From Planosporangium thailandense (lineage in GTDB: Bacteria > Actinomycetota > Actinomycetes > Mycobacteriales > Micromonosporaceae), in the NCBI RefSeq assembly GCF_011947195.1, contig NZ_JAATVY010000017.1:62001-126000 (forward strand): a DNA stretch of 64,000 nt, written 5' to 3'. A model generated the notes under the pieces. The model was not told where the DNA came from and ran no database searches. It was given only the letters and a program-made list of their open reading frames with translations. The number at the start of each line of letters is the position of its first letter. Positions within the stretch are counted from its first letter, which is position 1. Shown here piece by piece: positions 1 through 64,000 of this stretch. Made by a program: the position numbers and the translations under genes.

Positions 1-313
1 TGAACTCCTTGCCGCTGGTCACGGCGGTGTGCGTGAAGACCGCCAGCAGCACCACGTCACCACCGTCGACGATGAAGCGCTCCAGCACGACCTTGCTCTG
101 GCCGTGCGCGAAGTGCGGCCACATGGTGGTGAAGTACGGCGCGACCTCCTCCTGGCGGGTACGGCGCCCGGTCCAGGGCAGTGCGTCACTGCCGGGGACG
201 TGCCAGTCGATCTCCTCGGAGAACAGTTCCTGGATGCCGTCGGGGTCCTGCCTGCCGAGGCGCTCCAGGAACTTCTCGGCCACGGTCCGCGAGGTCTGAG
301 TATCTGTTGCCAT
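1..313 (-). CDS. NTF2-like (SnoaL-fold) protein, C-terminus outside window
   Basis: The first 104 codons are visible; the 3' end lies beyond base 1. The ATG at 311-313 follows an AAGGACAAGGACG purine stretch, a good ribosome site. The product begins MATDTQTSRTVAEKFLERLG and has the pattern of the nuclear transport factor 2 / ketosteroid isomerase-like fold: an N-terminal helix, then EEIDWHVPG and repeated aromatic positions typical of the cone-shaped barrel. Members range from enzymes to ligand-binding proteins, so no reaction is assigned. It sits 46 bp downstream of the reductase at 360-971 on the same strand and probably shares its transcript. Confidence 0.7.
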   Translation of the reverse strand, partial: MATDTQTSRTVAEKFLERLGRQDPDGIQELFSEEIDWHVPGSDALPWTGRRTRQEEVAPYFTTMWPHFAHGQSKVVLERFIVDGGDVVLLAVFTHTAVTSGKEF

Positions 314-359
314 CGTCCTTGTCCTTTGTCTCTTCGTCTCTTGAGGTGTCGGTCGGGCC

Positions 360-971
360 TCAGCCCTGGAACAGGAAGTGCTTGCCGCTCAGCGGCCCGC
401 CGAGCTGCATGAGCGCCCCGCCTTCGCGCAGCGCGCCAAGGTCGACCGGCGCGTACCCGAATTCGGTCAGCAGCCGTGTGAAGGGGGCCTTGGCGCTCTC
501 GTCGTCACCGGCGAGGAAGACGACCTGGTTGCCGTCCTAGTGCCGGGGATCGGGAGCCATATAGGTGGCGAACATGGCGTTGAATGCCTTGATCAGCGTG
601 ACGCCGGGCAGTTGTTGGGCGACCCACTCGCTGCCGGTCAGCGGCGAGACGTCGGCGAAGCCGCGGTAGGGGTCGGACCGGGCGAACTGGTTGGTCATGT
701 CGACCACCACTCGGCCCGTCCAGTCCCCGAGCCGCCGCCCGACCGCGGGGACCGCGCCGAACGGGACGGCGAGCAGGACCAGGTCGGCCGCCGCCGCTTC
801 TTCGAACGTGGCCGCCGAGGCGCCGGGCCCGATGGCGGCGACGGCGTCGCCGAGTGTGCTGGGGCCGCGGCTGTTGCTGACCAGCACCGGGTGCCCGGCG
901 CGTGCCGCGTGGGCGGCCACGGCTTGTGCTGGTGCTCCCGCACCGATAGTGCCGATGGTCTTGAATTCCAT
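360..971 (-). pseudogene. NAD(P)-binding F420-reductase-like protein, interrupted by an in-frame amber codon
   Basis: Starts at ATG 969-971 (MEFKTIGTIGAG). The Rossmann GxGxxG-like turn, VLVSNSRGP after strand two and VVDMTNQF are characteristic of the NADPH-dependent F420 reductase / FNO-like family. The reading frame meets TAG (forward 537-539) after YMAPDPRH, at about codon 145, yet translation in the same frame continues as family-typical sequence (NQVVFLAGDDESAK, then LREGGALMQLGGPLSGKH) to a TGA at 360-362. A single substitution (for example CAG or GAG to TAG) explains this. The truncated product would lack the C-terminal helical domain, so function is doubtful. A sequencing error or nonsense suppression cannot be excluded. 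Confidence 0.75.
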
Positions 972-1003
972 GAGGTCACTGCTCCCCTGCGGTCCAGGTT
1001 TGG

Positions 1004-2002
1004 TCAGTTCAGCTTGAGCAATACGGTGCCGGTGCCGCTGGTCCGCGCCGCCGAGATGGCACTCGGCAGCTCGGCGAGCGAGTAGGCGGCATGAACGGCG
1101 AGAAGGTGTGGATGCTGCGCGGCGATCTGGAGGGCGGCTCGCCGATCGGCGGCCCGGATATCCCCAGGGCGGGTCGCCCAGCGCGTGATGCTCACCGCGC
1201 GGACCTTCAGTTCTCGCATGAGCAGCTCCAACGTCGAGAGCGTCCACGGCTGCGCGGCTAGATCGCCCCAGACGACCAGCGTCCCGCCATCGTCGAGAAA
1301 GGGCAGGATCTCCCGCACGAAGGGACCGCCGTGCGCATCGGCGATAACCGGCACCGGCCTCCCGCCGACCGCCCCCTCCAGCTCGCGCTGCCAGCCGCCG
1401 CTTCCGGAGACCACGACGGGCACGTCCGGCCAGTTTGTGCGGACCGTTGACGCAGAACGGTCACTGCGGACGACGGCGACAACGGGCCAGCCACGGTCGC
1501 GGGCCTGCTGAACGATGAGCTTGCCGACCGCGGACGCGGCCCCCGACACGAGGAGTGGAGAATCGCTCGGCGCTGCCGCGGCAGCCCTCAGCTCATCGAC
1601 CGCACGGAGCACGTCACGAGAGGCGATGGTGTTGACGAGCAGGACGCTCGCCGTTTCGTCGCTGAGGGAGTCCGGGACGGCTACGGCGGCCTCGGCCGGC
1701 ACGGTGATGTGCTCGGACCATGCGCCCGGGGCCGGAAAGACCGCTACCCGATCGCCAGCATGGAGCGCCGACACCGATGGACCCACCGCAGTCACCACGC
1801 CCGCCGCCTCGGTGCCCAGCCTGCGCCCCGCGGATCCGTCCGGCAGGCCGGTCTCCGTCGCGACCAGATCGACGCGGTGGACCGGGGAGACGCTGACACG
1901 CACTTGGATTTCGCCGGCCCGAGGGGCGGGCGCCTCCGGTCGGTCCTCGATGTGTGCGACGGCTGCCGCATCGCCCGCCTGGTAGTGGACCACGCTCTTC
2001 AT
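1004..2002 (-). CDS. MDR-family zinc-independent quinone oxidoreductase-like protein
   Basis: 332 residues, the usual length for medium-chain dehydrogenase/reductase quinone oxidoreductases. An N-terminal GroES-like domain (HYQAGDAAAV, then GTEAAGVVTAVG) is followed by a Rossmann domain with LVSGAASAVGKLIVQQA as nucleotide-binding turn. No structural-zinc cysteine cluster is visible, which fits the NADPH-dependent QOR branch that reduces quinones or enones. The C-terminus (SGTGTVLLKLN) is the standard MDR ending. It is flanked on the same strand by the broken reductase (32 bp downstream) and an SDR (about 105 bp upstream), suggesting a reductive stress-response set. The substrate cannot be read from sequence. 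Confidence 0.85.
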   Translation of the reverse strand: MKSVVHYQAGDAAAVAHIEDRPEAPAPRAGEIQVRVSVSPVHRVDLVATETGLPDGSAGRRLGTEAAGVVTAVGPSVSALHAGDRVAVFPAPGAWSEHITVPAEAAVAVPDSLSDETASVLLVNTIASRDVLRAVDELRAAAAAPSDSPLLVSGAASAVGKLIVQQARDRGWPVVAVVRSDRSASTVRTNWPDVPVVVSGSGGWQRELEGAVGGRPVPVIADAHGGPFVREILPFLDDGGTLVVWGDLAAQPWTLSTLELLMRELKVRAVSITRWATRPGDIRAADRRAALQIAAQHPHLLAVHAAYSLAELPSAISAARTSGTGTVLLKLN

Positions 2003-2107
2003 GACTCACTCCTTGTTGTGTCGAAGCCGTTGCCCTGACGACGGTCGCAAGTACACGGCTCAGACGCCCTGGAGCGTCGAATGCGTCCCGCGTCGCCGAT
2101 TTGGCGC

Positions 2108-2860
2108 CTAGAGCTGTGTGGCGCCACCGTCGACGAACAGTTCCGCGCCGGTGGTGAAAGTGCTTTGGTCGCCGGCCAGGTAGAGGGCGGTGGCGGCGAC
2201 CTCGTCGGGATGGCCGGCGCGGCCGAGCGGGGTCGGTGGGGCGGGCTCGGCCGCGGTGGGCCGATCGCCGTGCGGGAAAGCGGCGAGGAGCTCGTCCAGG
2301 CCCGGGGTCTCGACAGGGCCGGGGGTGAGGGTGTTGACGCGGATTCCGCGGTCGGCCAGTTCCGCGGCCCAGGTGCGGGCGAGGCTGCGGATCGCGGCCT
2401 TGGTGGCGGCGTAGATGCCCAGGCCCGGGGTGGCCCGCAGGGCCGAGCTGGAGGAAAGCAGCATCACCGAGGAGCCGGCCGTCAGCAGCGGCAGCGCCTT
2501 TTGGACAGTGAAGACCGTGCCCTTGAGATTGATCGAGGTAGTGCGGTCGTACTCCTCCTCGGTGATCGCGCCGAGCGGGCCGTAGTCCCCGACCCCGGCG
2601 TTGGCCACCACAATGTCCAGGCGGCCGCTGCGGTTCGCGATCTCGGCGAAGAGCCGGTCGAGGTCGCCGAGGTCCGAGGCATCGCCCTGGATGGCGATGC
2701 CTCGGGCGCCGACCTGCGCGACGGCGGCGTCCAGCGCGGCCTTGCGGCGGCCGGTCAGGTAGACGGTCGCGCCCTCGGCGGCGAAACGGCGGGCGATCGC
2801 CAGGCCGATGCCGCTGGAGGCGCCGGTGACGAGGGCGGTCTTGTCGTCCAGCTGTCCCAT
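2108..2860 (-). CDS. SDR family NAD(P)-dependent oxidoreductase
   Basis: 250 residues, classical short-chain dehydrogenase. TGASSGIG binds the cofactor, NAG appears in VVANAGVG, and the catalytic Ser and YAATK (Tyr, Lys) follow LLSSSSALRATPGLGI. The arginine-rich turn TGRRKAALD suggests NADPH preference. The ATG at 2858-2860 was chosen because GGAGAG lies five bases upstream; an in-frame TTG four codons earlier overlaps that ribosome site. A perfect palindrome at 2879-2901 sits 18 bp upstream of the start and matches one in front of the neighbouring Rrf2 gene, so this gene is the probable target of that regulator. Confidence 0.9.
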   Translation of the reverse strand: MGQLDDKTALVTGASSGIGLAIARRFAAEGATVYLTGRRKAALDAAVAQVGARGIAIQGDASDLGDLDRLFAEIANRSGRLDIVVANAGVGDYGPLGAITEEEYDRTTSINLKGTVFTVQKALPLLTAGSSVMLLSSSSALRATPGLGIYAATKAAIRSLARTWAAELADRGIRVNTLTPGPVETPGLDELLAAFPHGDRPTAAEPAPPTPLGRAGHPDEVAATALYLAGDQSTFTTGAELFVDGGATQL

Positions 2861-2878
2861 GAGACTCTCCAATTTCTT

Positions 2879-2901
2879 GATGTAACCATCTTGGTTACAT
2901 C
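2879..2901. promoter_or_regulatory. Palindromic operator in front of the SDR gene
   Basis: GATGTAACCA-TCT-TGGTTACATC is a perfect inverted repeat with 10-bp arms. It contains GTAAC-N7-GTTAC, the same core and spacing as the repeat at 3419-3441 in front of the Rrf2 gene. Its position just upstream of the SDR start fits a repressor site. Assignment to the Rrf2 protein is inferred from proximity and from the shared motif. Confidence 0.75.
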
Positions 2902-2953
2902 GGTGAGTGCGGGATGCGATCCCCCTCGATCAGGGGAAGTCGACGGTCCGAGG

Positions 2954-3385
2954 TCAGGCGGCTTTCAAGACGTCCCGCAGCACGTCCTCCAGCGTGGTCT
3001 TGGCCAGCTCCCTGCGCAGGGCGGCCTCCACCTGGTCGTACACGGCGGTCATTGCCGGCCCGATGCCGTGGCCCACGACGCACTCGGGGTCCGGTGTCGC
3101 GGGATGCAGGGCGAAGACCGGTCCCGGTTCGATCGCCTGGTAGACGTCGAGCAGGGTGATCGCCGCCAGGTCCCGCGCGAGCATCCAGCCCGCCCCCGCC
3201 CCCCGCCGTGAATCGGCCAGGCCGGCCTTGCTCAGCTTGGCCAGCAGGCGGCGGATCACCACCGGGTTGGTGTTGACGCTCGTCGCGATCTGCTCGGAGG
3301 TGGCGACCTCGTGGCCACGCCGCTGATACAGCCCGATCCATGTCAGGGCGTGCGCCGCGATGGTCAGTCTGCTGTTGGCACTCAC
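2954..3385 (-). CDS. Rrf2 family transcriptional regulator
   Basis: 143 residues. An N-terminal winged helix (SRLTIAAHALTWIG, then ATSEQIATSVNTNPVVIRRLLAKLSKAGL) is followed by the Rrf2 wing RRGAGAGWMLARDLAAITLLDVYQAI. The three clustered cysteines that hold an Fe-S cluster in IscR/NsrR are absent; only one cysteine (DPECVVGHG) is present, so it resembles the YwnA/single-cysteine type that may sense thiol or electrophile stress. The GTG at 3383-3385 was preferred over one four codons upstream because GGAGG lies 11 bases before it and overlaps the earlier start. Probably autoregulated through the inverted repeat at 3419-3441. Confidence 0.85.
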   Translation of the reverse strand: MSANSRLTIAAHALTWIGLYQRRGHEVATSEQIATSVNTNPVVIRRLLAKLSKAGLADSRRGAGAGWMLARDLAAITLLDVYQAIEPGPVFALHPATPDPECVVGHGIGPAMTAVYDQVEAALRRELAKTTLEDVLRDVLKAA

Positions 3386-3418
3386 GTCGGACTCCACCTC
3401 CCTCGTCCCTCGGTTCTA

Positions 3419-3441
3419 GTCGTAACGATAGTTGTTACAAC
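3419..3441. promoter_or_regulatory. Inverted-repeat operator upstream of the Rrf2 gene
   Basis: AGTcGTAAC-GATAGTT-GTTACaACT, 9-bp arms with one mismatch, lies 34 bp upstream of the Rrf2 start. The GTAAC-N7-GTTAC core has exactly the spacing of the palindrome at 2879-2901. This is the expected autoregulatory arrangement for an Rrf2 repressor. Confidence 0.7.
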
Positions 3442-3669
3442 TGCATACGGCAAGCCTGCGGGGCTGGCCGGACCGGCCTCGTCAGCCCGCCTGGCGCGTG
3501 TACCTGGCCTTCTTCACCCACGGCGGGACGGGCTCCCGGCCCGCATTCCTGCCCCATGCCGTCGAGCACGCCGCTGCGGGCGCCGCCCGCAGCGGCGGCG
3601 AGCTGCTGGCCGCCGCATTCCCGGCCCCTGACGCCAGGCCGCCAGCACCTTCACCCCCACACCACAGGA

Positions 3670-4093
3670 GTGACGCTGGAGCCCGGCGAGTACAAGATCA
3701 CGAATGGTGATGACGTCGTCGGCACCTTGAGCGGGCACCCGGACGACTTCGAGGACATCCCGCGCATCTACACCAAGACGGACGTCGACGGCTTCCTCTG
3801 GCAGGTCATCCCCGAGGGGCCGGGCTACCAGCTGTCGGCCGGAAGGTACCCGAGCGGCATCGCGACGGGGGGAACTGGCCGCTTTCCAGAAGCACGTACA
3901 GGAGGAGCGGGTGTCCTGGGTGCTGGAGCCCGTGGAGGGGGCCGAGAACACCTACCGCATCAAGCACCCCGGCGGTGGGCTGATGTGGATTGTCGACAAG
4001 CCCGGAACCCAGTGCAAGATTACGGTCGGCATGGTTCTCAACGCCCCTGACAACGAGACCGCCTTCAGCTTCAAGAAGGGCAATCTGGGCTGA
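3670..4093 (+). pseudogene. I66-type serine protease inhibitor-like protein, frameshifted
   Basis: Two overlapping frames together encode one beta-trefoil-like protein of about 140 residues. The first half begins at GTG 3670 (TLEPGEYKITNGDDVVG) and runs through FLWQVIPEGPGYQLSAGRYPSG. The second half, one frame over, gives SWVLEPVEGAENTYRIKHPG and ends FSFKKGNLG at 4093. The frames meet at a run of six G at 3867-3872; removing one G restores a continuous product. The pattern resembles the I66 (cospin-like) inhibitor family, best known from fungi with scattered actinobacterial members. Family assignment is by remembered pattern only. No signal peptide is visible. It lies beside a transposon remnant. 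Confidence 0.55.
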
Positions 4094-4134
4094 CCTGCAC
4101 GCCACCGCGGGCCGGGCGTCGGGTGACGGTCAGG

Positions 4135-5590
4135 TCATGTTTCGGCCCGGTACGGATCGCGCAGCGGACGCAGGCCGCCGGGCATCTCGGGGAGTAGAAA
4201 CGAGTACCGGCCGAGCATGTTGACGTGGTGGCGCACGAACGGGGAGAGGCGGGCGATGTCCTGCTCGCGGACATCGAAGCCCTCGGCGCGGAGTTGGACC
4301 ACGGCAGCGTCCATGTAGCGGGTGTTGAACAGCACCAGAGCGTTGAGGACCAGGCCGAGCGCGCCGATCTGGTCCTCCATGCCTTCCTGGTAGTGCTGGT
4401 AGAGCTGTCCGGCGCGGCCGTGGAAGATCTTCCGGGCGAGCGCGTGGCGGCCCTCCTGCAGGTTGGCCTGGGACTTGATCTGGCGCCGGTAGGACGGCTC
4501 GTCGGCCAGGCGCAGGATGTGCAGGGTCTTGGCGATCCGGCCGTAGTGCGCGATGGCGTCGCCCAGCACGGTCGGGCGGCCGTCCCGGGAGAGCATGCGG
4601 ATCACGTCGTAGGCCCGCACGGCGCCGGTGTGGATCGAGCCGATGATCCGCAGCACGTCCTCCCAGTTCCGCTCGATGCGCTCCAGGTCGATCCGCCCGC
4701 GGGCCGCGTCCTGGAAGGGGCCGTAGTCGGCGGTGCGGTCGATGCGCCACATCTTCTGGTCGGGCAGGTCCGCCAGCTGCGGCGCGAAGGTGAACCCGGC
4801 CAGGGTGAGCATGCCGAACACGATGTCGCGCCAGCCTCCGCGGCGGGACCCCGGACACGTCTAGCTCGCCCATGCCCAGCCCGGCGATCTCCTGAGCCCG
4901 CTCCAGCGCCCACTTCATCTGCGGCCCCGACACCCGCACCGGCCCGCGCCGCAGCCGGTCCAGCTCCGACACCCGCGCCCCGGACGGCACCGCCAGCAGC
5001 TCGTCCAGCACCGCCCGCTGACCGGCGCTCAGCAACCCGTGCAGGGCCTCCCACAGCCGCTGGTTCGCCGCCTCCCGCACCGACGCCACCAACCGGGCGA
5101 ACCGGCTCACCCCTGGCAGCAGCACCCGCCGCTCGCACAGCCACCCCACCGCCGCGTCGAACAATGCCTTCGGCCCGTCCCCGGTCGTCCAGGCCCGCGC
5201 GTCCAGCCACCCCACCAGCTCGTCCCGGACCTCGGCGAAGTCCCGCCAGCCACCGTCCTGCTGGATTTCCCCGGCGTGCGAGCGGGCCGTCCCGTCGCGC
5301 TCGCCGTACTCCGCCAGCACCGCGGCGTCCCCGATTCCCAGCTGCTCGGCCAGGTACTCCGACACCTCCGCCGGCACCTGCCGAGGGTCCGGCATGAACC
5401 GGCCCAGGAACCGCACCGTCGTCAGCTGCACCGCGAAGCCCAGCCGGTTGTGCGCCCGCCGCTTCGCCTGCACCTTCTCCCGGTCCGCGTCGTCCAGGAA
5501 GAAGAATCGCTCCAGCTCCATCTGCGTGGGCGCCCCGTAGAACGCCCCGTACCGGGCTGCCTGCTCATCCGTCAGAAACTCGACCGCCAC
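4135..5590 (-). pseudogene. Tn3-family transposase, internally deleted and frameshifted
   Basis: The N-terminal part from GTG 5588-5590 (GGAGG six bases upstream) has the DUF4158 pattern of Tn3-family TnpA: AVEFLTDEQAARYGAFYG, RFFFLDDADREK, HNRLGFAVQL and FLGRFMPDPRQVP. Near 4822-4850 the frame changes and the C-terminal DDE region follows (FGMLTLAGFTFAPQLADL, then MWRIDRTADYGP, ending HVNMLGRYSF at 4135). Intact Tn3 transposases are close to 1,000 residues; about half is left, and the middle segment holding the first catalytic aspartates is missing. The element cannot encode an active enzyme. A terminal inverted repeat survives at 5680-5716; no partner repeat or resolvase was found. Confidence 0.85.
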
Positions 5591-5679
5591 CACGGGCCTC
5601 CGAAGATCGAAAACATCGACCCGCGAAGGTTCGGGCCCGTGATCAGCCCAGGTCAACGGCCTCCCGAGACCGGTCCGCC

Positions 5680-5716
5680 CTTAGCGCACGATCTGGCATG
5701 GATGTTCCTCAACCCC
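5680..5716 (-). repeat. Tn3-type terminal inverted repeat (one end only)
   Basis: Read on the minus strand this begins GGGGTTGAGGAACATCC and ends GTGCGCTAAG, about 37 bp, matching the GGGG...TAAG layout of Tn3-family ends. It lies 90 bp outside the transposase start and marks the right border of the remnant. The left end was searched for by eye near 4090-4140 and not found. Confidence 0.7.
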
Positions 5717-5737
5717 CTCATCCGGCCGGCGGCGCCG

Positions 5738-6133
5738 TCATCCGGCCGGCGCGTCCGGCAGCGCGGCGGACTCCTCCTCCGTCAGCAGCCGGGACCGGAT
5801 CAGGAAGCGGAAGCCCTCCGGCGCCTCCAGCGAGAAGCCGCTCCCCCGGCCGGCAACCAGGTCGACGGTCAGATGGGTGTGCCGCCACAGCTCGTACTGG
5901 CTGGCCGACATCCAGAACGGCACCGGGCGGTCGACCCCGTCCACGCGCAGCCGCGCGAGCAACACGTCCGACGCGCCGGTCCGGAACTCGCCGTCCGGAT
6001 AGCACATCGGCGAGCTGCCGTCGCAGCAGCCGCCGGACTGGTGGAACATCAGCGGACCGTGCGCGCGGTAGAGCCAGCGCACCATTTCGGCGGCGGCCGG
6101 GGTGATGTCCACCCGCGAAACCTCGTCCGGCAT
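5738..6133 (-). CDS. DUF779 domain-containing protein
   Basis: 131 residues from ATG 6131-6133. The hallmark HQSGGCCDGSSPMCYPDGEF, with its paired cysteines, and the later WRHTHLTVDLVAGRGSGFSLE identify the DUF779 family. Members are very often encoded beside an aldehyde dehydrogenase of the ExaC/acetaldehyde type, exactly as here: the ALDH stop is 26 bp upstream, so both are one transcript. The biochemical role is not established; a metal- or redox-related accessory role is a guess from the cysteines. Confidence 0.85.
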   Translation of the reverse strand: MPDEVSRVDITPAAAEMVRWLYRAHGPLMFHQSGGCCDGSSPMCYPDGEFRTGASDVLLARLRVDGVDRPVPFWMSASQYELWRHTHLTVDLVAGRGSGFSLEAPEGFRFLIRSRLLTEEESAALPDAPAG

Positions 6134-6159
6134 GGCACTTCTCCTTCGACCGGCACTGC

Positions 6160-7683
<1,524 letters not shown>

Positions 7684-7747
7684 TGGTGCTACCTCCCGGA
7701 CGGGTTGCGGCCCCACCCGCGCGGTGGGGCGGCTGTACGCCCGGACG

Positions 7748-9091
7748 CTAGCGACGGCGACGTTGCAACGACGTTGCGTGCAGGTGACCGGGTCCGCCGA
7801 GGAGTCCGTAGTCGACCATGAGGTCGCGCACCCGCGCGGACGCCAGGGCGCGGCGGGGCGACCCGGCGGGCAGCCGGTCGGCCAGGGCCTCCCACACCAC
7901 CAGGTCGTCACTGCCGGACGGCGTACGCGCCCACGCGTCCAGGATGGACACGTCCCCGGCGGCGAGCACGCTGGCGCGCAGCTCGTGCTCCAGGCGGGAA
8001 CGGACCGCGGCGACGCCGGGCGCTTGGGAACCCGGCAGGAGCGGACCACGGTAGGCCGCCAGCGCCTCGCGGAGCGCGCCCGCCGCCAACAGCCTGCTGA
8101 CGGTGCCGAAGTCGGTGTCGACGGCCACCCGCAGCCGGTACGGTCGGGACCCGAGGACGTGCGGCCCGAGGATGGCGCGCAGCCGCGACAGTTCGGCGCG
8201 CAGCGTCACCGGATTCAGCTCGTCGCCGTACAGTTCGAGGCCCAACTGGTCGCCCGTGAGGCCGTCGGGGTGGCAGGCCAGCAGCGCGACGATCTCGCTG
8301 TGCCGGCGGGAGAGCACCAACCGCCGCCCGTTCCCGGTGACGGTCGCCTCGTCACGCCCGAGCGCCGTGAGGTTGACGGCCGGCCCGGCGGCGGGCGGGT
8401 ACTGGGCGAGGTACGTCTCGGCCAGCCGCGCCGCCGCCCGGACCAGCGCGAGGCTGTGGGGGTTTGCGACCTGGTCGCCGCCGGTGATGTCGACCGCGCC
8501 GAGCAGCCGACCGGTCGCCGGGTCGTGGATCGGCGCGGCCGAGCAGGTCCACGCCTGCGCGGCCCGGCTGAAGTGTTCGCTGGCGAAGATCTGGACGGCG
8601 TGGTCGACCGCCAGCGCGGTTCCGGGCGCGTTCGTGCCGATATGCGGCTCGTCCCACCAGGCGCCGGCGACGAAGTTCATCATCTCCGCGCGGCGCAGGG
8701 CGCCCAGGTGTCCCTCCACCCACAGCAGTCGGCCGGCCGCGTCGCTGACCGCCATGATCTGGTCACCGGCGGCGTAGGCGCCGCCGAGCACCTCCCGCAG
8801 CACGGGCACGACCGCCGACAGCGGGTGCGCCGCCCGGTACTCCTCCAGATCCGCGTCCGTCAGGTCGACCGGGGCCCCGACGGTGTCCGGGTCCACCCCC
8901 GCCCGGGCCGAGCGCCGCCAGGACTCGGTGACGACGCCGCGGACCGGCCCGCCCACCGCGCCGGACCGCACGAACGCCTCGTGGGCGCGCCGCACCACCC
9001 CGACGCGTTCCGCCGGGTCGACGCCCGCCTGCAGCGCCAGCCAGGGATTGGTCGAGGCCGGCGGCACCGCACCTGCCATACGTGGCAGCAT
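7748..9091 (-). CDS. GAF-domain transcriptional regulator with C-terminal winged-helix domain
   Basis: About 447 residues from ATG 9091; an ATG at 9079 is also possible. The N-terminal half resembles the sensor of AcoR-type activators ([14 protein letters not shown], then [23 protein letters not shown] and [24 protein letters not shown]). There is no sigma-54 AAA domain; instead the C-terminal region ([30 protein letters not shown]) forms an OmpR/SARP-like winged helix, the actinobacterial variant found beside ExaC/DUF779 pairs. Probable role: aldehyde- or alcohol-responsive control of the next two genes. A CGTTGCAACG palindrome (7761-7770) falls inside its last codons; whether it is a binding site is unknown. 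Confidence 0.75.
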
Positions 9092-9292
9092 GCCCGCGGC
9101 CACCCGGCCACGCAAGAGCGCTGGGGAGACGAGGATCGATCGCCCGCACGGCGTAGTGGACCGGCCGGGGAGACCGGCGAACCGGCCGGGGAGATCACGG
9201 CCGACCATTAACCCATTAAGCCTATAGGAATAATAGGTGACAGAGCCCACACGGCTCTACCTCAGGCCCGATGACGCGGCTAGATTGATGAC

Positions 9293-9364
9293 ATGCATCG
9301 AAGCCAGCGCCTCATTCAGCGCCGCTTCGTCGACTACCAGCGGGTGTGCAGCAGCGCCTGTTGA
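9293..9364 (+). CDS. Putative cysteine-type leader peptide (23 aa)
   Basis: A 23-codon ORF starts MHRSQRLIQRR and ends VCSSAC followed by TGA. This layout, an Arg-rich start, then RRFVDYQRV and a terminal Cys-Ser-Ser-Ala-Cys, is that of the short leader peptides found upstream of sulfur-assimilation operons in Actinobacteria, where ribosome stalling at cysteine codons is thought to couple expression to cysteine supply. It lies about 270 bp upstream of the sulfonate transporter genes. AT-rich sequence at 9207-9237 (CCTATAGGAATAATAGG) probably holds the promoter. The coupling mechanism here is inferred. Confidence 0.75.
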   Translation: MHRSQRLIQRRFVDYQRVCSSAC

Positions 9365-9632
9365 CGCAGAGCGGATCCTGGGCCTCCACCGCCCGACCGC
9401 CCGCGGGACACGTCGACGATCGCCGATCAGCCGACCCTGACCCGCAACCGCAGACACGGCTCGAGCCGGTGTCTCCACACTCTCCTCCACCACCGACCAC
9501 TGCGCGGCGACAGTTCACTGCGCGGCGGTGAACAGTCGCCGGCCCCGCCACCGCCGTGACCGTCGGTCCGTGGTTCCTCCACGCCGGGATCGCGCACCCG
9601 CGCGCCCCGACTCGACGCGACAGGAGACAGTC

Positions 9633-10694
9633 GTGCCCTTACCGCTTCACTCCACCCCGGTACTCACTCGAAGAACATTCCTCGGCGCCCTGACCGGCAC
9701 CGCTGTCGCCGCCGGGCTCGGCGGCTGCAGCCGGGACGAACCGACCACCCGCCTCGCGGCCGCCGCTCCCCTGCCCACCGGGGTCGACGCGAACACCGCG
9801 TTGTCCATCTCCATCCACATCAGCCAGAAGCAGCTCGAAGGCGCCGGCCTGCTCGACAAGTTGCCGTTCCGGGTCAAAGACTGGCCGAACCTCAGCGCCG
9901 GTCCCGACATCATCCAGGGGTTCCGGGCCCACTCCATCGACCTGTCGAGCAACGCCGGCGTGCCACCCATCCAGGCCCGCGCCATCAACTACGACGCGAA
10001 GATCGTCGCGGTGCAGACGGTGCCGACGCCCACGTACACGTTCGCCACGGCACCCGGTTCGTCGATCTCCTCGCTGTCCGACCTGAAGGGCAAGAAGATC
10101 GCCTTCTCCCAGGGGCAGGCGCAGGGCGTCGTGGTGCTGCGCACGCTCGCCGAACTCGGCCTGAAAAACCATGACGTGACGCTCGTACCCCTCACCAGCA
10201 ACCAGTTCTTCACCGCGCTGCAGAGCCGGCAGGTCGACGCCGCACCGCTGTGGGAACCGAACCTCACCAAGTACCTCAACCAGTTCGCCGGCGACGGCGC
10301 GCGCGCGATCGCCATGCACGCGGTGGACTACCTGACCATCCTCTGGTCACCGGTCGAGGTGCTGCGCGACCCGGCCAAGGCTGCGGCGGTACGGGCGTTC
10401 ATCCCGTTCTGGGTGCGGGGCACCGTGTGGGCCTGGGAGAACCGGGCCGCCTGGACCGACCTGTACTTCGTCAAGGACCAGCAGCTCAGCCCGGCCGACG
10501 CGCAGCGGGCAGCCGCGAGCACGCCTCGGCCGACCGACCCGCGCAGCTGGGACAAGGCCATCGCCTGGGAGCAGGAGACCGCCGACCTGCTCGCCGCGGG
10601 CGGCTTCATCCCCAAAGTGAAGGCGGCCGACCTGTTCGACCGTCGCTTTGAGACGGTGGCCGCCGACGCCGCCCCCGCGAGCTACCGGGAGTAG
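9633..10694 (+). CDS. ABC transporter substrate-binding lipoprotein, aliphatic sulfonate (SsuA-like)
   Basis: 353 residues from GTG 9633, with AGGAG seven bases upstream. The N-terminus carries a twin-arginine motif (LTRRTFLGALTG) and a lipobox-like LGGC at about residue 31, so a Tat-exported, lipid-anchored protein is likely. The mature part follows the SsuA/TauA/NMT1 pattern: ISIHISQKQLEGAGL, then DLKGKKIAFSQGQAQGVV and LQSRQVDAAPLWEP. It heads an operon with permease, ATPase, monooxygenase and two flavin reductases, which points to organosulfur import followed by desulfonation. The true ligand (sulfonate, sulfate ester or other) is not determinable. Confidence 0.85.
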   Translation: MPLPLHSTPVLTRRTFLGALTGTAVAAGLGGCSRDEPTTRLAAAAPLPTGVDANTALSISIHISQKQLEGAGLLDKLPFRVKDWPNLSAGPDIIQGFRAHSIDLSSNAGVPPIQARAINYDAKIVAVQTVPTPTYTFATAPGSSISSLSDLKGKKIAFSQGQAQGVVVLRTLAELGLKNHDVTLVPLTSNQFFTALQSRQVDAAPLWEPNLTKYLNQFAGDGARAIAMHAVDYLTILWSPVEVLRDPAKAAAVRAFIPFWVRGTVWAWENRAAWTDLYFVKDQQLSPADAQRAAASTPRPTDPRSWDKAIAWEQETADLLAAGGFIPKVKAADLFDRRFETVAADAAPASYRE

Positions 10695-10697
10695 GCC

Positions 10698-11543
10698 ATG
10701 GCCACGGTACAGATGATCGCGCCGCCGACGTTACGCCGGACGCCCGCCACCGCCGCGCCGGGCCGGCGCCGCCGCCTGGGCCTCGGCCGGCCGATCCCGT
10801 ACGGCCGGGTGCTCGGCCCGGTCGTGCTCCTCGCCGCGTGGTCCGCCGCGTCCGCCGCCGGCCTGCTGGATCCCCGCGTACTGCCGGCGCCATGGACGGT
10901 CGTGGGCACCGTCCGCCGCCTCATCGAGGCCGGCACGCTGCAGGACAGCCTCCTCGTGTCGCTGCGCCGCGCCGCGCTCGGCTTCGCGATCGGCGCGGTG
11001 GTGGGCGTCGCGCTGGCGCTCGTCGCCGGGCTGAGCCGCCTCGGTGAGGCGGTCGTCGACGGCTGGATGCAGGTACAGCGCGCGGTGCCGACGCTCGGCC
11101 TGATTCCGCTGATGATCCTCTGGCTCGGCATCGGCGAGGCGTTCAAGGTCGTCATCATCGCCCTCGTCGTCGCCATCACGCTCTACATCCAGACGCACGC
11201 CGGGCTGACCTCGATCGACAACCGGTACGTCGAACTGGCCGAGACCATCGGTCTGAACCGGCTGCGCTTCATCCGCGCGGTGGTGCTGCCCGGCGCGCTG
11301 CCCGGGCTCTTCATCGGCCTGCGCCTCGCCGTCACCTCCTCCTGGATCTCGCTGGTCGTCCTCGAACAGATCAATGCCACCAGCGGCATCGGCTACCTCA
11401 TGTTCCAGGCCCAGAACTACGCCCAGACCGACGTGATCGTCGTCGGCCTCATCATCTACGGCCTGTTCGGCTTCCTGTCCGACGCGGCCCTGCGCCTCGC
11501 CGAGAGGAGGGTCCTGTCGTGGCGACGGACACTGAGCGGCTGA
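10698..11543 (+). CDS. ABC transporter permease, SsuC-like
   Basis: 281 residues from ATG 10698, three bases after the binding-protein stop. Hydrophobic segments are spaced as in BPD_transp_1 permeases (SVALLAA-type first helix at LGPVVLLAAWSAASAAGLL, then GFAIGAVVGVALALVAGL). The EAA loop that docks on the ATPase is visible as ELAETIGLNRLRFIRAVVLP followed by GLRLAVTSSWISLVV, as in SsuC/TauC. Its 3' end overlaps the ATPase gene by 25 bp, indicating translational coupling. Confidence 0.9.
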   Translation: MATVQMIAPPTLRRTPATAAPGRRRRLGLGRPIPYGRVLGPVVLLAAWSAASAAGLLDPRVLPAPWTVVGTVRRLIEAGTLQDSLLVSLRRAALGFAIGAVVGVALALVAGLSRLGEAVVDGWMQVQRAVPTLGLIPLMILWLGIGEAFKVVIIALVVAITLYIQTHAGLTSIDNRYVELAETIGLNRLRFIRAVVLPGALPGLFIGLRLAVTSSWISLVVLEQINATSGIGYLMFQAQNYAQTDVIVVGLIIYGLFGFLSDAALRLAERRVLSWRRTLSG

Positions 11544-12265
11544 CGGAGGCGGCGGTACGGGTCTCCGGCCTGGTGCGGCGCTTCGGGGAGCGCCCCGGCC
11601 GCACGGTCCTCGACCATCTCGACCTGTCCATCGCGCCGGGCGAGTTCGTGGCGCTGCTGGGCCGCAGCGGCTCCGGCAAGAGCACCCTGCTGCGCGCCCT
11701 CGCGGGGCTGGACTACGACGTGGCCGGCTCCGGCTCGATCGAGGTCCCCGGCCGGGTCTCGGTGGTGTTCCAGGACTCCCGGCTGCTTCCCTGGCGGCGC
11801 GTACTCGACAACGTGCTGCTCGGCCTCGACGGCCGCGAGGTCGTCGCGGGCGGCCGGGCCGCGCTGGCCGAGGTCGGGCTGGCCGGGCGGGAACGGGCCT
11901 GGCCGGTCGAGCTGTCCGGCGGCGAGCAGCAGCGGGCCGCGCTGGCCCGTTCCCTGGTCCGCGAGCCCGAACTGCTGCTCGCCGACGAGCCCTTCGGCGC
12001 GCTCGACGCGCTCACCCGCATCCGCATGCACGGCCTGCTCCGCGAGCTGTGCCGGCGGCACGGGCCGGCCGTGCTGCTGGTGACCCACGACGTCGACGAG
12101 GCGATCGTCCTCGCCGACCGGGTGCTGGTCCTCGACGCCGGGCGCATCGCGGTCGACCAGCCGATCCACCTGCCGCAGCCGAGGTCCCACCGGGACCCGC
12201 GCTTCCTGGAGTACCGATTCCAACTCTTGACCGCCCTCGGGGTGGAGGAGGAGACCGCCGCATGA
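11519..12265 (+). CDS. ABC transporter ATP-binding protein, SsuB-like
   Basis: 248 residues from GTG 11519. Complete nucleotide-binding set: Walker A GRSGSGKST, Q-loop VFQDSRLLPWRRV, signature LSGGEQQRAALARSL, Walker B LLLADEPFGALD and switch histidine VTHDVDEA. The order and the PWRRV motif after the Q-loop are typical of the nitrate/sulfonate/taurine importer group. It overlaps the permease gene upstream and the monooxygenase start downstream (ATGA at 12262), so the whole block is one operon. Confidence 0.92.
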   Translation: MATDTERLTEAAVRVSGLVRRFGERPGRTVLDHLDLSIAPGEFVALLGRSGSGKSTLLRALAGLDYDVAGSGSIEVPGRVSVVFQDSRLLPWRRVLDNVLLGLDGREVVAGGRAALAEVGLAGRERAWPVELSGGEQQRAALARSLVREPELLLADEPFGALDALTRIRMHGLLRELCRRHGPAVLLVTHDVDEAIVLADRVLVLDAGRIAVDQPIHLPQPRSHRDPRFLEYRFQLLTALGVEEETAA

Positions 12266-13620
12266 CCCGGAGACTGCACCTCAACGCGTTCCTGATGGAG
12301 ACCGGCCACCACGAGGCCGCCTGGCGACTGCCGGAGAGCGACCCGTACGCCGCCACCAGCGTCACGCATTTCCAGCACCTCGCCCGCGTCGCCGAGCGCG
12401 GGAAGCTGGACTCGCTGTTCCTCGCCGACTCCCCCGTGCTGTGGCACGGGCGGATCGGCCGGCGGCCCGCGGCCACCCTCGAGCCGACCGTACTGCTCAC
12501 CGCGCTCGCCGGCGTCACCGAGCACATCGGACTGATCGCGACCGCGTCGACGACGTACAACGAGCCGTACAACCTGGCCCGCCGGTTCGCCTCCCTCGAC
12601 CACATCAGCGGCGGCCGGGCCGGCTGGAACATCGTCACCACCGCCGGCCTGGACGCCGCGCGCAACTTCAACCTCAACGAGCTGCCCGCGCACCGGGAGC
12701 GGTACGCGCGCGCCGCGGAGTTCCTGGACGTGGCGATCAAGCTGTGGGACAGCTGGGACGACGACGCGATCGTCGCCGACAAGGAGGCCGGCGTGTGGGG
12801 CGACGACGCGCGCGTCCACCCCGCCGCGCATGCCGGCGAGTTCTACCGGGTCGCCGGCGCGCTCGACGTGTCCCGCTCACCGCAGGGCCGGCCGCTGCTG
12901 GTACAGGCCGGGTCCAGCGAGGACGGTAAGGAGTTCGCCGCCCGCTACGCCGAGGCGGTGTTCACCGCCCACCAGACCCTCGCCGACGCGCAGGCGTTCT
13001 ACGCCGACCTCAAGGCTCGTACCGCGGCCGCCGGCCGGGACCCCGACACCATCAAGATCCTGCCCGGCATCGTGCCGGCGATCGGCTCAAGCGAGGCCGA
13101 GGCGCTGGCCCTGGAAGCGGAGCTGGACCGGCTGATCCGACCCGAGTACGCCATGCGCCAGCTCGCCGAGACGCTGCGGCTGTCGCCCGACGACCTCGAC
13201 CTGGACCGCGAGCTGCCCGCCGACCTGCCGGACGAGGACGAGATCGAGGGCGCCAAGAGCCGGTACACGCTGATCGTGACCCTCGCCCGACGGGAGCGGC
13301 TCACCGTCCGCCAGCTCATCGGCCGCCTCGGCGGCGGGCGCGGACACCGCACGTTCGCCGGCACGCCGGAGCAGGTGGCCGACGCGATCGAGCAGTGGTT
13401 CCGCTCGGGCGCGGCCGACGGCTTCAACATCATGCCGCCGGTGCTGCCGCGCGGCCTGGAGGACTTCGTCGACCACGTGGTGCCGATCCTGCAGCGGCGC
13501 GGACTGTTCCGCACCGAGTACTCCGGTCGCACGCTGCGCGAACACTACGGGCTCGCGCGCCCGGCCAGCCGGTACGCGACCGTCGCCCACGCCCCGGTCC
13601 TGGCGGGAGCGGACAGATGA
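12262..13620 (+). CDS. FMN-dependent monooxygenase, NtaA/SnaA/DmoA family
   Basis: 452 residues, length and motifs of the NtaA/SnaA/DszA branch of bacterial luciferase-like (LLM class) flavin monooxygenases: MTRRLHLNAFLMETGHHEAAW at the N-terminus (first 20 are diagnostic), HFQHLARVAERGKLDSLFLAD, the segment GRAGWNIVTTAGLDAARNF, and FRSGAADGFNIMPP near the end. Such enzymes take reduced FMN from a partner reductase and cleave C-S or C-N bonds. Two flavin reductase genes follow directly, and a sulfonate-type importer precedes it, so an organosulfur substrate is likely. NTA- or sulfone-type substrates remain possible. Confidence 0.88.
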   Translation: MTRRLHLNAFLMETGHHEAAWRLPESDPYAATSVTHFQHLARVAERGKLDSLFLADSPVLWHGRIGRRPAATLEPTVLLTALAGVTEHIGLIATASTTYNEPYNLARRFASLDHISGGRAGWNIVTTAGLDAARNFNLNELPAHRERYARAAEFLDVAIKLWDSWDDDAIVADKEAGVWGDDARVHPAAHAGEFYRVAGALDVSRSPQGRPLLVQAGSSEDGKEFAARYAEAVFTAHQTLADAQAFYADLKARTAAAGRDPDTIKILPGIVPAIGSSEAEALALEAELDRLIRPEYAMRQLAETLRLSPDDLDLDRELPADLPDEDEIEGAKSRYTLIVTLARRERLTVRQLIGRLGGGRGHRTFAGTPEQVADAIEQWFRSGAADGFNIMPPVLPRGLEDFVDHVVPILQRRGLFRTEYSGRTLREHYGLARPASRYATVAHAPVLAGADR

Positions 13621-13665
13621 CCGTTCCGCGCCGGCCGCGCCGACCCTGAGCCCAGGAGAGTGCCG

Positions 13666-14205
13666 ATGACCCTGGCGATCCAACCCGACCTGTTCCGCTC
13701 TCTGCTGCGCCGCCACGCCGCCGGTGTCGTCGTGATCACCACGACGGGAGACACCCCTGTCGGCTTCACCGCGACGTCGTTCACGTCGGTGTCGCTGCAA
13801 CCGCCGCTGGTCTCGTTCTGCCTGCACCGCGGGTCGTCCAGCTGGCCGGCGGTGTCGGTCGCCGACCACGTCGCCGTCCATGTCCTCACCGACGGCCAGG
13901 AGCAGGTGGCCCGCACCTTCGCCGCCAGCGGCATCGACCGGTTCGCCGCGCCGACCCGGTGGCGCACCGGCCAGCACGGCCTGCCGGTCCTCGACGGGGC
14001 GCTGGCCGTACTGGTCTGCCGCGTCGTGGAGCGGATCGAGGCCGGTGACCACGCGATCGTGCTCGCCGAGCCGGTCGACGGCGAGCACCTCACCGACGAC
14101 AGCGCGCCGCTGCTGTACCACATGGGCCGCTACCTGACCGCGCTGCCCGCCGCGGGCCGCCCCGGACCCGCCACCCGCCCCGTTTCCGGAAAGGACCGTC
14201 CATGA
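13666..14205 (+). CDS. Flavin reductase family protein
   Basis: 179 residues from ATG 13666, with AGGAGAG five bases upstream (preferred over GTG 13660). The flavin_reduct split-barrel signature is clear: FRSLLRRHAAGVVVITT, then GFTATSFTSVSLQPPLVSFCL and the histidine in HAIVLAEPVDGEH. This family (HpaC, SnaC-like) supplies FMNH2 to two-component monooxygenases, here presumably the enzyme encoded just upstream. It overlaps the next gene by four bases (ATGA). Confidence 0.9.
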   Translation: MTLAIQPDLFRSLLRRHAAGVVVITTTGDTPVGFTATSFTSVSLQPPLVSFCLHRGSSSWPAVSVADHVAVHVLTDGQEQVARTFAASGIDRFAAPTRWRTGQHGLPVLDGALAVLVCRVVERIEAGDHAIVLAEPVDGEHLTDDSAPLLYHMGRYLTALPAAGRPGPATRPVSGKDRP

Positions 14206-14777
14206 GCACACCGACCGTCGAGGTCGTCGAGCTGATCGGCAACCCGCGCGCGGGCTCCCGTACCCGCGCGTTCGCCGACGCCGTCACCGCCGAGCTGACG
14301 GGCCGCCTCGCGCGGGCCGGCAGCCCGTCGGGCCGACCCAGGGTGCTGGAGCTGGCCGAGATCGCCGCGGTCACGTTCGGGCCCCGACCTGCCCGGGCCG
14401 TCGCCCCGCTGGACGACCCGTTCGCGCCGGTACGCGAGGCCCGACTGCTGGTCGTCGCGACGCCCACGTACAAGGGTTCGTACACCGGCTTGTTGAAGGT
14501 CTTCCTGGACCAGTTCGGGCCGGGCGACCTGGCCGGCGCGGTGGCGGTGCCGGTCGCGGTGGCCGCGTCCCCCGCCCACCTGGCGGCGGTGACGACGGCC
14601 CTGCGTGACCTGCTGGTCGAGCTGGGTGCTGACGTGCCGGCCCATCCGCCGGCCGTACTGGAGTCGCGGCTCACCGCGCCCACCGAGGTGGCCGCCGAGT
14701 GGGCCGCCTGGCACGCCGGTGAGGTCACCGACCTGCTGCTGGGCCGCGAGACGGTACGCGCCACAGCCGCGATCTGA
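14202..14777 (+). CDS. NADPH-dependent FMN reductase, SsuE-like
   Basis: 191 residues. The flavodoxin-like fold is indicated by IGNPRAGSRTRAFADAV at the N-terminus (phosphate-binding loop) and ATPTYKGSYTGLLKVFLDQF, the classic NADPH-dependent FMN reductase motif also found in SsuE. Together with the split-barrel reductase this operon has two unrelated flavin reductases for a single visible monooxygenase; one may serve a monooxygenase encoded elsewhere. Last gene of the operon; a hairpin at 14783-14819 follows. Confidence 0.88.
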   Translation: MSTPTVEVVELIGNPRAGSRTRAFADAVTAELTGRLARAGSPSGRPRVLELAEIAAVTFGPRPARAVAPLDDPFAPVREARLLVVATPTYKGSYTGLLKVFLDQFGPGDLAGAVAVPVAVAASPAHLAAVTTALRDLLVELGADVPAHPPAVLESRLTAPTEVAAEWAAWHAGEVTDLLLGRETVRATAAI

Positions 14778-14782
14778 CGGAG

Positions 14783-14819
14783 GTCGGGCCGCGCCGAAGA
14801 TGCGCCGGCACGGCCCGAC
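14783..14819. terminator. Bidirectional hairpin between convergent genes
   Basis: GTCGGGCCG (14783-14791) pairs with CGGCCCGAC (14811-14819), a perfect 9-bp stem with further partial pairing inside. It lies between the stop of the FMN reductase (+) and the stop of the aminotransferase (-), where a shared terminator is expected. No U-tract follows, as is common in actinomycetes. Confidence 0.6.
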
Positions 14820-14823
14820 GTCC

Positions 14824-16089
14824 CTACGACACCGCCAGGTCGCGCAGCCCTGCGAGCAGCCGGTCGATGTGCTCGGCGGTGCTGCCGATGCCGATGCTCG
14901 CGCGTACCGCCCCGCCGGTCAGCGGCCGGCCCAGCCGGGCCGAGGCCTCGTCGAGCAGCCGGCGGGTCAGCGGGTGCGCGCAGAACAGGCCGTCGCGCAC
15001 GCCGATGCCGTACCTGCGGGCGAGATGGGTCGAGACGTCGGCGGCGGCCACGTCGGCGACGGCGAAGCTGACGATGCCGACCCGGTCGTGGTCGGCGGCG
15101 AAGGTCCGCAGCTCGGCGACGTGCGGCAGGCTGGCCAGCCCCGCGCGCAGCCGCGCCAGCAGCGCGTTCTCGTGCGCCGCGAGGGCGTCGCGGTCGGCGG
15201 CGGCGAGGTCCGCGCAGACCGCGGCGAGCGCGACCGCTCCCAGCAGGTTCGGGGTGCCGGCCTCGTGCCGGGCCGGCCCGACGTGCCAGTCCACGTCATT
15301 CGTGGCGTCCCCGACACGTGCGGTCGCCCCGCCGCCGGCCAGGTACGGCGGCGCGGCGTCGAGCCAGTCGGCCCGCCCCACGAGCACCCCGGCGCCGAAC
15401 GGGGCGTACAGCTTGTGCCCGGACAGCGCCAGGTAGTCCACACCCGACTCGGCGAGCGACACCGGCCGGTGCGGGGCGAGCTGCGCGGCATCCACCGCGA
15501 TCCGGGCACCGAACCGGTGCGCCAGCGCGGCCAGCTCCGCGACCGGCCACACCTCGCCGGTCACGTTCGACGCCCCGGTGACCGTCACCAGGACCGGCCC
15601 GTCGAGCTGGCCGAGGGCCGCGGCCAGCGCCCGGATGGCGGCGCCCGGCGAGTCCGGTACCGGCAGCCGGACCGCGCGCGGCCAGGGCAGCAGGTTGGCG
15701 TGGTGCTCGCCGGCCCAGCCGACCACGGTGGTGCCGGCCGGCAGGCAACCGGCCAGCAGGTTCAGCGCGTCGGTGGTGTTGCGGGTGAATACCACGTGGT
15801 CGTCCGCGCGGGCGCCGACGAAGTCGGCGATGGTCTGGCGGGCCCGCTCGTAGGCCAGGGTGCAGCGCTGGGAGGCCGCGCCGGCGCCCCGGTGCACGCT
15901 GGCGTACCACGGCAGCAGCTCGTTGACCGCGCCCGCCGCCGACGCCAGGCACGGCGCGGTCGCGGCGTAGTCGAGGTTGACGTGGTCGACGGTACGGCCG
16001 TCGGCGAGCGTGACCGGCAACGCGTCGCCCAGCACGACCGGGACGGTCCGCGCTCCGTGTACGTCGGGGCATGCGTATGTGACAGTCAC
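14824..16089 (-). CDS. Class V aminotransferase, cysteine desulfurase-like
   Basis: 421 residues from GTG 16087-16089, with GGAGGG upstream. Fold-type I PLP landmarks: NLDYAATAPCLASA at the N-terminus, HRGAGAASQRCTLAYERAR, FTRNTTDALNLLA, ITVDAAQ-type strand (IAVDAAQLAPH) and the PLP lysine in ALSGHKLYAPFGAGVL. This is the NifS/Csd arrangement. A discrete active-site cysteine loop is not obvious, so desulfurase activity is not certain; a cysteine/cystine lyase or another beta-elimination is possible. Control by the SAM-IV riboswitch in its 5' leader ties it to methionine/sulfur status, consistent with the convergent sulfonate operon. Confidence 0.8.
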   Translation of the reverse strand: MTVTYACPDVHGARTVPVVLGDALPVTLADGRTVDHVNLDYAATAPCLASAAGAVNELLPWYASVHRGAGAASQRCTLAYERARQTIADFVGARADDHVVFTRNTTDALNLLAGCLPAGTTVVGWAGEHHANLLPWPRAVRLPVPDSPGAAIRALAAALGQLDGPVLVTVTGASNVTGEVWPVAELAALAHRFGARIAVDAAQLAPHRPVSLAESGVDYLALSGHKLYAPFGAGVLVGRADWLDAAPPYLAGGGATARVGDATNDVDWHVGPARHEAGTPNLLGAVALAAVCADLAAADRDALAAHENALLARLRAGLASLPHVAELRTFAADHDRVGIVSFAVADVAAADVSTHLARRYGIGVRDGLFCAHPLTRRLLDEASARLGRPLTGGAVRASIGIGSTAEHIDRLLAGLRDLAVS

Positions 16090-16108
16090 CGTGGAATCCC
16101 TCCGGTAG

Positions 16109-16126
16109 GGACCCCGCAGGGGGTCC
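16109..16126 (-). promoter_or_regulatory. Hairpin between riboswitch and start codon
   Basis: GGACCCC-GCAG-GGGGTCC, a perfect 7-bp stem, lies between the SAM-IV aptamer and the GGAGGG ribosome site at about 16098-16103. It is well placed to be part of the expression platform, either as an intrinsic terminator or by controlling access to the ribosome site. Which one is not decidable by eye. Confidence 0.45.
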
Positions 16127-16149
16127 GCGCTTGCCCGGGCGCGGACGCG

Positions 16150-16240
16150 CGCGGGCCTGGTCCTCACCCGGGGCACCCCACCGCGAACTACGAGGGTTGC
16201 CGGCCAGCAAGCCGGGGCTTGACGCTGGCGCTCGTGACCT
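16150..16240 (-). ncRNA. SAM-IV riboswitch
   Basis: On the minus strand the leader reads GGTCACGAGCGCCAGC, then CAAGCCCCGGCTTGCTGG, CCGGCAACCCTC and, at the 3' side, GTGGGGTGCCCCGGGTGA closing with GGACCAGG. GGTCACGAG pairs across to the GTGAGGACC end. This succession is that of SAM-IV aptamers, an actinobacterial class sharing the SAM-I binding core but with different peripheral helices. It lies 60-150 bp upstream of the class V aminotransferase. High SAM would be expected to switch the gene off. Confidence 0.9.
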
Positions 16241-16367
16241 GTGAAGTGATCTTACAACGTACGGGCGGCGGCACCGCGTACCCGGGGCATATGTGGGTAG
16301 CGTGACGTTCGTCGCGGCCCCGGTACGCTCCCGGGCCGGCGCGACCCGCACCATGAGGAGTGGCCTC

Positions 16368-16727
16368 ATGCCGATCTTCTCGCCGGAAGCGCTCGATGAC
16401 GTCGTCGACGCCCGCCACCACGAGCGGATGCGCGAATCGCTGCGCCCGCTGTTGACCCCGGAACTGATCTCCGAACACGCGCGGCAACCGTTCGGGCAGC
16501 ACAGCGACGCACTGCAGCGGGTTCTCAACTACCTCGGGCGCTTCCCCGTCCCGGGCAAGCTGATCTGCGAGTACGGCGGCGACGAGAACTGGTTCGTCTG
16601 CCGGCTGGTCGACGACGCAGGCCTGCGCGCCGCGCGCGTGGCGGGCCCCTTCCCCACCGAGGCGGCGGCGATCGACGCGGTCTTCCGCCAGCGCCTGCAC
16701 GAGATCTTCGGAGTGGCGACCGGTTGA
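16368..16727 (+). CDS. N,N-dimethylformamidase small (alpha) subunit-like protein
   Basis: 119 residues from ATG 16368, with GAGGAG upstream. The product has the layout of the small subunit of two-component dimethylformamidase: an N-terminal helical ERMRESLRPLLTPELISEH, the pivot QPFGQHSDALQRVLNYLGR, and a C-terminal TEAAAIDAVFRQRLHEI. Known small subunits are about 130 residues. The gene is 33 bp upstream of a large-subunit homologue, the order seen for known enzymes. Alone it would be called hypothetical; context carries much of the weight. Confidence 0.65.
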   Translation: MPIFSPEALDDVVDARHHERMRESLRPLLTPELISEHARQPFGQHSDALQRVLNYLGRFPVPGKLICEYGGDENWFVCRLVDDAGLRAARVAGPFPTEAAAIDAVFRQRLHEIFGVATG

Positions 16728-16760
16728 CCGCCTCGTGGGCCGCGCCGGCGGTGAGACGAA

Positions 16761-19010
16761 ATGGAGCAGAGCGTGCGCTTCCCGACGTGGGTCCTCGGTT
16801 ACTCCGACGAGTTCAGCGTGGCGCCCGGCGAGCGGCTGGCGTTCCACGTCAGCGGTCACGGGGCCGACACGGTGGAAGCGAAACTGGTCCGCCTCATCCA
16901 TGGCGACACCCATCCCGGTGGGCCGGGCTTCCGGGAGATCGAGGTGGACTCGGACGTCGACGGCGTCTATCCGCTGGTCGACCAGCCGGCACAGCACGGT
17001 TCCCACGCCCGGGTGCCCGGCGCCGGTGCCATCATGCCCGCGGCCGGCTCCTCCTTCGGCCTGTTCGCGTTCGTTCAGCCCACCGCCGACCTCGGTGTCG
17101 CGCCGGTCATCTCGGCCTGGGACGCCGCCATCGATGCCGGCGTCGCGCTCGTGCTGGAGCCGGGGCTTCGCCCAGCGCTGTGGCTCACCGCCGCCGGCAC
17201 GACCCACCGAATCGAGGCGGAGCGGCTGCGCGCCGGCATCTGGTACGCCCTGAGCGCCGGCTGGGACGCCGGCTCCGGTCGTGCCCGCGTCGACGCCACC
17301 CCGGTCGTCAACCCGTACAACAGCCAGGTCGGCCGGCTGGTGGCGGCCCCGTCGGCCCACGCGGCGGGCGCCGTGCCGCCCTGGGGGCCGCTGCCGACCG
17401 TCGACCTGCTCCTCGGCGCCGTCGACGCGAGCGACGGCCGCGTGGTCCGCGGCACCTTCAACGGCAAGATCTCGTTGCCCGCCGTCTACGACCGGGCGCT
17501 CGACGAGCACGACCACGAACGGCTGGCGGCGAGCGCCAGCACGCCGTCGGTGACCGAGGGCCTTCGCGCGTGGTGGGATCTGAGCGAGGGCATCGAGACC
17601 ACCGCGGTGGTGGGCGGTGGCAACGCCCCGCCGGGTCGACTGGTCAACCTGCCGGTCCGCGCGGTCACCGCGCACAACTGGGACGGATCCTCGTACAACT
17701 GGCGGCACACCCCCGAGCTGTACGGCGCCGTGCATTTCCACGCCGACGACGTGGAGGACACGGGGTGGGCGGAGACCTGCGCGCTCACGGTGCCGCCCGA
17801 CCTCCGCTCCGGCCTGTACGCCCTCAGGCTGCGGGCCGGCGGATACGAAGACCACGTCCCGTTCGCGGTGCGCGCCGTCCCCGGCCGGGAAAGCGACATC
17901 GCCCTGGTGCTGCCCAGTGCGAGCTACCTGGCGTACGCCAACGAACACCTGGCCACCGGATCGGCGGTGGCGCAGGCCGTCTGCGGCCACACGCTGACGC
18001 TGCAGCCGCTGGACCTGCTCCTGATGGAACATCCCGAGTTCGGGCGGTCCACCTACGACCTGCACGTCGATGGCAGCGGCGTCGCACTCACCTCGCGGCG
18101 CCGTCCGATCCTCAACATGCGGCCCAGGCACCGGTTCAGCTATCTGGGGACCTGGCAGCTTCCCGCCGACCTGTACATCGTGGACTGGCTGGAGCACATG
18201 GGTTACGGGTACGACGTGCTGACCGACGAGGAGGTGCACAAGCACGGTCACGACGCCCTGCGTCCGTACCGGGTGGTGCTGACGGGAACCCATCCGGAGT
18301 ACGCGAGCGAGCCGATGCTGGACGCCTACGAGGATTACATCGGCCGCGGCGGCAGAGTGATGTACCTGGGCGCCAACGGGTTCTACTGGGTGGTCTCCTT
18401 CCACGCGGAGTTGCCGTACGTCATGGAGGTCCGCAAGGGCGAGGCGGGCTCCCGGGCCTGGCAGGCCGCCCCCGGCGAGACGCTGCACAGCACGACGGGC
18501 GAGAAGGGCGGCCTGTGGCGCAACCGGGGGCGGGCGCCGCAGAAGCTCGTCGGCACCGGCTTCACCGCGGAGGGCTTCAACGCCTCCTCCCCCTACCGCC
18601 GGATGCCCGACAGCCGCGACGACCGGGTGTCATGGATCTTCGACGGGGTCGGGGCGGACGAGCTGATCGGCGACTTCGGGCTGGTCGGGGGCGGCGCGGC
18701 GGGACAGGAGCTGGACCGGGCCGACCTCGGCCTCGGCACCCCGCCCGGGACGTACCTGCTGGCCAGCTCGGAGCGCCACGACGACTCGTACCTGCTCGTC
18801 GTCGAGGACATCGCCTTCATGTACCGGGGTCTCGGCGGCACCGAGCACCGCGACGTCCGCGCCGACCTGACGTACTACGAGTCCCCCGGCGGCGGGGCGG
18901 TCTTCTCGACCTCGTCCATCGCCTGGTCCGGGAGCCTCTCGCACAACGACTACGACAACAACGTCTCGCGGGTGACGGCGAACGTCCTGAACCGGTTCCT
19001 CTCGTCCTGA
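16761..19010 (+). CDS. N,N-dimethylformamidase large (beta) subunit-like amidohydrolase
   Basis: 749 residues, close to the roughly 760 of characterised large subunits. An N-terminal jelly-roll/concanavalin-like part (WVLGYSDEFSVAPGERL, then FNGKISLPAVYDRAL) is followed by a glutamine-amidotransferase-like catalytic domain. Residues that appear to match the mononuclear iron centre of dimethylformamidase are kept: a tyrosine in SYLAYANEH (about 392), Tyr432 in STYDLHVDGSG, and His511/Glu513 in GTHPEYASEP. Such enzymes hydrolyse formamides without cofactors other than iron. The real substrate may be another small amide. Probably cytoplasmic; no signal peptide. Confidence 0.8.
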   Translation: MEQSVRFPTWVLGYSDEFSVAPGERLAFHVSGHGADTVEAKLVRLIHGDTHPGGPGFREIEVDSDVDGVYPLVDQPAQHGSHARVPGAGAIMPAAGSSFGLFAFVQPTADLGVAPVISAWDAAIDAGVALVLEPGLRPALWLTAAGTTHRIEAERLRAGIWYALSAGWDAGSGRARVDATPVVNPYNSQVGRLVAAPSAHAAGAVPPWGPLPTVDLLLGAVDASDGRVVRGTFNGKISLPAVYDRALDEHDHERLAASASTPSVTEGLRAWWDLSEGIETTAVVGGGNAPPGRLVNLPVRAVTAHNWDGSSYNWRHTPELYGAVHFHADDVEDTGWAETCALTVPPDLRSGLYALRLRAGGYEDHVPFAVRAVPGRESDIALVLPSASYLAYANEHLATGSAVAQAVCGHTLTLQPLDLLLMEHPEFGRSTYDLHVDGSGVALTSRRRPILNMRPRHRFSYLGTWQLPADLYIVDWLEHMGYGYDVLTDEEVHKHGHDALRPYRVVLTGTHPEYASEPMLDAYEDYIGRGGRVMYLGANGFYWVVSFHAELPYVMEVRKGEAGSRAWQAAPGETLHSTTGEKGGLWRNRGRAPQKLVGTGFTAEGFNASSPYRRMPDSRDDRVSWIFDGVGADELIGDFGLVGGGAAGQELDRADLGLGTPPGTYLLASSERHDDSYLLVVEDIAFMYRGLGGTEHRDVRADLTYYESPGGGAVFSTSSIAWSGSLSHNDYDNNVSRVTANVLNRFLSS

Positions 19011-19060
19011 CCGCGCGCCGCGATCGACCGCGGGGACTGCGGTCCCACTAGGCTGAATGG

Positions 19061-20143
19061 GTGATCGCGGGCGCGCTCGGGGCGATCCTCCTCGTGGGGA
19101 CGTTCGCCAACATCGTCCGCACGCTGATCCTGCCCCGCGGTACCGGGTCCCGGCTGGCCACCTCGCTCTTGCGCGTCTGGCGCGGGCTCCTGCGCACCTC
19201 CGTGCGCTGGTCCGACCGGTATGAAACGCGCGACCGCACCCTCGCCTGGCTGGCGCCGCTGACGCTGCTCAGCCAGCTCGCCCTGTGGCTGGCGACCCTC
19301 CTGGTCGGGTACGGGCTGCTTCTGAAGGCCACCTCGGGACTGGGGTGGCGGGCCGCGGTCCGCGAGGCCGGCTCCAGCCTGTTCACCCTCGGGTACGCGT
19401 CGACGGCGCGGCTGCACCTGTCGCTCATCGATTTCGTCGCCGCCGCGTCCGGCCCGATCGTCATCGCCCTGCAGATCGCGTACCTGCCGACGCTGTACGC
19501 GGCGTACAACCGCCGCGAGACCGAGGTCACGCTGCTGGGCACCCGGGCCGGCGAACCCTCGTGGGGACCTGAGCTGCTCGCGAGGCAGGGCCTGGTGGAC
19601 ACGGTCGGTCAGCTGCCGCATCTGTACCAGAGCTGGGAACGGCTGTCGGCCGACGTCGGCGAGAGCCACGCCAACTACCCCGTCCTGCTCGCGTTCCGCT
19701 CGCCGCGCCCCTACCAGCACTGGCTCATCGCGATGCTCGCGGTGATGGACGGGGCCGCGCTGCACCTGTCGCTGGCCCCGAAGACCGCCCCGCCCGAGGC
19801 CAGGCTGGCGGTCCGCGCCGGGTTCAGCGCGCTGCGCGACATCGCCGACGTCGTCGGCATCCCGTACGACCCCGACCCGCGCCCCGACGCACCGATCACG
19901 CTGCGATACGAACAGTTCCTCGAAGGCGTCAAGTGGGCGGAGAACGCCGGATTCCAGGCGGAGGTCACCCCGGAAGAGGCGTGGCCGCACTTCCGGGGCT
20001 GGCGGGTGAACTACGAACAGATCGCGTACGCGCTCGCCCGGCGCGTCGACGCGGTACCGGCACGGTGGAGCGGCCCGCGGGACTGGACCACCGACGAGCT
20101 GCCGCCGAACCGTCCGCCCCACCGCCACCCCGACCGGCCGTGA
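19061..20143 (+). CDS. Membrane protein resembling a two-helix ion channel
   Basis: 360 residues from GTG 19061. The N-terminal part has three hydrophobic segments (about 1-22, 62-90 and 124-148). Between the second and third lies REAGSSLFTLGYAST, which looks like a potassium-channel pore helix and filter with TLGYAS in place of TVGYGD. The C-terminal 200 residues are soluble (PHLYQSWERLSADVGESHANYP, then FSALRDIADVVGIPYDPDPRPD) and unrecognised, presumably cytoplasmic. I infer an ion-channel-like protein with a degenerate filter; ion selectivity is unknown. Downstream genes run on the opposite strand. Confidence 0.5.
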   Translation: MIAGALGAILLVGTFANIVRTLILPRGTGSRLATSLLRVWRGLLRTSVRWSDRYETRDRTLAWLAPLTLLSQLALWLATLLVGYGLLLKATSGLGWRAAVREAGSSLFTLGYASTARLHLSLIDFVAAASGPIVIALQIAYLPTLYAAYNRRETEVTLLGTRAGEPSWGPELLARQGLVDTVGQLPHLYQSWERLSADVGESHANYPVLLAFRSPRPYQHWLIAMLAVMDGAALHLSLAPKTAPPEARLAVRAGFSALRDIADVVGIPYDPDPRPDAPITLRYEQFLEGVKWAENAGFQAEVTPEEAWPHFRGWRVNYEQIAYALARRVDAVPARWSGPRDWTTDELPPNRPPHRHPDRP

Positions 20144-20161
20144 GGGACCGGCCGGCCCCGG

Positions 20162-20755
20162 TCAGAACGCCGCGCGGGCCCGCTTCACCTCGCTGAACTC
20201 CGGTACCGCCGAGAGCAGCCGGAGCGCGTCGTACAGCTTCTCCGCCGACTCGCCCTCGGGTACCGGCACCACCACCGGGCCGAAGAACCCGGGCCTGTCG
20301 CCGATCGCCACGATCGGGCTGCCCGACGGGGTACCGACCCGGGCCTGTCCGGCGTCGTGGCTCTCCCGGATCGCCGCCTCCAGCGAGTCGTCGTCGACCG
20401 CCTCGATCAACTCCGCGGGCAGCCCGGCCGCCGCGATCGACTCCACGAACACGTCGGTGTCCATCGGGCGGTGCTGCTCGTGCACCCGCTCACCGATCTC
20501 GGTGTACAGCCGGGCGAGCGCCTCCTGCCCGTACCGGTCGCCGGCGGCCTGCAGCAGCCGGCGGCCGCGCACGGCGCGGGCGGCGGTCTCGCGGTACTGC
20601 TCCGGTATCTCTTTGCCCTCGTTGAGGATGCCCAGGCTCATCAGCCGCCAGCCGATCCGGTGTCCGCGGGGCCGGGTGACGGCGACCAGCCAGCGCGAGG
20701 TACGCCAGGTGAACGGGCAGGAGGGATCGAACCAGAGGGTGACGTCTTCGTCCAT
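20162..20755 (-). CDS. DsbA-like mycothiol-dependent nitroreductase family protein
   Basis: 197 residues from ATG 20753-20755. The N-terminus VTLWFDPSCPFTWRTSRWL contains the SCPF active-site form in place of the CxxC of DsbA, and the GTPSGSPIVAIGD segment supplies the cis-proline region. This is the pattern of actinobacterial Rv2466c-like proteins, which use mycothiol to reduce nitro compounds and disulfides in the cytoplasm. Presence of this family supports an actinobacterial source. Monocistronic; it converges with the channel-like gene. Confidence 0.8.
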   Translation of the reverse strand: MDEDVTLWFDPSCPFTWRTSRWLVAVTRPRGHRIGWRLMSLGILNEGKEIPEQYRETAARAVRGRRLLQAAGDRYGQEALARLYTEIGERVHEQHRPMDTDVFVESIAAAGLPAELIEAVDDDSLEAAIRESHDAGQARVGTPSGSPIVAIGDRPGFFGPVVVPVPEGESAEKLYDALRLLSAVPEFSEVKRARAAF

Positions 20756-20845
20756 GTGACGAGTCAACCACGCGCCGGAGGTCGACCGGATTCGAGGATT
20801 CCCCGCCGCTACCGCCTGGCCCGCGATGGGACAAGACTGGCACTC

Positions 20846-21442
20846 ATGGGCTACCGCGTCCTCGCCGACGCGACCATGACGGCGCACTTCGCCTACCTCG
20901 CGTACGTGGTGACCGGCGGGTTCCTGGCCTGGCGTCGGCCGCGGGCGATCTGGCCGCACCTGGCCCTCGCCGGCTGGGGCCTGGCCACCGTGGCGCTGCA
21001 CCTCGACTGCCCGCTGACCGCCCTGGAGGACCGGGCGCGCCGGCAGGCCGGCGAGCCGGGGCTGACCAACGGCTTCATCGACCACTACCTGGCCGGAGTC
21101 GTGTATCCCGAGCGGTACTCCGGCCTCGTACGGCTGCTCGCCGCCGTCACCGTCGGAGTCTCCTGGACCGGCACCGCGCTCCGCCGGCACGGGCGGACGC
21201 ACCGGGTGGTTTGGACCGGGACCGTACGGAGAGACAGCCAGGCTGACGTGTGGCTCGCACGTCGGGTTGCTCCCGAGGAGGTCCGCGATGGCGCGCTCGA
21301 CCGCCGGTACGCCGCGACGGTGCCGCAGGTCGCGCCTCGCCGCCCTGCTCGCCGCGCCCGCGGTGGCCCTCTGCCTGCTGTCGGGCTGTGGCGCCGGCCA
21401 GCAGGCGCAGACCGCCGGGATGGTCGCCGCGGTCCCCGGTAA
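20846..21442 (+). CDS. DUF2784 membrane protein with unusual C-terminal extension
   Basis: 198 residues if read to the first stop. The first 120 or so match the DUF2784 pattern: VLADATMTAHFAYLAYVVTGG, then WPHLALAGWGLATVALHLDCPLTALEDRARR and GFIDHYLAGVVYPERY, with several hydrophobic segments. The family is usually about 130 residues, yet here no stop occurs until 21442, which is 155 bp inside the lipoprotein gene. The tail after RRHGRTHRV is basic and shows no family pattern. A lost stop or small frameshift near 21200 is likely; the functional domain is intact. Role unknown. Confidence 0.65.
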   Translation: MGYRVLADATMTAHFAYLAYVVTGGFLAWRRPRAIWPHLALAGWGLATVALHLDCPLTALEDRARRQAGEPGLTNGFIDHYLAGVVYPERYSGLVRLLAAVTVGVSWTGTALRRHGRTHRVVWTGTVRRDSQADVWLARRVAPEEVRDGALDRRYAATVPQVAPRRPARRARGGPLPAVGLWRRPAGADRRDGRRGPR

Positions 21443-21977
21443 CGAGGCCAACTCGAGGCCTCACGGCCAGGCGGCGCTGCGCAACGTTCAGATCAGGTAC
21501 AACAGCCCGGAGGGCTACCCGGCGGGGGCGACCGTGCCGCTGTCGCTGTACATCGCCAACAACAGCCAGGCGCAGCCGCTGGTGCTGCGGGACGTCACGG
21601 CCGGTACGAAGACCGGCGCTCCCCTGGGCGCCGTGGTGCTCCTGGGCGGCGCACCGGACATCGGGACCGGCCCCGCCGAGCCGTCCGTCCCGGCCGAGGA
21701 GTCGGCCCCTGCCGAGGCACCTGAGAGCCCCTCGGCGGCCGGTGCGCCCGCCAGCCTCACCATCCCGCCGAACGGGCACGCGCGGCTGGCCGCCGGTCAC
21801 GGGGCCTACCTCGCCATCATGCAGGTGACGCAGCCACTCCGGCCGGGTTCGAGGGCGTACGTGACGTTCAGCTTCGACGGCGAGCAGCCGTTGACGATTG
21901 CGGTGCCGTTCGGCCTCCCGCTGTCGCCGGCCCCACGGGTGTCGGCCGTGCCGTCCGTGACAGCGGGACAGCTCTGA
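21288..21977 (+). CDS. Secreted lipoprotein of unknown function
   Basis: 229 residues from ATG 21288, preceded by GAGGAGG. The N-terminus is a basic stretch (RCRRSRLAALLAAPAV) leading to a lipobox LLSGC at about residue 34, so a membrane-anchored lipoprotein is expected. The mature part has an Ig-like or PCu(A)C-like beta pattern: LRNVQIRYNSPEGYPAGATVPLSLYIAN cut here by design, with TIPPNGHARLAAGHGAYLAI and RAYVTFSFDG later, and an Ala/Pro/Glu-rich insert (about 125-150). Proteins of this style are common extracytoplasmic actinobacterial lipoproteins; a copper-chaperone relation is only suggested by the fold pattern, since no Met/His copper motif is visible. Confidence 0.65.
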   Translation: MARSTAGTPRRCRRSRLAALLAAPAVALCLLSGCGAGQQAQTAGMVAAVPGNEANSRPHGQAALRNVQIRYNSPEGYPAGATVPLSLYIANNSQAQPLVLRDVTAGTKTGAPLGAVVLLGGAPDIGTGPAEPSVPAEESAPAEAPESPSAAGAPASLTIPPNGHARLAAGHGAYLAIMQVTQPLRPGSRAYVTFSFDGEQPLTIAVPFGLPLSPAPRVSAVPSVTAGQL

Positions 21978-21989
21978 CTCCGCCGACGG

Positions 21990-24900
21990 CTACGCCGGAT
22001 GCGGGCCGATCGCCCCGTCGCCCGGATCGGCGGCCGTCCACACCCGGTTGCGGCCACGCAGTTTCGCCTGGTACAGGGCAGTGTCCGCGGCCTTGACGAG
22101 CGCGTCGGCGGTGTACCCGACGTCGGCCGTCATGGCCGCCACCCCGGCGCTGAGAGTGACGAAACCGAGCTCCGCGCTCGGATGCGGCCGCGCGAGCGCG
22201 GCCACGGCGGTCCGGGCGCGCTCCGCGACCTCGGCCGCCCGAGCGGCATCGGTACCCGGGAAGATGATGGCGAACTCTTCCCCGCCGTACCGGCAGACGA
22301 GATCGGTCTCCTGCCGGACGCTGCCGGCCAGCGCGCCGGCGATCGCCCGCAGGCACTCGTCGCCCGCGGGATGTCCGTACTCGTCGTTGTACCGCTTGAA
22401 GTGGTCAATATCGATCATGGCGATGCCGATCGTCGCGCCCGTGACCGCAGCGCGGTGCCAGGCGGTCTGCAGCACGTCGTCGAACCGGCGCCGGTTGGCC
22501 AGCCCGGTGAGCGAATCGGTCAGGCTGAGGGCTTCCAACTGCTCGTTGGCGGCGCGCAGCGCCCTGGTGCGCTCGGCGACCTTGTCCTCCAGGCGCCGGT
22601 AGAGCAGCGCGTTGTCGAGCGAGACGGCGAGCTGACCGGCGATGAGCAGCACCGCGTCGAGGCGGTCGGCGGAGAAGGCGCCGCTGCTCAGCCGGTTCTC
22701 CAGCAGGAGCACGCCCCGCATGGCGCCCTGCTTCTGGATGGGAACCACGAGCAGCGAACAACGGTCGACCCCGACGAAGTAGGAGTCGCGGGCGAAGCGG
22801 TCGTCGCGGAGGGCGTTCTCGACCAGCAACGGTTCCCGGGTGCGCTCCGCGTACCGGAACGCGGTCAGCGGCAGCAGACCGCGCGCGCCCGCTTCCTGCG
22901 CCGGGATCGGCCCGTCACCGTCGGGTCCGGGCACCTGCATGACCCAGTCCCCGGCGTCCTCGTCGAAGAGAAGCAGCCGCACGCCGGTCGCGCCGGTGAT
23001 CGTGCGCATCTGCTCGGTGATGCTGGCGTACAGGCGGTCCAGCCCCGTCTCCGAGCTCAGCGCCTGCGAGGCCCGCAGGATGGCCAGCATGTCGATGTTG
23101 TCTGACGAGACGCTGCTGCTGCCGAGCCGGTCCGCGCGCGGCCGGGTGTCCTCCGCGGTCGCACCCGCCCGCCGCAGGAAGGGGTACGTCCGGTCCAGCT
23201 CACGGACCTTTCCGGTCGCCCCCCACTCCTCGTACCGCCGGCGGGCCTCGGCGAGCAGCTCACGTCCGGTCCGTTCGAGGCCGTGCTCGAGGTGGAACAG
23301 CGCGGCCCGTTCGGCGATCAGCGCCCGGTGCCAGGGGCGTTGCCGAAGCTCCGCCTCGCGCAGACCGGCGTCGAACGCGACGGCGGCCGCGCGGAACTCG
23401 TCGATCGCCCAGGCGCGCTCGGCCTCGATCAGCCGCAGCAGATGCCCGAAGTTCTCGGGCGCGTCCTGGGCGCGCCGCGCCAGCCAGTCCCGGCAGCCGT
23501 CGAGGTCGGCGAGCAGGGCCGGGCGCGTGTCCGGGGCGGTCCGGATCCGGTGCGCCAACGCGAGGGCCTGGAGCAGATGCGCCACCGCGCTCGGGTACAG
23601 GTTCTTGACGAGTGGGTTCAGCCGCATCGCGGCCGCGGTGTGCCGGGCCAGCCCCTCGGCGTCGCCGAACAGCGCGGCCGACAGCGCGCGGTAGATGTGG
23701 AAGTGCGCCGCCAGTCGCGGATTCGTCTCGACGTCGGCGTCCTCGTCGAACGTGTCGTCGGTGAAGCTGCCGGGCGCGACGGTCTCGCCGGACATGGCCC
23801 GCACGAACTGCCGGTACGTGCCGCGCTGGATCACCGCGGCGGCGTCGTTGCCGGTACGTTCGGCGAACGCCACGGCGGCGTCGACCTCGCTGCGCAGGTC
23901 GTCGAGGGTCGGCCCGCAGTCGAGCAGCGAGAAGATCGACGGCCAGAACGCCAGACACGTCGACTGCAGGTCACCGCCGCGCAGCAGCGCCTCCCTGGCC
24001 GCCCGGCCCTGCCGGATCGCCTCCTCGACCGGTTCGAACCAGTGGCAACTGCTGACGGCGTACAGGTAGCGCGCCTCGGCCACCGGGGTCCCGAAGCCAC
24101 GCGCCTGGCCCACGGCGATGGCGTGCCGGGCGACCCGGGCGCCGGTGGCGTGATCGTCGCTGACCATGATGGTGCTGAAGCACGCGGTGGCGACGGTGTT
24201 CACCAGCGGGGCGCACGGCCCGTACTCGTCCCACAGCCGCTGGGCCTCCGTGACGAGCCACGGCAGGGCCGTCTGGTCGGCGAAGAAGGCGAAGAACGCG
24301 GACGTGCTCATCCGCGAGATCAGTCGGCTGGCGGCGAGCGCGCGGCGGTCGGTGAGCTCCGGTCGGCGCAGGTCCTCGGCGACGGTCACGCGCTCGATCC
24401 ACTCGTTCATGGCGGCGGTGCGGTTGCGGATCTCGTCCTGGACGTTGTCGCCGGGCACCGCGAAGCCCAGCCGGTCGAGCAGGGCGAACCCGAACGTCAC
24501 CGCGTCGGCCGGCCGCAGCCGGTTGGTCAGGCTGCAGACCTGGAGGCTGGCCGCGTCGACCAGGTCGATCGGGTCGGCGCACCGGCGTTCGATCGACCGG
24601 TACACCTCGTCGGCCTCGTCGAGGCGGCCCAGGCTGTACAGCGCGGAATGCCACGCGGTCTCCAGGCCGATCAGCGACGGGTCGTCGGGGCCGACGCCGA
24701 CCGCCAGCCACAGGCGACCCGCCGCGGCCAGGTACCGCTCGGCGATCGCGTGGTTGCTGACCCGGGTCACGCCCGCGGCGGCGTCGGCGAACAGCTCCGC
24801 CACCATGCGCTGCTCGGCGCCGTCGCTCAGCGCATCCACCGTGACCAGGTACTGCTCCGCGGCCTCGGCCCGGAACTCGGCACCAGCGGCGAGCCGGCGG

Positions 24901-27008
24901 GCGATGGCCAGGTGCAGCGCGCCCCTGGCGGCCGGGTCGAGGCCGGCCCGGGCGGCCTGCTGTACCCGGTCATGGCGGAACCGTACGGTGCCCGCCCCGG
25001 CGGCCGGGCCCGCACCGTCGGCGGCGTCCATGTCGACCAGCCCGTCCTCCAGCGCGGCGGCGAGCAGGTCCGGCACCGCCGCCGGGGAGCGACCGCTCGC
25101 GGCGGCCAGCAGGTCGAGGCGTACCTTGCCGCCGAGACACGCCATGATCTCCAGCAGCGCGCGACCCTCGCCGGGCAGCCGCTCGATGCGGTCCTTGAGC
25201 AGGTCGACGACGTCACCCTGCCCGACGTACCGGCGGATCGACGCATCGTCCCAGCGCCAGCCGTCGTCGCCGAGCACGAGCGCGCCGTCGCGGCGCAGCG
25301 CGTTGACGAGTTCGACGGTGTCGTACGGGTTGCCCCCGGTGCGCTCACCCAGCACGGCGGCGAGCGGCGCGGCCGCGGGGGTGGGCAGGCGGAGCATCTG
25401 TCCTACGAGGACGCCCAGGTCCGCCGCGGCCAGGTTGCCGAGCCGCAGCACCTGCGGCGCGGCGCCCAGCCGTTCCCAGCGCTCGAAGATGGCCGTCAGC
25501 GGGTGGGCGGCGTCGACGTCCTGATCCCGGTACGCGCCGACCAGCAGGAGGCCGCGCAGGTCCTCGTCGGTCTGGATCGCGTCCATGATCCCGATCGCGG
25601 ACGAGCTCGCCCACTGCAGATCGTCGAGGAACAGCACGACCGGCCGGTCCGGCGAGGCGACCACGCCGAGCAGGTCCAGCGCCGCCTGCCGCAGCCGCGC
25701 CTCCACCTCGACCGGGTCACCGCCGGTGACCCGGTGGTCGGCGCCCAGCAGCGTCACGAACTCGGGAGCCGCGGCGGTGATGAGTCCGGCGTTGGCGCCG
25801 AGCGCGTCCAGGATCCGGTCGCGCTGCTGGGCCAGCGCCGCGTCCGGCTCGGCCAGGAGCAGCCGACCCAGCTCCCGCAGCGCCTGGACGACCACCCCGG
25901 ACGCCGTGTCGTGCCGGTACTGATCGGCCTTGCCCGCCACGAACCAGCCGCCGCGGGCCGTCACCGTCGGCCGCAGCTGCGTGATGAGCGCCGACTTGCC
26001 CACGCCGGGCGCGCCGGTCACCAGTAACCCTCGCGACCGGCTGTGCAGCGCGCTGTCCAGGGCCGCGCGCATCGTGTCGAGCTCGGTGTGCCGTCCGACC
26101 AGTCCGGACGGTGGCGACAACCGGGTGGGGAAGTCACGCTCGCCCAGCCGCAACGACATCGCCGGGTTCTCGCACAGCAGGGACAGGTCGTGCGCGAGCC
26201 CCTCGGCGCTCTGGTAGCGGCGCTCGGGCTCCTTCTCCAGCAGCCGCGCGACGACGTCCGACAGACCCTGCGGGATGCCGGGTACGAACTGGGCCAGCGG
26301 TTGCGGCTCCCGGGCGAGGATGTCGCGCATCAACTGGAGCGGATCACCGTCGCCGAACGGCGGGTGCCCGGCGGCGACCTCGTACAGCGTCGCGCCGAGC
26401 GCGTACAGGTCCGCGCGCAGGTCCACCGGCAGGCCGGTGCGGCCGGTCTGCTCCGGCGCCAGGTAGGGCAGCCTCCCGGCGATCTCCCGGTGGTGGGCGA
26501 AGCCCGGCCGTACCTCGGCGAAGGTCGTGGCCAGGTCGAAGTCGATGAGCCGCGGCGTCGACCCGGCACCGGACAGCAGGATGTTGCCGGGGTTCACGTC
26601 CCGGTGCACGACGCCGGCCCGATGGACGGCTGCGAGGATCCGAGCGAGCGCCAGCGCCAACCGCGGCAGGCCGGCCGGATCCGGGCGCTCCGATCGCAGG
26701 ATCTCGGTCAGCGACCGGCCGGCCACGTCCTCGAGCATGATCGAGTGCCCGTCTGCGGATGCCCCGGCCACCGGCCGGACCACGCCGGGCACCGCGGCGA
26801 GCCGCGCCAGGATCCCGATCTCGTGCCGGGTGCGCGCCGCCGCGCTCGCTCCGAGGGCCTCTTTGCGGATGGCCGTGACTGTCCCGGCGCCCTGCGGAAG
26901 GCGCACCCTGCTGACCCGGGTGCGGTCGCTCTCGTAGAGGACAACCGGCTGGTCGTCCGCGGAGGTCGGTAGCGTCGAGCCGGACCACGCCCCGGAGGAC
27001 GTACCCAT
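21990..27008 (-). CDS. Multidomain kinase-ATPase-GAF-diguanylate cyclase signalling protein
   Basis: 1,672 residues from ATG 27006-27008. Domains in order: Ser/Thr protein kinase-like (about 26-280; HRDVNPGN at 135, DFD at 156-158, APEQ); PknK/ATPase-like NTPase (Walker A GAPGVGKS at 332-339, Walker B VVLFLDDLQWA); a long helical, TPR-like region; GAF (about 1325-1480); coiled linker (EDKVAERTRALRAANEQLEA); GGDEF (RYGGEEFAIIF at about 1575). GGEEF is competent for c-di-GMP synthesis, but no RxxD inhibitory site precedes it. The kinase lacks an evident glycine loop and has DFD for DFG, so catalytic activity is uncertain. Likely a cytoplasmic integrator of several signals. Confidence 0.85.
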   Translation of the reverse strand: MGTSSGAWSGSTLPTSADDQPVVLYESDRTRVSRVRLPQGAGTVTAIRKEALGASAAARTRHEIGILARLAAVPGVVRPVAGASADGHSIMLEDVAGRSLTEILRSERPDPAGLPRLALALARILAAVHRAGVVHRDVNPGNILLSGAGSTPRLIDFDLATTFAEVRPGFAHHREIAGRLPYLAPEQTGRTGLPVDLRADLYALGATLYEVAAGHPPFGDGDPLQLMRDILAREPQPLAQFVPGIPQGLSDVVARLLEKEPERRYQSAEGLAHDLSLLCENPAMSLRLGERDFPTRLSPPSGLVGRHTELDTMRAALDSALHSRSRGLLVTGAPGVGKSALITQLRPTVTARGGWFVAGKADQYRHDTASGVVVQALRELGRLLLAEPDAALAQQRDRILDALGANAGLITAAAPEFVTLLGADHRVTGGDPVEVEARLRQAALDLLGVVASPDRPVVLFLDDLQWASSSAIGIMDAIQTDEDLRGLLLVGAYRDQDVDAAHPLTAIFERWERLGAAPQVLRLGNLAAADLGVLVGQMLRLPTPAAAPLAAVLGERTGGNPYDTVELVNALRRDGALVLGDDGWRWDDASIRRYVGQGDVVDLLKDRIERLPGEGRALLEIMACLGGKVRLDLLAAASGRSPAAVPDLLAAALEDGLVDMDAADGAGPAAGAGTVRFRHDRVQQAARAGLDPAARGALHLAIARRLAAGAEFRAEAAEQYLVTVDALSDGAEQRMVAELFADAAAGVTRVSNHAIAERYLAAAGRLWLAVGVGPDDPSLIGLETAWHSALYSLGRLDEADEVYRSIERRCADPIDLVDAASLQVCSLTNRLRPADAVTFGFALLDRLGFAVPGDNVQDEIRNRTAAMNEWIERVTVAEDLRRPELTDRRALAASRLISRMSTSAFFAFFADQTALPWLVTEAQRLWDEYGPCAPLVNTVATACFSTIMVSDDHATGARVARHAIAVGQARGFGTPVAEARYLYAVSSCHWFEPVEEAIRQGRAAREALLRGGDLQSTCLAFWPSIFSLLDCGPTLDDLRSEVDAAVAFAERTGNDAAAVIQRGTYRQFVRAMSGETVAPGSFTDDTFDEDADVETNPRLAAHFHIYRALSAALFGDAEGLARHTAAAMRLNPLVKNLYPSAVAHLLQALALAHRIRTAPDTRPALLADLDGCRDWLARRAQDAPENFGHLLRLIEAERAWAIDEFRAAAVAFDAGLREAELRQRPWHRALIAERAALFHLEHGLERTGRELLAEARRRYEEWGATGKVRELDRTYPFLRRAGATAEDTRPRADRLGSSSVSSDNIDMLAILRASQALSSETGLDRLYASITEQMRTITGATGVRLLLFDEDAGDWVMQVPGPDGDGPIPAQEAGARGLLPLTAFRYAERTREPLLVENALRDDRFARDSYFVGVDRCSLLVVPIQKQGAMRGVLLLENRLSSGAFSADRLDAVLLIAGQLAVSLDNALLYRRLEDKVAERTRALRAANEQLEALSLTDSLTGLANRRRFDDVLQTAWHRAAVTGATIGIAMIDIDHFKRYNDEYGHPAGDECLRAIAGALAGSVRQETDLVCRYGGEEFAIIFPGTDAARAAEVAERARTAVAALARPHPSAELGFVTLSAGVAAMTADVGYTADALVKAADTALYQAKLRGRNRVWTAADPGDGAIGPHPA

Positions 27009-27246
27009 CGCCACCACCTCTCCTCGCTCCATGCGCCAGGGGCAGTACGGTATCGATCGGTGTCCACCACGCGCAGCCGAACGGTCACCTGGCCGCCCAC
27101 GCCCTGACCTATTCGGCCAACAGTCAGTGAAGCTAAGGAAAAGCCGCACAATCAAGGTCAAGCGGACCGACTGTCGTCAGCCGAGCGGACAGAAAGCGGC
27201 AAATACGTAATACGGGGCGCGCTGCGCCGCAAAGAGGGTGCCGGCA

Positions 27247-27639
27247 TCACGACGTACCCGCGGGGCGCGGTCGGCCGGCCGACCGCGCGGCCCTGATGCG
27301 CTGGCCCCGTTCGGTGGCCCGCGCCATCTCGACGGCCCGGGCCGCCTCCTCTTCCGGGTCGCGCAACCGCACGGTCCGCTCCGCTTCGGCGCCACCGATC
27401 GGCTGGGCCGCGCCGCTGACCACGCCGGAGACGAACCGCCACGGCAGGGACAGATTCGCCTTGCCGAGCATCCTCAGCACCGGCACGGCGGCGATGAAGA
27501 GCGCCAACGGCGGCTCGACCAGCCCGAGCGTCACCGCCAGCCACAGACCGCCGAAGTAGCCGAGCGAACGGGGAAGGTCGATCTCCACCCGCCACAGCGT
27601 GACCACCAGGCCCCGCTCCGCCGAGCGTGGCATCACCAT
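27247..27639 (-). CDS. Small membrane protein of unknown function
   Basis: 130 residues from ATG 27637-27639, with GGGAGG six bases upstream. The sequence begins RSAERGLVVTLWRVEIDLP and has two hydrophobic stretches (GYFGGLWLAVTLGLVEPPLALFIAAVPVL) before an acidic/basic cytoplasmic tail (RDPEEEAARAVEMARATERGQ). No family is recognised. The tail, rich in Ala, Glu and Arg, may be a coiled coil. It is divergently oriented to the Nramp-like gene, about 170 bp away. Confidence 0.6.
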   Translation of the reverse strand: MVMPRSAERGLVVTLWRVEIDLPRSLGYFGGLWLAVTLGLVEPPLALFIAAVPVLRMLGKANLSLPWRFVSGVVSGAAQPIGGAEAERTVRLRDPEEEAARAVEMARATERGQRIRAARSAGRPRPAGTS

Positions 27640-27811
27640 GGCCGCCTCCCGCCTGTACGCACCAGCGGCTCGAAACGTCGCGCCTACCCAGCTCGGTCGG
27701 CGCTACGCCAGGTACGGGTCGATCATGCTTGAACGCCGCCTGATCGGGGTAGCACTCCATCGGTGGGGCATCGACCCGCCGAGCCCGTTCGTTGATCCGC
27801 GAAACCCGTAC

Positions 27812-29119
27812 ATGAGTGACGCCGCCCGCACCTCGTCCACGGCGCTCCCCACCCGGCACGACGACCAGCCGACCGGACGTGGGCGCGGGCTGCGGCGACT
27901 CGCCGGACTGGCCCTCGGCGTGCTGGCCGGGGTGGGCGGGTTCGTCGACATGGGCGGGGTGATCACCTCCAGCCAGGCCGGCGCGCAGTTCCGGTACGCG
28001 CTGCTCTGGACGGTCATCCCCGGCATCGCCGGGTTCGCGATCTACGCGGAGATGTCCGGGCGGGTGGTGATCGCCTCGGGGCGCGCCACGTTCGACCTCA
28101 TCCGCGACCGTCTGGGCGCCCGGCTGTCGCTCCTCCCGCTGGCCGCCCTGTCGCTGGTCAACGTGCTGACCCTGGTGGTGGAGATCTGCGGCATGGCCCT
28201 CGCCGTGCAGTTGCTGACCCGGGTGTCCTACCTGGTGTGGGTACCGCTGGCCGCCCTGGCCCTCGTCCTCGTGCTGTGGCGGGCCGGCTTCGAGGCGCTG
28301 GACAACGCCGCCGCCCTGTGCGGCCTGGTCATCCTGATCACCGTGGTGGCCGCGGTCCGGCTGCACCCCGAGTGGGGGCAGGTGGGCCGGTCGCTGTTCC
28401 ACCCCTCCCCCGGCGAGACGCACCCCGCCGGGCTGTACCTGTTCTCCGTGGTCTCCCTGCTGGGCGCGTACATGACGCCTTACCAGTTCGAGTTCTACTC
28501 CTCCGGCGCGCTCGAGCAGTCCTGGACCGGCGACGACCTCGTCACCAACCGCAGCAGCGCGATCGTCGGGACGATCTTCGGTGGTGTCATCACGATCGGG
28601 CTGATGGTCGCGGCCGCCCAGGTGCTCCACCCCGCGCACGCGCAGGTTCGGAGCCTGGCCGACGCGGCGAAACCGGTCGCGACCGCGTTCGGCGAGGTCG
28701 GCCTGGTGCTGTTCGGGCTGGGCACCTTCGCGGTGTCCGCCGGCGCCGGCCTCGAGACCGCGCTGTCGGGCACCTACTCGGTGTGCCAGTACTTCGGCTG
28801 GGACTGGGGCAAGCAACCCCGCCCCCACCAGGTACCGCTGTTCCACCTGCTCTACCTGGTCATGTTCGTCCTCGCGGCCGGGATCGCCCTGACCGGAGTC
28901 GACCCCATCGCGCTGACCATCCTGACCATGGCCCTAGCCGCGGTGGCGCTGCCCTTCACGTTCATCCCGCTGCTCATCGTCGCCAACGACCGCGACTACG
29001 TCGGCGAACAGACCAACACCCGAGCGATCAACGCCGTCGCCGGCATCATCCTCGCGCTGCTGATCGTCGTCGCTGTCGCCGCCGTCCCGTTGCTGATCGT
29101 CACCGGGGGTGAATCGTGA
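27812..29119 (+). CDS. Nramp-like divalent metal transporter
   Basis: 435 residues, about 11 hydrophobic helices. TM1 reads GVGGFVDMGGVITSSQAGAQF: the Nramp DPGN metal motif is DMGG here. The TM6 counterpart is GAYMTPYQFEFYSSGALEQ, in which the MPH motif is replaced by MTPYQ. These changes place it among Nramp-related transporters with a different metal site rather than classical Mn/Fe importers. The start at ATG 27812 follows a hydrophilic leader. Its stop overlaps the next gene by four bases (GTGA), so it is the first gene of a four-gene operon with PRC-barrel proteins. Confidence 0.75.
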   Translation: MSDAARTSSTALPTRHDDQPTGRGRGLRRLAGLALGVLAGVGGFVDMGGVITSSQAGAQFRYALLWTVIPGIAGFAIYAEMSGRVVIASGRATFDLIRDRLGARLSLLPLAALSLVNVLTLVVEICGMALAVQLLTRVSYLVWVPLAALALVLVLWRAGFEALDNAAALCGLVILITVVAAVRLHPEWGQVGRSLFHPSPGETHPAGLYLFSVVSLLGAYMTPYQFEFYSSGALEQSWTGDDLVTNRSSAIVGTIFGGVITIGLMVAAAQVLHPAHAQVRSLADAAKPVATAFGEVGLVLFGLGTFAVSAGAGLETALSGTYSVCQYFGWDWGKQPRPHQVPLFHLLYLVMFVLAAGIALTGVDPIALTILTMALAAVALPFTFIPLLIVANDRDYVGEQTNTRAINAVAGIILALLIVVAVAAVPLLIVTGGES

Positions 29120-29514
29120 AAGCCGTCAGCCCTGAGCGGTACGGCCGGATCGAGCTGGGCAAGCATCTGGTGGACAAGAGCCTCCTCGACCGCGACGACC
29201 TGCGCTGCGGCAAGGTCGACGACCTCGTCCTCGACCTGTCCGACGCCGACCCCGGCCGCCCGCCTGAGCTCGTCGCCCTGGTGACCGGCCCGCTCGCGTA
29301 CGCGCGCACCCTCGGCCGGGTGGGCACCGCCCTGGCGCGCGGGATCTACCGGCTGCTCGGGATCCGCGATCCGCACCCGGTCGAGGTGCCCTGGAGCCGC
29401 GTACGGCAGGTCGACGTCATGGTCCGCCTCGACCTCAGCCGCGCCGAGTGCGACGTCAACGCCGTGTCCGACACCGTGCGGGACCGCCTGTTCGCCCACC
29501 TACCGGGAGCCTGA
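29116..29514 (+). CDS. PRC-barrel-like protein
   Basis: 132 residues from GTG 29116. ELGKHLVDKSLLDRDDLRCGKVDDLVLD matches the start of a PRC-barrel (first part: ligand-adaptor beta barrel found in photosynthetic reaction-centre H subunit and RimM), and EVPWSRVRQVDVMVRLD supplies later strands. The middle (LAYARTLGRVGTALARGIYRLL) is helical. Such proteins are common next to transporters in stress regions; the ligand is not known. It is coupled to the upstream transporter. Confidence 0.65.
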   Translation: MKAVSPERYGRIELGKHLVDKSLLDRDDLRCGKVDDLVLDLSDADPGRPPELVALVTGPLAYARTLGRVGTALARGIYRLLGIRDPHPVEVPWSRVRQVDVMVRLDLSRAECDVNAVSDTVRDRLFAHLPGA

Positions 29515-29525
29515 CCGGAGAGCCC

Positions 29526-29798
29526 ATGCACCTGACCTACCACCAGATCGTCGGCCGGCGCGTCGTCGACCGCGACAACCGCCCGGTCGGCCGGGTCGTC
29601 GACCTGATCGCGCGGTCGCCCGACGACCGCACGATCCGGGTCACCGGGCTGCTCGTCGGCCGGCGGGCGCTGATCCAACGGATCGGCCGCGACCGGTGGA
29701 ACCTGCACCCGGTCGTCGTGGGCTGGAGCGAGGTCGCCGACCTCGACGACGAACACATCCGGCTGCGTACCCGTCGCGACGATCTCCGGCGAGGATAG
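29526..29798 (+). CDS. PRC-barrel domain protein
   Basis: 90 residues from ATG 29526. YHQIVGRRVVDRDNRPVGRV is the canonical PRC-barrel opening (entry into the first two strands with G-R-x-V turns), followed by IRVTGLLVGRRAL and VGWSEVADLDDEHIRL. It is 11 bp downstream of the first PRC-like gene, suggesting the two small barrels act together. Function unknown. Confidence 0.7.
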   Translation: MHLTYHQIVGRRVVDRDNRPVGRVVDLIARSPDDRTIRVTGLLVGRRALIQRIGRDRWNLHPVVVGWSEVADLDDEHIRLRTRRDDLRRG

Positions 29799-29800
29799 CC

Positions 29801-29983
29801 ATGGCCGTGCTGTGCGCCCTCGCCGCCGCACTCACCGTCGCCACCCTGGCCACGTTCGTATGGGCGCTGGTCAGCCTGCGCCGCCTTCCGGTCGGCCGGC
29901 GCCCCCTGGTCACCGTCTACAGCCGTACCGGCAAGGCGCTCGACGTCCAGGAGCTGAACCCGCCCGATCCACCCCCGCCGTGA
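29801..29983 (+). CDS. Small single-pass membrane protein (60 aa)
   Basis: ATG 29801 follows the previous stop by two bases. MAVLCALAAALTVATLATFV forms one transmembrane helix, followed by RLPVGRRPLVTVYSRTGK and a Pro-rich tail (PPDPPPP). Unrecognised; retained because of tight operon spacing and typical codon use. Confidence 0.55.
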   Translation: MAVLCALAAALTVATLATFVWALVSLRRLPVGRRPLVTVYSRTGKALDVQELNPPDPPPP

Positions 29984-30141
29984 CCGACGCCGCTCACATT
30001 GTCTCTGGCGTCCGGGTGACCGGTCCGAGATGTAGCAGGCGCGTCGATCGAATTCGGCGTATGTCGCGTGCGTAACCGCAATCGTTGTGGGTACGTCGAT
30101 CGCTGGACGATCGAGGTACCAGGTAACGGCGGGAGCGCGCC

Positions 30142-33100
30142 ATGGGTGTTCGGACGTGGCTCGAGGGGTGGCCGGTGTATCGCCAGCTGACCTCGCACGA
30201 TCCCCTGGGCCGGGGTGCGGCCGCGAAGTCTCGGCAGAGCCGGAACCTGCTGGCCCGGACCGAGACTGCCGACAAGGTGGTCAAGTCCGTCTGCCCGTAC
30301 TGTGCCGTCGGCTGCGGCCAGCAGGTCTACGTGCGCGACGGCGAGGTCACGCAGATCGAGGGCGACCCGGACTCCCCCGTCTCGCGTGGACGGCTCTGCC
30401 CGAAGGGCTCGGCGAGCAAGCAGCTGGTCACCTCGTCGACCCGGCAGACGAAGGTGCGCTACCGGCGCCCGTACGGCACCGAATGGGAAGACCTCGACCT
30501 GGCCACCGCCATGGACATGATCGCCGATCGGGTCATCGAGACCCGCCGGCGGACCTGGCAGGAGACTGACTCCAACGGTCGGGCGCTGCGCCGGACCCTC
30601 GGGTTCGCGAGCCTCGGCGGCGCGACCCTGGACAACGAAGAGAACTACCTGATGAAGAAGCTCTACACCGCCCTCGGCGCGGTAGAGATCGAGAATCAGG
30701 CCCGCATTTGACACTCCTCCACCGTTCCCAGTCTGGGAACCAGCTTCGGCCGCGGCGGCGCCACGACCTTCCAGCAGGACCTGCAGAACTCCGACTGCAT
30801 CGTCATCCAGGGCTCGAACATGGCCGAGTGCCATCCGGTCGGGTTCCAGTGGGTGATGGAGGCCAAGCAGCGCGGCGCGACGATCATCCACGTCGATCCG
30901 CGGTTCACCCGGACCAGCGCGGTCGCCGACATCCACGTCCCGCTGCGCGCCGGCAGTGACATCGCGTTCCTCGGCGGCCTCATCCGGTACGTGCTCGAAA
31001 ACGACAAGTGGTTCCGTGAGTACGTGGTGGCCTACACGAACGCGCCGATGATCCTGCGCGAGGACTTCCGCGACACCGAGGATCTCGACGGCCTGTTCTC
31101 CGGCTTCCAGGAAGACACCCGGCACTACGACCCGTCGACGTGGCAGTACGAGGGCGCCGACGTGGCAGCCGCGGCCGGTCAGCGTGACCAGTGGTCGGAC
31201 ATGGAGTCCAACGAGAAGGGCTCGTCGTCGGACAGCCGGTCCGAGCACGCCCGGCGCGGCGCCGCGACGGCCCGGGTCTCGACCTCCGGCGCCGGCGGCG
31301 GCACGTTCCACGGCAGGCCCGAGCGCGACGACACCCTCCAGCACCCGCGCTGCGTGTTCCAGGTGCTCAAGCGGCACTTCTCCCGGTACACGCCGGAGAA
31401 GGTGGCCGAGATCTGCGGCGTCAGCGAGGCGCAGTTCCTGCGAGTGGCCGAGGCCCTGACCGCCAACTCCGGCCGGGAACGCACCAGCGCGTTCGTCTAT
31501 GCCGTCGGCTGGACCCACCACACCGTGGGCGTCCAGTACATCCGCACCGCGGCGATCCTGCAGCTGCTGCTCGGCAACATCGGCCGGCCCGGCGGCGGCA
31601 TCATGGCCCTGCGCGGCCACGCCTCCATCCAGGGCTCCACCGACATCCCGACCCTGTTCAACATCCTGCCCGGCTACCTGCCGATGCCGCACGCACACGA
31701 CCACGAGGACCTGGCGACCTACATCTCGGCCGACGCGGGTTCAAAGGGCTACTGGGGCAACATGGACGCGTACGCCGTCAGCCTGCTCAAGGCATGGTGG
31801 GGTGACGCGGCCACGGCCGACAACGACTACTGCTTCGACTACCTGCCCCGGCTGACCGACAAGCACTCCAACTACGACACGGTCATGAAGCAGCTCGCCG
31901 GCGAGAGCGAGGGCTACTTCCTGATCGGCGAGAACCCGGCGGTCGGCACGGCGAACGGCAAGATGAACCGCCTGGGCCTGGCCAACCTGAAATGGCTGGT
32001 CGTCCGCGACTTTCAGCTGATCGAGTCGGCCACGTTCTGGAAGGACGGCCCCGAGATCGAGACCGGGGAGCTCGCGCCCGAGGAGATCGGCACCGAGGTC
32101 TTCTTCCTGCCGGCCGCCGCGCACACCGAGAAGGACGGCAGCTTCACCAACACGCAGCGGATGCTGCAGTGGCACCACAAGGCCGTCGAACCCACGGGTG
32201 ATCAGCGCAGCGACCTGTGGTTCTACTTCCACCTCGGCCGGATCATCCGGGCGAAGCTCGCCGGCTCGACCGCGCGTGCGGACCGGCCGATCCTCGACCT
32301 GACCTGGGACTACCCGACCAAGGGCGAGGCGGGCGACCCGGATGCCGAGGCGGTGCTCGCCGAGATCAACGGCTTCGGCCCGGACGGAAAGCCGCTGTCG
32401 TCGTACACCGAGCTCAAGGCCGACGGATCCACCCGCTGCGGATGCTGGATCTACTGCGGATGCTTCAAAGACGGCGTCAACGAGCCGGCCCGCCGCAAGC
32501 CGGGGTCTGAGCAGTCCTGGGTCGCGCCGGAGTGGGGCTGGGCGTGGCCGGCCAACCGCCGCATCCTGTACAACCGTGCGTCGGCCGATCCGGAGGGCCG
32601 GCCGTGGAGCGAGCGCAAGGCGTACCTCTGGTGGGACCCGGAGCAGAAGAAGTGGACCGGCCACGACGTGCCGGACTTCCAGCCGGACAAGTCGCCGGAC
32701 TACCGCCCGCCGGAGGACGCCGAGCGCGAGGACGCCATCGCCGGCACGGAGCCGTTCATCATGCAGGCCGACGGCCGCGGCTGGCTGTACGTGCCGGCCG
32801 GACTGGCTGACGGGCCGCTGCCGGCGCACTACGAGCCGCACGAGTCGCCGGTGCCCAACCAGCTGTACGGCCAGCAGCAGAACCCGGCGCGGCAGGTGTA
32901 TCCGCACCGGCTCAACCGGTACGCGCCCAGCGGCGATGACCCGGGGGCGGAGGTGTTCCCGTACGTGTTCACCACCTACCGGCTCACCGAGCACCACACC
33001 GCGGGCGGGATGAGCCGGTGGCTGCCCTACCTGTCGGAGCTGCAACCCGAGTTCTTCTGCGAGGTGTCGCCGCAGCTCGCGGCCGAGCGAGGCCTGGAGC

Positions 33101-33453
33101 ACCTGGGCTGGGCGACGATCGTCAATCCGCGCGCGGTGATCGAGGCCCGGGTACTGGTGACCGAGCGGATGCGCCCGCTGCGCGTGGGCGGGCGGACCCT
33201 CCACCAGATCGGCCTGCCCTACCACTGGGGCGGCAACGGGCTGTCCACCGGCGATTCCGCGAACGAACTGCTGGCGATCGCGCTCGACCCGAACGTGCAC
33301 ATCCAGCCGACCAAGGCGTCCGTATGCGACATCCGGCCCGGCCGGCGACCGCGCGCACCGGCGGCCGCCCCGCTGGTCGCCGACTACCAGCGGCGCGCCG
33401 GGATCACCGCGGAGACCGGTACCGAGGCCGTCACCGGAGGGAAGAAAAAGTGA
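30142..33453 (+). CDS. fdhA: Formate dehydrogenase catalytic subunit, selenoprotein (UGA = Sec190)
   Basis: 1,103 residues when UGA at 30709-30711 is read as selenocysteine. The frame stays open on both sides and the junction QARI-U-HSSTVPSLGTSFGRGGATT is the FdnG/FdoG active-site motif. A hairpin (GTTCCCA-GTC-TGGGAAC) follows 12 bases after UGA, as a bacterial SECIS does. The N-terminal 4Fe-4S site is CPYCAVGC...RLCPKG (about 51-90); molybdopterin guanine dinucleotide binding is expected across the rest. No twin-arginine signal precedes the cluster, unlike E. coli FdnG, so the subunit should stay in the cytoplasm. Translationally coupled to the Fe-S subunit gene. Confidence 0.93.
30712..30750 (+). 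promoter_or_regulatory. SECIS-like hairpin downstream of UGA-Sec codon
   Basis: Seven-base arms GTTCCCA (30724-30730) and TGGGAAC (30734-30740) form a stem whose apex reads CCCAGUCUGGG, with a G-U in the small loop as in bacterial SECIS apical loops. The 12-base distance from UGA (30709-30711) is in the range of E. coli fdhF/fdnG elements. It would recruit SelB. selA/B/C/D genes are not in the window. Confidence 0.75.
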
Positions 33454-34379
33454 CCCAGGAGTTCACCCTCGGCGAACGACTGGCCGCCCCGCTGCACGAT
33501 GTCGCCGGGGAAGCGGGCTACGACGCGCACCCCGCGCGGATGGGCTTCTTCACCGACACCTCGGTCTGCATCGGCTGCAAGGCCTGCGAGGTGGCGTGCA
33601 AAGAGTGGAACGCCGTACCCGAAGACGGGCTGACCTTCACCGGCATGTCGTACGACAACACCGGCGGGCTCGGCGCGTCCACGTGGCGGCACGTGGCGTT
33701 CGTCGAGCAGGTCAGGCCGCGCGACGGCGGGCGGGCGAAGCCGGTCGACCTCGGCATGCCGACGGTCCGCCCGGCGCCGTCGGTGCCGCAGGCAGCGAAC
33801 GAGGACGACCGCGAGGTGCGGTGGCTGATGTCCTCGGACGTGTGCAAGCACTGCACCCACGCCGCCTGCCTCGACGTGTGCCCGACCGGTGCGCTTTTCC
33901 GCACCGAGTTCGGCACCGTGGTGGTGCAGTCCGACGTCTGCAACGGCTGCGGGTACTGCGTGCCGGCCTGCCTGTACGGCGTCATCGACATCCGGCCCGG
34001 CGACGGGCGGGCGTGGAAGTGCACGCTCTGCTACGACCGGCTCGGCGCCGGCCAGGAGCCGGCCTGCGCCAAGGCCTGCCCGACGAAGTCGATCCAGTTC
34101 GGCCCGCTCGACGAGCTCCGCGAGCGGGCGGCCGCGCGGGTCGACGCGCTGCGCGCGCAGGGCGCGACGGAGGCCCGGCTGTACGGCGCCGACCCGGCCA
34201 ACGGCGTCGGCGGGGACGGCGCCTTCTTCCTGCTCCTGGACGAGCCCGAGGTCTACGGGCTACCCCCGGACCCGGTCGTCACCACCCGGGATCTGCCGAG
34301 CATCTGGCGCCGGGCCGCGTTCGCCGCGGCCGGACTGGTCGCCGCGGTCGCGGCCTGTGCGATAGGAGGGCGGCGATGA
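33450..34379 (+). CDS. fdhB: Formate dehydrogenase iron-sulfur subunit
   Basis: 309 residues from GTG 33450, overlapping the catalytic subunit stop. Four 4Fe-4S cysteine groups are visible: CIGCKACEVAC, CKHCTHAACLDVCP, CNGCGYCVPAC and CTLCYDRL with CAKACP. This is the FdnH/HybA-type electron-transfer subunit. A C-terminal hydrophobic helix (RAAFAAAGLVAAVAACAIGG) would anchor it to the membrane. ATGA overlap with the next gene. Electrons from formate pass through it to the NrfD-like partner and the quinone pool. Confidence 0.92.
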   Translation: MTQEFTLGERLAAPLHDVAGEAGYDAHPARMGFFTDTSVCIGCKACEVACKEWNAVPEDGLTFTGMSYDNTGGLGASTWRHVAFVEQVRPRDGGRAKPVDLGMPTVRPAPSVPQAANEDDREVRWLMSSDVCKHCTHAACLDVCPTGALFRTEFGTVVVQSDVCNGCGYCVPACLYGVIDIRPGDGRAWKCTLCYDRLGAGQEPACAKACPTKSIQFGPLDELRERAAARVDALRAQGATEARLYGADPANGVGGDGAFFLLLDEPEVYGLPPDPVVTTRDLPSIWRRAAFAAAGLVAAVAACAIGGRR

Positions 34380-35356
34380 GCCGACGCGAGCGGGCCATGG
34401 TGCCGTCCGCCGAGGTGCGGAGCGCGCCGGACTTCGAGTCCTACTACGGCCGACCGATCCTCAAGCAGCCGACCTGGAAGAGCCCCGAGATCCCCACGTA
34501 CTTCTTCAGCGGCGGGCTCGCCGGGGCGTCGGCGCTGCTGGCCGAGTTCGCGGCCGCGACCGGCCGGCCGGGGCTGGCGCGCGCGGCCCGGTTCGGCGCC
34601 TCCGCCGGGGCCCTGGCCGGGGTCGGGCTGCTCATCAAGGATCTGGGCCGGCCGTCGCGGTTTCTCACCATGATGCGCGTGGTGAAGGTGACCTCTCCCC
34701 TGTCGGTGGGCACCTGGATCCTCTCGCCCTTCTCCGGGCTCGCCACCGCGGCCGTCGCCTCGGAGGTCACCGGAGTCCTCCCCGTGCTCGGTCGGGCGGC
34801 CGGGATCGGCGCGGCCGCCTTCGGCGGGCCCATGACCACGTACACCGCCGCGCTGATCGCCGACACCGCGATACCCGCCTGGCACGACGCCCACCGGGAG
34901 CTGCCCGTGGTGTTCGCCGGTAGCTCCGCGGCGGCCGCCGGCGGGCTCGGCCTGCTCGGCGCCCCGGTCGCCGAGAACCGGCCGGCGGCCCGGCTCGGTG
35001 CGCTCGGCGCCGCCGTCGAGCTTGCCGCGAGTACGGTCATGGAGCGGCGCCTGGGCGGCGCCGGCGAGAAGTACAAGACGGGAAAGGCCGGGCGCTTGAT
35101 GCGGGCGGCCCGGCTGCTGTCCGCCGCCGGGATCGCCGGCGCGCTGACCTGCCGCCGGAGCCGGACTCTCGCGGCCGTGTCGGGCCTGGCCCTGCTGGCC
35201 GGCTCGGCGGCCACCCGGTTCGGGATCTTCGAGGCCGGTCGCGCGTCCGCGGCCGACCCGCGCGACGTGATCGTGCCGCAGCGCGCGCGGCGCGCCGCCC
35301 GGGATGACGGGGCCCGGGACAACGGGGCCCGGGACGCGACCGACGCCCCCGGCTGA
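34376..35356 (+). CDS. NrfD/PsrC-type membrane subunit of formate dehydrogenase
   Basis: 326 residues. A soluble start (SYYGRPILKQPTWKSPEIPTY) with the conserved YYGRP and WKSPEIPTYFF elements precedes at least eight hydrophobic segments; LIKDLGRPSRFLTMMRVVK is the family's quinone-site loop. NrfD-like proteins replace the cytochrome b FdnI in many actinobacterial formate dehydrogenases and pass electrons to menaquinone. The C-terminal 40 residues are charged and variable (RDDGARDNGARDATD). Last gene of the operon. Confidence 0.85.
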   Translation: MSRRERAMVPSAEVRSAPDFESYYGRPILKQPTWKSPEIPTYFFSGGLAGASALLAEFAAATGRPGLARAARFGASAGALAGVGLLIKDLGRPSRFLTMMRVVKVTSPLSVGTWILSPFSGLATAAVASEVTGVLPVLGRAAGIGAAAFGGPMTTYTAALIADTAIPAWHDAHRELPVVFAGSSAAAAGGLGLLGAPVAENRPAARLGALGAAVELAASTVMERRLGGAGEKYKTGKAGRLMRAARLLSAAGIAGALTCRRSRTLAAVSGLALLAGSAATRFGIFEAGRASAADPRDVIVPQRARRAARDDGARDNGARDATDAPG

Positions 35357-35583
35357 CGCCTGGATCCCGGTGCGTCCGGGTCGCTCCGATGCCGCAGTCC
35401 GCGGACGCCTCGCCCTGCACGGCCGCGGTGAGCGCCTGCTCGAGCCGGTTCACCGGGATCGGACGCCGGCCGCGCGGCGGGCCGCCCACCTGCGGGGCCG
35501 TGTTCACCGGTACCTGCAGCACGTCCGTGCGCGTCAGCGTCACCATCGTGTCCCCCTCGCTCGGCGCCTTCGCGCGCCGTGCG
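35357..35583. other. Gap between convergent genes, possible small ORF
   Basis: No confident gene. On the minus strand an ATG at 35546 (VTLTRTDVLQVPVNTAPQ) has GGGGGA upstream, but its frame does not stop until 35037, deep inside the NrfD gene, so it is either spurious or a truncated remnant. No hairpin terminator stands out. Confidence 0.3.
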
Positions 35584-37386
35584 TCACCGCCGGCCGCGGC
35601 CGGGCAGCGCCTCGTAGAACTCGGTGAGCTTCTGCCGGGTCCCGCGCACCGCGATGCCGGCCAGCTGCGGATCCTGCAACAGCGCCTTGGTGGTCTTCTT
35701 CGCCTGGTCGTACATGGTGTGCGGCGGGATCGGCGGAATCTCACTGTCCACCTTGAACTCCAGTACGACCGGACCGGGGCCGTTCAGCGCCTCGTCCCAG
35801 GACTGCCCGACCTTGCCCGGCTCGTCGCAGTAGATACCGCGCAGGCCCAGCAGTTCGGCGTAGCGGGCGTACGGCACGTCCGGGATGTACTGCGAGTGCG
35901 GGAACCTGGGGTCGCCGGCCTCCGCCCGCTGCTCCCAGGTGACCTGGTTGAGGTCCTGGTTGTTGAAGACGCAGAACACCAGCGGCGGCGAGCCGCCGAG
36001 CCGGTCGATGTACCGCTTGCACGTGATCATTTCGTTCATGCCGTTCATCTGGAACGCGCCGTCCCCGACGAACGCGATCACCGGCCGGTCCGGGTAGGCG
36101 AACTTGGCGGCGATGGCGTACGGCGTGCCGGGACCCATCGTGGCGAGGGTGCCGGACAGCGACGCCTGCATCCCCTCACGCAGCGCGATGTGGCGGGCCC
36201 ACCAGTTCGTCGACGAGCCGGAGTCGGCGGTGAGGATGCAGCCGTCGGGCAGCCGCGGCGTCAGTTCGTGCGCGACCGCCTGCGGGTTGATCTGGCCGTC
36301 GAAGTGCTGGCTGGCCCGGTCGGCGAGGATCCGGTCCCACTCCCGGACGTCCTTTTCGATCTTCTCCCGCCAGCTGCGGTCGGACTTGCGCTTCAACATC
36401 GGAATCAGCGCCCGCAGCGTCTCCTTCGAGTCCCCGATCAGATTGGCCTGGATCGGATAGCGCATCCCGATCAACCGGCCGTCGATGTTGATCTCGACGC
36501 CCTTGGCCTGCCCCTCCGGGGGCAGCCACTCCCCGTACGGGAAGCTCGTGCCGATCATGAAAAGGACGTCGCAGTTCATCACCATCTCGTCGCTGGCCTT
36601 GGAGCCCAGCAGCCCGATCGGCCCGGTCACGAACGGCAGGGTGTCGGGCAGCGCGTCGCGCCCCAGCAGCGCCTTGGCCACGCCCGCGCCGAGCAGCTCC
36701 GCGGCCTCCACGACCTCGGCGCCGGCACGCGCCGCACCCTGGCCGATCAGCATGGCGACCCGCTGCCCCTCGTTGAGGATGCCGGCGGCCTTGCGCAGTT
36801 CGTCCTCGTTGGGCAGGATCCGGGGCTTGCTCCAGCCCACGCTGCTGAAGACCGCGCCGTGCTCCTTGGGCGGCGTCGGCTCCGCCGGCGACTCCTGCAC
36901 GTCCTCGGGGATGACGACGGTCGCCACGCCGCGCTCGGTCAGCGCCATCTTGAACGCCCGGTCGATCACGCTGCGCGCCTGCGCCGGCATCATGACGGTC
37001 TGCACGTACGTCGAGACGTCGGCGAACAGCACCTCCAGCGCGACCTCCTGCTGGTAGTGCACGCCGAGCGACATCCGCTTCTGCTGTCCGACGATCGCGA
37101 CCACCGGCTGGTGGTCCAGCTTCGCGTCGTACAGGCCGTTGAGCAGATGGATCGCGCCCGGGCCGGAGGTGGCCATGCAGCAGCCCACCTGCCCGGTGAA
37201 CTTGGCGTGCGCGCAGGCCATGAAGGCGCCCATCTCCTCGTGGCGGGGCTGGATGAACTCCGGGTTGTTGCCGGCCCGCTCGAACGCGCCCAGCAGGCCG
37301 TTGATGCCGTCACCCGGGTAGGCGAACACCCGGTGCACGCCCCACTCCCGCAGACGGCTGAGGACGAAATCGGATACCTTCTGCAT
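35584..37386 (-). CDS. ThDP-dependent enzyme, pyruvate oxidase/acetolactate synthase-like
   Basis: 600 residues from ATG 37384-37386 (GGAGAG four bases upstream; the longer frame from 37398 overlaps that site). The three ThDP-enzyme domains are evident: pyrimidine-binding with the catalytic Glu in FIQPRHEEMGAFMA, a central domain (AMLIGQGAARAGAEV), and the diphosphate motif VGDGAFQMNGMNEM leading to NNQDLNQVTW. Length and the GVHYQQEVALEVLFADVST stretch fit the pyruvate oxidase/POX-like branch; the product might be acetyl phosphate, acetate or acetolactate. It is cotranscribed with an enolase-superfamily enzyme (18 bp away). Confidence 0.85.
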   Translation of the reverse strand: MQKVSDFVLSRLREWGVHRVFAYPGDGINGLLGAFERAGNNPEFIQPRHEEMGAFMACAHAKFTGQVGCCMATSGPGAIHLLNGLYDAKLDHQPVVAIVGQQKRMSLGVHYQQEVALEVLFADVSTYVQTVMMPAQARSVIDRAFKMALTERGVATVVIPEDVQESPAEPTPPKEHGAVFSSVGWSKPRILPNEDELRKAAGILNEGQRVAMLIGQGAARAGAEVVEAAELLGAGVAKALLGRDALPDTLPFVTGPIGLLGSKASDEMVMNCDVLFMIGTSFPYGEWLPPEGQAKGVEINIDGRLIGMRYPIQANLIGDSKETLRALIPMLKRKSDRSWREKIEKDVREWDRILADRASQHFDGQINPQAVAHELTPRLPDGCILTADSGSSTNWWARHIALREGMQASLSGTLATMGPGTPYAIAAKFAYPDRPVIAFVGDGAFQMNGMNEMITCKRYIDRLGGSPPLVFCVFNNQDLNQVTWEQRAEAGDPRFPHSQYIPDVPYARYAELLGLRGIYCDEPGKVGQSWDEALNGPGPVVLEFKVDSEIPPIPPHTMYDQAKKTTKALLQDPQLAGIAVRGTRQKLTEFYEALPGRGRR

Positions 37387-37404
37387 CGGACTCTCCATCC
37401 GTTG

Positions 37405-38526
37405 TCAGGGGCGTCGCCCGTACACGCGGTACCGCTCGGCATCGGCCCACCGCACCGCCAGCCCCAGCCCCGGCCGCTGCGGGTCCGGCCACAGCGCACC
37501 GTCGCGCGGCGTCAGCGCGCCGTCGAAGACCAGGTGCTCGATTCGTACGTGGTCGTGGAAGTACTCGAGGTGGCGCCGGCGCGCCACTGCGCAGAACGCG
37601 TGGGCGGAGATGGCCGGAGCGCAGTGCGCCGACAGGTCGACGCTGTGCCCGGCCGCGAGCCCGCCGACCTGCAGCACCCCGGTGATCCCGCAGCAGCGCG
37701 TGACATCGGCCTGCAGGCAGTCCACCGCCTGCGGCGCGAGCAGGTTGGTGAAGTCGCGCAGCACGAACCCGTACTCGCCGGCGGCGATGTCCAATCCGGG
37801 TGGCCCCTGCTCGCGCACCATCCGCAGTCCCGTGAAGTCGGCCGAGCTGACCGGTTCCTCCAGCCAGGACACTCCCCACTCGTCGTGTAACCGGTGCGCC
37901 CAGGCCAGCGCGTGCTTCCCGGTCAGACCGCCGTTGGCGTCGGTGAACAGGGCCGGTTCCGGTCCGATCGCGTCGCGGACCGCCGTCAGCCGCCGCGGGT
38001 CCTGGTCCGGGTTCCGGGAGGTCTTCAGCTTCACCCGACCGATCCCCTGCTCGACCCAGTCGGACAGCTGTCCGGCCAACCGATCCAGCGGGTAGTTGGT
38101 GAACCCGCCGCTACCGTAGACGGGCACGTGGTCGTGGACCGACGGCAGCGCGCGGAACAACGCCAGCCCCTCCAGCCGTGCCCGCAGATCCCACAGCGCC
38201 ACGTCGACGGCCGACACGGCCATCGCGCCGACCCCCGGGCGCCCGGAGTTGCGGATCGCCGCGCCCATCGCTTCCGTGGCGGCGGGCGGCGCCAGCGCGT
38301 CCGCGCCGCTGACCGTCGACGCCAGTTTGGACTCGATGAACGTGGCGACGGAGACGTCGCCGTAGGTGTAGCCGAGCCCGCTGGCGCCATCCGCGTGCGC
38401 CTGCGCCAGGACCATCGTCGTGGCTTCCCACTGCGCCGTGGCGTCCTGCGCGACGCCGCTGGGGCCGTCGGTCGGGATGGTGAACGCGTGCACGTCCAGC
38501 TTCTCGACAACTGGTCGGTCACCCAT
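37405..38526 (-). CDS. Mandelate racemase/muconate lactonizing enzyme family protein
   Basis: 373 residues from ATG 38524-38526. Enolase-superfamily catalytic set: KxK in RVKLKTS (about 165-167), metal ligands Asp in LFTDANGG, Glu in SWLEEPVS and Glu in IAAGEYGF, plus a histidine in LSAHCAPAISAHAF. The KxK pair and downstream His suggest a dehydratase or racemase of the MR subgroup acting on a sugar acid. It lies directly upstream of the ThDP enzyme in the same operon, which may handle the resulting keto acid (inference). Confidence 0.85.
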   Translation of the reverse strand: MGDRPVVEKLDVHAFTIPTDGPSGVAQDATAQWEATTMVLAQAHADGASGLGYTYGDVSVATFIESKLASTVSGADALAPPAATEAMGAAIRNSGRPGVGAMAVSAVDVALWDLRARLEGLALFRALPSVHDHVPVYGSGGFTNYPLDRLAGQLSDWVEQGIGRVKLKTSRNPDQDPRRLTAVRDAIGPEPALFTDANGGLTGKHALAWAHRLHDEWGVSWLEEPVSSADFTGLRMVREQGPPGLDIAAGEYGFVLRDFTNLLAPQAVDCLQADVTRCCGITGVLQVGGLAAGHSVDLSAHCAPAISAHAFCAVARRRHLEYFHDHVRIEHLVFDGALTPRDGALWPDPQRPGLGLAVRWADAERYRVYGRRP

Positions 38527-38764
38527 CGGTCACCGCCTCGCGGTGCGCGTACAGATCTCGCCACCGCGTCTTCCACGGACACCGGCCGCGGTGGCCGCAC
38601 GTCACGCTCCCGGTGCGCTTACCCGGCCCCGGACCGGCGAAACTCCCGCGACGGCCGTCGCACCGCGCCGATCCCGGATGGAGCGCGCGTTTCCGCCGCC
38701 TGTCACCGGGCAGACCGCGATCGACACGGCAACCACCCGCAGCGACCGGCAGGAAGGGGACCTC

Positions 38765-39796
38765 ATGGCAACCGCAGAAGGGCGAAGGGTCGTCGTGGTC
38801 ACCGGTGGCAGCGCCGGAGCGGGCCGGGCCTGCGTGCGCGAGTTCGCCACGCGCGGCGACGCGGTCGCGATCCTCGCGCGCGGGGGCACCGGACTACAGG
38901 CGGCGGCCAGCGACGTCCGGGAGGCCGGCGGTCAGCCGTTCACGAGGGAGGTCGACGTCGCCGACCACGAGGAGCTCGAGTCGGCCGCCGACGAGGTCGA
39001 GCGCGAACTCGGCCCGATCGACGTATGGGTCAACGCCGCCTTCGCCACCGTGTTCGCGCCGTTCACGGAGATCAAGCCCGAGGAGTACCGGCGCGGCACC
39101 GATGTGGTGTACCTCGGCTACGTCAACGGCACCCGGGCCGCGCTGCGCCGGAGGCTGCCCCGCGACCGCGGCGCGGTGGTCCAGGTCGGCTCGGCCATCG
39201 CGTACCGGGGCATCCCGCTGCAGACCATCTACAGCGGCGCCAAGCACGCCATCCAGGGCTTCAACGAAGCGCTCCGCTGCGAACTGATGCACCAGGGCAG
39301 CAACGTGCACGTGACCATGCTCCAGATGCCGGCGCTGAACACCCCGCAGTTCGACTGGGCGCTGTCCCGGCTGCCCCGCCACCCCCAGCCGGTGCCGCCG
39401 ATCTACCAGCCGGAGGTCGCCGCGCGGGCGGTGGTCTACGCGGCCGACCACCCGAAGCGCCGTGAGTACTGGGTGGGCGGTTCGACCGTCGCCACACTGA
39501 TCGCCAACAAGTTCGCCGCCGGCCTGCTCGACCGGTATCTGGCCCGCAAGGGCTACCAGTCGCAGATGACCAGCGAGCCGGCCACCGACCACCCGGTCAA
39601 CCTGTGGAACCCGGTCGACGACGGAAGCGGCCGGGATTTCGGCGCGCACGGATCGTTCGACAGCAAGGCGTACGGCCACAGCCGGCAGCTGTGGGCCTCC
39701 CACCACCACGGGCTGCTCGCTGCGGCCGGCGCGGGGCTCGCGGCCGGCGCGGGGCTCGCCGCGACGGCCGGGGTGATCTGGTCACAGCGGCGTTGA
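38765..39796 (+). CDS. SDR family oxidoreductase with C-terminal hydrophobic tail
   Basis: 343 residues from ATG 38765. The N-terminal 190 are a classical SDR: VVVVTGGSAGAGRACVREF, WVNAAFATVF in place of NNAG, Ser in VQVGSAIAYRG and YSGAKHA. The extended C-terminus (about 190-343) carries ALNTPQFDWALSRLPRHPQP and VNLWNPVD, seen in a subgroup of longer SDRs found in soil-bacterial stress regions, and ends with a hydrophobic stretch (LLAAAGAGLAAGAGLAATAG) that may anchor it. Substrate unknown. Its stop overlaps the next ORF (TTGA). Confidence 0.85.
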   Translation: MATAEGRRVVVVTGGSAGAGRACVREFATRGDAVAILARGGTGLQAAASDVREAGGQPFTREVDVADHEELESAADEVERELGPIDVWVNAAFATVFAPFTEIKPEEYRRGTDVVYLGYVNGTRAALRRRLPRDRGAVVQVGSAIAYRGIPLQTIYSGAKHAIQGFNEALRCELMHQGSNVHVTMLQMPALNTPQFDWALSRLPRHPQPVPPIYQPEVAARAVVYAADHPKRREYWVGGSTVATLIANKFAAGLLDRYLARKGYQSQMTSEPATDHPVNLWNPVDDGSGRDFGAHGSFDSKAYGHSRQLWASHHHGLLAAAGAGLAAGAGLAATAGVIWSQRR

Positions 39797-40164
39797 CCGG
39801 TCCTGACGTGGCGCGCCGCCGACGTGTCGCCGCAGCGCGGGCCGCCTGGGGCGCGGCACTGGCCACGGCCCCGGCACCCGTGCTACGCGCGCTCGGCGAC
39901 CGGCCGGACGCCACCGCCCGTCGCATCACCCGGCTGCTCGGCGCCCGGCATCTCGCCCAGGCGGCGCTCACGTGGCTGCGTCCCACCGACCGGATGCTCG
40001 CCCTCGGCGCGGCGGTCGACGCGGTGCACGCGGCGACGGCACTCGCCCTGGCCGCCGCCGACGGCCGCTGGCGGCGGGCGGCGCGAACCGACGCCACGGC
40101 CGCGACGACCTGGGCGGTGCTCGGTCTACGGGAGCGGAACCGGACCCGCGGCACCCGGCACTGA
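39793..40164 (+). CDS. Hypothetical protein, coupled to the SDR gene
   Basis: About 123 residues if started at TTG 39793, which overlaps the SDR stop; GTG 39808 is the alternative. Rich in Ala and Arg with LGARHLAQAALTWLRPTDRM and AAVDAVHAATALALAAADGRWRRAA, predicting two helical, partly hydrophobic segments. Resembles small four-helix proteins that often follow SDR genes, but no family is named. The start is uncertain. Confidence 0.55.
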   Translation: MTGPDVARRRRVAAARAAWGAALATAPAPVLRALGDRPDATARRITRLLGARHLAQAALTWLRPTDRMLALGAAVDAVHAATALALAAADGRWRRAARTDATAATTWAVLGLRERNRTRGTRH

Positions 40165-40172
40165 CCCGCTCC

Positions 40173-40433
40173 TCAGCCGGCCAGGGCCGCGCCGGCCTGC
40201 ATGAACAGCGCGTGGACGAACGCCTGCGGCAGGTTCCCGCGCAGTTGGCGCTGCCGCACGTCGTACTCCTCGGCGTACAGCCCGGGCGGGCCACACGCGG
40301 CGCGATTGCGTTCGAACCAGACCCGCGCGCTGACCAGATCGCCCATCTGATGCGCCGACAACGCGGCGAGCAGCCCGCACAGCAGGAACGCCCCCTCCGA
40401 CGGCCAGCCGTGACAGCAGCCCGCCAGGCCGGC
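40173..40433 (-). pseudogene. Glycoside hydrolase family 15 C-terminal remnant
   Basis: The last 80 or so residues of a GH15 (glucoamylase/trehalase-like) protein remain: SEGAFLLCGLLAALSAHQM, then RVWFERNRAACGPPGLYAEE and RGNLPQAFVHALFMQAG, ending at TGA 40173-40175. GH15 enzymes are about 600 residues; everything upstream, including catalytic glutamates, is gone and sequence beyond about 40433 is unrelated. A decayed remnant left by deletion. Confidence 0.65.
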
Positions 40434-40498
40434 CCGACCGGTCTCACCCGTGTCACCTGGGGGTAGCCGTACGCAGGACACGTACGGAGGAGAACACC

Positions 40499-40561
40499 GT
40501 GGGGGCGCTGGATCTCGTGCTGATTCTGGGCGCGGCCGTGCTGCTGTCCGGCGCCGGCTGT
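40499..40561 (+). pseudogene. N-terminal stub, cation:proton antiporter-like
   Basis: GTG 40499 with an excellent GGAGGAG ribosome site begins GALDLVLILGAAVLLSGAG, matching the first helix of CPA1-type antiporters, but the family pattern ends after about 20 codons and the frame runs antisense through the dehydrogenase gene. Interpreted as the retained start of a deleted gene. Too short for a firm family call. Confidence 0.4.
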
Positions 40562-40574
40562 CGCGTCACGAACT

Positions 40575-40598
40575 GCCCGACTGACAGCCCCGTCGGGC
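40575..40598. terminator. Hairpin downstream of the zinc dehydrogenase gene
   Basis: GCCCGAC (40575-40581) and GTCGGGC (40592-40598) form a 7-bp stem with a 10-base loop, 33 bp beyond the stop of the minus-strand dehydrogenase. Plausible terminator, modest strength. Confidence 0.4.
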
Positions 40599-40630
40599 GG
40601 GTGCGGGCCGCTGGTCGGTCGCGGGTTCGG

Positions 40631-41779
40631 TCAGGCGGCGTCTCCCGACCTCAGCAGGACCTTGGTCCAGCCGTCGTCGCGCTGGTCGAAGTGCCGGTAC
40701 CCGTCCCCCGCCTCGGTCAGCGGCAGCTCGTGGGAGACGATGAACGACGGCGTGGCCCGCCCGGTGATGATGAGGTCGCGCAGTTGGCGGTTGTAGCGCG
40801 CCACCGGGCACTGGCCGGTGCCCATCCGCTGACCCTTGGTGAAGAAGGTGCCGTACTCGAAGCCGACCCGGCCCTGCTTGGCCTCCTCGGTGGCCGCGCC
40901 CGGGTCCTGCGGCATGTAGACGCCGACCACGCCGATCCCGCCGGTGGAGCGTACGACCTTGACGAGGTTGTCGAGGACCAGCTCGGGATGCTCCTGGCCG
41001 GACGGGTCGTGGGCCTGGTACCCGACCGCCTCCACGCCGCAGTCCGTGCCGCGCCCGTCCGTCGCGTCGAGGATCTGCTCGACCGGGTCGCCCTGGCTGA
41101 AGTCGATCGCGGTGGCGCCGATCTTGCCGGCCAGGCGGAGCCGGTCGGGCTCCTTGTCGACCACGAACACCTCGGAAGCGCCGCGGATCATGGCACTGTG
41201 CGCGGCCATCAGGCCGACCGGGCCGGCGCCGAAGATCGCGACGCGATCGCCGGGCTGCATGCCGGCCAGCTCGGTGCCGTGCCAGCCGGTCGGGAAGATG
41301 TCCGACAGCATGGTGAAGTCGTTCTCGTGCTCGGTGCCCGGCGGTAGCTCCAGCAGGTTCACGTCCGCGAAGGGCACCCGCAGATACTCGGCCTGGCCGC
41401 CGGCGTACGGCCCCATGTTGGCGTAGCCGTACGCGGCTCCGTCCACCCCCGGCGTCGGGTTGGTGCGCAGGCAGAAGCTGGTCCACCCGTGCACGCAGTT
41501 GCGGCAGGTGCCACAGGCGATGTTGAACGGCACCGAGACCCGGTCGCCGACCTTGATCCGGGTGACCGCGTCGCCGACCGCCTCGACGATGCCCATGTTC
41601 TCGTGCCCGAGGATCTTGCCCTGCTCCACGGAGGTGCGGCCCTCGTACATGTGCAGGTCCGATCCGCAGATGTTCGTGGTGGTGATCCGGACGATGGCGT
41701 CCGTGGGCTCCTGGATCGTCGGGTCCGGCACCTCCTCCACGCTGACCTGGCGCGGGCCCTGGTACACGACGGCTTTCAC
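40631..41779 (-). CDS. Zinc-dependent alcohol/formaldehyde dehydrogenase (glutathione-independent type)
   Basis: 382 residues from GTG 41777-41779, with GAGGAG upstream; longer frames lack a ribosome site. MDR zinc enzyme: catalytic zinc site NICGSDLHMYEG and GHENMG, structural zinc CGTCRNCVHGWTSFC (three cysteines CxxCxxC then C), Rossmann turn FGAGPVGLMAAHSA. The insertions (ANMGPYAGGQAEYLRVP, DAHDPSGQEHP region) match the Pseudomonas-type glutathione-independent formaldehyde dehydrogenase group. Oxidation of formaldehyde to formate would feed the formate dehydrogenase at 30-35 kb, a plausible but unproven link. Confidence 0.85.
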   Translation of the reverse strand: MKAVVYQGPRQVSVEEVPDPTIQEPTDAIVRITTTNICGSDLHMYEGRTSVEQGKILGHENMGIVEAVGDAVTRIKVGDRVSVPFNIACGTCRNCVHGWTSFCLRTNPTPGVDGAAYGYANMGPYAGGQAEYLRVPFADVNLLELPPGTEHENDFTMLSDIFPTGWHGTELAGMQPGDRVAIFGAGPVGLMAAHSAMIRGASEVFVVDKEPDRLRLAGKIGATAIDFSQGDPVEQILDATDGRGTDCGVEAVGYQAHDPSGQEHPELVLDNLVKVVRSTGGIGVVGVYMPQDPGAATEEAKQGRVGFEYGTFFTKGQRMGTGQCPVARYNRQLRDLIITGRATPSFIVSHELPLTEAGDGYRHFDQRDDGWTKVLLRSGDAA

Positions 41780-42106
41780 GTTTGTCTCCTCTGGTCTCGC
41801 AGTGGCCGCGCCAGGGGGCGCGGCCCGATCCGGCCTCGCGTGCGTTCGCATGACGCTCTCGTACGCCCCCACCGCGAGCGCGTTCGCGATCCGCCTCGCG
41901 ATCCCTTCATGTCCGACCGGTCATTAGTGGTCGATTGCCCCGAAACGGGACTGACAAACTCACCGGGTGCCATGAATCGATGCGACGGACGTGACCGACC
42001 ACACCAGACGCCGGGTGCGACGCCCGCAGGTCCGGTAGCCACCTCCCCGTACGGCTACGCGGGTACGCGCAGACGCACGGACAGCCGGCCGACAGGCGAG
42101 GACCGG
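41780..42106. other. Intergenic region without a supported gene
   Basis: 327 bp upstream of the dehydrogenase. It should contain that gene's promoter; no operator, hairpin or small ORF with a ribosome site was convincing. Confidence 0.4.
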
Positions 42107-42714
42107 TCACAGCCGGGGCCGAACCCCCGGTTCGGCGGCGAGTTCGGAGACCGGGATGTCCCCCTCGCCGCGGACCGCCCGCTCCGTGGAGGGGGTACGG
42201 CCCACCGGCAGGACCGTCCGACGGCGCTGCCCCTCCAGCTCGAGCGCGAACGCCGCATACAGCGCGACAACGGCCAGCAGCAGCCCCACCGAGCCGGCAC
42301 CAGCAGCGCCACGCCGGCGCACACCAGCAGCACACCCAACCCGGGGCTGTGAGCCCCCGGCGGAGACAGCAGCGTCGTCACCCCGATCACCGCCCACGTA
42401 CCGCTCAGGACCGCCACGCCGGTCCCGGCAACCGGGTCCCGAGCCAGGAATCCCAGCACCGCTGACAGCAGTTGCAGCGGCGCGGTGAGTACCACCGCGA
42501 CCAGCGCCGCCACCTTGTTCTGGGCGGCCGGGACCCAGCCGAGCTCCACCACCGCGAAGGTGGTCGTCGACAACATCAGGGCCAGGAAACCCAGCGGCAA
42601 CGGCGTGGCCAGCGGCCGCAGGAACACCCGGGTCGCCGAAGCGACCAGCTCCTCCCGTGTTGGCAGTAACACCCCCGAAAGCGGCTGTCCCCACGACGAC
42701 CGCTGCTCCTCCAC
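42107..42714 (-). pseudogene. GPR1/FUN34/YaaH-like membrane protein, frameshifted
   Basis: From GTG 42714, hydrophobic helices run in one frame: RVFLRPLATPLPLGFLALML, then VAALVAVVLTAPLQLLSAVL, GTGVAVLSGTWAVIGVTTLL and LGVLLVCAGVALLVPA. At about 42270-42315 the membrane pattern moves to the next frame (GSVGLLLAVVALYAAFALEL), ending at 42107. One inserted or lost base explains this. The PLPLG motif near the start and six-helix length (about 200 residues) suggest the acetate-uptake YaaH family, but the match is weak. Without correction the last helix is lost. Start codon uncertain. Confidence 0.45.
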
Positions 42715-43135
42715 GTCAGTGCGCAGCGGCCCGGACGCTCCACCACAGGCTGCCACGATGCTGGCCGGTGCGCTGTGTGCTGTGTGCGCGGAAGTGCCGG
42801 CGCTGCCATTACGGGTGGTCGCTACGGTGGCCGCCCCGACCGCGTGCGGCCGGATCCCCCACGCCACCGGGTCAGCTCGGCTGCCGGGACGGGACCTTCG
42901 GCCCTAACCAGCGTCCGATGAGCCAACAAGGGTGGAACGATAACCGAAGAGATCACGACGTACCGCGACGACGGCACGTCGGTGGTCGCCTACCAGGACG
43001 CTTGCGATACCCGGCACGTAGCGGCGGTCCTCGGACCGGTGGGCGTCGGTTTCAAGCTCCCCGTTCGACCGGCTTGTTCACCCACTCGGTGGCTGGTGTC
43101 GCAGTCCTGGCAGCTAGCGTCGAAAGCACAGGACA
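42715..43135. other. Intergenic region with a coding-like stretch lacking a start
   Basis: On the plus strand, 42939-43060 reads ITEEITTYRDDGTSVVAYQD and HVAAVLGPVGVGFK without a usable start codon and without a stop before the next gene; it looks like a gene fragment, but no family is recognised. The promoter of the secreted repeat protein should also lie here. No terminators seen. Confidence 0.3.
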
Positions 43136-44575
43136 ATGAAAATTCAACCATCGTCGTCGCGACATCCGACACGGTCGCCGACCACCAACCCGCAACAACC
43201 GCCCGCGCCACGCGGCTGCTCGCGCTCGCGCAAGTTCCGGGCGGCGGTGGCGGGAACGGTCACCGCGATGGCCGTCGCGCTCGCCGCGTCCGGGCCGCCG
43301 TGGCACGGACACCCGATGTCCGCGGCGGCGGCACGGCCGGCCTTGTCCGGCGCGTTCCGCCCGGCGTCCGTCGTGACCGTCCCCGAGCAGCCTGCTCAAG
43401 GTGCCGCGCCCGGCATCTACACCATCAACAACGAGATCTTTCGCAGCGACGTCTGGATCGTGACGCTGTACCAGATCTGGGTCGTGTCCGCCGACAGGTT
43501 CGTCGTCTTCGTCGTCATTACGAACCGGACCGGCGTTCCCCAGACATTCAGCTGCACCGGCGTCGACTACCTCAGACTGCTGAGTGGACAGACCATCTAC
43601 CCGACCGAGACGTACTGCTCGACGTTCCCCGGCAGGCAGGTCGTCATTCCGGCGTACGGGTACTTCCGCGATTTCGCGGTGTACCCAATCTCCCCACCGC
43701 CGAGCGGGCAGTTCGGATTCGTCTGGCAACAGGGAACGTCCACTTCGGTCAACGCACCGAGCGTCAACATCAACAACGCGCCGGTCCAGAACATCACCGT
43801 GCAGCAACAGCAGCTCATTCAGAAGAACATCACCGTATGGGTGCAACAGCCGAAACCGCCCGCGCCACAGCAACAGAAGCACCAGCACAAGCACGACCTG
43901 GACCCGGTGCAGGGGATACAGCACAACCTTCCACCGGCAGCGCAGGGGACGCCGAATGTTTCGAAGCAGCCGTCCGCTGGCCCGTCCGGGAGCGTCAGCC
44001 CAGGCGCACCCACGACCCCCGGGTCTCCGAGCGTGCCGAGTACGCCCAGTACACCGAGCACGCCAAGCACGCCGGGCACAACCGGCACGCCCGGCACGCC
44101 CGGCACGCCCGGCACACCTGGCACGCCAGGCACACCGGCCCAGACACCACCCGCCATGCCCACCGGCCCCGGCCAGCCACCGCCCGGCATGCCCACCGGT
44201 CCCGGCCAACCACAGCCTGGCCAACCCGGCATGCCCGGCCAACCCGGCGGACCCGGCGGACCCGGCCAGCCACCACCCGGCATGCCCACCGGCCCCGGCC
44301 AACCACAGCCTGGCCAACCCGGCATGCCCGGCCAACCCGGCGGACCCGGCCAACCGCAACCTGGCCAACCCGGCGGCCCAGCCCAACCGCCACCCGGCGG
44401 ACCGGCGCAGCCGCAGAACCCGGGCGGCCAGCCACCGAACCCCGGAGGCCAGCCACCGCAGCAGGGCGGCGGCCAACCGCAACAGGGCGGCGGCCAACCG
44501 CAACAGGGTGGACAACCGCAACAGGGTGGACAACCGCCTCAACAGCAGAACCAGGGCGGGCAGCCGCACCGGTAG
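43136..44575 (+). CDS. Secreted protein with long Pro/Gly/Gln-rich repeat tail
   Basis: 479 residues from ATG 43136. A long basic N-terminus is followed by a hydrophobic export segment (AAVAGTVTAMAVALAASG, about 36-53), so it should be secreted. A compact domain (about 90-205; YTINNEIFRSDVWIVTLYQI, then YCSTFPGRQVVIPAYGYFRD with two cysteines) is unrecognised. Next comes an Asn/Gln-rich stretch (VNINNAPVQNITVQQQQ) and from about residue 285 a low-complexity tail: PST triplets, GTP triplets, PGQPGMPGQPGG blocks and terminal QQGGGQPQ repeats. The tail resembles collagen-like or wall-spanning linkers. No sortase motif. Confidence 0.65.
   Translation: MKIQPSSSRHPTRSPTTNPQQPPAPRGCSRSRKFRAAVAGTVTAMAVALAASGPPWHGHPMSAAAARPALSGAFRPASVVTVPEQPAQGAAPGIYTINNEIFRSDVWIVTLYQIWVVSADRFVVFVVITNRTGVPQTFSCTGVDYLRLLSGQTIYPTETYCSTFPGRQVVIPAYGYFRDFAVYPISPPPSGQFGFVWQQGTSTSVNAPSVNINNAPVQNITVQQQQLIQKNITVWVQQPKPPAPQQQKHQHKHDLDPVQGIQHNLPPAAQGTPNVSKQPSAGPSGSVSPGAPTTPGSPSVPSTPSTPSTPSTPGTTGTPGTPGTPGTPGTPGTPAQTPPAMPTGPGQPPPGMPTGPGQPQPGQPGMPGQPGGPGGPGQPPPGMPTGPGQPQPGQPGMPGQPGGPGQPQPGQPGGPAQPPPGGPAQPQNPGGQPPNPGGQPPQQGGGQPQQGGGQPQQGGQPQQGGQPPQQQNQGGQPHR
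44171..44350 (+). repeat. 93-bp tandem repeat inside the secreted repeat protein
   Basis: Two near-identical units start at 44171 and 44264 (both GGCCAGCCACC), each coding PGQPPPGMPTGPGQPQ and GQPGMPGQPGGPG. They are coding repeats; no spacer-like variable sequence is present. Flanked by shorter GTP-codon triplet repeats (about 44080-44140) and CAACAGGGCGG-type repeats (44460-44540). Confidence 0.8.
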
Positions 44576-44588
44576 ACGGTGTTGCCGG

Positions 44589-44681
44589 TCAGTCGACCGA
44601 ACGACCCGCGAGCCACGCGGCGACACACGTCGCCAGCATGATGCCGGCGAAAGGCAGGTACTCGACGATCTTCTTGCTCAC
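44589..44681 (-). CDS. Possible 30-residue membrane peptide
   Basis: GTG 44679-44681, with GGAG six bases upstream, begins SKKIVEYLPFAGIMLATCVA and ends AGRSVD. It is a basic start followed by one hydrophobic helix and a short charged end. No homologue is named; kept because start signal and hydrophobic layout agree. The stop is 14 bp from the stop of the convergent repeat protein. Confidence 0.4.
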   Translation of the reverse strand: MSKKIVEYLPFAGIMLATCVAAWLAGRSVD

Positions 44682-44881
44682 AGCCGGCTCCGTTCGCGCT
44701 GCGGCTCGACGGTGTACCTCGGGTCCCGCGACGCGACTTTGCCCGCATGGCAGATTCCGAAGCTGGGTGGAGGCGGAGCCGGCGAGCAGCGCGACCCAAC
44801 CGCCGGAACGATCCGGTGAGCGCGGCTTCCCGCCGGGTCAGCCACGAAACTCCGCGTGGCGGCGGCCCTCGCCGCGACCGA

Positions 44882-44931
44882 CCGCGTCAGTCCTCGTCAC
44901 GGTTGGCCGCGTCAGTCCTCGTCGCGGTTGG
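44882..44931. repeat. 25-bp tandem duplication over a stop codon
   Basis: Two copies (44882-44906 and 44907-44931) of CCGCGTCAGTCCTCGTC-R-CGGTTGG differ at one base. The second contains the end and stop of the small protein at 44912-45097; the first repeats that end in its 3' flank. Recent replication slippage is the simplest cause. Confidence 0.8.
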
Positions 44932-45097
44932 CCGCGCGCCGACCGATGATGTAGGCCGCCAGGAGGCAGATCCCGATGAGGGCCGTCCGCGGGGACATCA
45001 ACTTGGACTTGGCTTTGGAGAGCCCGGTCTTCGGGTCGGCCGCCACCCCGGCGACCTCACTGACGACGGAGATCAACCGCTGTTTGGTCGCTGGCAT
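44912..45097 (-). CDS. Small membrane protein (61 aa)
   Basis: ATG at 45095-45097 begins PATKQRLISVVSEVAGVAAD, followed by an amphipathic KTGLSKAKSKLMSP and one transmembrane helix TALIGICLLAAYIIG with a charged end RRAANRDED. Unrecognised. The tandem duplication at 44882-44931 includes its last codons. Confidence 0.6.
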   Translation of the reverse strand: MPATKQRLISVVSEVAGVAADPKTGLSKAKSKLMSPRTALIGICLLAAYIIGRRAANRDED

Positions 45098-45217
45098 GGT
45101 TCACCTACCCGGGGCGCCGTCACCGGTGCTCGTCGCAGGGTTGCGGGTCCTCGTCGGCGTACCCCGGTCGCCACCCTCGAAACCACGCAGGCCGCGGGCA
45201 GCGGGCCCGAACGGGCG

Positions 45218-45574
45218 TCACGCTTGTTCCAGCCCCTCGCCGAACTCACGCATGATTTTGTTGCGCCGGTTGGAGATGAGCGCGTGGCCGATCGCGAGCA
45301 GCCCCACCACCGGCCACTCGACCGTTCCCAACACCCCCAACACGGCCAGGCCGCCGATGAAGGCCAGCTCGTCCTTGGGCGGTAGCTCGATCTCACCGAC
45401 CACCGGCAGCCGCACGTGGCTGCTGTTGTGGCGCGCGGCACGCTCCGCGGCCGAACGCGGGTGCCGGCCGTCCCCGGCCGCCTCGTGTTGCCGCTCTCCG
45501 CCCGCCTGCGCCGCCCGGTCCTCCTGCGCTGCCGGCTCGCCACGCCCGGTACGCCGCCGTTGTGTCGTCGTCAC
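45218..45574 (-). CDS. Hypothetical membrane protein
   Basis: 118 residues from GTG 45574. The first 50 residues are polar, rich in Arg, Gln, Glu and Ala. Then come VRLPVVGEIELPPKDELAFI and two hydrophobic stretches (GGLAVLGVLGTVEWPVVGLLAIG) before a basic end. Similar to small actinobacterial proteins with a PxxEFxxxxxLxALGxxEWPVA layout, whose function is unknown. Confidence 0.6.
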   Translation of the reverse strand: MTTTQRRRTGRGEPAAQEDRAAQAGGERQHEAAGDGRHPRSAAERAARHNSSHVRLPVVGEIELPPKDELAFIGGLAVLGVLGTVEWPVVGLLAIGHALISNRRNKIMREFGEGLEQA

Positions 45575-45695
45575 CCCGTACGCTCCTCGTCGTGTCGCGG
45601 TCTGGCGTCGGGCCGGCCGCCGAAGGCCGGACGACCCCTCTGCGAACCGGTGGCGCTACCCGCCGACAGCAGATCCAAACGGCGCCCCGCGGCGA

Positions 45696-46208
45696 TCAGA
45701 AGGCCTGCTTCTCCGACGTGGGCCGATGGTGGTTTCCGGTCACCACGCTGAACTGCCCGTCCGGCTCCATGTACACCCGCCGGACCTTGGCCAGGTCCTC
45801 GATGCCCTGCTGGCGCAGCTGCGACCAGAGTTCGTCCTCGGTGATGAGCTCGCGGCGCATGTTGCGGCGGACGATCTGCCCGTCCTTCACCAGCGATAGC
45901 GGCCGGGACTGGATGACGTTGCGCAGCGGCGGGAACCAGTAGGCCAGCAGGTCGAGCAGGAACGACCAGCCGATGATCGTGGCGACCAGGATCAGGCCAT
46001 CGGTGACGCTGTTGTACTGGGCGGACATCGCGTTCTGTGCGGCGTCAGCGATCAGCACGATGACGAGCAGGTCGGTGATGCCCGTGGTGCCGCTCTGGCG
46101 TTTGAGGACGACCCGCAGCAGGAAGTACAGGGCAAGGTACACGATGCTGCCGCGCAGCATGACCTCGAGCGGCGGGGTCTGCGGTACGAAAATCTTATGC
46201 AGGTCCAT
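45696..46208 (-). CDS. DUF421 (YetF-like) membrane protein
   Basis: 170 residues. Three N-terminal helices (LRGSIVYLALYFLLRVVLKR, TDLLVIVLIADAAQNAMS, ILVATIIGWSFLLDLLAYWF) with the family motif LLVIVLIADAAQ lead into the cytoplasmic YetF domain (PLSLVKDGQIVRRNMRREL, then EDELWSQLRQQGIEDLAKVR and YMEPDGQFSVV). Members are typical of stress-associated membrane proteins; no activity is established. Divergent from the Mn catalase gene. Confidence 0.88.
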   Translation of the reverse strand: MDLHKIFVPQTPPLEVMLRGSIVYLALYFLLRVVLKRQSGTTGITDLLVIVLIADAAQNAMSAQYNSVTDGLILVATIIGWSFLLDLLAYWFPPLRNVIQSRPLSLVKDGQIVRRNMRRELITEDELWSQLRQQGIEDLAKVRRVYMEPDGQFSVVTGNHHRPTSEKQAF

Positions 46209-46497
46209 GGTGCCGGAGAGTTACCCGACCCGTGGTCACCTTATGCGGCGTTCTCCCCCGTTCGAGGCGTCGTCGAGAGGGCTCGCGCGGAGGCCCTCGT
46301 ACCGAAGGGTCCCCTCCGGCCGCAGGACTGACGATCTCACCCGGGCTGCGCCGGCCCCGACCTGAGATCTTCTAACGTGGACAGACCGCGCGCCGGTGGT
46401 CGGCGCCAGTTTCGGCGCCCACGCGGGGGGTAGCGGCACGGCCCGGCCTGACCCGGACCGGACCGCTCCTGATCCATACCCACCGCGAGGAGTCGAG

Positions 46498-47400
46498 TTG
46501 TTCACCCACGTCAAGGATCTCCAGTTCGAAGTCCGCGTCGAAAAGCCCGATCCCCGGTTCGCCACCCTGCTGCAGGAGCAGTTCGGCGGCGCCAACGGCG
46601 AGCTCAAGGCCGCGATGCAGTACTTCACGCAGGCCTTCGTGCTGCGTAAGAAGAACCCCGCGCTGTACGACCTGTTCATGGACATCGCGACCGAGGAGCT
46701 GACGCACCTCGAGATCGTCGGCACCATGATCACAATGCTGCTCGACGGGCTGAACGACGACCTCAAGCAGGCCAACGAGCTGTGCAACTGGATGCCGCTG
46801 GTGACCACCCGGGACGGCCGTGAACAGGTGATCCATCAGGTCGCCGTGAACCCGCTGTTCCTCACCGAAACCGGCGGCTGCGTGGACGTCGTCAACTCGG
46901 CCGGCACGCCGTGGATGGGCACCTACGTCAACGCCAACGGCGACCCGACGGTCGACCTCCGCAGCAACCTCGCGGCCGAATCCCGAGCGAAGATCGTTTA
47001 CGAGTACCTCAAGCAGTTCACCGACGACCCCGGCATCCAGGACACGCTCACGTTCCTGATGACCCGCGAGGTCGCCCACTTCCAGCAGTTCACAGCGGCG
47101 CTCAACGAGCTGCCCGAGAACTTCCCACCGGGCCGGCTGCCCGGCGACGACCGGTTCCAGAACGTCGCGTTCAACATGTCCGACGGCCAGTCGTTCCGCG
47201 GGCCCTGGAACGAGGGGCAGGGGCCGTGGCCGCAAGGGGTGCAGTGGCGCTACGTCGAGCGGCCGATCGAGCAGTGGCTGCCGTCACCCGAACACGCCAA
47301 CCGGGGACAGCAGACGGCGCCCGGCGGCAAGCCCGCCGTGCAGGGTACGAAGCCGTTCGTCCACACCGACCACGTCCCTGCCGGTGGCGCCCGCAGGTGA
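46498..47400 (+). CDS. Manganese catalase
   Basis: 300 residues from TTG 46498, with GAGGAG five bases upstream and the family start FTHVKDLQFEVRVEKPDP. Di-manganese ligands are visible in the ferritin-like bundle: Glu in GGANGELKAAMQYF, the EELTHLEIVG pair (Glu, His), a Glu in AAESRAKIVYEYL and the EVAHFQQF pair (Glu, His). It disproportionates hydrogen peroxide without heme. The C-terminal tail (QQTAPGGKPAVQGTKP) is unordered. Single gene with 289 bp of upstream DNA. Confidence 0.93.
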   Translation: MFTHVKDLQFEVRVEKPDPRFATLLQEQFGGANGELKAAMQYFTQAFVLRKKNPALYDLFMDIATEELTHLEIVGTMITMLLDGLNDDLKQANELCNWMPLVTTRDGREQVIHQVAVNPLFLTETGGCVDVVNSAGTPWMGTYVNANGDPTVDLRSNLAAESRAKIVYEYLKQFTDDPGIQDTLTFLMTREVAHFQQFTAALNELPENFPPGRLPGDDRFQNVAFNMSDGQSFRGPWNEGQGPWPQGVQWRYVERPIEQWLPSPEHANRGQQTAPGGKPAVQGTKPFVHTDHVPAGGARR

Positions 47401-47511
47401 GGTGATGCCGCCTGCGCGGCGGCCGGAGCGCCGGTCGTCGCGCAGCGGTCGCCAGGACAGGCTGCTCCACGCCGGTGCCCCCAACCGCGTCGTGCCGCTC
47501 GACGTGCCCGG

Positions 47512-48843
47512 TCACCTCCGCTTCCCCGGTCCGGCCACCTCACCCGCGCCGCGCGCCGACGCCGTCCGGATCTGTGCCGGCGACGAACTCCGGTCGGCGG
47601 GGAAGTCGGTGAGGTCGCGCAGGTGACGGATCGGCGATCCGACGAGCGCGAGCGGCGCGCAGACGGTGACGACGGCGAAGACCACCAGGGTGGTCCGGCT
47701 TCCGAGCGCGCCGGCAAGGGCGCCGGCGGTCAAGCCGCCGAACGGGATCGCGCCCCAGGAGACGAACCGGACCGTCGCCATCACCCGCGACAGCAGTTCG
47801 GGCGGGCTGGCGAGCTGCCGGTACGTACGGGTCGTGATGCTCAGAATCACGACGCCGCCGGCGAAGACGATGTTGCCGACGGCGAAGGCCACGTAGGCCG
47901 GCCAGCCGGTACCCGACGGGATGAGCAGGGCGCCGGCGAAAGCGGCGAAGCCCGCCACGATCAGGGCGCGCGCGGAGCCGAGCCGGCCCGTGATCCGGGT
48001 GGTCAGCGCCGCGCCGACGAGCGAGCCGACGCCTTCGGCGGCGAGCAGCACGCCGACCAGGCCGGCCGGGGTGCGCAGGTCGCGGACCAGGTAGAGCGGG
48101 TAGAGCGCGAGCTGTGCGCCGCAGACGAAGTTCACCGCCGTCGCGGTCCACATACCCGGCCCCATGAGGGGGTGGCGGGTGACGAACCGCCAGCCCTGCC
48201 GGATCATCTCGCCCATCGGTGGCCAGCGGTCGGGCGCCTGGGCGCCGCGCGCGGGCAGGGACCTCAGCAACAGCGCCGAGACGAGGTAGCTGACGGTGTC
48301 CACGAGCATCGTGGGCACGGCGCCGAGAATCTGCACGAAGAGCCCGCCGAGTGGTGGGCCGCCGAGCTGGGTGCAGGCGTGGGTGGCCGAGGCAAGACTG
48401 TTACGCGCCTCGAGCTGTTCCTTGCCGACGATGGCGGGCAGGAAGGTGGAGTTGGCGACGTCGAAGATCACGTTTGCGAAGCTGACCACGAGCGCGGCGG
48501 CGATGAGATGCGCGACCGTCAGGTGGCCCCACCACCAGGTCAGCGGGATCGACCCGAGGGCCGCCGCGCGGGCCAGATCGGCGGCGACCTGCACGCCGCG
48601 CAGCGGCAGGCGCTGGACGAGGACGCCCGACGGCAGGCCGATCACGATCCAGGCGGCGTAACTCGCGGCGGCGATCAGCCCCATCTCGAACGCGGTGGCG
48701 TGGAGCACGGTCAGCGCGGTCAGCGGCAACGCCACCGCGCTGACCGCCGAGCCCACCCCACTGGTCGCGCCGGCCGACCACCACCGCCAGAAGATTCCCG
48801 TGTTTCCTCGCGCGCGGCTATCGGCGCGCTCCGGACCGCCCAT
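47512..48843 (-). CDS. MFS transporter
   Basis: 443 residues from ATG 48841-48843, with GGAGGAG upstream; the longer frame extending into the divergent regulator is rejected. Twelve helices of the MFS_3/enterobactin exporter (EntS-like) type: FWRWWSAGATSGVGSAVSAV, IGLPSGVLVQRLPLRGVQV as the cytoplasmic A-motif variant, and PPLGGLFVQILGAVPTMLVD. Probably a drug or small-molecule exporter. Divergently transcribed from the HxlR-peroxiredoxin gene with palindromes between them, so likely its target. Confidence 0.85.
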   Translation of the reverse strand: MGGPERADSRARGNTGIFWRWWSAGATSGVGSAVSAVALPLTALTVLHATAFEMGLIAAASYAAWIVIGLPSGVLVQRLPLRGVQVAADLARAAALGSIPLTWWWGHLTVAHLIAAALVVSFANVIFDVANSTFLPAIVGKEQLEARNSLASATHACTQLGGPPLGGLFVQILGAVPTMLVDTVSYLVSALLLRSLPARGAQAPDRWPPMGEMIRQGWRFVTRHPLMGPGMWTATAVNFVCGAQLALYPLYLVRDLRTPAGLVGVLLAAEGVGSLVGAALTTRITGRLGSARALIVAGFAAFAGALLIPSGTGWPAYVAFAVGNIVFAGGVVILSITTRTYRQLASPPELLSRVMATVRFVSWGAIPFGGLTAGALAGALGSRTTLVVFAVVTVCAPLALVGSPIRHLRDLTDFPADRSSSPAQIRTASARGAGEVAGPGKRR

Positions 48844-48874
48844 GTGGCCCGCTCCTCCCCCGTGGCGGCAGTAC

Positions 48875-48889
48875 GTTCCAAATTGGAAC
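48875..48889. promoter_or_regulatory. Palindrome in the MFS/HxlR divergent promoter
   Basis: GTTCCAA-A-TTGGAAC, a perfect 7-bp inverted repeat in the 88-bp gap between divergent starts. A likely operator for the HxlR-type regulator encoded to the right. Confidence 0.6.
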
Positions 48890-48890
48890 T

Positions 48891-48900
48891 GACTATAGTC
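48891..48900. promoter_or_regulatory. Second palindrome GACTATAGTC
   Basis: A perfect 10-bp palindrome one base beyond the first. It contains TATAGT, a good -10 on either strand, so regulator binding next to it would block both promoters. Confidence 0.45.
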
Positions 48901-48931
48901 GTAAGGGGGTGGAGGGTGAAGAAGGTTAAAC

Positions 48932-49813
48932 ATGAAGCGCGCTGACCTCGTCGATGCCGACTGCGGCATCACACAGGCGCTGGACGTGCTGGGCGACGGG
49001 TGGACATTCCTGATCGTGCGCGACATCGCCGGCGGCACCACCCGCTTCGATGCGCTGCAGCGCCAACTCGGTATCAGCCGGCGCGCCCTCACCGAACGTC
49101 TGACCCACCTCGTCGAGCACGGCGTGCTCGTGCGCCGGCCGTACTCGCAGCATCCGCCACGGTACGACTATCTGCTCACGCCGAAGGGCGAGGGGCTCCT
49201 ACCGGTGCTCATCGCCCTACAGGACTGGGGCACCAGACACGTGATGGGCGACGGACACCTGACGGCGACCGCCGACAATGCCTCAGCCGAGACCCGACGC
49301 GTGCACCGCCTCGTCGGCCGGCGACTGCCCCGGGTCACGGTGCTGCAGCACGACGGGCAGCCGGCGGCGCTCGACGGTTTCGGGGCCTGGACCGTGCTGT
49401 ACTGCTTTCCCGGGGCGTACGCGCCAGCCGCCCAGGGCTACCCGCCCGGTTGGAGCGAGATCCCCGGCGCCGCCGGGTGCACGCTGGAGTCGATGACCTA
49501 CGCCTCCCGCCATGCGGCCTTCCGCGCCCTCGGCGCCCACGTCCGCGGTGTCAGCACACAGCGCCCCGACCAGCTCGCCGCCTTCGTCGCGCACGTCCGG
49601 CTACCCTTCCCGCTCCTGTCCGACCAGGACAACAAGCTCGCGGCCGGGCTACGGCTACCGACGTTCCGCGCCGCCGGCGTCGACCGGCTCAAACGCCTGA
49701 CGCTGCTGGTCGACCCGGACGCCGTCATCCGCGCGGTCCAGTTCCCGGTCACCGACCCCGCCGCCTCCGTCGACGACATGCTCGGACACCTCACCCGCCT
49801 GGCGTCCGCCTGA
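48932..49813 (+). CDS. HxlR-family regulator fused to a peroxiredoxin-like domain
   Basis: 293 residues from ATG 48932. Residues 1-105 are an HxlR winged helix: ADCGITQALDVLGDGWTFLI, then LGISRRALTERLTHLVEHGV and YDYLLTPKGEGLLPVL. The N-terminal cysteine typical of redox-sensing HxlR proteins is kept (Cys11). Residues 125-293 form a redoxin/AhpC-TSA fold (VLQHDGQPAALDGFGAW, GCTLESMTY, PFPLLSDQDNKLAAGL). GCTLE resembles the PrxQ active-site cysteine. The fusion implies peroxide or thiol sensing coupled to control of the divergent exporter. Confidence 0.85.
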   Translation: MKRADLVDADCGITQALDVLGDGWTFLIVRDIAGGTTRFDALQRQLGISRRALTERLTHLVEHGVLVRRPYSQHPPRYDYLLTPKGEGLLPVLIALQDWGTRHVMGDGHLTATADNASAETRRVHRLVGRRLPRVTVLQHDGQPAALDGFGAWTVLYCFPGAYAPAAQGYPPGWSEIPGAAGCTLESMTYASRHAAFRALGAHVRGVSTQRPDQLAAFVAHVRLPFPLLSDQDNKLAAGLRLPTFRAAGVDRLKRLTLLVDPDAVIRAVQFPVTDPAASVDDMLGHLTRLASA

Positions 49814-49821
49814 GCCGAACG

Positions 49822-49855
49822 GGACGGCGCACAGGAGATGTCCCGTGCGCCGTCC
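49822..49855. terminator. Bidirectional terminator hairpin
   Basis: GGACGGCGCAC (49822-49832) and GTGCGCCGTCC (49845-49855), a perfect 11-bp stem with a 12-base loop, between the convergent regulator and MMPL genes. Confidence 0.75.
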
Positions 49856-49874
49856 GTCGCCACGTCAAGGGCGG

Positions 49875-51983
49875 TCAGGTCGTCACCGTATCGGCCTCCC
49901 GTTCGGCCGGCTCGACGGCCACTGCGCCGCGACGCCGGTACAGCGCGCTCGGCCACCACATGAACCGGCCTGTGTCGATGTTGAGTGCGGTGACCAGCAC
50001 CGAACGGACCACGATGGTGTCCAGCAGCACGCCGAACGCGACCGCGAAGCCGATCTCGGCGAAGGCGGTCAACGGCAGCGTGGCCAGCACCGCGAACGTG
50101 CCCGCGAGTACCGCGCCCGCCGACGTGATCACCCCGCCGGTCGCGGTCAGGCCGATCAGCGCGGCACGGCGGGCGTCACGCCGCAGGGCCTCCTCACGTA
50201 CCCGGGTCATCAGGAAGATGTTGTAGTCGATCCCGAGCGCCACCAGGAACACGAACACGTACAACGGGAACGACGTGTCCGCGCTCTGCCAGCCGAAGCC
50301 GTGCCGGAACACCAGCGCGCTGGCCCCCAGTGCGGCCGCGAACGACAGCACCACGGTGACCACCAGCAGCAGCGGCGCGACGAGGGAGCGCAGGAGCAGC
50401 ACCAGGATCACCAGCACCACCACGAGCACGAGCGGAATGATCACGTTGCGGTCGTGCGTGGCGGCCCGGCGGACGTCCAGGTTGATCGCGGTGCTGCCGC
50501 CCACCTGGGCGTGCGCTCCCGCGACCGCGTGCACCTTCGCGCGGACCCGGTCGACCGTGTCGAACGCGGCCTGGCTGTCCGGCGCGGCGGTGAGCGTGCC
50601 CTGCAGGTACACGTGACCGTTCTTCACCACCGGCGGCGTCACGGTCGACGGGTCGATGCCACCGGTGGAGGCGAACGCGGCGCGTACCGCGTCGGCCGCG
50701 CCGGCGTCCGCGACGAGCGCGACCGGACTGCCCGCCCCGGCCGGGAAATGCCGCGCCAGGACCTGCTCGCCGACGATCGAGTCGGGATGACCGCGGAACG
50801 ACTCGGCGTTGGTCAGCCCGTTCGCGTCGAGCTGCGACAGGCCCAGCGCCATCGCGGCCAGCACGAGCGTCGTGGTGATCCAGGTGGAGCGCGGCCGGCG
50901 CGCGATGCGGTCGCCGACCTTGGCCCACACGCCCGTGGCGGTCGGCTCGTGCGAGCCCAGCGTCGGGCGGGCCGGCCAGAAGATCCACCGGCCGACCGTC
51001 ACCAGCAGGGCGGGCAGCAGCGTGAGCATCACGCCGAGTCCGACCAGGATGCCGACCGCGGCGACCGGTCCGAGCCCCTTGGTGGAGTTGGTCTCCGCGA
51101 CGAGCAGGCACAGCATGCCGATGACGACGGTCGCGGCGCTCGCGATGATCGCCGGGCCGGCCCGGTGCAGGGCCACCGCCATCGCCTCGTGCCGGTCGGC
51201 GTGCCTGCGCAGCTCCTCGCGGTACCGGGCGACCAGCAGCAGCGCGTAGTCGGTACCGGCGCCGAAGACGAGCACGGTGAGGATGCCGGCGCTCTGCGCG
51301 TTCACGGTCAGCCCGGCGTGCTTGGCCAGCAGGTAGACCACGCCCTCGGCCGTGGTCAGCGCGACGCCCGCGGAGATGACCGGCAGCAGCCACAGCACCG
51401 GGCTGCGGTACGTCAGCAGGAGGATCACCACGACCACGGCGACCGTGGCGTACAGCAACGTGCCGTCGATACCCGCGAACGCCTTGCTGGAGTCGGCCGC
51501 GTTACCGGCGGGGCCGGTGACGTGCACGGACAGGCCGGGATCGCCGGCGGCGGTCTTCTTGATGGACGCCACCATGTCGCCGGCCTTGGCCCAGCCGTCC
51601 TTGCCGAGGTCGAGCGGGATGATCACCTGCACGGCCTTGCCGTCGGCCGACGGCAGCGGCCGGACCGTACCGTCGAGCGATCCCAACCGGCCGAACGACG
51701 CGACGTCAGAGGCGATCTTGGTCCGGTCGGCCTCGGTCAGGCCCTGCGGGCGCTCGTACACCACGACGGCCGGGACCGTGTCGGGCGAGGTGAAGCTGGA
51801 CTGGATGGCCAGCACCTTGGTGGACTCGGCCGCACTGGGCAGCCAGGACTGCGCGTCGTTCTTCTCCACGCCGGTCAACTTGCCGGCCAGTCCGCCGGCG
51901 ACGCCGAAGACCACCAACCAGAAGACGATGATGACGTACTTCAACCTGCGATGAGCGATGAGGCTGGCAGCCGCCTTCGCCAT
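49875..51983 (-). CDS. MMPL family transporter
   Basis: 702 residues from ATG 51981-51983, with GGGGGGAAGT upstream. RND-type layout in two halves: an N-terminal helix (RRLKYVIIVFWLVVFGVAGG), a large extracytoplasmic loop, then LTVNAQSAGILTVLVFGAGTDYALLLVARYREEL, the MMPL signature with GTDY (split here only by description), and the matching second-half segment FLVALGIDYNIFLMTRVREE. MMPL proteins export lipids or hydrophobic drugs using proton flux. No adjacent biosynthetic genes, so cargo is unknown. Confidence 0.9.
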   Translation of the reverse strand: MAKAAASLIAHRRLKYVIIVFWLVVFGVAGGLAGKLTGVEKNDAQSWLPSAAESTKVLAIQSSFTSPDTVPAVVVYERPQGLTEADRTKIASDVASFGRLGSLDGTVRPLPSADGKAVQVIIPLDLGKDGWAKAGDMVASIKKTAAGDPGLSVHVTGPAGNAADSSKAFAGIDGTLLYATVAVVVVILLLTYRSPVLWLLPVISAGVALTTAEGVVYLLAKHAGLTVNAQSAGILTVLVFGAGTDYALLLVARYREELRRHADRHEAMAVALHRAGPAIIASAATVVIGMLCLLVAETNSTKGLGPVAAVGILVGLGVMLTLLPALLVTVGRWIFWPARPTLGSHEPTATGVWAKVGDRIARRPRSTWITTTLVLAAMALGLSQLDANGLTNAESFRGHPDSIVGEQVLARHFPAGAGSPVALVADAGAADAVRAAFASTGGIDPSTVTPPVVKNGHVYLQGTLTAAPDSQAAFDTVDRVRAKVHAVAGAHAQVGGSTAINLDVRRAATHDRNVIIPLVLVVVLVILVLLLRSLVAPLLLVVTVVLSFAAALGASALVFRHGFGWQSADTSFPLYVFVFLVALGIDYNIFLMTRVREEALRRDARRAALIGLTATGGVITSAGAVLAGTFAVLATLPLTAFAEIGFAVAFGVLLDTIVVRSVLVTALNIDTGRFMWWPSALYRRRGAVAVEPAEREADTVTT

Positions 51984-52116
51984 ACTTCCCCCCGAGCGGG
52001 TACACGAAATATCAATTAGGGCACCGCCATGGTGACGGCAGTACGCCAATTGAGCATCCGGGATACCTACCCGCCTTCGTGCCCCGACCCCTAGGGGGTT
52101 CCCATGATTGGCTGCG

Positions 52117-52305
52117 TCAGCGGCGACGGACGCGCCAGACCGCCCCCAACGCCAGGACGAAGCCCAGCAGCACCAGGGCCGCCCGCAGCGCGGGCTCGCC
52201 CCGTACCTCGAGCACGACCGTGTTGACGAGCGCGACAGCGGTGAAGAACCCGAGGATCCCGACCAGGATGTCGAGGTGGCGACGCACCCGGGTGGACGGA
52301 GGCAC
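52117..52305 (-). CDS. Small membrane protein (62 aa), end of sugar-transport operon
   Basis: GTG 52303-52305, five bases downstream of the permease stop. TRVRRHLDILVGILGFFTAV and ALRAALVLLGFVLALG make two transmembrane helices. Unrecognised, but spacing indicates cotranscription with the ABC permeases. Confidence 0.6.
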   Translation of the reverse strand: MPPSTRVRRHLDILVGILGFFTAVALVNTVVLEVRGEPALRAALVLLGFVLALGAVWRVRRR

Positions 52306-52310
52306 GCCCG

Positions 52311-53186
52311 TCAGCCCTTCACGCCACCGGCCGTCAGGCCCGCGACGATCCGCCGTTGCAGCACGAGCACCAGGATGACCAGCGGCACCGTCACGATGGT
52401 GCCCGCCGCCATGACCGCCGTGTACGGCTCCTGATGCGGCTGGCTACCGGTGAACTGCGCGATGGCGACGGTGATCGGCTGCGTCTTGTCACTGGACAGC
52501 TCACTGGCCAGCAGGAACTCGTTCCACGACGAGATGAACGCCAGGATGGCCGTCGTGAACAGCCCCGGCGCCGCCAGCGGCAGGATGATCCGGCGGAAGG
52601 CCTGGCCCGGGCTGCAGCCGTCCACCTTCGCCGCGTCCTCGAGCTCCCACGGCATCTCGGAGAAGAACGCGCTCAGGGTGTAGACCGTCAGCGGCAGCGC
52701 GAACGAGATGTCGGGGATGATCAGCGCCTGGTAGCTGCCGATCCAGTGGATGTTCGTGAAGAGCTGGAACAGCGGGGTCAGCAGCGCCACGCCGGGGAAC
52801 ATCGAGGCGCCCAGCACCACGCCCAGCACGATCTCCTTGCCGCGGAAGTTCAACCGCGACAGCGCGTACGCGGCGAACGTGCCGACCAGGACGGCCAGAA
52901 CCGTCGTGCAGACGCCGATGATGATGCTGTTGACCAGCGCCCGGCCCAGGTGGTTGCCCAGGCTGGTGGAGAACGCCGTCCGGAAGTTCTCCAGCGTGAC
53001 GTGCGTCGGCCACGGCGTGGTGTCGAACGTGTACCCGACCTGGCGGAAGGCGGTGACGATCATCCAGTAGAAGGGGGCGAGGCAGAACACGACGATCGCG
53101 GCGACCTCGAGGTACCCGCGCACCGCCGACCGCGTCAGGACGGGACGGCGCCGGGTCGGGCGCGGCAGTGAAGTGGTCGTGGCCAT
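52311..53186 (-). CDS. Carbohydrate ABC transporter permease, MalG-type
   Basis: 291 residues from ATG 53184-53186, one base after the MalF-type stop. Six helices and the EAA loop ELEDAAKVDGCSPGQAFRRI are characteristic of CUT1 inner permeases (EAA---G motif as AAKVDG). The ending FIVAGL-type (RRIVAGLTAGGVKG) is the standard MalG C-terminus. No ATPase gene is nearby; a shared MsiK-like ATPase elsewhere is likely. Confidence 0.92.
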   Translation of the reverse strand: MATTTSLPRPTRRRPVLTRSAVRGYLEVAAIVVFCLAPFYWMIVTAFRQVGYTFDTTPWPTHVTLENFRTAFSTSLGNHLGRALVNSIIIGVCTTVLAVLVGTFAAYALSRLNFRGKEIVLGVVLGASMFPGVALLTPLFQLFTNIHWIGSYQALIIPDISFALPLTVYTLSAFFSEMPWELEDAAKVDGCSPGQAFRRIILPLAAPGLFTTAILAFISSWNEFLLASELSSDKTQPITVAIAQFTGSQPHQEPYTAVMAAGTIVTVPLVILVLVLQRRIVAGLTAGGVKG

Positions 53187-53187
53187 G

Positions 53188-54231
53188 TCAGATCGTCCCC
53201 TTCTGCTGCCGCTGCTGGGTGCGCACCGCGTTGGCGCCAAGGACCCTCACGAAGAGGAACGCGACGGCGAAGATGAAAAGGAAGGTCAAGGTGGACAGCG
53301 CAGCCGCCCGGTTGAAGCCCTGCCGGATCTGGTCGACGACGAGGATCGACAGGGTCGTCGTGGCGTGACCGCCACCGCCGCCGCCACCGGTGAGGATCGC
53401 CGGCAGGTCGTAGATGCGCAGGACGTCGAGGGCGCGGAAGAGGACCGCCACCATCAGCGCCGGCCGGATCATCGGCAGCGTGACCCGGACGAAGCGCTGC
53501 CACGCGTTCGCACCGTCCACGTGGGCCGCCTCGTAGACCTCGGCCGGAATCACCTGCAGCCCGGCCAGGATCAGCAGGGCCACGAACGGCGTCGTCTTCC
53601 ACACGTCGGCGATGATCACCGCGAACCGGGCCGCCCACGCGTCTCCGGTCCACAGGATGTGCGTGTGCAGCACCCGGTTGGCCACCCCGTCGTAGGCGAA
53701 GATGAAGTACCACAGCTTCGCCGTCACCGCCGTCGGGATCGCCCACGGCACCAGCACGCTGGCGCGCAGCAGCGCCCGGCCGCGGAAGGACCGGTTCATC
53801 ACGGTCGCCATCCACATGCCGAGCACCACTTCGATGCTCACCGTCACGACGGTGAAGAACACCGTCGTACCGACGGAGTCCCAGAACTGGGCGCCGAGCG
53901 TACCGGGCGGGCAGGCCTTCGTCCCGCCGGTGGCGGACGTGCACTGCTGCAGCACCCAGTGGGTGTAGTTGGACAGACCGGCGGAGCCGCCACTGGTGAA
54001 CAGCCCGGTCGCCGGGTCGAGCCCGGGGTCCTTCTGGAACGACATGACGACCGCCCGGACCACCGGGTAACCGATCACCACCGCCAGCAGCACGATGGTC
54101 GGCGCGACCAGGAACGTGGCCAGCCGCCCTTCACCGGAGATGCGCCGCCGGCGACCGGCCGCGCGATCGGGACCGGGCGGGCGGCTTTCCGGCGGAGGCG
54201 GTGCGGTCTGCAGGTCGGTGGTGGCGGACAT
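53188..54231 (-). CDS. Carbohydrate ABC transporter permease, MalF-type
   Basis: 347 residues from ATG 54229-54231 (CAGGGAG upstream). EAA loop AEVYEAAHVDGANAWQRFVR and six helices define a CUT1 permease. An extracytoplasmic insert after the first helix (NYTHWVLQQCTSATGGTKAC) carries two cysteines that may pair, and a polyglycine run (ILTGGGGGGGHATT) replaces the usual TGGGP loop. Confidence 0.9.
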   Translation of the reverse strand: MSATTDLQTAPPPPESRPPGPDRAAGRRRRISGEGRLATFLVAPTIVLLAVVIGYPVVRAVVMSFQKDPGLDPATGLFTSGGSAGLSNYTHWVLQQCTSATGGTKACPPGTLGAQFWDSVGTTVFFTVVTVSIEVVLGMWMATVMNRSFRGRALLRASVLVPWAIPTAVTAKLWYFIFAYDGVANRVLHTHILWTGDAWAARFAVIIADVWKTTPFVALLILAGLQVIPAEVYEAAHVDGANAWQRFVRVTLPMIRPALMVAVLFRALDVLRIYDLPAILTGGGGGGGHATTTLSILVVDQIRQGFNRAAALSTLTFLFIFAVAFLFVRVLGANAVRTQQRQQKGTI

Positions 54232-54323
54232 GGGCTCTCCCTGGAGTACCGAACGGGGGTTGGTCGGACGGTCGGGACGGCGCGCCGGGGCCGGACACAT
54301 CGCCCGGCCCCGGCGCGACCCGG

Positions 54324-55592
54324 TCAGGAGCCGGCGGACTGGATCGCCGCCTGCATGTCCTTCAGCGCCTGGTCAACCGACTTGTCGCCCTTGATCGCGG
54401 CGTACGAGTTCTCCTCGATCGCCTTGGTCACGGCCGGGTAGAACGGCGTGACCGGCCGCGGCACCGCGTTCTCGATGGACGTCTTGAGCGTCGGCAGGTA
54501 CGGCAGCTTCGACACCAGCGCCTGGTCGTCGTACAGGCTCGCGATGACCGGAGCGAGCGACGCCTTCTCGACGAAGGTGCGCTGGGTCTCCTCGCTCTCC
54601 AGGAACTTCACGAAGTCCAGCGCGGTCGCCTTGTGCGCCGAGTACGCGCTGATGGCCGCGTTGTGGCCGCCGAGGGTGGAGGCACCGGGACCGGTCAGGC
54701 CCGGCAGCGGCGCGACGCCGAACTTGTCCTTGACGACCGAGCTTCCGTCGGTGGAGGCGAGGCTGTACATGTACGGCCAGTTGCGCAGGAACAGCAGCTT
54801 GCCGGCCTCGAAGGACTGGCGGCCCTGCTCCTCCTGGTAGGTGATCGCCTGCTGCGGGATGTTGCCGTTCTTGTACGCGTCGACCAGCAGCCCAAGGCCC
54901 TTGCGGGCGGCGTCGGTGTCGAGGTCGGGCGTCTTCCCGTCGGACTTGACGACCTGGCCGCCGGCGGTGTTGATCGCCTCTGACGCGTTCACCGTCAGGC
55001 CCTCGTACTTGGCGAACTGCCCGGCGTAGCAGTCCATGCCGTGGGACTTGGCGATCGAGCAGGCCGACATCATCTCGTCCCACGTCTTGGGCGGGTTGGG
55101 CACGAGGTCCTTGCGGTAGTACAGCAGGCCGCCGTCACTGGCCTGCGGCGCGGCGTACAGCGTGCCGTTGTACGTGCCGGTCTTGACCGTGGCGGGCAGC
55201 AGCTTGGAGGTGTCGATGGCGAACTTGTCCTTGAGCGGCTGCAGCCAGCCCTTCGCGGCGAACTCGGCGGTCCACACCACGTCGACGTCGACGACGTCGT
55301 AGTTGGGGTCCTTGGCCTGGAAGTGCTGGACCAGGTCGTCGTGCTGCTGGTCGGCCTGGTCGGACTGCTCCTTGAAGGTGACCTTCTCGTTCGGGTGGGC
55401 CGCGTTCCACTGGTCGATGAGCGGCCGGATGACGTTGTTGTTGTCCTTGCCCTGGACGTAGGTGATCGGCCCGCGGGCGCCGGCGCTCTGGTCGGAGGCG
55501 TTGCCGCCGCCGCTGGAGCCGCCCGAGCCGCCGGAGCAGGCGGCGGCGAGCAGGAGCATGCCGGCGGCCAGTGACGCCCCGGCAACTCTCAT
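54324..55592 (-). CDS. Carbohydrate ABC transporter substrate-binding lipoprotein
   Basis: 422 residues from ATG 55590-55592, with AAGGGAC upstream. Signal peptide with lipobox LLAAAC at about residue 19, then a Gly/Ser linker. Family-1 solute-binding pattern: ITYVQGKDNNNVIRPLIDQW, YDVVDVDVVWTAEFAAKGWL, DGGLLYYRKDLV and the C-terminal PRPVTPFYPAV. Ligand probably an alpha-glucoside, given the linked GH13 gene and shared operator. First gene of the operon. Confidence 0.9.
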   Translation of the reverse strand: MRVAGASLAAGMLLLAAACSGGSGGSSGGGNASDQSAGARGPITYVQGKDNNNVIRPLIDQWNAAHPNEKVTFKEQSDQADQQHDDLVQHFQAKDPNYDVVDVDVVWTAEFAAKGWLQPLKDKFAIDTSKLLPATVKTGTYNGTLYAAPQASDGGLLYYRKDLVPNPPKTWDEMMSACSIAKSHGMDCYAGQFAKYEGLTVNASEAINTAGGQVVKSDGKTPDLDTDAARKGLGLLVDAYKNGNIPQQAITYQEEQGRQSFEAGKLLFLRNWPYMYSLASTDGSSVVKDKFGVAPLPGLTGPGASTLGGHNAAISAYSAHKATALDFVKFLESEETQRTFVEKASLAPVIASLYDDQALVSKLPYLPTLKTSIENAVPRPVTPFYPAVTKAIEENSYAAIKGDKSVDQALKDMQAAIQSAGS

Positions 55593-55722
55593 AGCTGTCC
55601 CTTTGCTGGTCAAAATGTCTCCTTCGCTTGCCATGCGGTACGGCTGCGACCGGCACAGTGGACGAACGACGCTCTACGGTGGGCGCCGCGCCGGGGGGTC
55701 GGGCCGGCCTCGCTCCATTTTT

Positions 55723-55740
55723 CAGACGCGTTTCGTAAAT
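55723..55740 (-). promoter_or_regulatory. Operator of the first sugar-uptake operon
   Basis: Minus strand ATTTACGAAACGCGTCTG, 16 of 18 identical to ATTTAATAAACGCGTCTG at 57275-57292 in front of the GH13 gene. It begins 11 bp downstream of the -10. Probable site of the ROK regulator at 55900-57144. Confidence 0.75.
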
Positions 55741-55751
55741 AGGTTTGGCGA

Positions 55752-55781
55752 AATATAGGAGCGCGCGAAAGGGCCCGTCAA
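55752..55781 (-). promoter_or_regulatory. Promoter of the binding-protein operon
   Basis: TTGACG (55776-55781) and TATATT (55752-55757) on the minus strand, separated by 18 bp: a near-consensus housekeeping promoter followed by the operator. Confidence 0.65.
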
Positions 55782-55899
55782 TAGGAGGCAAGATAACGAT
55801 CGAGTCGCCGGTAGGTATCGGGATCGCCACCCGGCAAATCCGGTCCGGGCGCCACCACCCGACATCCAGCGGCGTCAGCGGCGATGTCGTCCCGGCGGC

Positions 55900-57144
55900 T
55901 CAGCCGGCGATGTCGTCCGACGGCCAGGCGTCCAGCAGGCGGGCCCAGGCCTCGTCGACCGCACGGCACACCGCTCCGGTCACCACGCCGCGATCCCCCA
56001 AGGTGGACGCCTCGATGCGCAGCCGCTCCGGCACGACACCGACGAGCCGGCGGCGCAGCGGCACGAGCAGCACATCACCGGCTGCCGCGACGCCGCCGCC
56101 GATGACCACGAGCTCCGGGTCCAGCAGCAGCGCGATGGTGCCCACCGATTTGGCCACCCGGTCCACGACCCGCTCGAGGACCCCGACGGCCACCTCGTCG
56201 CCGGCCTGCGCGGCCGCGAAGACCGCCGTGGCGTCGACCCCGCCGGGATCGCCGCCGACCCGCTCGTACAGCGAACCCGGCCGGGGTGGATTCCCGGCGT
56301 CCGGGTCGGACATCCGGGCCACCGCCTCGGCGCCCAGGCGCCGCGCCAGGTACGCGATGCCCCACGCGTTGTCGCCCGACCCGTCCAGACTGAGGAAGCC
56401 CATCTCGCCCGCGCCGCCGCCGTGCCCACGGACGAGCTGGCCACCCAGGACGATGCCGGAGCCCAGGCGCTCGCCGGCGAGCAGGACGACGAAGTTGTCC
56501 GCGCCGGCGGCCACGCCGCGCCGCTGCTCCCCCACGGCCGCCAGGTTGGCGTCGTTCTCCACGATGACCGGCCAGCCGAACCCGCGCTCCAGGGCTTCGC
56601 GCAGGTTCACCTCGAGGAAGCCGTGGATGCCGCTGCTGAACCTGATCGCCCCGTCGCGCGGGTCGACCACCCCGGCGGCGCCCACGCAGACCGCCATCAC
56701 ATCGGCGGGGTCCACACCGGCCTCGGCCAGCGCCGCGACCATGGTCCGGCGGATGAACGCGATGCGCTCGTCGGCCTCCATGTGCAGGTCGGGAAAGTGC
56801 CGGCGGGTCTGCGCGACCAGCTCTCCGCGCAGGTCCGCGACGACCACCACCATCGTGCCCGCACCGACGTCGAGGCCCAGCACGTACGACGCGTCGGCGC
56901 GGAACTCGTAGCGCCGCGCCGGCCGTCCCCGGCGCGGTCCGGCCGTCTCGTCGTCCGGCACCTCACGGACCTGCCCGATCCGGGCGAGGGCGTCCACGAC
57001 CGCGTGGACCGTGGGTCGCGACAGCTGCGTCGCGGCCACCATGTCGGTGACCGTCATCGCGCCCGCGCCGCGCAGCGCCTCGAGCACCAGGCGGGCGTTG
57101 AGGCGGCGCAGCAGCGGCGACGTCGCCGTGCCTTCCAGCTTCAC
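55900..57144 (-). CDS. ROK family transcriptional regulator (first)
   Basis: 414 residues from GTG 57142-57144, with AAGGGGG upstream. An N-terminal winged helix (ATSPLLRRLNARLVLEAL, then TVTDMVAATQLSRPTVHAVVDAL) precedes the ROK sugar-binding domain (VLGLDVGAGTMVVVVADLRG, VGAAGVVDPRDGAIRFS, NDANLAAVGE with the catalytic-type Asp). The ROK zinc motif CxCGxxGCxE is absent; the corresponding stretch reads GEMGFLSLDGSGDN. Divergent from the GH13 gene and upstream of the uptake operon, whose promoters share one operator: a local repressor of glucoside use. Confidence 0.88.
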   Translation of the reverse strand: MKLEGTATSPLLRRLNARLVLEALRGAGAMTVTDMVAATQLSRPTVHAVVDALARIGQVREVPDDETAGPRRGRPARRYEFRADASYVLGLDVGAGTMVVVVADLRGELVAQTRRHFPDLHMEADERIAFIRRTMVAALAEAGVDPADVMAVCVGAAGVVDPRDGAIRFSSGIHGFLEVNLREALERGFGWPVIVENDANLAAVGEQRRGVAAGADNFVVLLAGERLGSGIVLGGQLVRGHGGGAGEMGFLSLDGSGDNAWGIAYLARRLGAEAVARMSDPDAGNPPRPGSLYERVGGDPGGVDATAVFAAAQAGDEVAVGVLERVVDRVAKSVGTIALLLDPELVVIGGGVAAAGDVLLVPLRRRLVGVVPERLRIEASTLGDRGVVTGAVCRAVDEAWARLLDAWPSDDIAG

Positions 57145-57234
57145 CAAGCCCCCTTCGCCAGCGCCGCACGCGACGACGCCCGCCCCGACGGCATCGATCC
57201 GCCGGGCCGCCCCACCTTGGGCACCGCGGGCGTA

Positions 57235-57263
57235 TTGACAATGCCCACGACCCTCCGCATCCT
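57235..57263 (+). promoter_or_regulatory. Promoter of the GH13 gene
   Basis: TTGACA (57235-57240), 17 bp, CATCCT (57258-57263). The operator starts 11 bp later at 57275. The TTGACA-N17-CATCCTAC layout recurs at 60387-60417. Confidence 0.6.
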
Positions 57264-57274
57264 ACCGTAGAAGC

Positions 57275-57292
57275 ATTTAATAAACGCGTCTG
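57275..57292 (+). promoter_or_regulatory. Operator in front of the GH13 gene
   Basis: ATTTAATAAACGCGTCTG, partner of 55723-55740. Located between the divergent ROK and GH13 starts and just downstream of the GH13 -10. Confidence 0.75.
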
Positions 57293-57376
57293 CATAACTC
57301 TCTGCAGCCTGCGTGGCAGCGTATCGTGGCCGCTCCTCGGCCGCGGCTACCCTCCCGACCGCCGAAGGAAGCATCG

Positions 57377-59080
57377 ATGATTCCCTCCCCGACCGCCACC
57401 ACCGCCCCGCTCGGCGCCCCCACCGGCGCGCCAGCCGCCGCGACGTCGGACTGGTGGCGCAGCGCCGTCGTGTACCAGGTGTACGTCCGCAGCTTCGCCG
57501 ACGGGAACGGTGACGGGCAGGGCGACATCGCCGGTATTCGCAGCCGCCTGCCCTACCTGGCGAGCCTGGGCGTCGACGCACTGTGGATCAATCCGTGGTA
57601 CCCCTCCCCCATGGCCGACGCCGGCTACGACATCAGTGACCACCGGGCGATCGCCCCGGAGTTCGGCACCCTGGCGGAGGCGGAGGCGTTCATCGCCGAG
57701 GCGCACGAGTTCGGGCTGCGCATCCTGCTCGACCTCGTCCCCAACCACACCTCCGACCAGCACCCGTGGTTCCAGCGCGCGCTCGCCGCCGGCCCCGGTT
57801 CCCCCGAGCGGGCGCGGTACATCTTCCGCCCGGGCTGCGGCACCGACGGCGAAGAGCCGCCCAACGACTGGCGCAGCGTGTTCGGCGGCAGCGCGTGGAC
57901 CCGGGTCACCGAGCCCGACGGCACGCCCGGCGAGTGGTACCTGCACCTGTTCGCCCCCGAACAGCCCGACCTCAACTGGGAGCACCCGGAGGTGCGCGCC
58001 GACGTCGAACGCACCCTGCGGTTCTGGTTCGACCTGGGCGTCGACGGGTTCCGCATCGACGTGGCGCACGGGATGGTGAAGGCGCCCGGGCTGCCCGCCC
58101 TGGGGCCGGACGCCGACGGCCCGGCCGGGCCCGCCACCGCCAACCACCCGCACTGGGACCGCGACGAGCTGCACGACATCTTCCGGCACTGGCGGGCGGT
58201 GGCGGACTCGTACCCCGAACCGCGGGTCTTCGTCGCCGAAGCCTGGGTGGGCGACCCCGACCGGCTGGCCCGCTACGTCCGCGGCGACGAGCTGCACACC
58301 GCCTTCAACTTCGACTTCCTCCGGGCGCCGTGGCGCGCCGACCACCTCCGTACGGTCATCGACCAGTCGTGCGCGACCCTGGGCGCCGTCGGCGCGCCCA
58401 CGACGTGGGTGCTGTCCAACCACGACGTCGTACGCCACGTCTCCCGGTACGGCCGACCCCAGCCGGACCGGCCGGTGCACATGCTCGCCGAGCTGACGGC
58501 CACCGCGCCCGATCTGGAGCTCGGCACCCGGCGGGCGAAGGCGGCGGCCCTGCTGATGCTCGCCCTGCCCGGCGGCGCCTACGTGTACCAGGGCGACGAG
58601 CTGGGCCTGTGGGAGGTGGAGGACCTTCCGGAGGAGTGTCTGCAGGACCCGACGTGGCGGCGCTCCGGCTTCTCCGACCGCGGGCGCGACGGCTGCCGGG
58701 TACCGCTTCCGTGGGACGGCGACGAGCCGCCCTTCGAGTTCGGTCCCGCCGACGCCGCCACGCCCTGGCTGCCCCAGCCGGCGGCGTGGCGGGAGCTGAC
58801 CGCCGCCGCCCAGGCCACGCGACCGGACTCGATGCTCGCGCTCTACCGCAGCGCGCTGCGCATCCGCCGGCACCACCCCGCTCTCGGCGACGGCACGCTG
58901 CGCTGGTTCGACAGTCCGGACGACGTGCTGATCTTCAGCCGCGACCCCGGATTCATCTGCGCGGTCAACCTCGGCACCGCGCCGGTGCCGCTGCCCGCGC
59001 ACGCGGGCGTGCTCCTCGCCAGTGGACCGCTCGACGCCGGACTGCTGCCCCCCGACACCGCCGTCTGGCTCGCCGCCTGA
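57377..59080 (+). CDS. GH13 alpha-glucosidase / alpha-amylase family enzyme
   Basis: 567 residues from ATG 57377 (GAAGGAAG upstream). GH13 conserved regions: DLVPNHTSDQHPWF, GFRIDVAHGM with the nucleophile Asp, RVFVAEAWVG with the acid/base Glu, and LSNHDVVRHVSRYG with the transition-state Asp. QVYVRSFADGNGDGQGDI is the oligo-1,6-glucosidase/alpha-glucosidase opening. No signal peptide, so it acts in the cytoplasm on imported oligosaccharides. The promoter shares its operator with the uptake operon. Confidence 0.92.
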   Translation: MIPSPTATTAPLGAPTGAPAAATSDWWRSAVVYQVYVRSFADGNGDGQGDIAGIRSRLPYLASLGVDALWINPWYPSPMADAGYDISDHRAIAPEFGTLAEAEAFIAEAHEFGLRILLDLVPNHTSDQHPWFQRALAAGPGSPERARYIFRPGCGTDGEEPPNDWRSVFGGSAWTRVTEPDGTPGEWYLHLFAPEQPDLNWEHPEVRADVERTLRFWFDLGVDGFRIDVAHGMVKAPGLPALGPDADGPAGPATANHPHWDRDELHDIFRHWRAVADSYPEPRVFVAEAWVGDPDRLARYVRGDELHTAFNFDFLRAPWRADHLRTVIDQSCATLGAVGAPTTWVLSNHDVVRHVSRYGRPQPDRPVHMLAELTATAPDLELGTRRAKAAALLMLALPGGAYVYQGDELGLWEVEDLPEECLQDPTWRRSGFSDRGRDGCRVPLPWDGDEPPFEFGPADAATPWLPQPAAWRELTAAAQATRPDSMLALYRSALRIRRHHPALGDGTLRWFDSPDDVLIFSRDPGFICAVNLGTAPVPLPAHAGVLLASGPLDAGLLPPDTAVWLAA

Positions 59081-59083
59081 ACC

Positions 59084-59135
59084 GGCTGAGGCCGGCCCGC
59101 GCCCGCACGGGGTGGGGCGCGGACCGGCCTCAGCC
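59084..59135. terminator. Bidirectional terminator hairpin
   Basis: GGCTGAGGCCGG (59084-59095) pairs perfectly with CCGGCCTCAGCC (59124-59135), with further pairing inside (CCGCGCCC/GGGGCGCGG). Lies between convergent GH13 and ROK genes. Confidence 0.85.
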
Positions 59136-59205
59136 ACGCACTGCGCTGCGCCGGAGCGCACGGATGTGATCGGCCCACCGGCAACCGCAGTGGGACGGAT
59201 CGTGA

Positions 59206-60363
59206 CTACGGGCTGCCGATGGGCACGGACGCGGCTCGCTCGGCGAGCTGCGCTGTCGCGTGCTCGGAGGCCATTCCGATGGCTCCCACCAGGCTGGCCC
59301 GCTCGCCCAGCTTCGAGGGCAGTACGGGTGGCAGGTCCGAGACGAAGCGCCGCGCGACGCGGACGGCGCCTTCGAGGAGAAGCCGGTTACCGCCCAGGCC
59401 GCCGGCGAGGAGGATGGCCTCCGGGTCGACGACGGCGCAGAGGGTGGCGATGATCTCGCCGACCCGCTGGCACTCCCCCTCGACGAGTTCGACGGCGGGG
59501 GGCTCGCCGGCCGCGGCGAGTTCGAACAGTTCCAGGACGGTCCCGGGGGCGCGCACCTTCCAGTCGTCCCGGTCCGCCGCCGCGCGGAGGAGCGCCAGCG
59601 CGCCGGCGTCGTCGACGTCGGAGTCGGGTACGTGGGGCGGCGTCCGCAGCGGCGCGAGCGTGATCTCGCCGGCCGCGCCGCGGGCGCCCCGCAGCAGCGT
59701 TCCCCGGTGGACGATGCCGGCCCCGACGCCCGCGCCCACCGAGACGACGACGAACGTCTCGAGTTCGCGCGCGGCGCCCTGCCGTTGCTCGCCGAGGGCG
59801 GCGAGGTTGACGTTGTTGTCGATCAACACCGTCGTGCCCAGCCGCTCGGTCAGCAGCGTGAGCAGGTCGTAGGGCTCGCGCTGCCCGATGTTCGGGGCCA
59901 GCGAGACGGTGCCGTTGCGCGGGTCGACCACACCGGGCACGGAGACTCCGGTGACGAGCAGCGGGGCGTCCGGCTCGACCTTCGCGAGCAGTCCGGCGAC
60001 GAGCCTCGCGCTCTGCCGCGCCACCGCCCCGCCGCCGTTCGCGTCCGTGGTCACGCGCGTCTCCGCCAGGACCCGGCCGCGCACGTCGCACACCGCGGCG
60101 CGGGTGTTGCTGCCGCCGATGTCGACCCCCGCGATCAGTCCGACGCGCGGGTCGAGGTCGTAGAGGGTGGCCGTGCGTCCGGGGCCGCCCGCGCGCTGCC
60201 CCGCCTGTGCGACGAGGCCCAGGGACATCAGCCGGTCGACGGCCGCGAACGCGGTGGGCCGCGAGAGGGCACAGCGGGCCGCGAGTTCGCCCCTGGAGGC
60301 GGGTGCCGGGCAGTCCAGCAACGACCGGAGGACCGTGGCCACGGTGGAGGACTCAGCGCTCAC
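59206..60363 (-). CDS. ROK family transcriptional regulator (second)
   Basis: 385 residues from GTG 60361-60363. Winged helix (ASRGELAARCALSRPTAFAA, VDRLMSLGLVAQAG) then ROK domain (LIAGVDIGGSNTRAAVCDVRG, VSVPGVVDPRNGTVSLAPN). The kinase-type Asp is replaced: DNNVNLAALGE where active ROK enzymes have ND. The CxCGxxGCxE zinc motif is missing. Hence a pure sensor-repressor. It is divergent from the second uptake operon and probably acts on the repeat at 60427-60445. Confidence 0.88.
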   Translation of the reverse strand: MSAESSTVATVLRSLLDCPAPASRGELAARCALSRPTAFAAVDRLMSLGLVAQAGQRAGGPGRTATLYDLDPRVGLIAGVDIGGSNTRAAVCDVRGRVLAETRVTTDANGGGAVARQSARLVAGLLAKVEPDAPLLVTGVSVPGVVDPRNGTVSLAPNIGQREPYDLLTLLTERLGTTVLIDNNVNLAALGEQRQGAARELETFVVVSVGAGVGAGIVHRGTLLRGARGAAGEITLAPLRTPPHVPDSDVDDAGALALLRAAADRDDWKVRAPGTVLELFELAAAGEPPAVELVEGECQRVGEIIATLCAVVDPEAILLAGGLGGNRLLLEGAVRVARRFVSDLPPVLPSKLGERASLVGAIGMASEHATAQLAERAASVPIGSP

Positions 60364-60386
60364 CAGATTCAGCTACTCCATGGTTG

Positions 60387-60415
60387 TTGACAGCGGGGAA
60401 CCAGAGGTACATCCT
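60387..60415 (+). promoter_or_regulatory. Promoter of the second sugar-uptake operon
   Basis: TTGACA (60387-60392), 17 bp, CATCCT (60410-60415), the same hexamers and spacing as at 57235-57263. An inverted repeat starts 11 bp downstream. Confidence 0.6.
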
Positions 60416-60426
60416 ACGCGTACAAA

Positions 60427-60445
60427 GTAAAGCAAGCTGCTTAAC
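60427..60445. promoter_or_regulatory. Inverted-repeat operator of the second uptake operon
   Basis: GTAAAGCA-AGC-TGCTTAAC, 8-bp arms with one mismatch, between promoter and start codon. It differs from the operator of the first unit, as expected for a different ROK protein. Confidence 0.65.
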
Positions 60446-60458
60446 AAATGGAGTCAGG

Positions 60459-61766
60459 ATGGATGAGCAGGTCGTTCCCGCGCAGGGGCTGACGCGCCGT
60501 GGTTTCCTCCATGCGACCGGCGGGCTGGGCCTGACCGCCGTCCTGGCGGCGTGCGGCGCCAACGGCGGAAGCAGCGGCGGCAAGGGCAGCGGCAAGGGCC
60601 CGATCCGGGCGCTGTTCATGAAGCAGGCCGGCTACTCGGAAGACGACATCGCGAAGATGACGGCCGAGTTCCAGAAGGCCAACCCGGACATCAAGGTGAC
60701 GACGGACTTCGTCGCCTACGAGGCACTCCACGACAAGATCGTCGCTGCGGCGCCGGCCCACACGTACGACGTGGTGCTCATCGACGTCATCTGGCCCGCC
60801 GAGTTCGGCCTGCGGCACATCGTCGCCGACGTCTCCTCGCGGTGGCCGGCGTCGTGGAAGAGCGAGATGCTGCCCGGCGCGATCGCCACCACGGAGTACA
60901 AGAACGTCTTCTACGGCGTGCCGTGGATCCTGGACACCAAGTACCTGTTCTTCAACGACGACCACCTCACCCGCGCCGGCGTCGACCCGGCCCAGCTCGA
61001 CACGTGGGACGGCGTCATCACCGCGGCGAAGGCGATCAAGAAGTCCGGCGTCACCCAGTACCCGCTCGTGTGGTCCTGGCAGCAGGCCGAGGCCCTCATC
61101 TGCGACTACGCCCAGCTGCTCGGCGCGTTCGGCGGATCCTTCGTCGACAGCAGCGGCAAGCCGGCCTTCCACAACGGCGGCGGGGTGCAGGCCCTCGAGT
61201 TCATGCGCCAGTCCATCGTCGACGGGCTGACCAACCCCGGCTCGACCCAGTCGCTCGAGGAGGACGTCCGGAAGATCTTCTCCTCCGGACAGGCGAGCGC
61301 GGCGTTGAACTGGACGTACATGTACGGCCTGGCCGACGACCCCAAGCAGAGCCAGGTCGCCGGGCACGTCAAGGTCCTCCAGACGCCCGCCGGACCCGCC
61401 GGCCGCCCGGGCGTCAACGGCAGCATGGGCCTCGCCGTGAGCGCCCAGAGCCAGAACCAGGACGCGGCCTGGAAGTACGTCAGCTACCTGACCAGCCAGC
61501 CGGTCCAGAACAAGTTCGCGCTCAGCTCCCTGCCGGTGTGGAAGACGTCCTACGACGACCCGGCCGTCGTCAAGACCAACCCGGCGGTGGTCCCGCAGGC
61601 GAAGAAGCAGCTCGCCGACATGATCCTGCGTCCGCAGGTGAAGAACTACAACGCGATCTCGCAGGTCCTGCAGGCCGAGCTGCAGAACGGGCTGCTGGGC
61701 AAGAAGTCCCCTCAACAGGCGCTCAACGACGCCGCCGACCAGGCCGGGTCGCTGCTCAACTCATGA
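60459..61766 (+). CDS. Sugar ABC transporter substrate-binding protein
   Basis: 435 residues from ATG 60459. Twin-arginine signal LTRRGFLHATGGLGLTAVLA leading to AAC, a lipobox at about residue 32: a Tat-exported lipoprotein. Family-1 pattern: MTAEFQKANPDIKVTTDFVA, YDVVLIDVIWPAEFGLRHIV, LDTKYLFFNDDHLTRAGVDP and GSMGLAVSAQSQNQDAAWKY. First gene of an operon with two permeases and a SIS protein; ligand possibly an amino sugar or phosphorylatable sugar (inferred from SIS). Confidence 0.9.
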   Translation: MDEQVVPAQGLTRRGFLHATGGLGLTAVLAACGANGGSSGGKGSGKGPIRALFMKQAGYSEDDIAKMTAEFQKANPDIKVTTDFVAYEALHDKIVAAAPAHTYDVVLIDVIWPAEFGLRHIVADVSSRWPASWKSEMLPGAIATTEYKNVFYGVPWILDTKYLFFNDDHLTRAGVDPAQLDTWDGVITAAKAIKKSGVTQYPLVWSWQQAEALICDYAQLLGAFGGSFVDSSGKPAFHNGGGVQALEFMRQSIVDGLTNPGSTQSLEEDVRKIFSSGQASAALNWTYMYGLADDPKQSQVAGHVKVLQTPAGPAGRPGVNGSMGLAVSAQSQNQDAAWKYVSYLTSQPVQNKFALSSLPVWKTSYDDPAVVKTNPAVVPQAKKQLADMILRPQVKNYNAISQVLQAELQNGLLGKKSPQQALNDAADQAGSLLNS

Positions 61767-62710
61767 CCGTTCAGCAGCCCACGCGGCGGGGGGCCGCGGC
61801 ACGTACGGCGCCCGGGAGAGGCAGGCGCGTCAGCGCCGGCGAGGCGCGCTTCGCCCTCGCCCTGCTGATCCCGGCCGCCGTCGTGGTGTTCGGCGTCGTC
61901 CTGTACCCGGTCGTCCGCACGCTCGTGGTGAGCTTCTTCGACGTCGACAGCCCCCTGCCCGGGAGCTATCCCTTCGTCGGTTTCCGCAACTACGCGCGGG
62001 TGTTCCACGACCCCCGGTTCTACCCGGTGCTCGGGCACACCCTGTACTTCACGCTGGTCTCTACCGCGCTCGAACTGGTGCTCGGCGTGGTGATGGCGTT
62101 GATTCTCAACGCCCCGCTGCGGCTGCGGTGGTTCTGGCGCAGCGTCGCGGTCATGCCGTGGGCCCTGCCGACGATCGTCAACGGCGCGCTGTGGCGCCTG
62201 ATGGACAACGGCCAGTACGGCGTCCTCAACGCCGTCACGACGAGCCTCGGCCTCGGCGCCCATCAGTGGCTCGGCTCGCCGTTCCTGGCCCTCAACATGG
62301 TCATCGTCGCCGACGTCTGGAAGAACACCAGCATCGTCGCGTTCTTCCTGCTGGCCGGTCTGCAGACGATCCCGTCGGACCTGTACGAGGCCGCCCGCGT
62401 GGACGGTGCCGGCGCGGTCCGCGCGTTCTTCAGAATCACCGTGCCGATGCTGGTGCCCAGCATCGCCGTCGTCCTCATCCTGCGGACGATCGAGGCGTTC
62501 AAGGTCTTCGACATCATCTACGTGATGACCGGGGGCGGCCCGGCCTCCGGGACGCAGACCGTCGCCTTCTACACCTACCTGCAGGCCTTCTCGAATCAGC
62601 TCTTCGGCTACGGGGCGGCCCTGTCCTACCTGGTGGTGCTCGCGATCCTCGCGCTCGCCCTCGGGTACCTGCGGATCCTCCGGCAAGGCGCATTGGCGGG
62701 CGTGCAATGA
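61763..62710 (+). CDS. Sugar ABC transporter permease, MalF-type
   Basis: 315 residues, overlapping the binding-protein stop by four bases (ATGA). Six helices beginning FALALLIPAAVVVFGVVLYP; EAA loop SDLYEAARVDGAGAVRAFFR; MTGGGPASGTQTVAFYTY is the typical CUT1 loop after it. Confidence 0.92.
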   Translation: MTVQQPTRRGAAARTAPGRGRRVSAGEARFALALLIPAAVVVFGVVLYPVVRTLVVSFFDVDSPLPGSYPFVGFRNYARVFHDPRFYPVLGHTLYFTLVSTALELVLGVVMALILNAPLRLRWFWRSVAVMPWALPTIVNGALWRLMDNGQYGVLNAVTTSLGLGAHQWLGSPFLALNMVIVADVWKNTSIVAFFLLAGLQTIPSDLYEAARVDGAGAVRAFFRITVPMLVPSIAVVLILRTIEAFKVFDIIYVMTGGGPASGTQTVAFYTYLQAFSNQLFGYGAALSYLVVLAILALALGYLRILRQGALAGVQ

Positions 62711-63561
62711 AACCGCGCAGGTCACAACTGGCGTTGCTGTACGTCCTCGCCGTCGTCATGTCGCTGGTCATCCTCGCGCCGTTCGCGTGGCTGGTCATCG
62801 CCAGCATCTCGCCGGCGCGGGACCTCATCAGCGCGCACCCGCACTGGTGGCCGTCGCACCCCACGCTGTCCCGCTACCACTCGATCTTCTCGGGTCAGGC
62901 GGGCGGGGACGACGTCGCGGCCAACTTCCGGGTCGCCATGGGCAACAGCCTCGTCGTCGCCGCCGGTACGACGGTCATCTCGCTGGTCGTGGGAACCCTC
63001 GGCGGGTACGCCTTCGCGCGGCTGCGGTTCCGCTTCCGGCGCAGCGCGCTGTTCGCGTTCCTGTCCGTCTACATGCTCCCGCCGATCGCCCTCGTCATCC
63101 CGCTCTACCTGGCGCTGTCGAACCTCGGGATGCTCGACACCAAGCGGGGCCTGGTCCTCACCTACTGCTCCATCGTCACCCCGTTCTGTCTGTGGACGAT
63201 GAGCAACTACTTCCTGAGCCTGCCGAGCGAACTGGAGGAGGCCGCCCGCATCGACGGATGCAACCGGCTACAGGCCCTCACCAGGGTCGTGCTGCCGCTG
63301 GCCAAGCCGGGGCTGTTCGCCACCGCCATGTTCGGTTTCCTCCTCGCCTGGGACGAGTTCCTGTACTCCCTGACGTTCACCTCCACCACGAACGCCAAGA
63401 CCATCCCGGTCGCCATCGCCGAGTTCACCGGCAAGTACTCGTCCGACTTCGGGCTCATCGCCGCGGGCGGGGTCCTCGCCGCCCTGCCGCCGGTCGTGCT
63501 CGCCCTGGCGTCACAGCGCTTCATCGTCAGCGGCCTCACCGCTGGCTCCGTCAAGAGTTGA
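62707..63561 (+). CDS. Sugar ABC transporter permease, MalG-type
   Basis: 284 residues, again with ATGA overlap. Six helices, EAA loop SELEEAARIDGCNRLQALTR and the C-terminal QRFIVSGLTAGSVKS typical of CUT1 MalG-like permeases. No ATPase follows. Confidence 0.92.
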   Translation: MKPRRSQLALLYVLAVVMSLVILAPFAWLVIASISPARDLISAHPHWWPSHPTLSRYHSIFSGQAGGDDVAANFRVAMGNSLVVAAGTTVISLVVGTLGGYAFARLRFRFRRSALFAFLSVYMLPPIALVIPLYLALSNLGMLDTKRGLVLTYCSIVTPFCLWTMSNYFLSLPSELEEAARIDGCNRLQALTRVVLPLAKPGLFATAMFGFLLAWDEFLYSLTFTSTTNAKTIPVAIAEFTGKYSSDFGLIAAGGVLAALPPVVLALASQRFIVSGLTAGSVKS

Positions 63562-63574
63562 AACAGGTGTCACC

Positions 63575-64000
63575 GTGCTCTTCCCCGAAGGCATCGCCGC
63601 ACAGCCCGAATCGCTGCGGCGCAGCCGCGCCGCCGTCGCCGACCAGCTCGCCGATGTGGCCGCCGTCCCGGACGGCGCCGTCATCGGCCTCATCGGGGTC
63701 GGTGCCAGCGAGCACGCGGCGCGCAGCACGGCCTGGCAGTGGCGTCGACAGGGCCTGCGCGCCTTCGCCGTCACCGCCTCGGATCTGACGTCGACCACGC
63801 GCCACGCCTTCGACGTCGTCGTCGCCATCAGCGAGTCCGGCCGCAGCGTCGAGACGCTCCAGGCGGCCGAACTGCTCGACGTCACCCGCTCGCTGGCGCT
63901 GGTCAACGCCGCGGACTCGCCGCTGGCCCAGCAGTGCGACAGCGTCCTGATGATCGACAGCGGCGAGGACAGCCCGGTGTACACCACCGGCTACACCGCG
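63575..64000 (+). CDS. SIS-domain protein, sugar isomerase/deaminase-like (cut by window end)
   Basis: 142 codons visible from GTG 63575, with ACAGGTG upstream. LFPEGIAAQPESLRRSRAAV opens like GlmS-type/AgaS SIS proteins; VIGLIGVGASEHAARSTAWQ and VVAISESGRSVETLQAAELL are the sugar-phosphate-binding SIS motifs, with ISESG carrying the phosphate loop. Fourth gene of the operon, 13 bp after the permease. It suggests the imported sugar is an amino sugar or is phosphorylated and isomerised. Confidence 0.8.
   Translation, partial: MLFPEGIAAQPESLRRSRAAVADQLADVAAVPDGAVIGLIGVGASEHAARSTAWQWRRQGLRAFAVTASDLTSTTRHAFDVVVAISESGRSVETLQAAELLDVTRSLALVNAADSPLAQQCDSVLMIDSGEDSPVYTTGYTA

Follow-up and report, generated by a model that had tools for sequence, protein, structure and literature searches.

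The SAM-IV riboswitch carried by the window, as we call the whole 64,000-nucleotide stretch of Planosporangium thailandense DNA analysed here, is an ordinary member of its class placed on the commonest target of that class in the genomes searched, a gene for a SufS-type PLP enzyme. We consider it probable that this element acts as a translational off-switch on an accessory desulfurase-type enzyme, which would supply sulfur when SAM is low. What makes the result valuable is the model of the expression platform together with the uncharacterised enzyme clade, rather than the pairing as such. The co-evolving helices A, B and C described below make a concrete model open to test. The association of SAM-IV with a single desulfurase-like clade is widespread and points to a step that many actinobacteria share in their sulfur metabolism. 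The coordinates of the features are collected in Table 1.

Table 1. Features of the riboswitch, its platform and the controlled gene in the window, and the short ORF of the Streptomyces variant.
Feature	Position	Strand	Basis
SAM-IV riboswitch aptamer (RF00634)	16122..16239	-	cmscan 100.4 bits, full-length match
PK-1: CCCGG 16216..16212 (P2 loop) with CCGGG 16171..16167	16167..16216	-	read from sequence
PK-2 5′ strand UUCGCG, P3 loop	16182..16187	-	sequence; topology from PMC6890682 (excerpt)
PK-2 3′ strand CGCGGA	16124..16129	-	pairs with 16187..16182 (six pairs, including one G-U)
Proposed anti-sequestor hairpin A:B, GGACCCC-CUGC-GGGGUCC, 7 bp	16109..16126	-	fold prediction and leader comparison
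Proposed sequestor hairpin B:C, GGGGUCCCU with AGGGAUUCC, 9 pairs including two G-U	16093..16115	-	fold with PK-2 strand absent or blocked
Shine-Dalgarno GGAGGG; 9 nt from GGAGG to GTG	16098..16103	-	sequence
SufS-type class V PLP enzyme gene, 421 aa, proposed start GTG 16089	14824..16089	-	ORF, profile and structure matches
Six-codon ORF, example	L172:7804-7824; also loci L183-L212		pattern match

When the whole window was scanned with cmscan, SAM-IV (RF00634) was the sole match above the gathering score. This match covers model positions 1-116 of 116 and exceeds the gathering score of 38 bits by a wide margin (100.4 bits); its E value of 3.1e-17 rules out a chance match. Both pseudoknots of the class have complementary strands at the expected places, if the topology is taken from the excerpt of PMC6890682, which puts a PK-1 strand at C24-G28. 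The initial annotation had proposed a full SAM-IV aptamer at this place, and at the level of sequence this is confirmed, SAM binding itself being a prediction. When the 170-nt leader was folded freely, the SAM-IV fold was not recovered and the stability equalled that of dinucleotide shuffles (z = 0.02); the aptamer is therefore supported by the covariance model and by conservation, and not by folding energy. A model built from 34 sequences, the window itself among them, scores the window aptamer at 109.8 bits; at E ≤ 1 the same model gave four chance-level matches of 13.5-15.4 bits in the window and in locus L089. Compared with the SAM-IV riboswitch as described in the excerpt of PMC6890682, the element shares the full aptamer above the gathering score and the strands of PK-1 and PK-2, and no difference was found in the aptamer; the A/B/C platform reported here comes from comparison, not from a paper.

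The aptamer lies 5′ of a gene on the same strand, which we call sulfur-metabolism-type on the basis of its family, with 32 nt between the aptamer end (16122) and the GTG at 16089. This gene had been described as cysteine desulfurase-like, and the description holds: its product, P0001, matches Pfam Aminotran_5 (E = 1.8e-77), the SufS model TIGR01979 (E = 7.2e-77) and the SufS of M. tuberculosis (E = 2.3e-50). The score against TIGR01979, 258.9 bits, is below the NCBIfam cut-off of 475.1, and a canonical SufS scoring 594.2 bits, above that cut-off, is found on another contig (C71) of the same genome. P0001 was therefore ruled out as the SufS of this genome and is regarded as an accessory enzyme. 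The predicted structure (pLDDT 86.7) finds its best matches in the M. smegmatis cargo desulfurase and in SufS chains, with TM 0.77-0.82 by query length and 28-36% identity among the 50 chains listed, and the nearest solved structures are cysteine desulfurases.

With the type II desulfurases SufS and CsdA (TIGR01979; 9ddd, 8kg1, 1jf9) P0001 shares the fold, the PLP lysine, and the His, Asp, Gln, Cys and two Arg. Residues H129, D200, Q203, K226, R365, C370 and R396 are the same in all 107 family members, in which the active-site set of type II cysteine desulfurases (PLP Lys, catalytic Cys, His and the two Arg) is thus in place; the roles of the individual catalytic and substrate-binding residues are those which we take over from E. 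coli SufS. On the other hand, P0001 differs from SufS/CsdA not only in its low identity and in its score under the SufS cut-off. The loop before the cysteine reads mostly G-x-F-C(-A-H) in the P0001 family and G-H-H-C-A in five SufS controls, and the family has an insert between the Cys and the following Arg which is missing from these controls (five of ten SufS-like controls were used, since the longest open stretch gave the wrong frame in the other five). Judging from these residues, P0001 is a SufS-type PLP enzyme with an intact desulfurase active site, and not SufS itself; desulfurase activity is predicted. Matches to P0001 were also found in two plasmid records, with no annotated gene under the match, and in 17 phage records, all below 60% identity and SufS-like.

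The gene could also be a second SufS serving iron-sulfur clusters or thiamine, whose SAM control would merely reflect the SAM demand of other enzymes. The S. lividans authors do list the gene as a cysteine desulfurase under thiamine metabolism (PMC8079986, excerpt), but with the canonical SufS present elsewhere in the genome, a score so far under the SufS cut-off, and no suf, isc or thi product among the eight neighbouring proteins scanned around P0001, we hold this explanation to be highly improbable.

The initial annotation had noted that SAM-IV precedes this enzyme instead of a standard methionine-pathway gene; that the pairing is special for this reason is not supported. Among the relatives searched, the P0001-type enzyme is the commonest SAM-IV target, with 26 of 61 sites among the matches listed, and the excerpts of two papers already report the pairing, SAM-IV lying upstream of a cysteine desulfurase gene in S. 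lividans (SLIV_26975, PMC8079986) and of a cysteine-desulfurase/class V PLP gene in S. clavuligerus (CRV15_21540, PMC8269248). In M. avium, according to the excerpt of PMC3774663, the same sensor also precedes a sulfur amino acid gene but a different enzyme, O-acetylhomoserine sulfhydrylase (MAV_4315).

A covariance-model scan of 61 related genomes, the source genome counted, detected SAM-IV at 61 sites in 30 of them. Close relatives of P0001, defined by a best segment above 250 bits in the protein scan with the pieces of one gene counted once, occur in 27 of the 61 genomes (29 copies among the matches listed). SAM-IV is found immediately upstream of 26 of these 29 orthologous copies in the matches listed, 25 by called genes and one (G033) in which the gene is split over two frames; gene starts in the relatives come from a home-made gene caller. 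It is missing from the second copy of G018 and from the copies of G032 and G051. By genome, 26 of the 27 enzyme carriers have SAM-IV as against 4 of the 34 others, among the matches listed (Fisher p = 5.6e-12, kinship ignored). Neither SAM-IV nor the enzyme was found, among the matches listed, in the three other genomes of the source genus, one of which is 86% complete. The split gene of G033 (C1:4858525-4859669) is either a decaying copy or an assembly error.

Over a wider range, SAM-IV is upstream in 75 of 80 loci, these being the best 80 of 592 confirmed relatives in the named genome collection, and the 75 loci include the genera Micromonospora, Amycolatopsis, Nonomuraea, Kribbella, Actinomadura, Streptomyces and Kitasatospora. 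The remaining five are L111, which lies at a contig edge with only 127 nt upstream, L117, L118, L119 and L164. At ten control loci (L091-L100) SAM-IV was absent within about 350 nt beside each gene. For the genus of S. albus, 59 of the 61 genomes drawn have SAM-IV, and the enzyme is directly behind it in all 30 loci fetched. The SAM-IV/enzyme pairing is common in actinobacteria, and for Streptomyces it is already published.

Other SAM-IV targets in the relatives are MetY, MetX, monooxygenases, an NlpA-type lipoprotein and, in G056, a rhodanese paired with a Cys/Met-metabolism PLP enzyme; this range of targets fits SAM feedback on sulfur supply. The idea that the enzyme is simply tied to MetY was rejected, since MetY is over its cut-off in 23 of 61 genomes, enzyme carriers and non-carriers alike; the source genome has no MetY over the cut-off. 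Across genomes the neighbourhoods of the enzyme consist mostly of clade synteny with unrelated genes and little is conserved beyond this, so that the role of the enzyme rests on its regulation, its active site and a few loci.

Some of these loci belong to the source genome (7.0 Mb in 114 contigs), which has three copies of SAM-IV. The window copy is convergent with an operon encoding an SsuA/SsuC/SsuB-like transporter, an NtaA/DmoA-family monooxygenase and two flavin reductases. The second copy precedes an enzyme 87% identical to P0001. Downstream of this enzyme gene, and in the same orientation, come genes for a TIGR04028 binding protein, two permeases, an ATPase and a TIGR04027 monooxygenase; the two family models assign no function, and we would ascribe to this cluster a role in sulfur metabolism. 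The third copy (contig C55, L034:7796-7972) precedes a stub of the enzyme, 58 residues long and then closed by a stop, which is identical to the second copy at 33 of 59 positions. Oligopeptide-type ABC transporter genes follow behind the stub (two of the four genes scanned), and in divergent orientation to the locus there is a gene that scores above the cut-off for SfnB, a sulfur-acquisition family. This third SAM-IV is a riboswitch left before a new operon after its enzyme copy decayed. That the riboswitch of the window itself has decayed and no longer regulates, for which the stub could serve as a precedent, seems barely credible: the aptamer is full-length and scores 100 bits, the strands of PK-1 and PK-2 are present, as are the two platform hairpins, and the gene is open.

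Two further observations were made in the window. Upstream of the sulfonate-type operon, at 9293-9364 on the plus strand, there is a 23-residue ORF, MHRSQRLIQRRFVDYQRVCSSAC, which resembles the cysteine-containing leader peptides of actinobacterial sulfur genes. A divergent gene pair occupies 16368-19010 of the plus strand; its larger member (16761-19010) matches the N,N-dimethylformamidase beta-subunit domain DMFA2_C, and the smaller one has no Pfam or NCBIfam match.

The sulfur-acquisition families near the copies of the source genome, together with the regulation, make it likely that the enzyme is linked to SAM- and methionine-related sulfur flow, the reaction being a prediction. These neighbourhoods could also be read in terms of a C-S lyase or similar enzyme, made at sulfur shortage and acting on a scavenged compound such as a cysteine S-conjugate or cystine. 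Such an activity would suit both the SsuABC-like/NtaA-DmoA-family operon convergent with the window copy and the TIGR04028/TIGR04027 transporter-monooxygenase cluster behind the second one, as well as the altered loop and the insert before the Arg. However, a plain lyase would not need the type II desulfurase cysteine and substrate-binding residues that are invariant throughout the family, and we regard this alternative as possible, though less probable.

As for the expression platform, the 7-bp hairpin singled out by the initial annotation (A:B in Table 1) is real and is present in the minimum-energy fold of 16128..16070. It does not, however, lie between the aptamer and the ribosome site: its left arm opens with GGA (16126..16124), the three bases that close the PK-2 3′ strand, and the hairpin therefore overlaps the aptamer. 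Its proposed function as expression platform survives in a modified form, as one of two alternative hairpins whose co-evolution is indicated by swap tests, with mixed energy calculations. The second hairpin, B:C, covers part of the Shine-Dalgarno sequence, and the right arm of A:B is its alternative partner. Stretches of 59 and 70 nt starting at or near PK-2 fold to A:B; when the PK-2 strand is absent or blocked, the predicted fold is B:C, containing the Shine-Dalgarno. Blocking the PK-2 strand in the window raises the opening cost of GGAGG by 1.76 kcal/mol. A longer piece starting in P5 gives a third predicted fold, and a 70-nt piece also folded into a third form, in which the Shine-Dalgarno is covered too.

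The leaders of the enzyme genes have three recurring segments: A, consisting of the PK-2 3′ strand and the following bases, B, typically GGGGUCC, and C, at or just before the Shine-Dalgarno. The leader set comprises 99 sequences, duplicates included (L162, where no gene was called, was dropped); the linker is long in 85 and short (7-14 nt) in 6, the Shine-Dalgarno is within 6 nt of PK-2 or overlaps it in another 6, and 2 were not parsed. Four of the 99, two of them apparently from the same strain, have no A/B/C linker and a Shine-Dalgarno overlapping the PK-2 strand; here PK-2 would hide the Shine-Dalgarno directly and reach the same polarity by a shorter way.

After one leader with a 90-nt linker had been left out, the 84 long leaders were thinned to 58. 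Helix A:B is paired in 94.4% of the 393 cells of this set, with changes on both sides in 12 cells, while slid registers reach at most 68.1%. In three of five measures none of 500 shuffles paired as highly; in the other two, 72 and 100 of 500 did. A partner-swap test gave native mean energies for both A:B and B:C that beat all 5000 permutations, whereas the control A:C, which the model does not use, was unaffected by the swap (2450 of 5000 as low). The result persists in subsets of 57, 45, 18 and 12 leaders (A:C: 2669, 2172, 1017 and 894 of 5000), the smallest of which has less than 65% identity; related leaders are not independent, though the result survives this thinning. Because the native partner ranks first, alone or jointly, in only 4 of 58 leaders for A:B and 1 of 58 for B:C, the gain sits in the mean and in variant leaders. 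These comparisons indicate that the A:B and B:C helices co-evolve over the 58 leaders; for a switch between two hairpins one would expect just this, a shared arm that co-evolves with both of its partners.

Energy-based support for the switch is mixed. Dinucleotide shuffles place A:B at p ≤ 0.05 in 26 of 58 leaders; for B:C, shuffling these short GC-rich linkers gave this value in only 1 of 58 and thus no support, and the partner-swap test was chosen after this B:C result had been seen. The effect of blocking PK-2 was calculated for 22 of the 25 enzyme leaders (in two of the others the Shine-Dalgarno falls within PK-2, and in one no start was parsed): the opening cost of the Shine-Dalgarno rose by at least 1.7 kcal/mol in 6, changed by less than 1 in 14 and fell by more than 1 in 2. 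In the swap test arm C ends at the Shine-Dalgarno, half of the window's own arm C lying beyond, and the B:C helix of the window is weak (-4.5) in this truncated form. Since the test misses part of this helix, we rate our main explanation slightly lower.

According to this explanation, when SAM is scarce the PK-2 3′ strand would be free or exchangeable and its GGA would join arm A; A would then pair with B, leaving the Shine-Dalgarno in arm C readable. When SAM is bound, the aptamer and PK-2 would hold CGCGGA and B would be released to pair with C, burying the Shine-Dalgarno. The enzyme made at SAM shortage would use cysteine or a close analogue as its sulfur source and form a persulfide in the active site; this sulfur would be passed, directly or as sulfide, towards homocysteine and methionine in a sulfur-scavenging response. 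SAM binding, the direction of the switch (SAM = off), the substrate and the sulfur acceptor are points that we infer. The literature searched, which did not cover the 2008 discovery paper, reportedly that of Weinberg et al., yielded no description of how the ligand state of SAM-IV is relayed to the ribosome. In the excerpts seen, PMC10907184 has SAM-IV only as a reference and PMC3890552 only in a table. In the cryo-EM study of the isolated aptamer, as excerpted, base pairing is unchanged by SAM and the apo model has PK-2 (PMC6890682), so that the exchange of PK-2 would have to depend on the competing platform.

In the genus of S. albus the arrangement varies: the platform extends as far as the Shine-Dalgarno of a six-codon ORF located between SAM-IV and the enzyme gene, whereas in the window it leads straight to the enzyme start. 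The ORF, with the consensus peptide MSKRMR, is present in all 30 loci fetched (27 exact and 3 variants, by eye). A single occurrence of the pattern RTGAGNMAGCGNATGCGNTAG is found in each of 45 of the 61 genomes, always 15-64 nt behind SAM-IV on the same strand, and the backward-read control gave no match. In the 27 exact loci, the 25 nt from the stop codon form a predicted short GC hairpin of -6.4 to -10.2 kcal/mol, calculated with no shuffle control. A literature search for the string MSKRMR gave no match, and PMC2965389, looked at for a uORF or leader peptide, has SAM-IV only as a reference in its excerpt. This organisation suggests that SAM may act on the translation of the short ORF and, by this means, on completion of the transcript, the evidence from S. 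clavuligerus being the premature transcripts reported in the excerpt of PMC8269248.

These data bear on whether the switch acts mainly on transcription, SAM causing premature termination, either intrinsic or Rho-dependent after loss of translation, with the hairpins at the ribosome site being secondary. The S. clavuligerus gene CRV15_21540 is among the most extreme read drops behind a premature transcript with SAM-IV (PMC8269248, excerpt), and because transcripts end prematurely at this place, transcript completion matters at least in that species; the six-codon ORF and the GC hairpin at its stop point the same way. In the window, however, a simple scan of 14700-16450 found no terminator-like site, the B:C hairpin lacks a U-run and instead includes the Shine-Dalgarno, and the first start behind the latter is that of the enzyme, not of a short ORF. 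For these reasons a mainly transcriptional switch appears unlikely. A more far-reaching version of our preferred translational switch would combine all elements: a dedicated, SAM-repressed actinobacterial desulfurase feeding cysteine-derived persulfide into homocysteine synthesis, by a route beside transsulfuration, under the control of a platform based on PK-2 strand exchange, which in Streptomyces would gate both a hexapeptide ORF and an attenuator. As a whole this proposal is speculative and rather unlikely to hold in every part.

Finally, SAM-IV also occurs in other settings. In six genomes (L040, L042, L046, L049, L053 and L058) it lies directly before genes that fall into two clusters, and the one member scanned of each cluster is a GNAT acetyltransferase; in five of these six loci the Shine-Dalgarno begins 7-16 nt from where the PK-2 strand starts, and the sixth is unparsed. 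Four SAM-IV elements lie within about 6 kb at L063:6600-12667, and behind some of the elements of L063 and L083 short ORFs with an RRHIDL-like stretch were recognised by eye.
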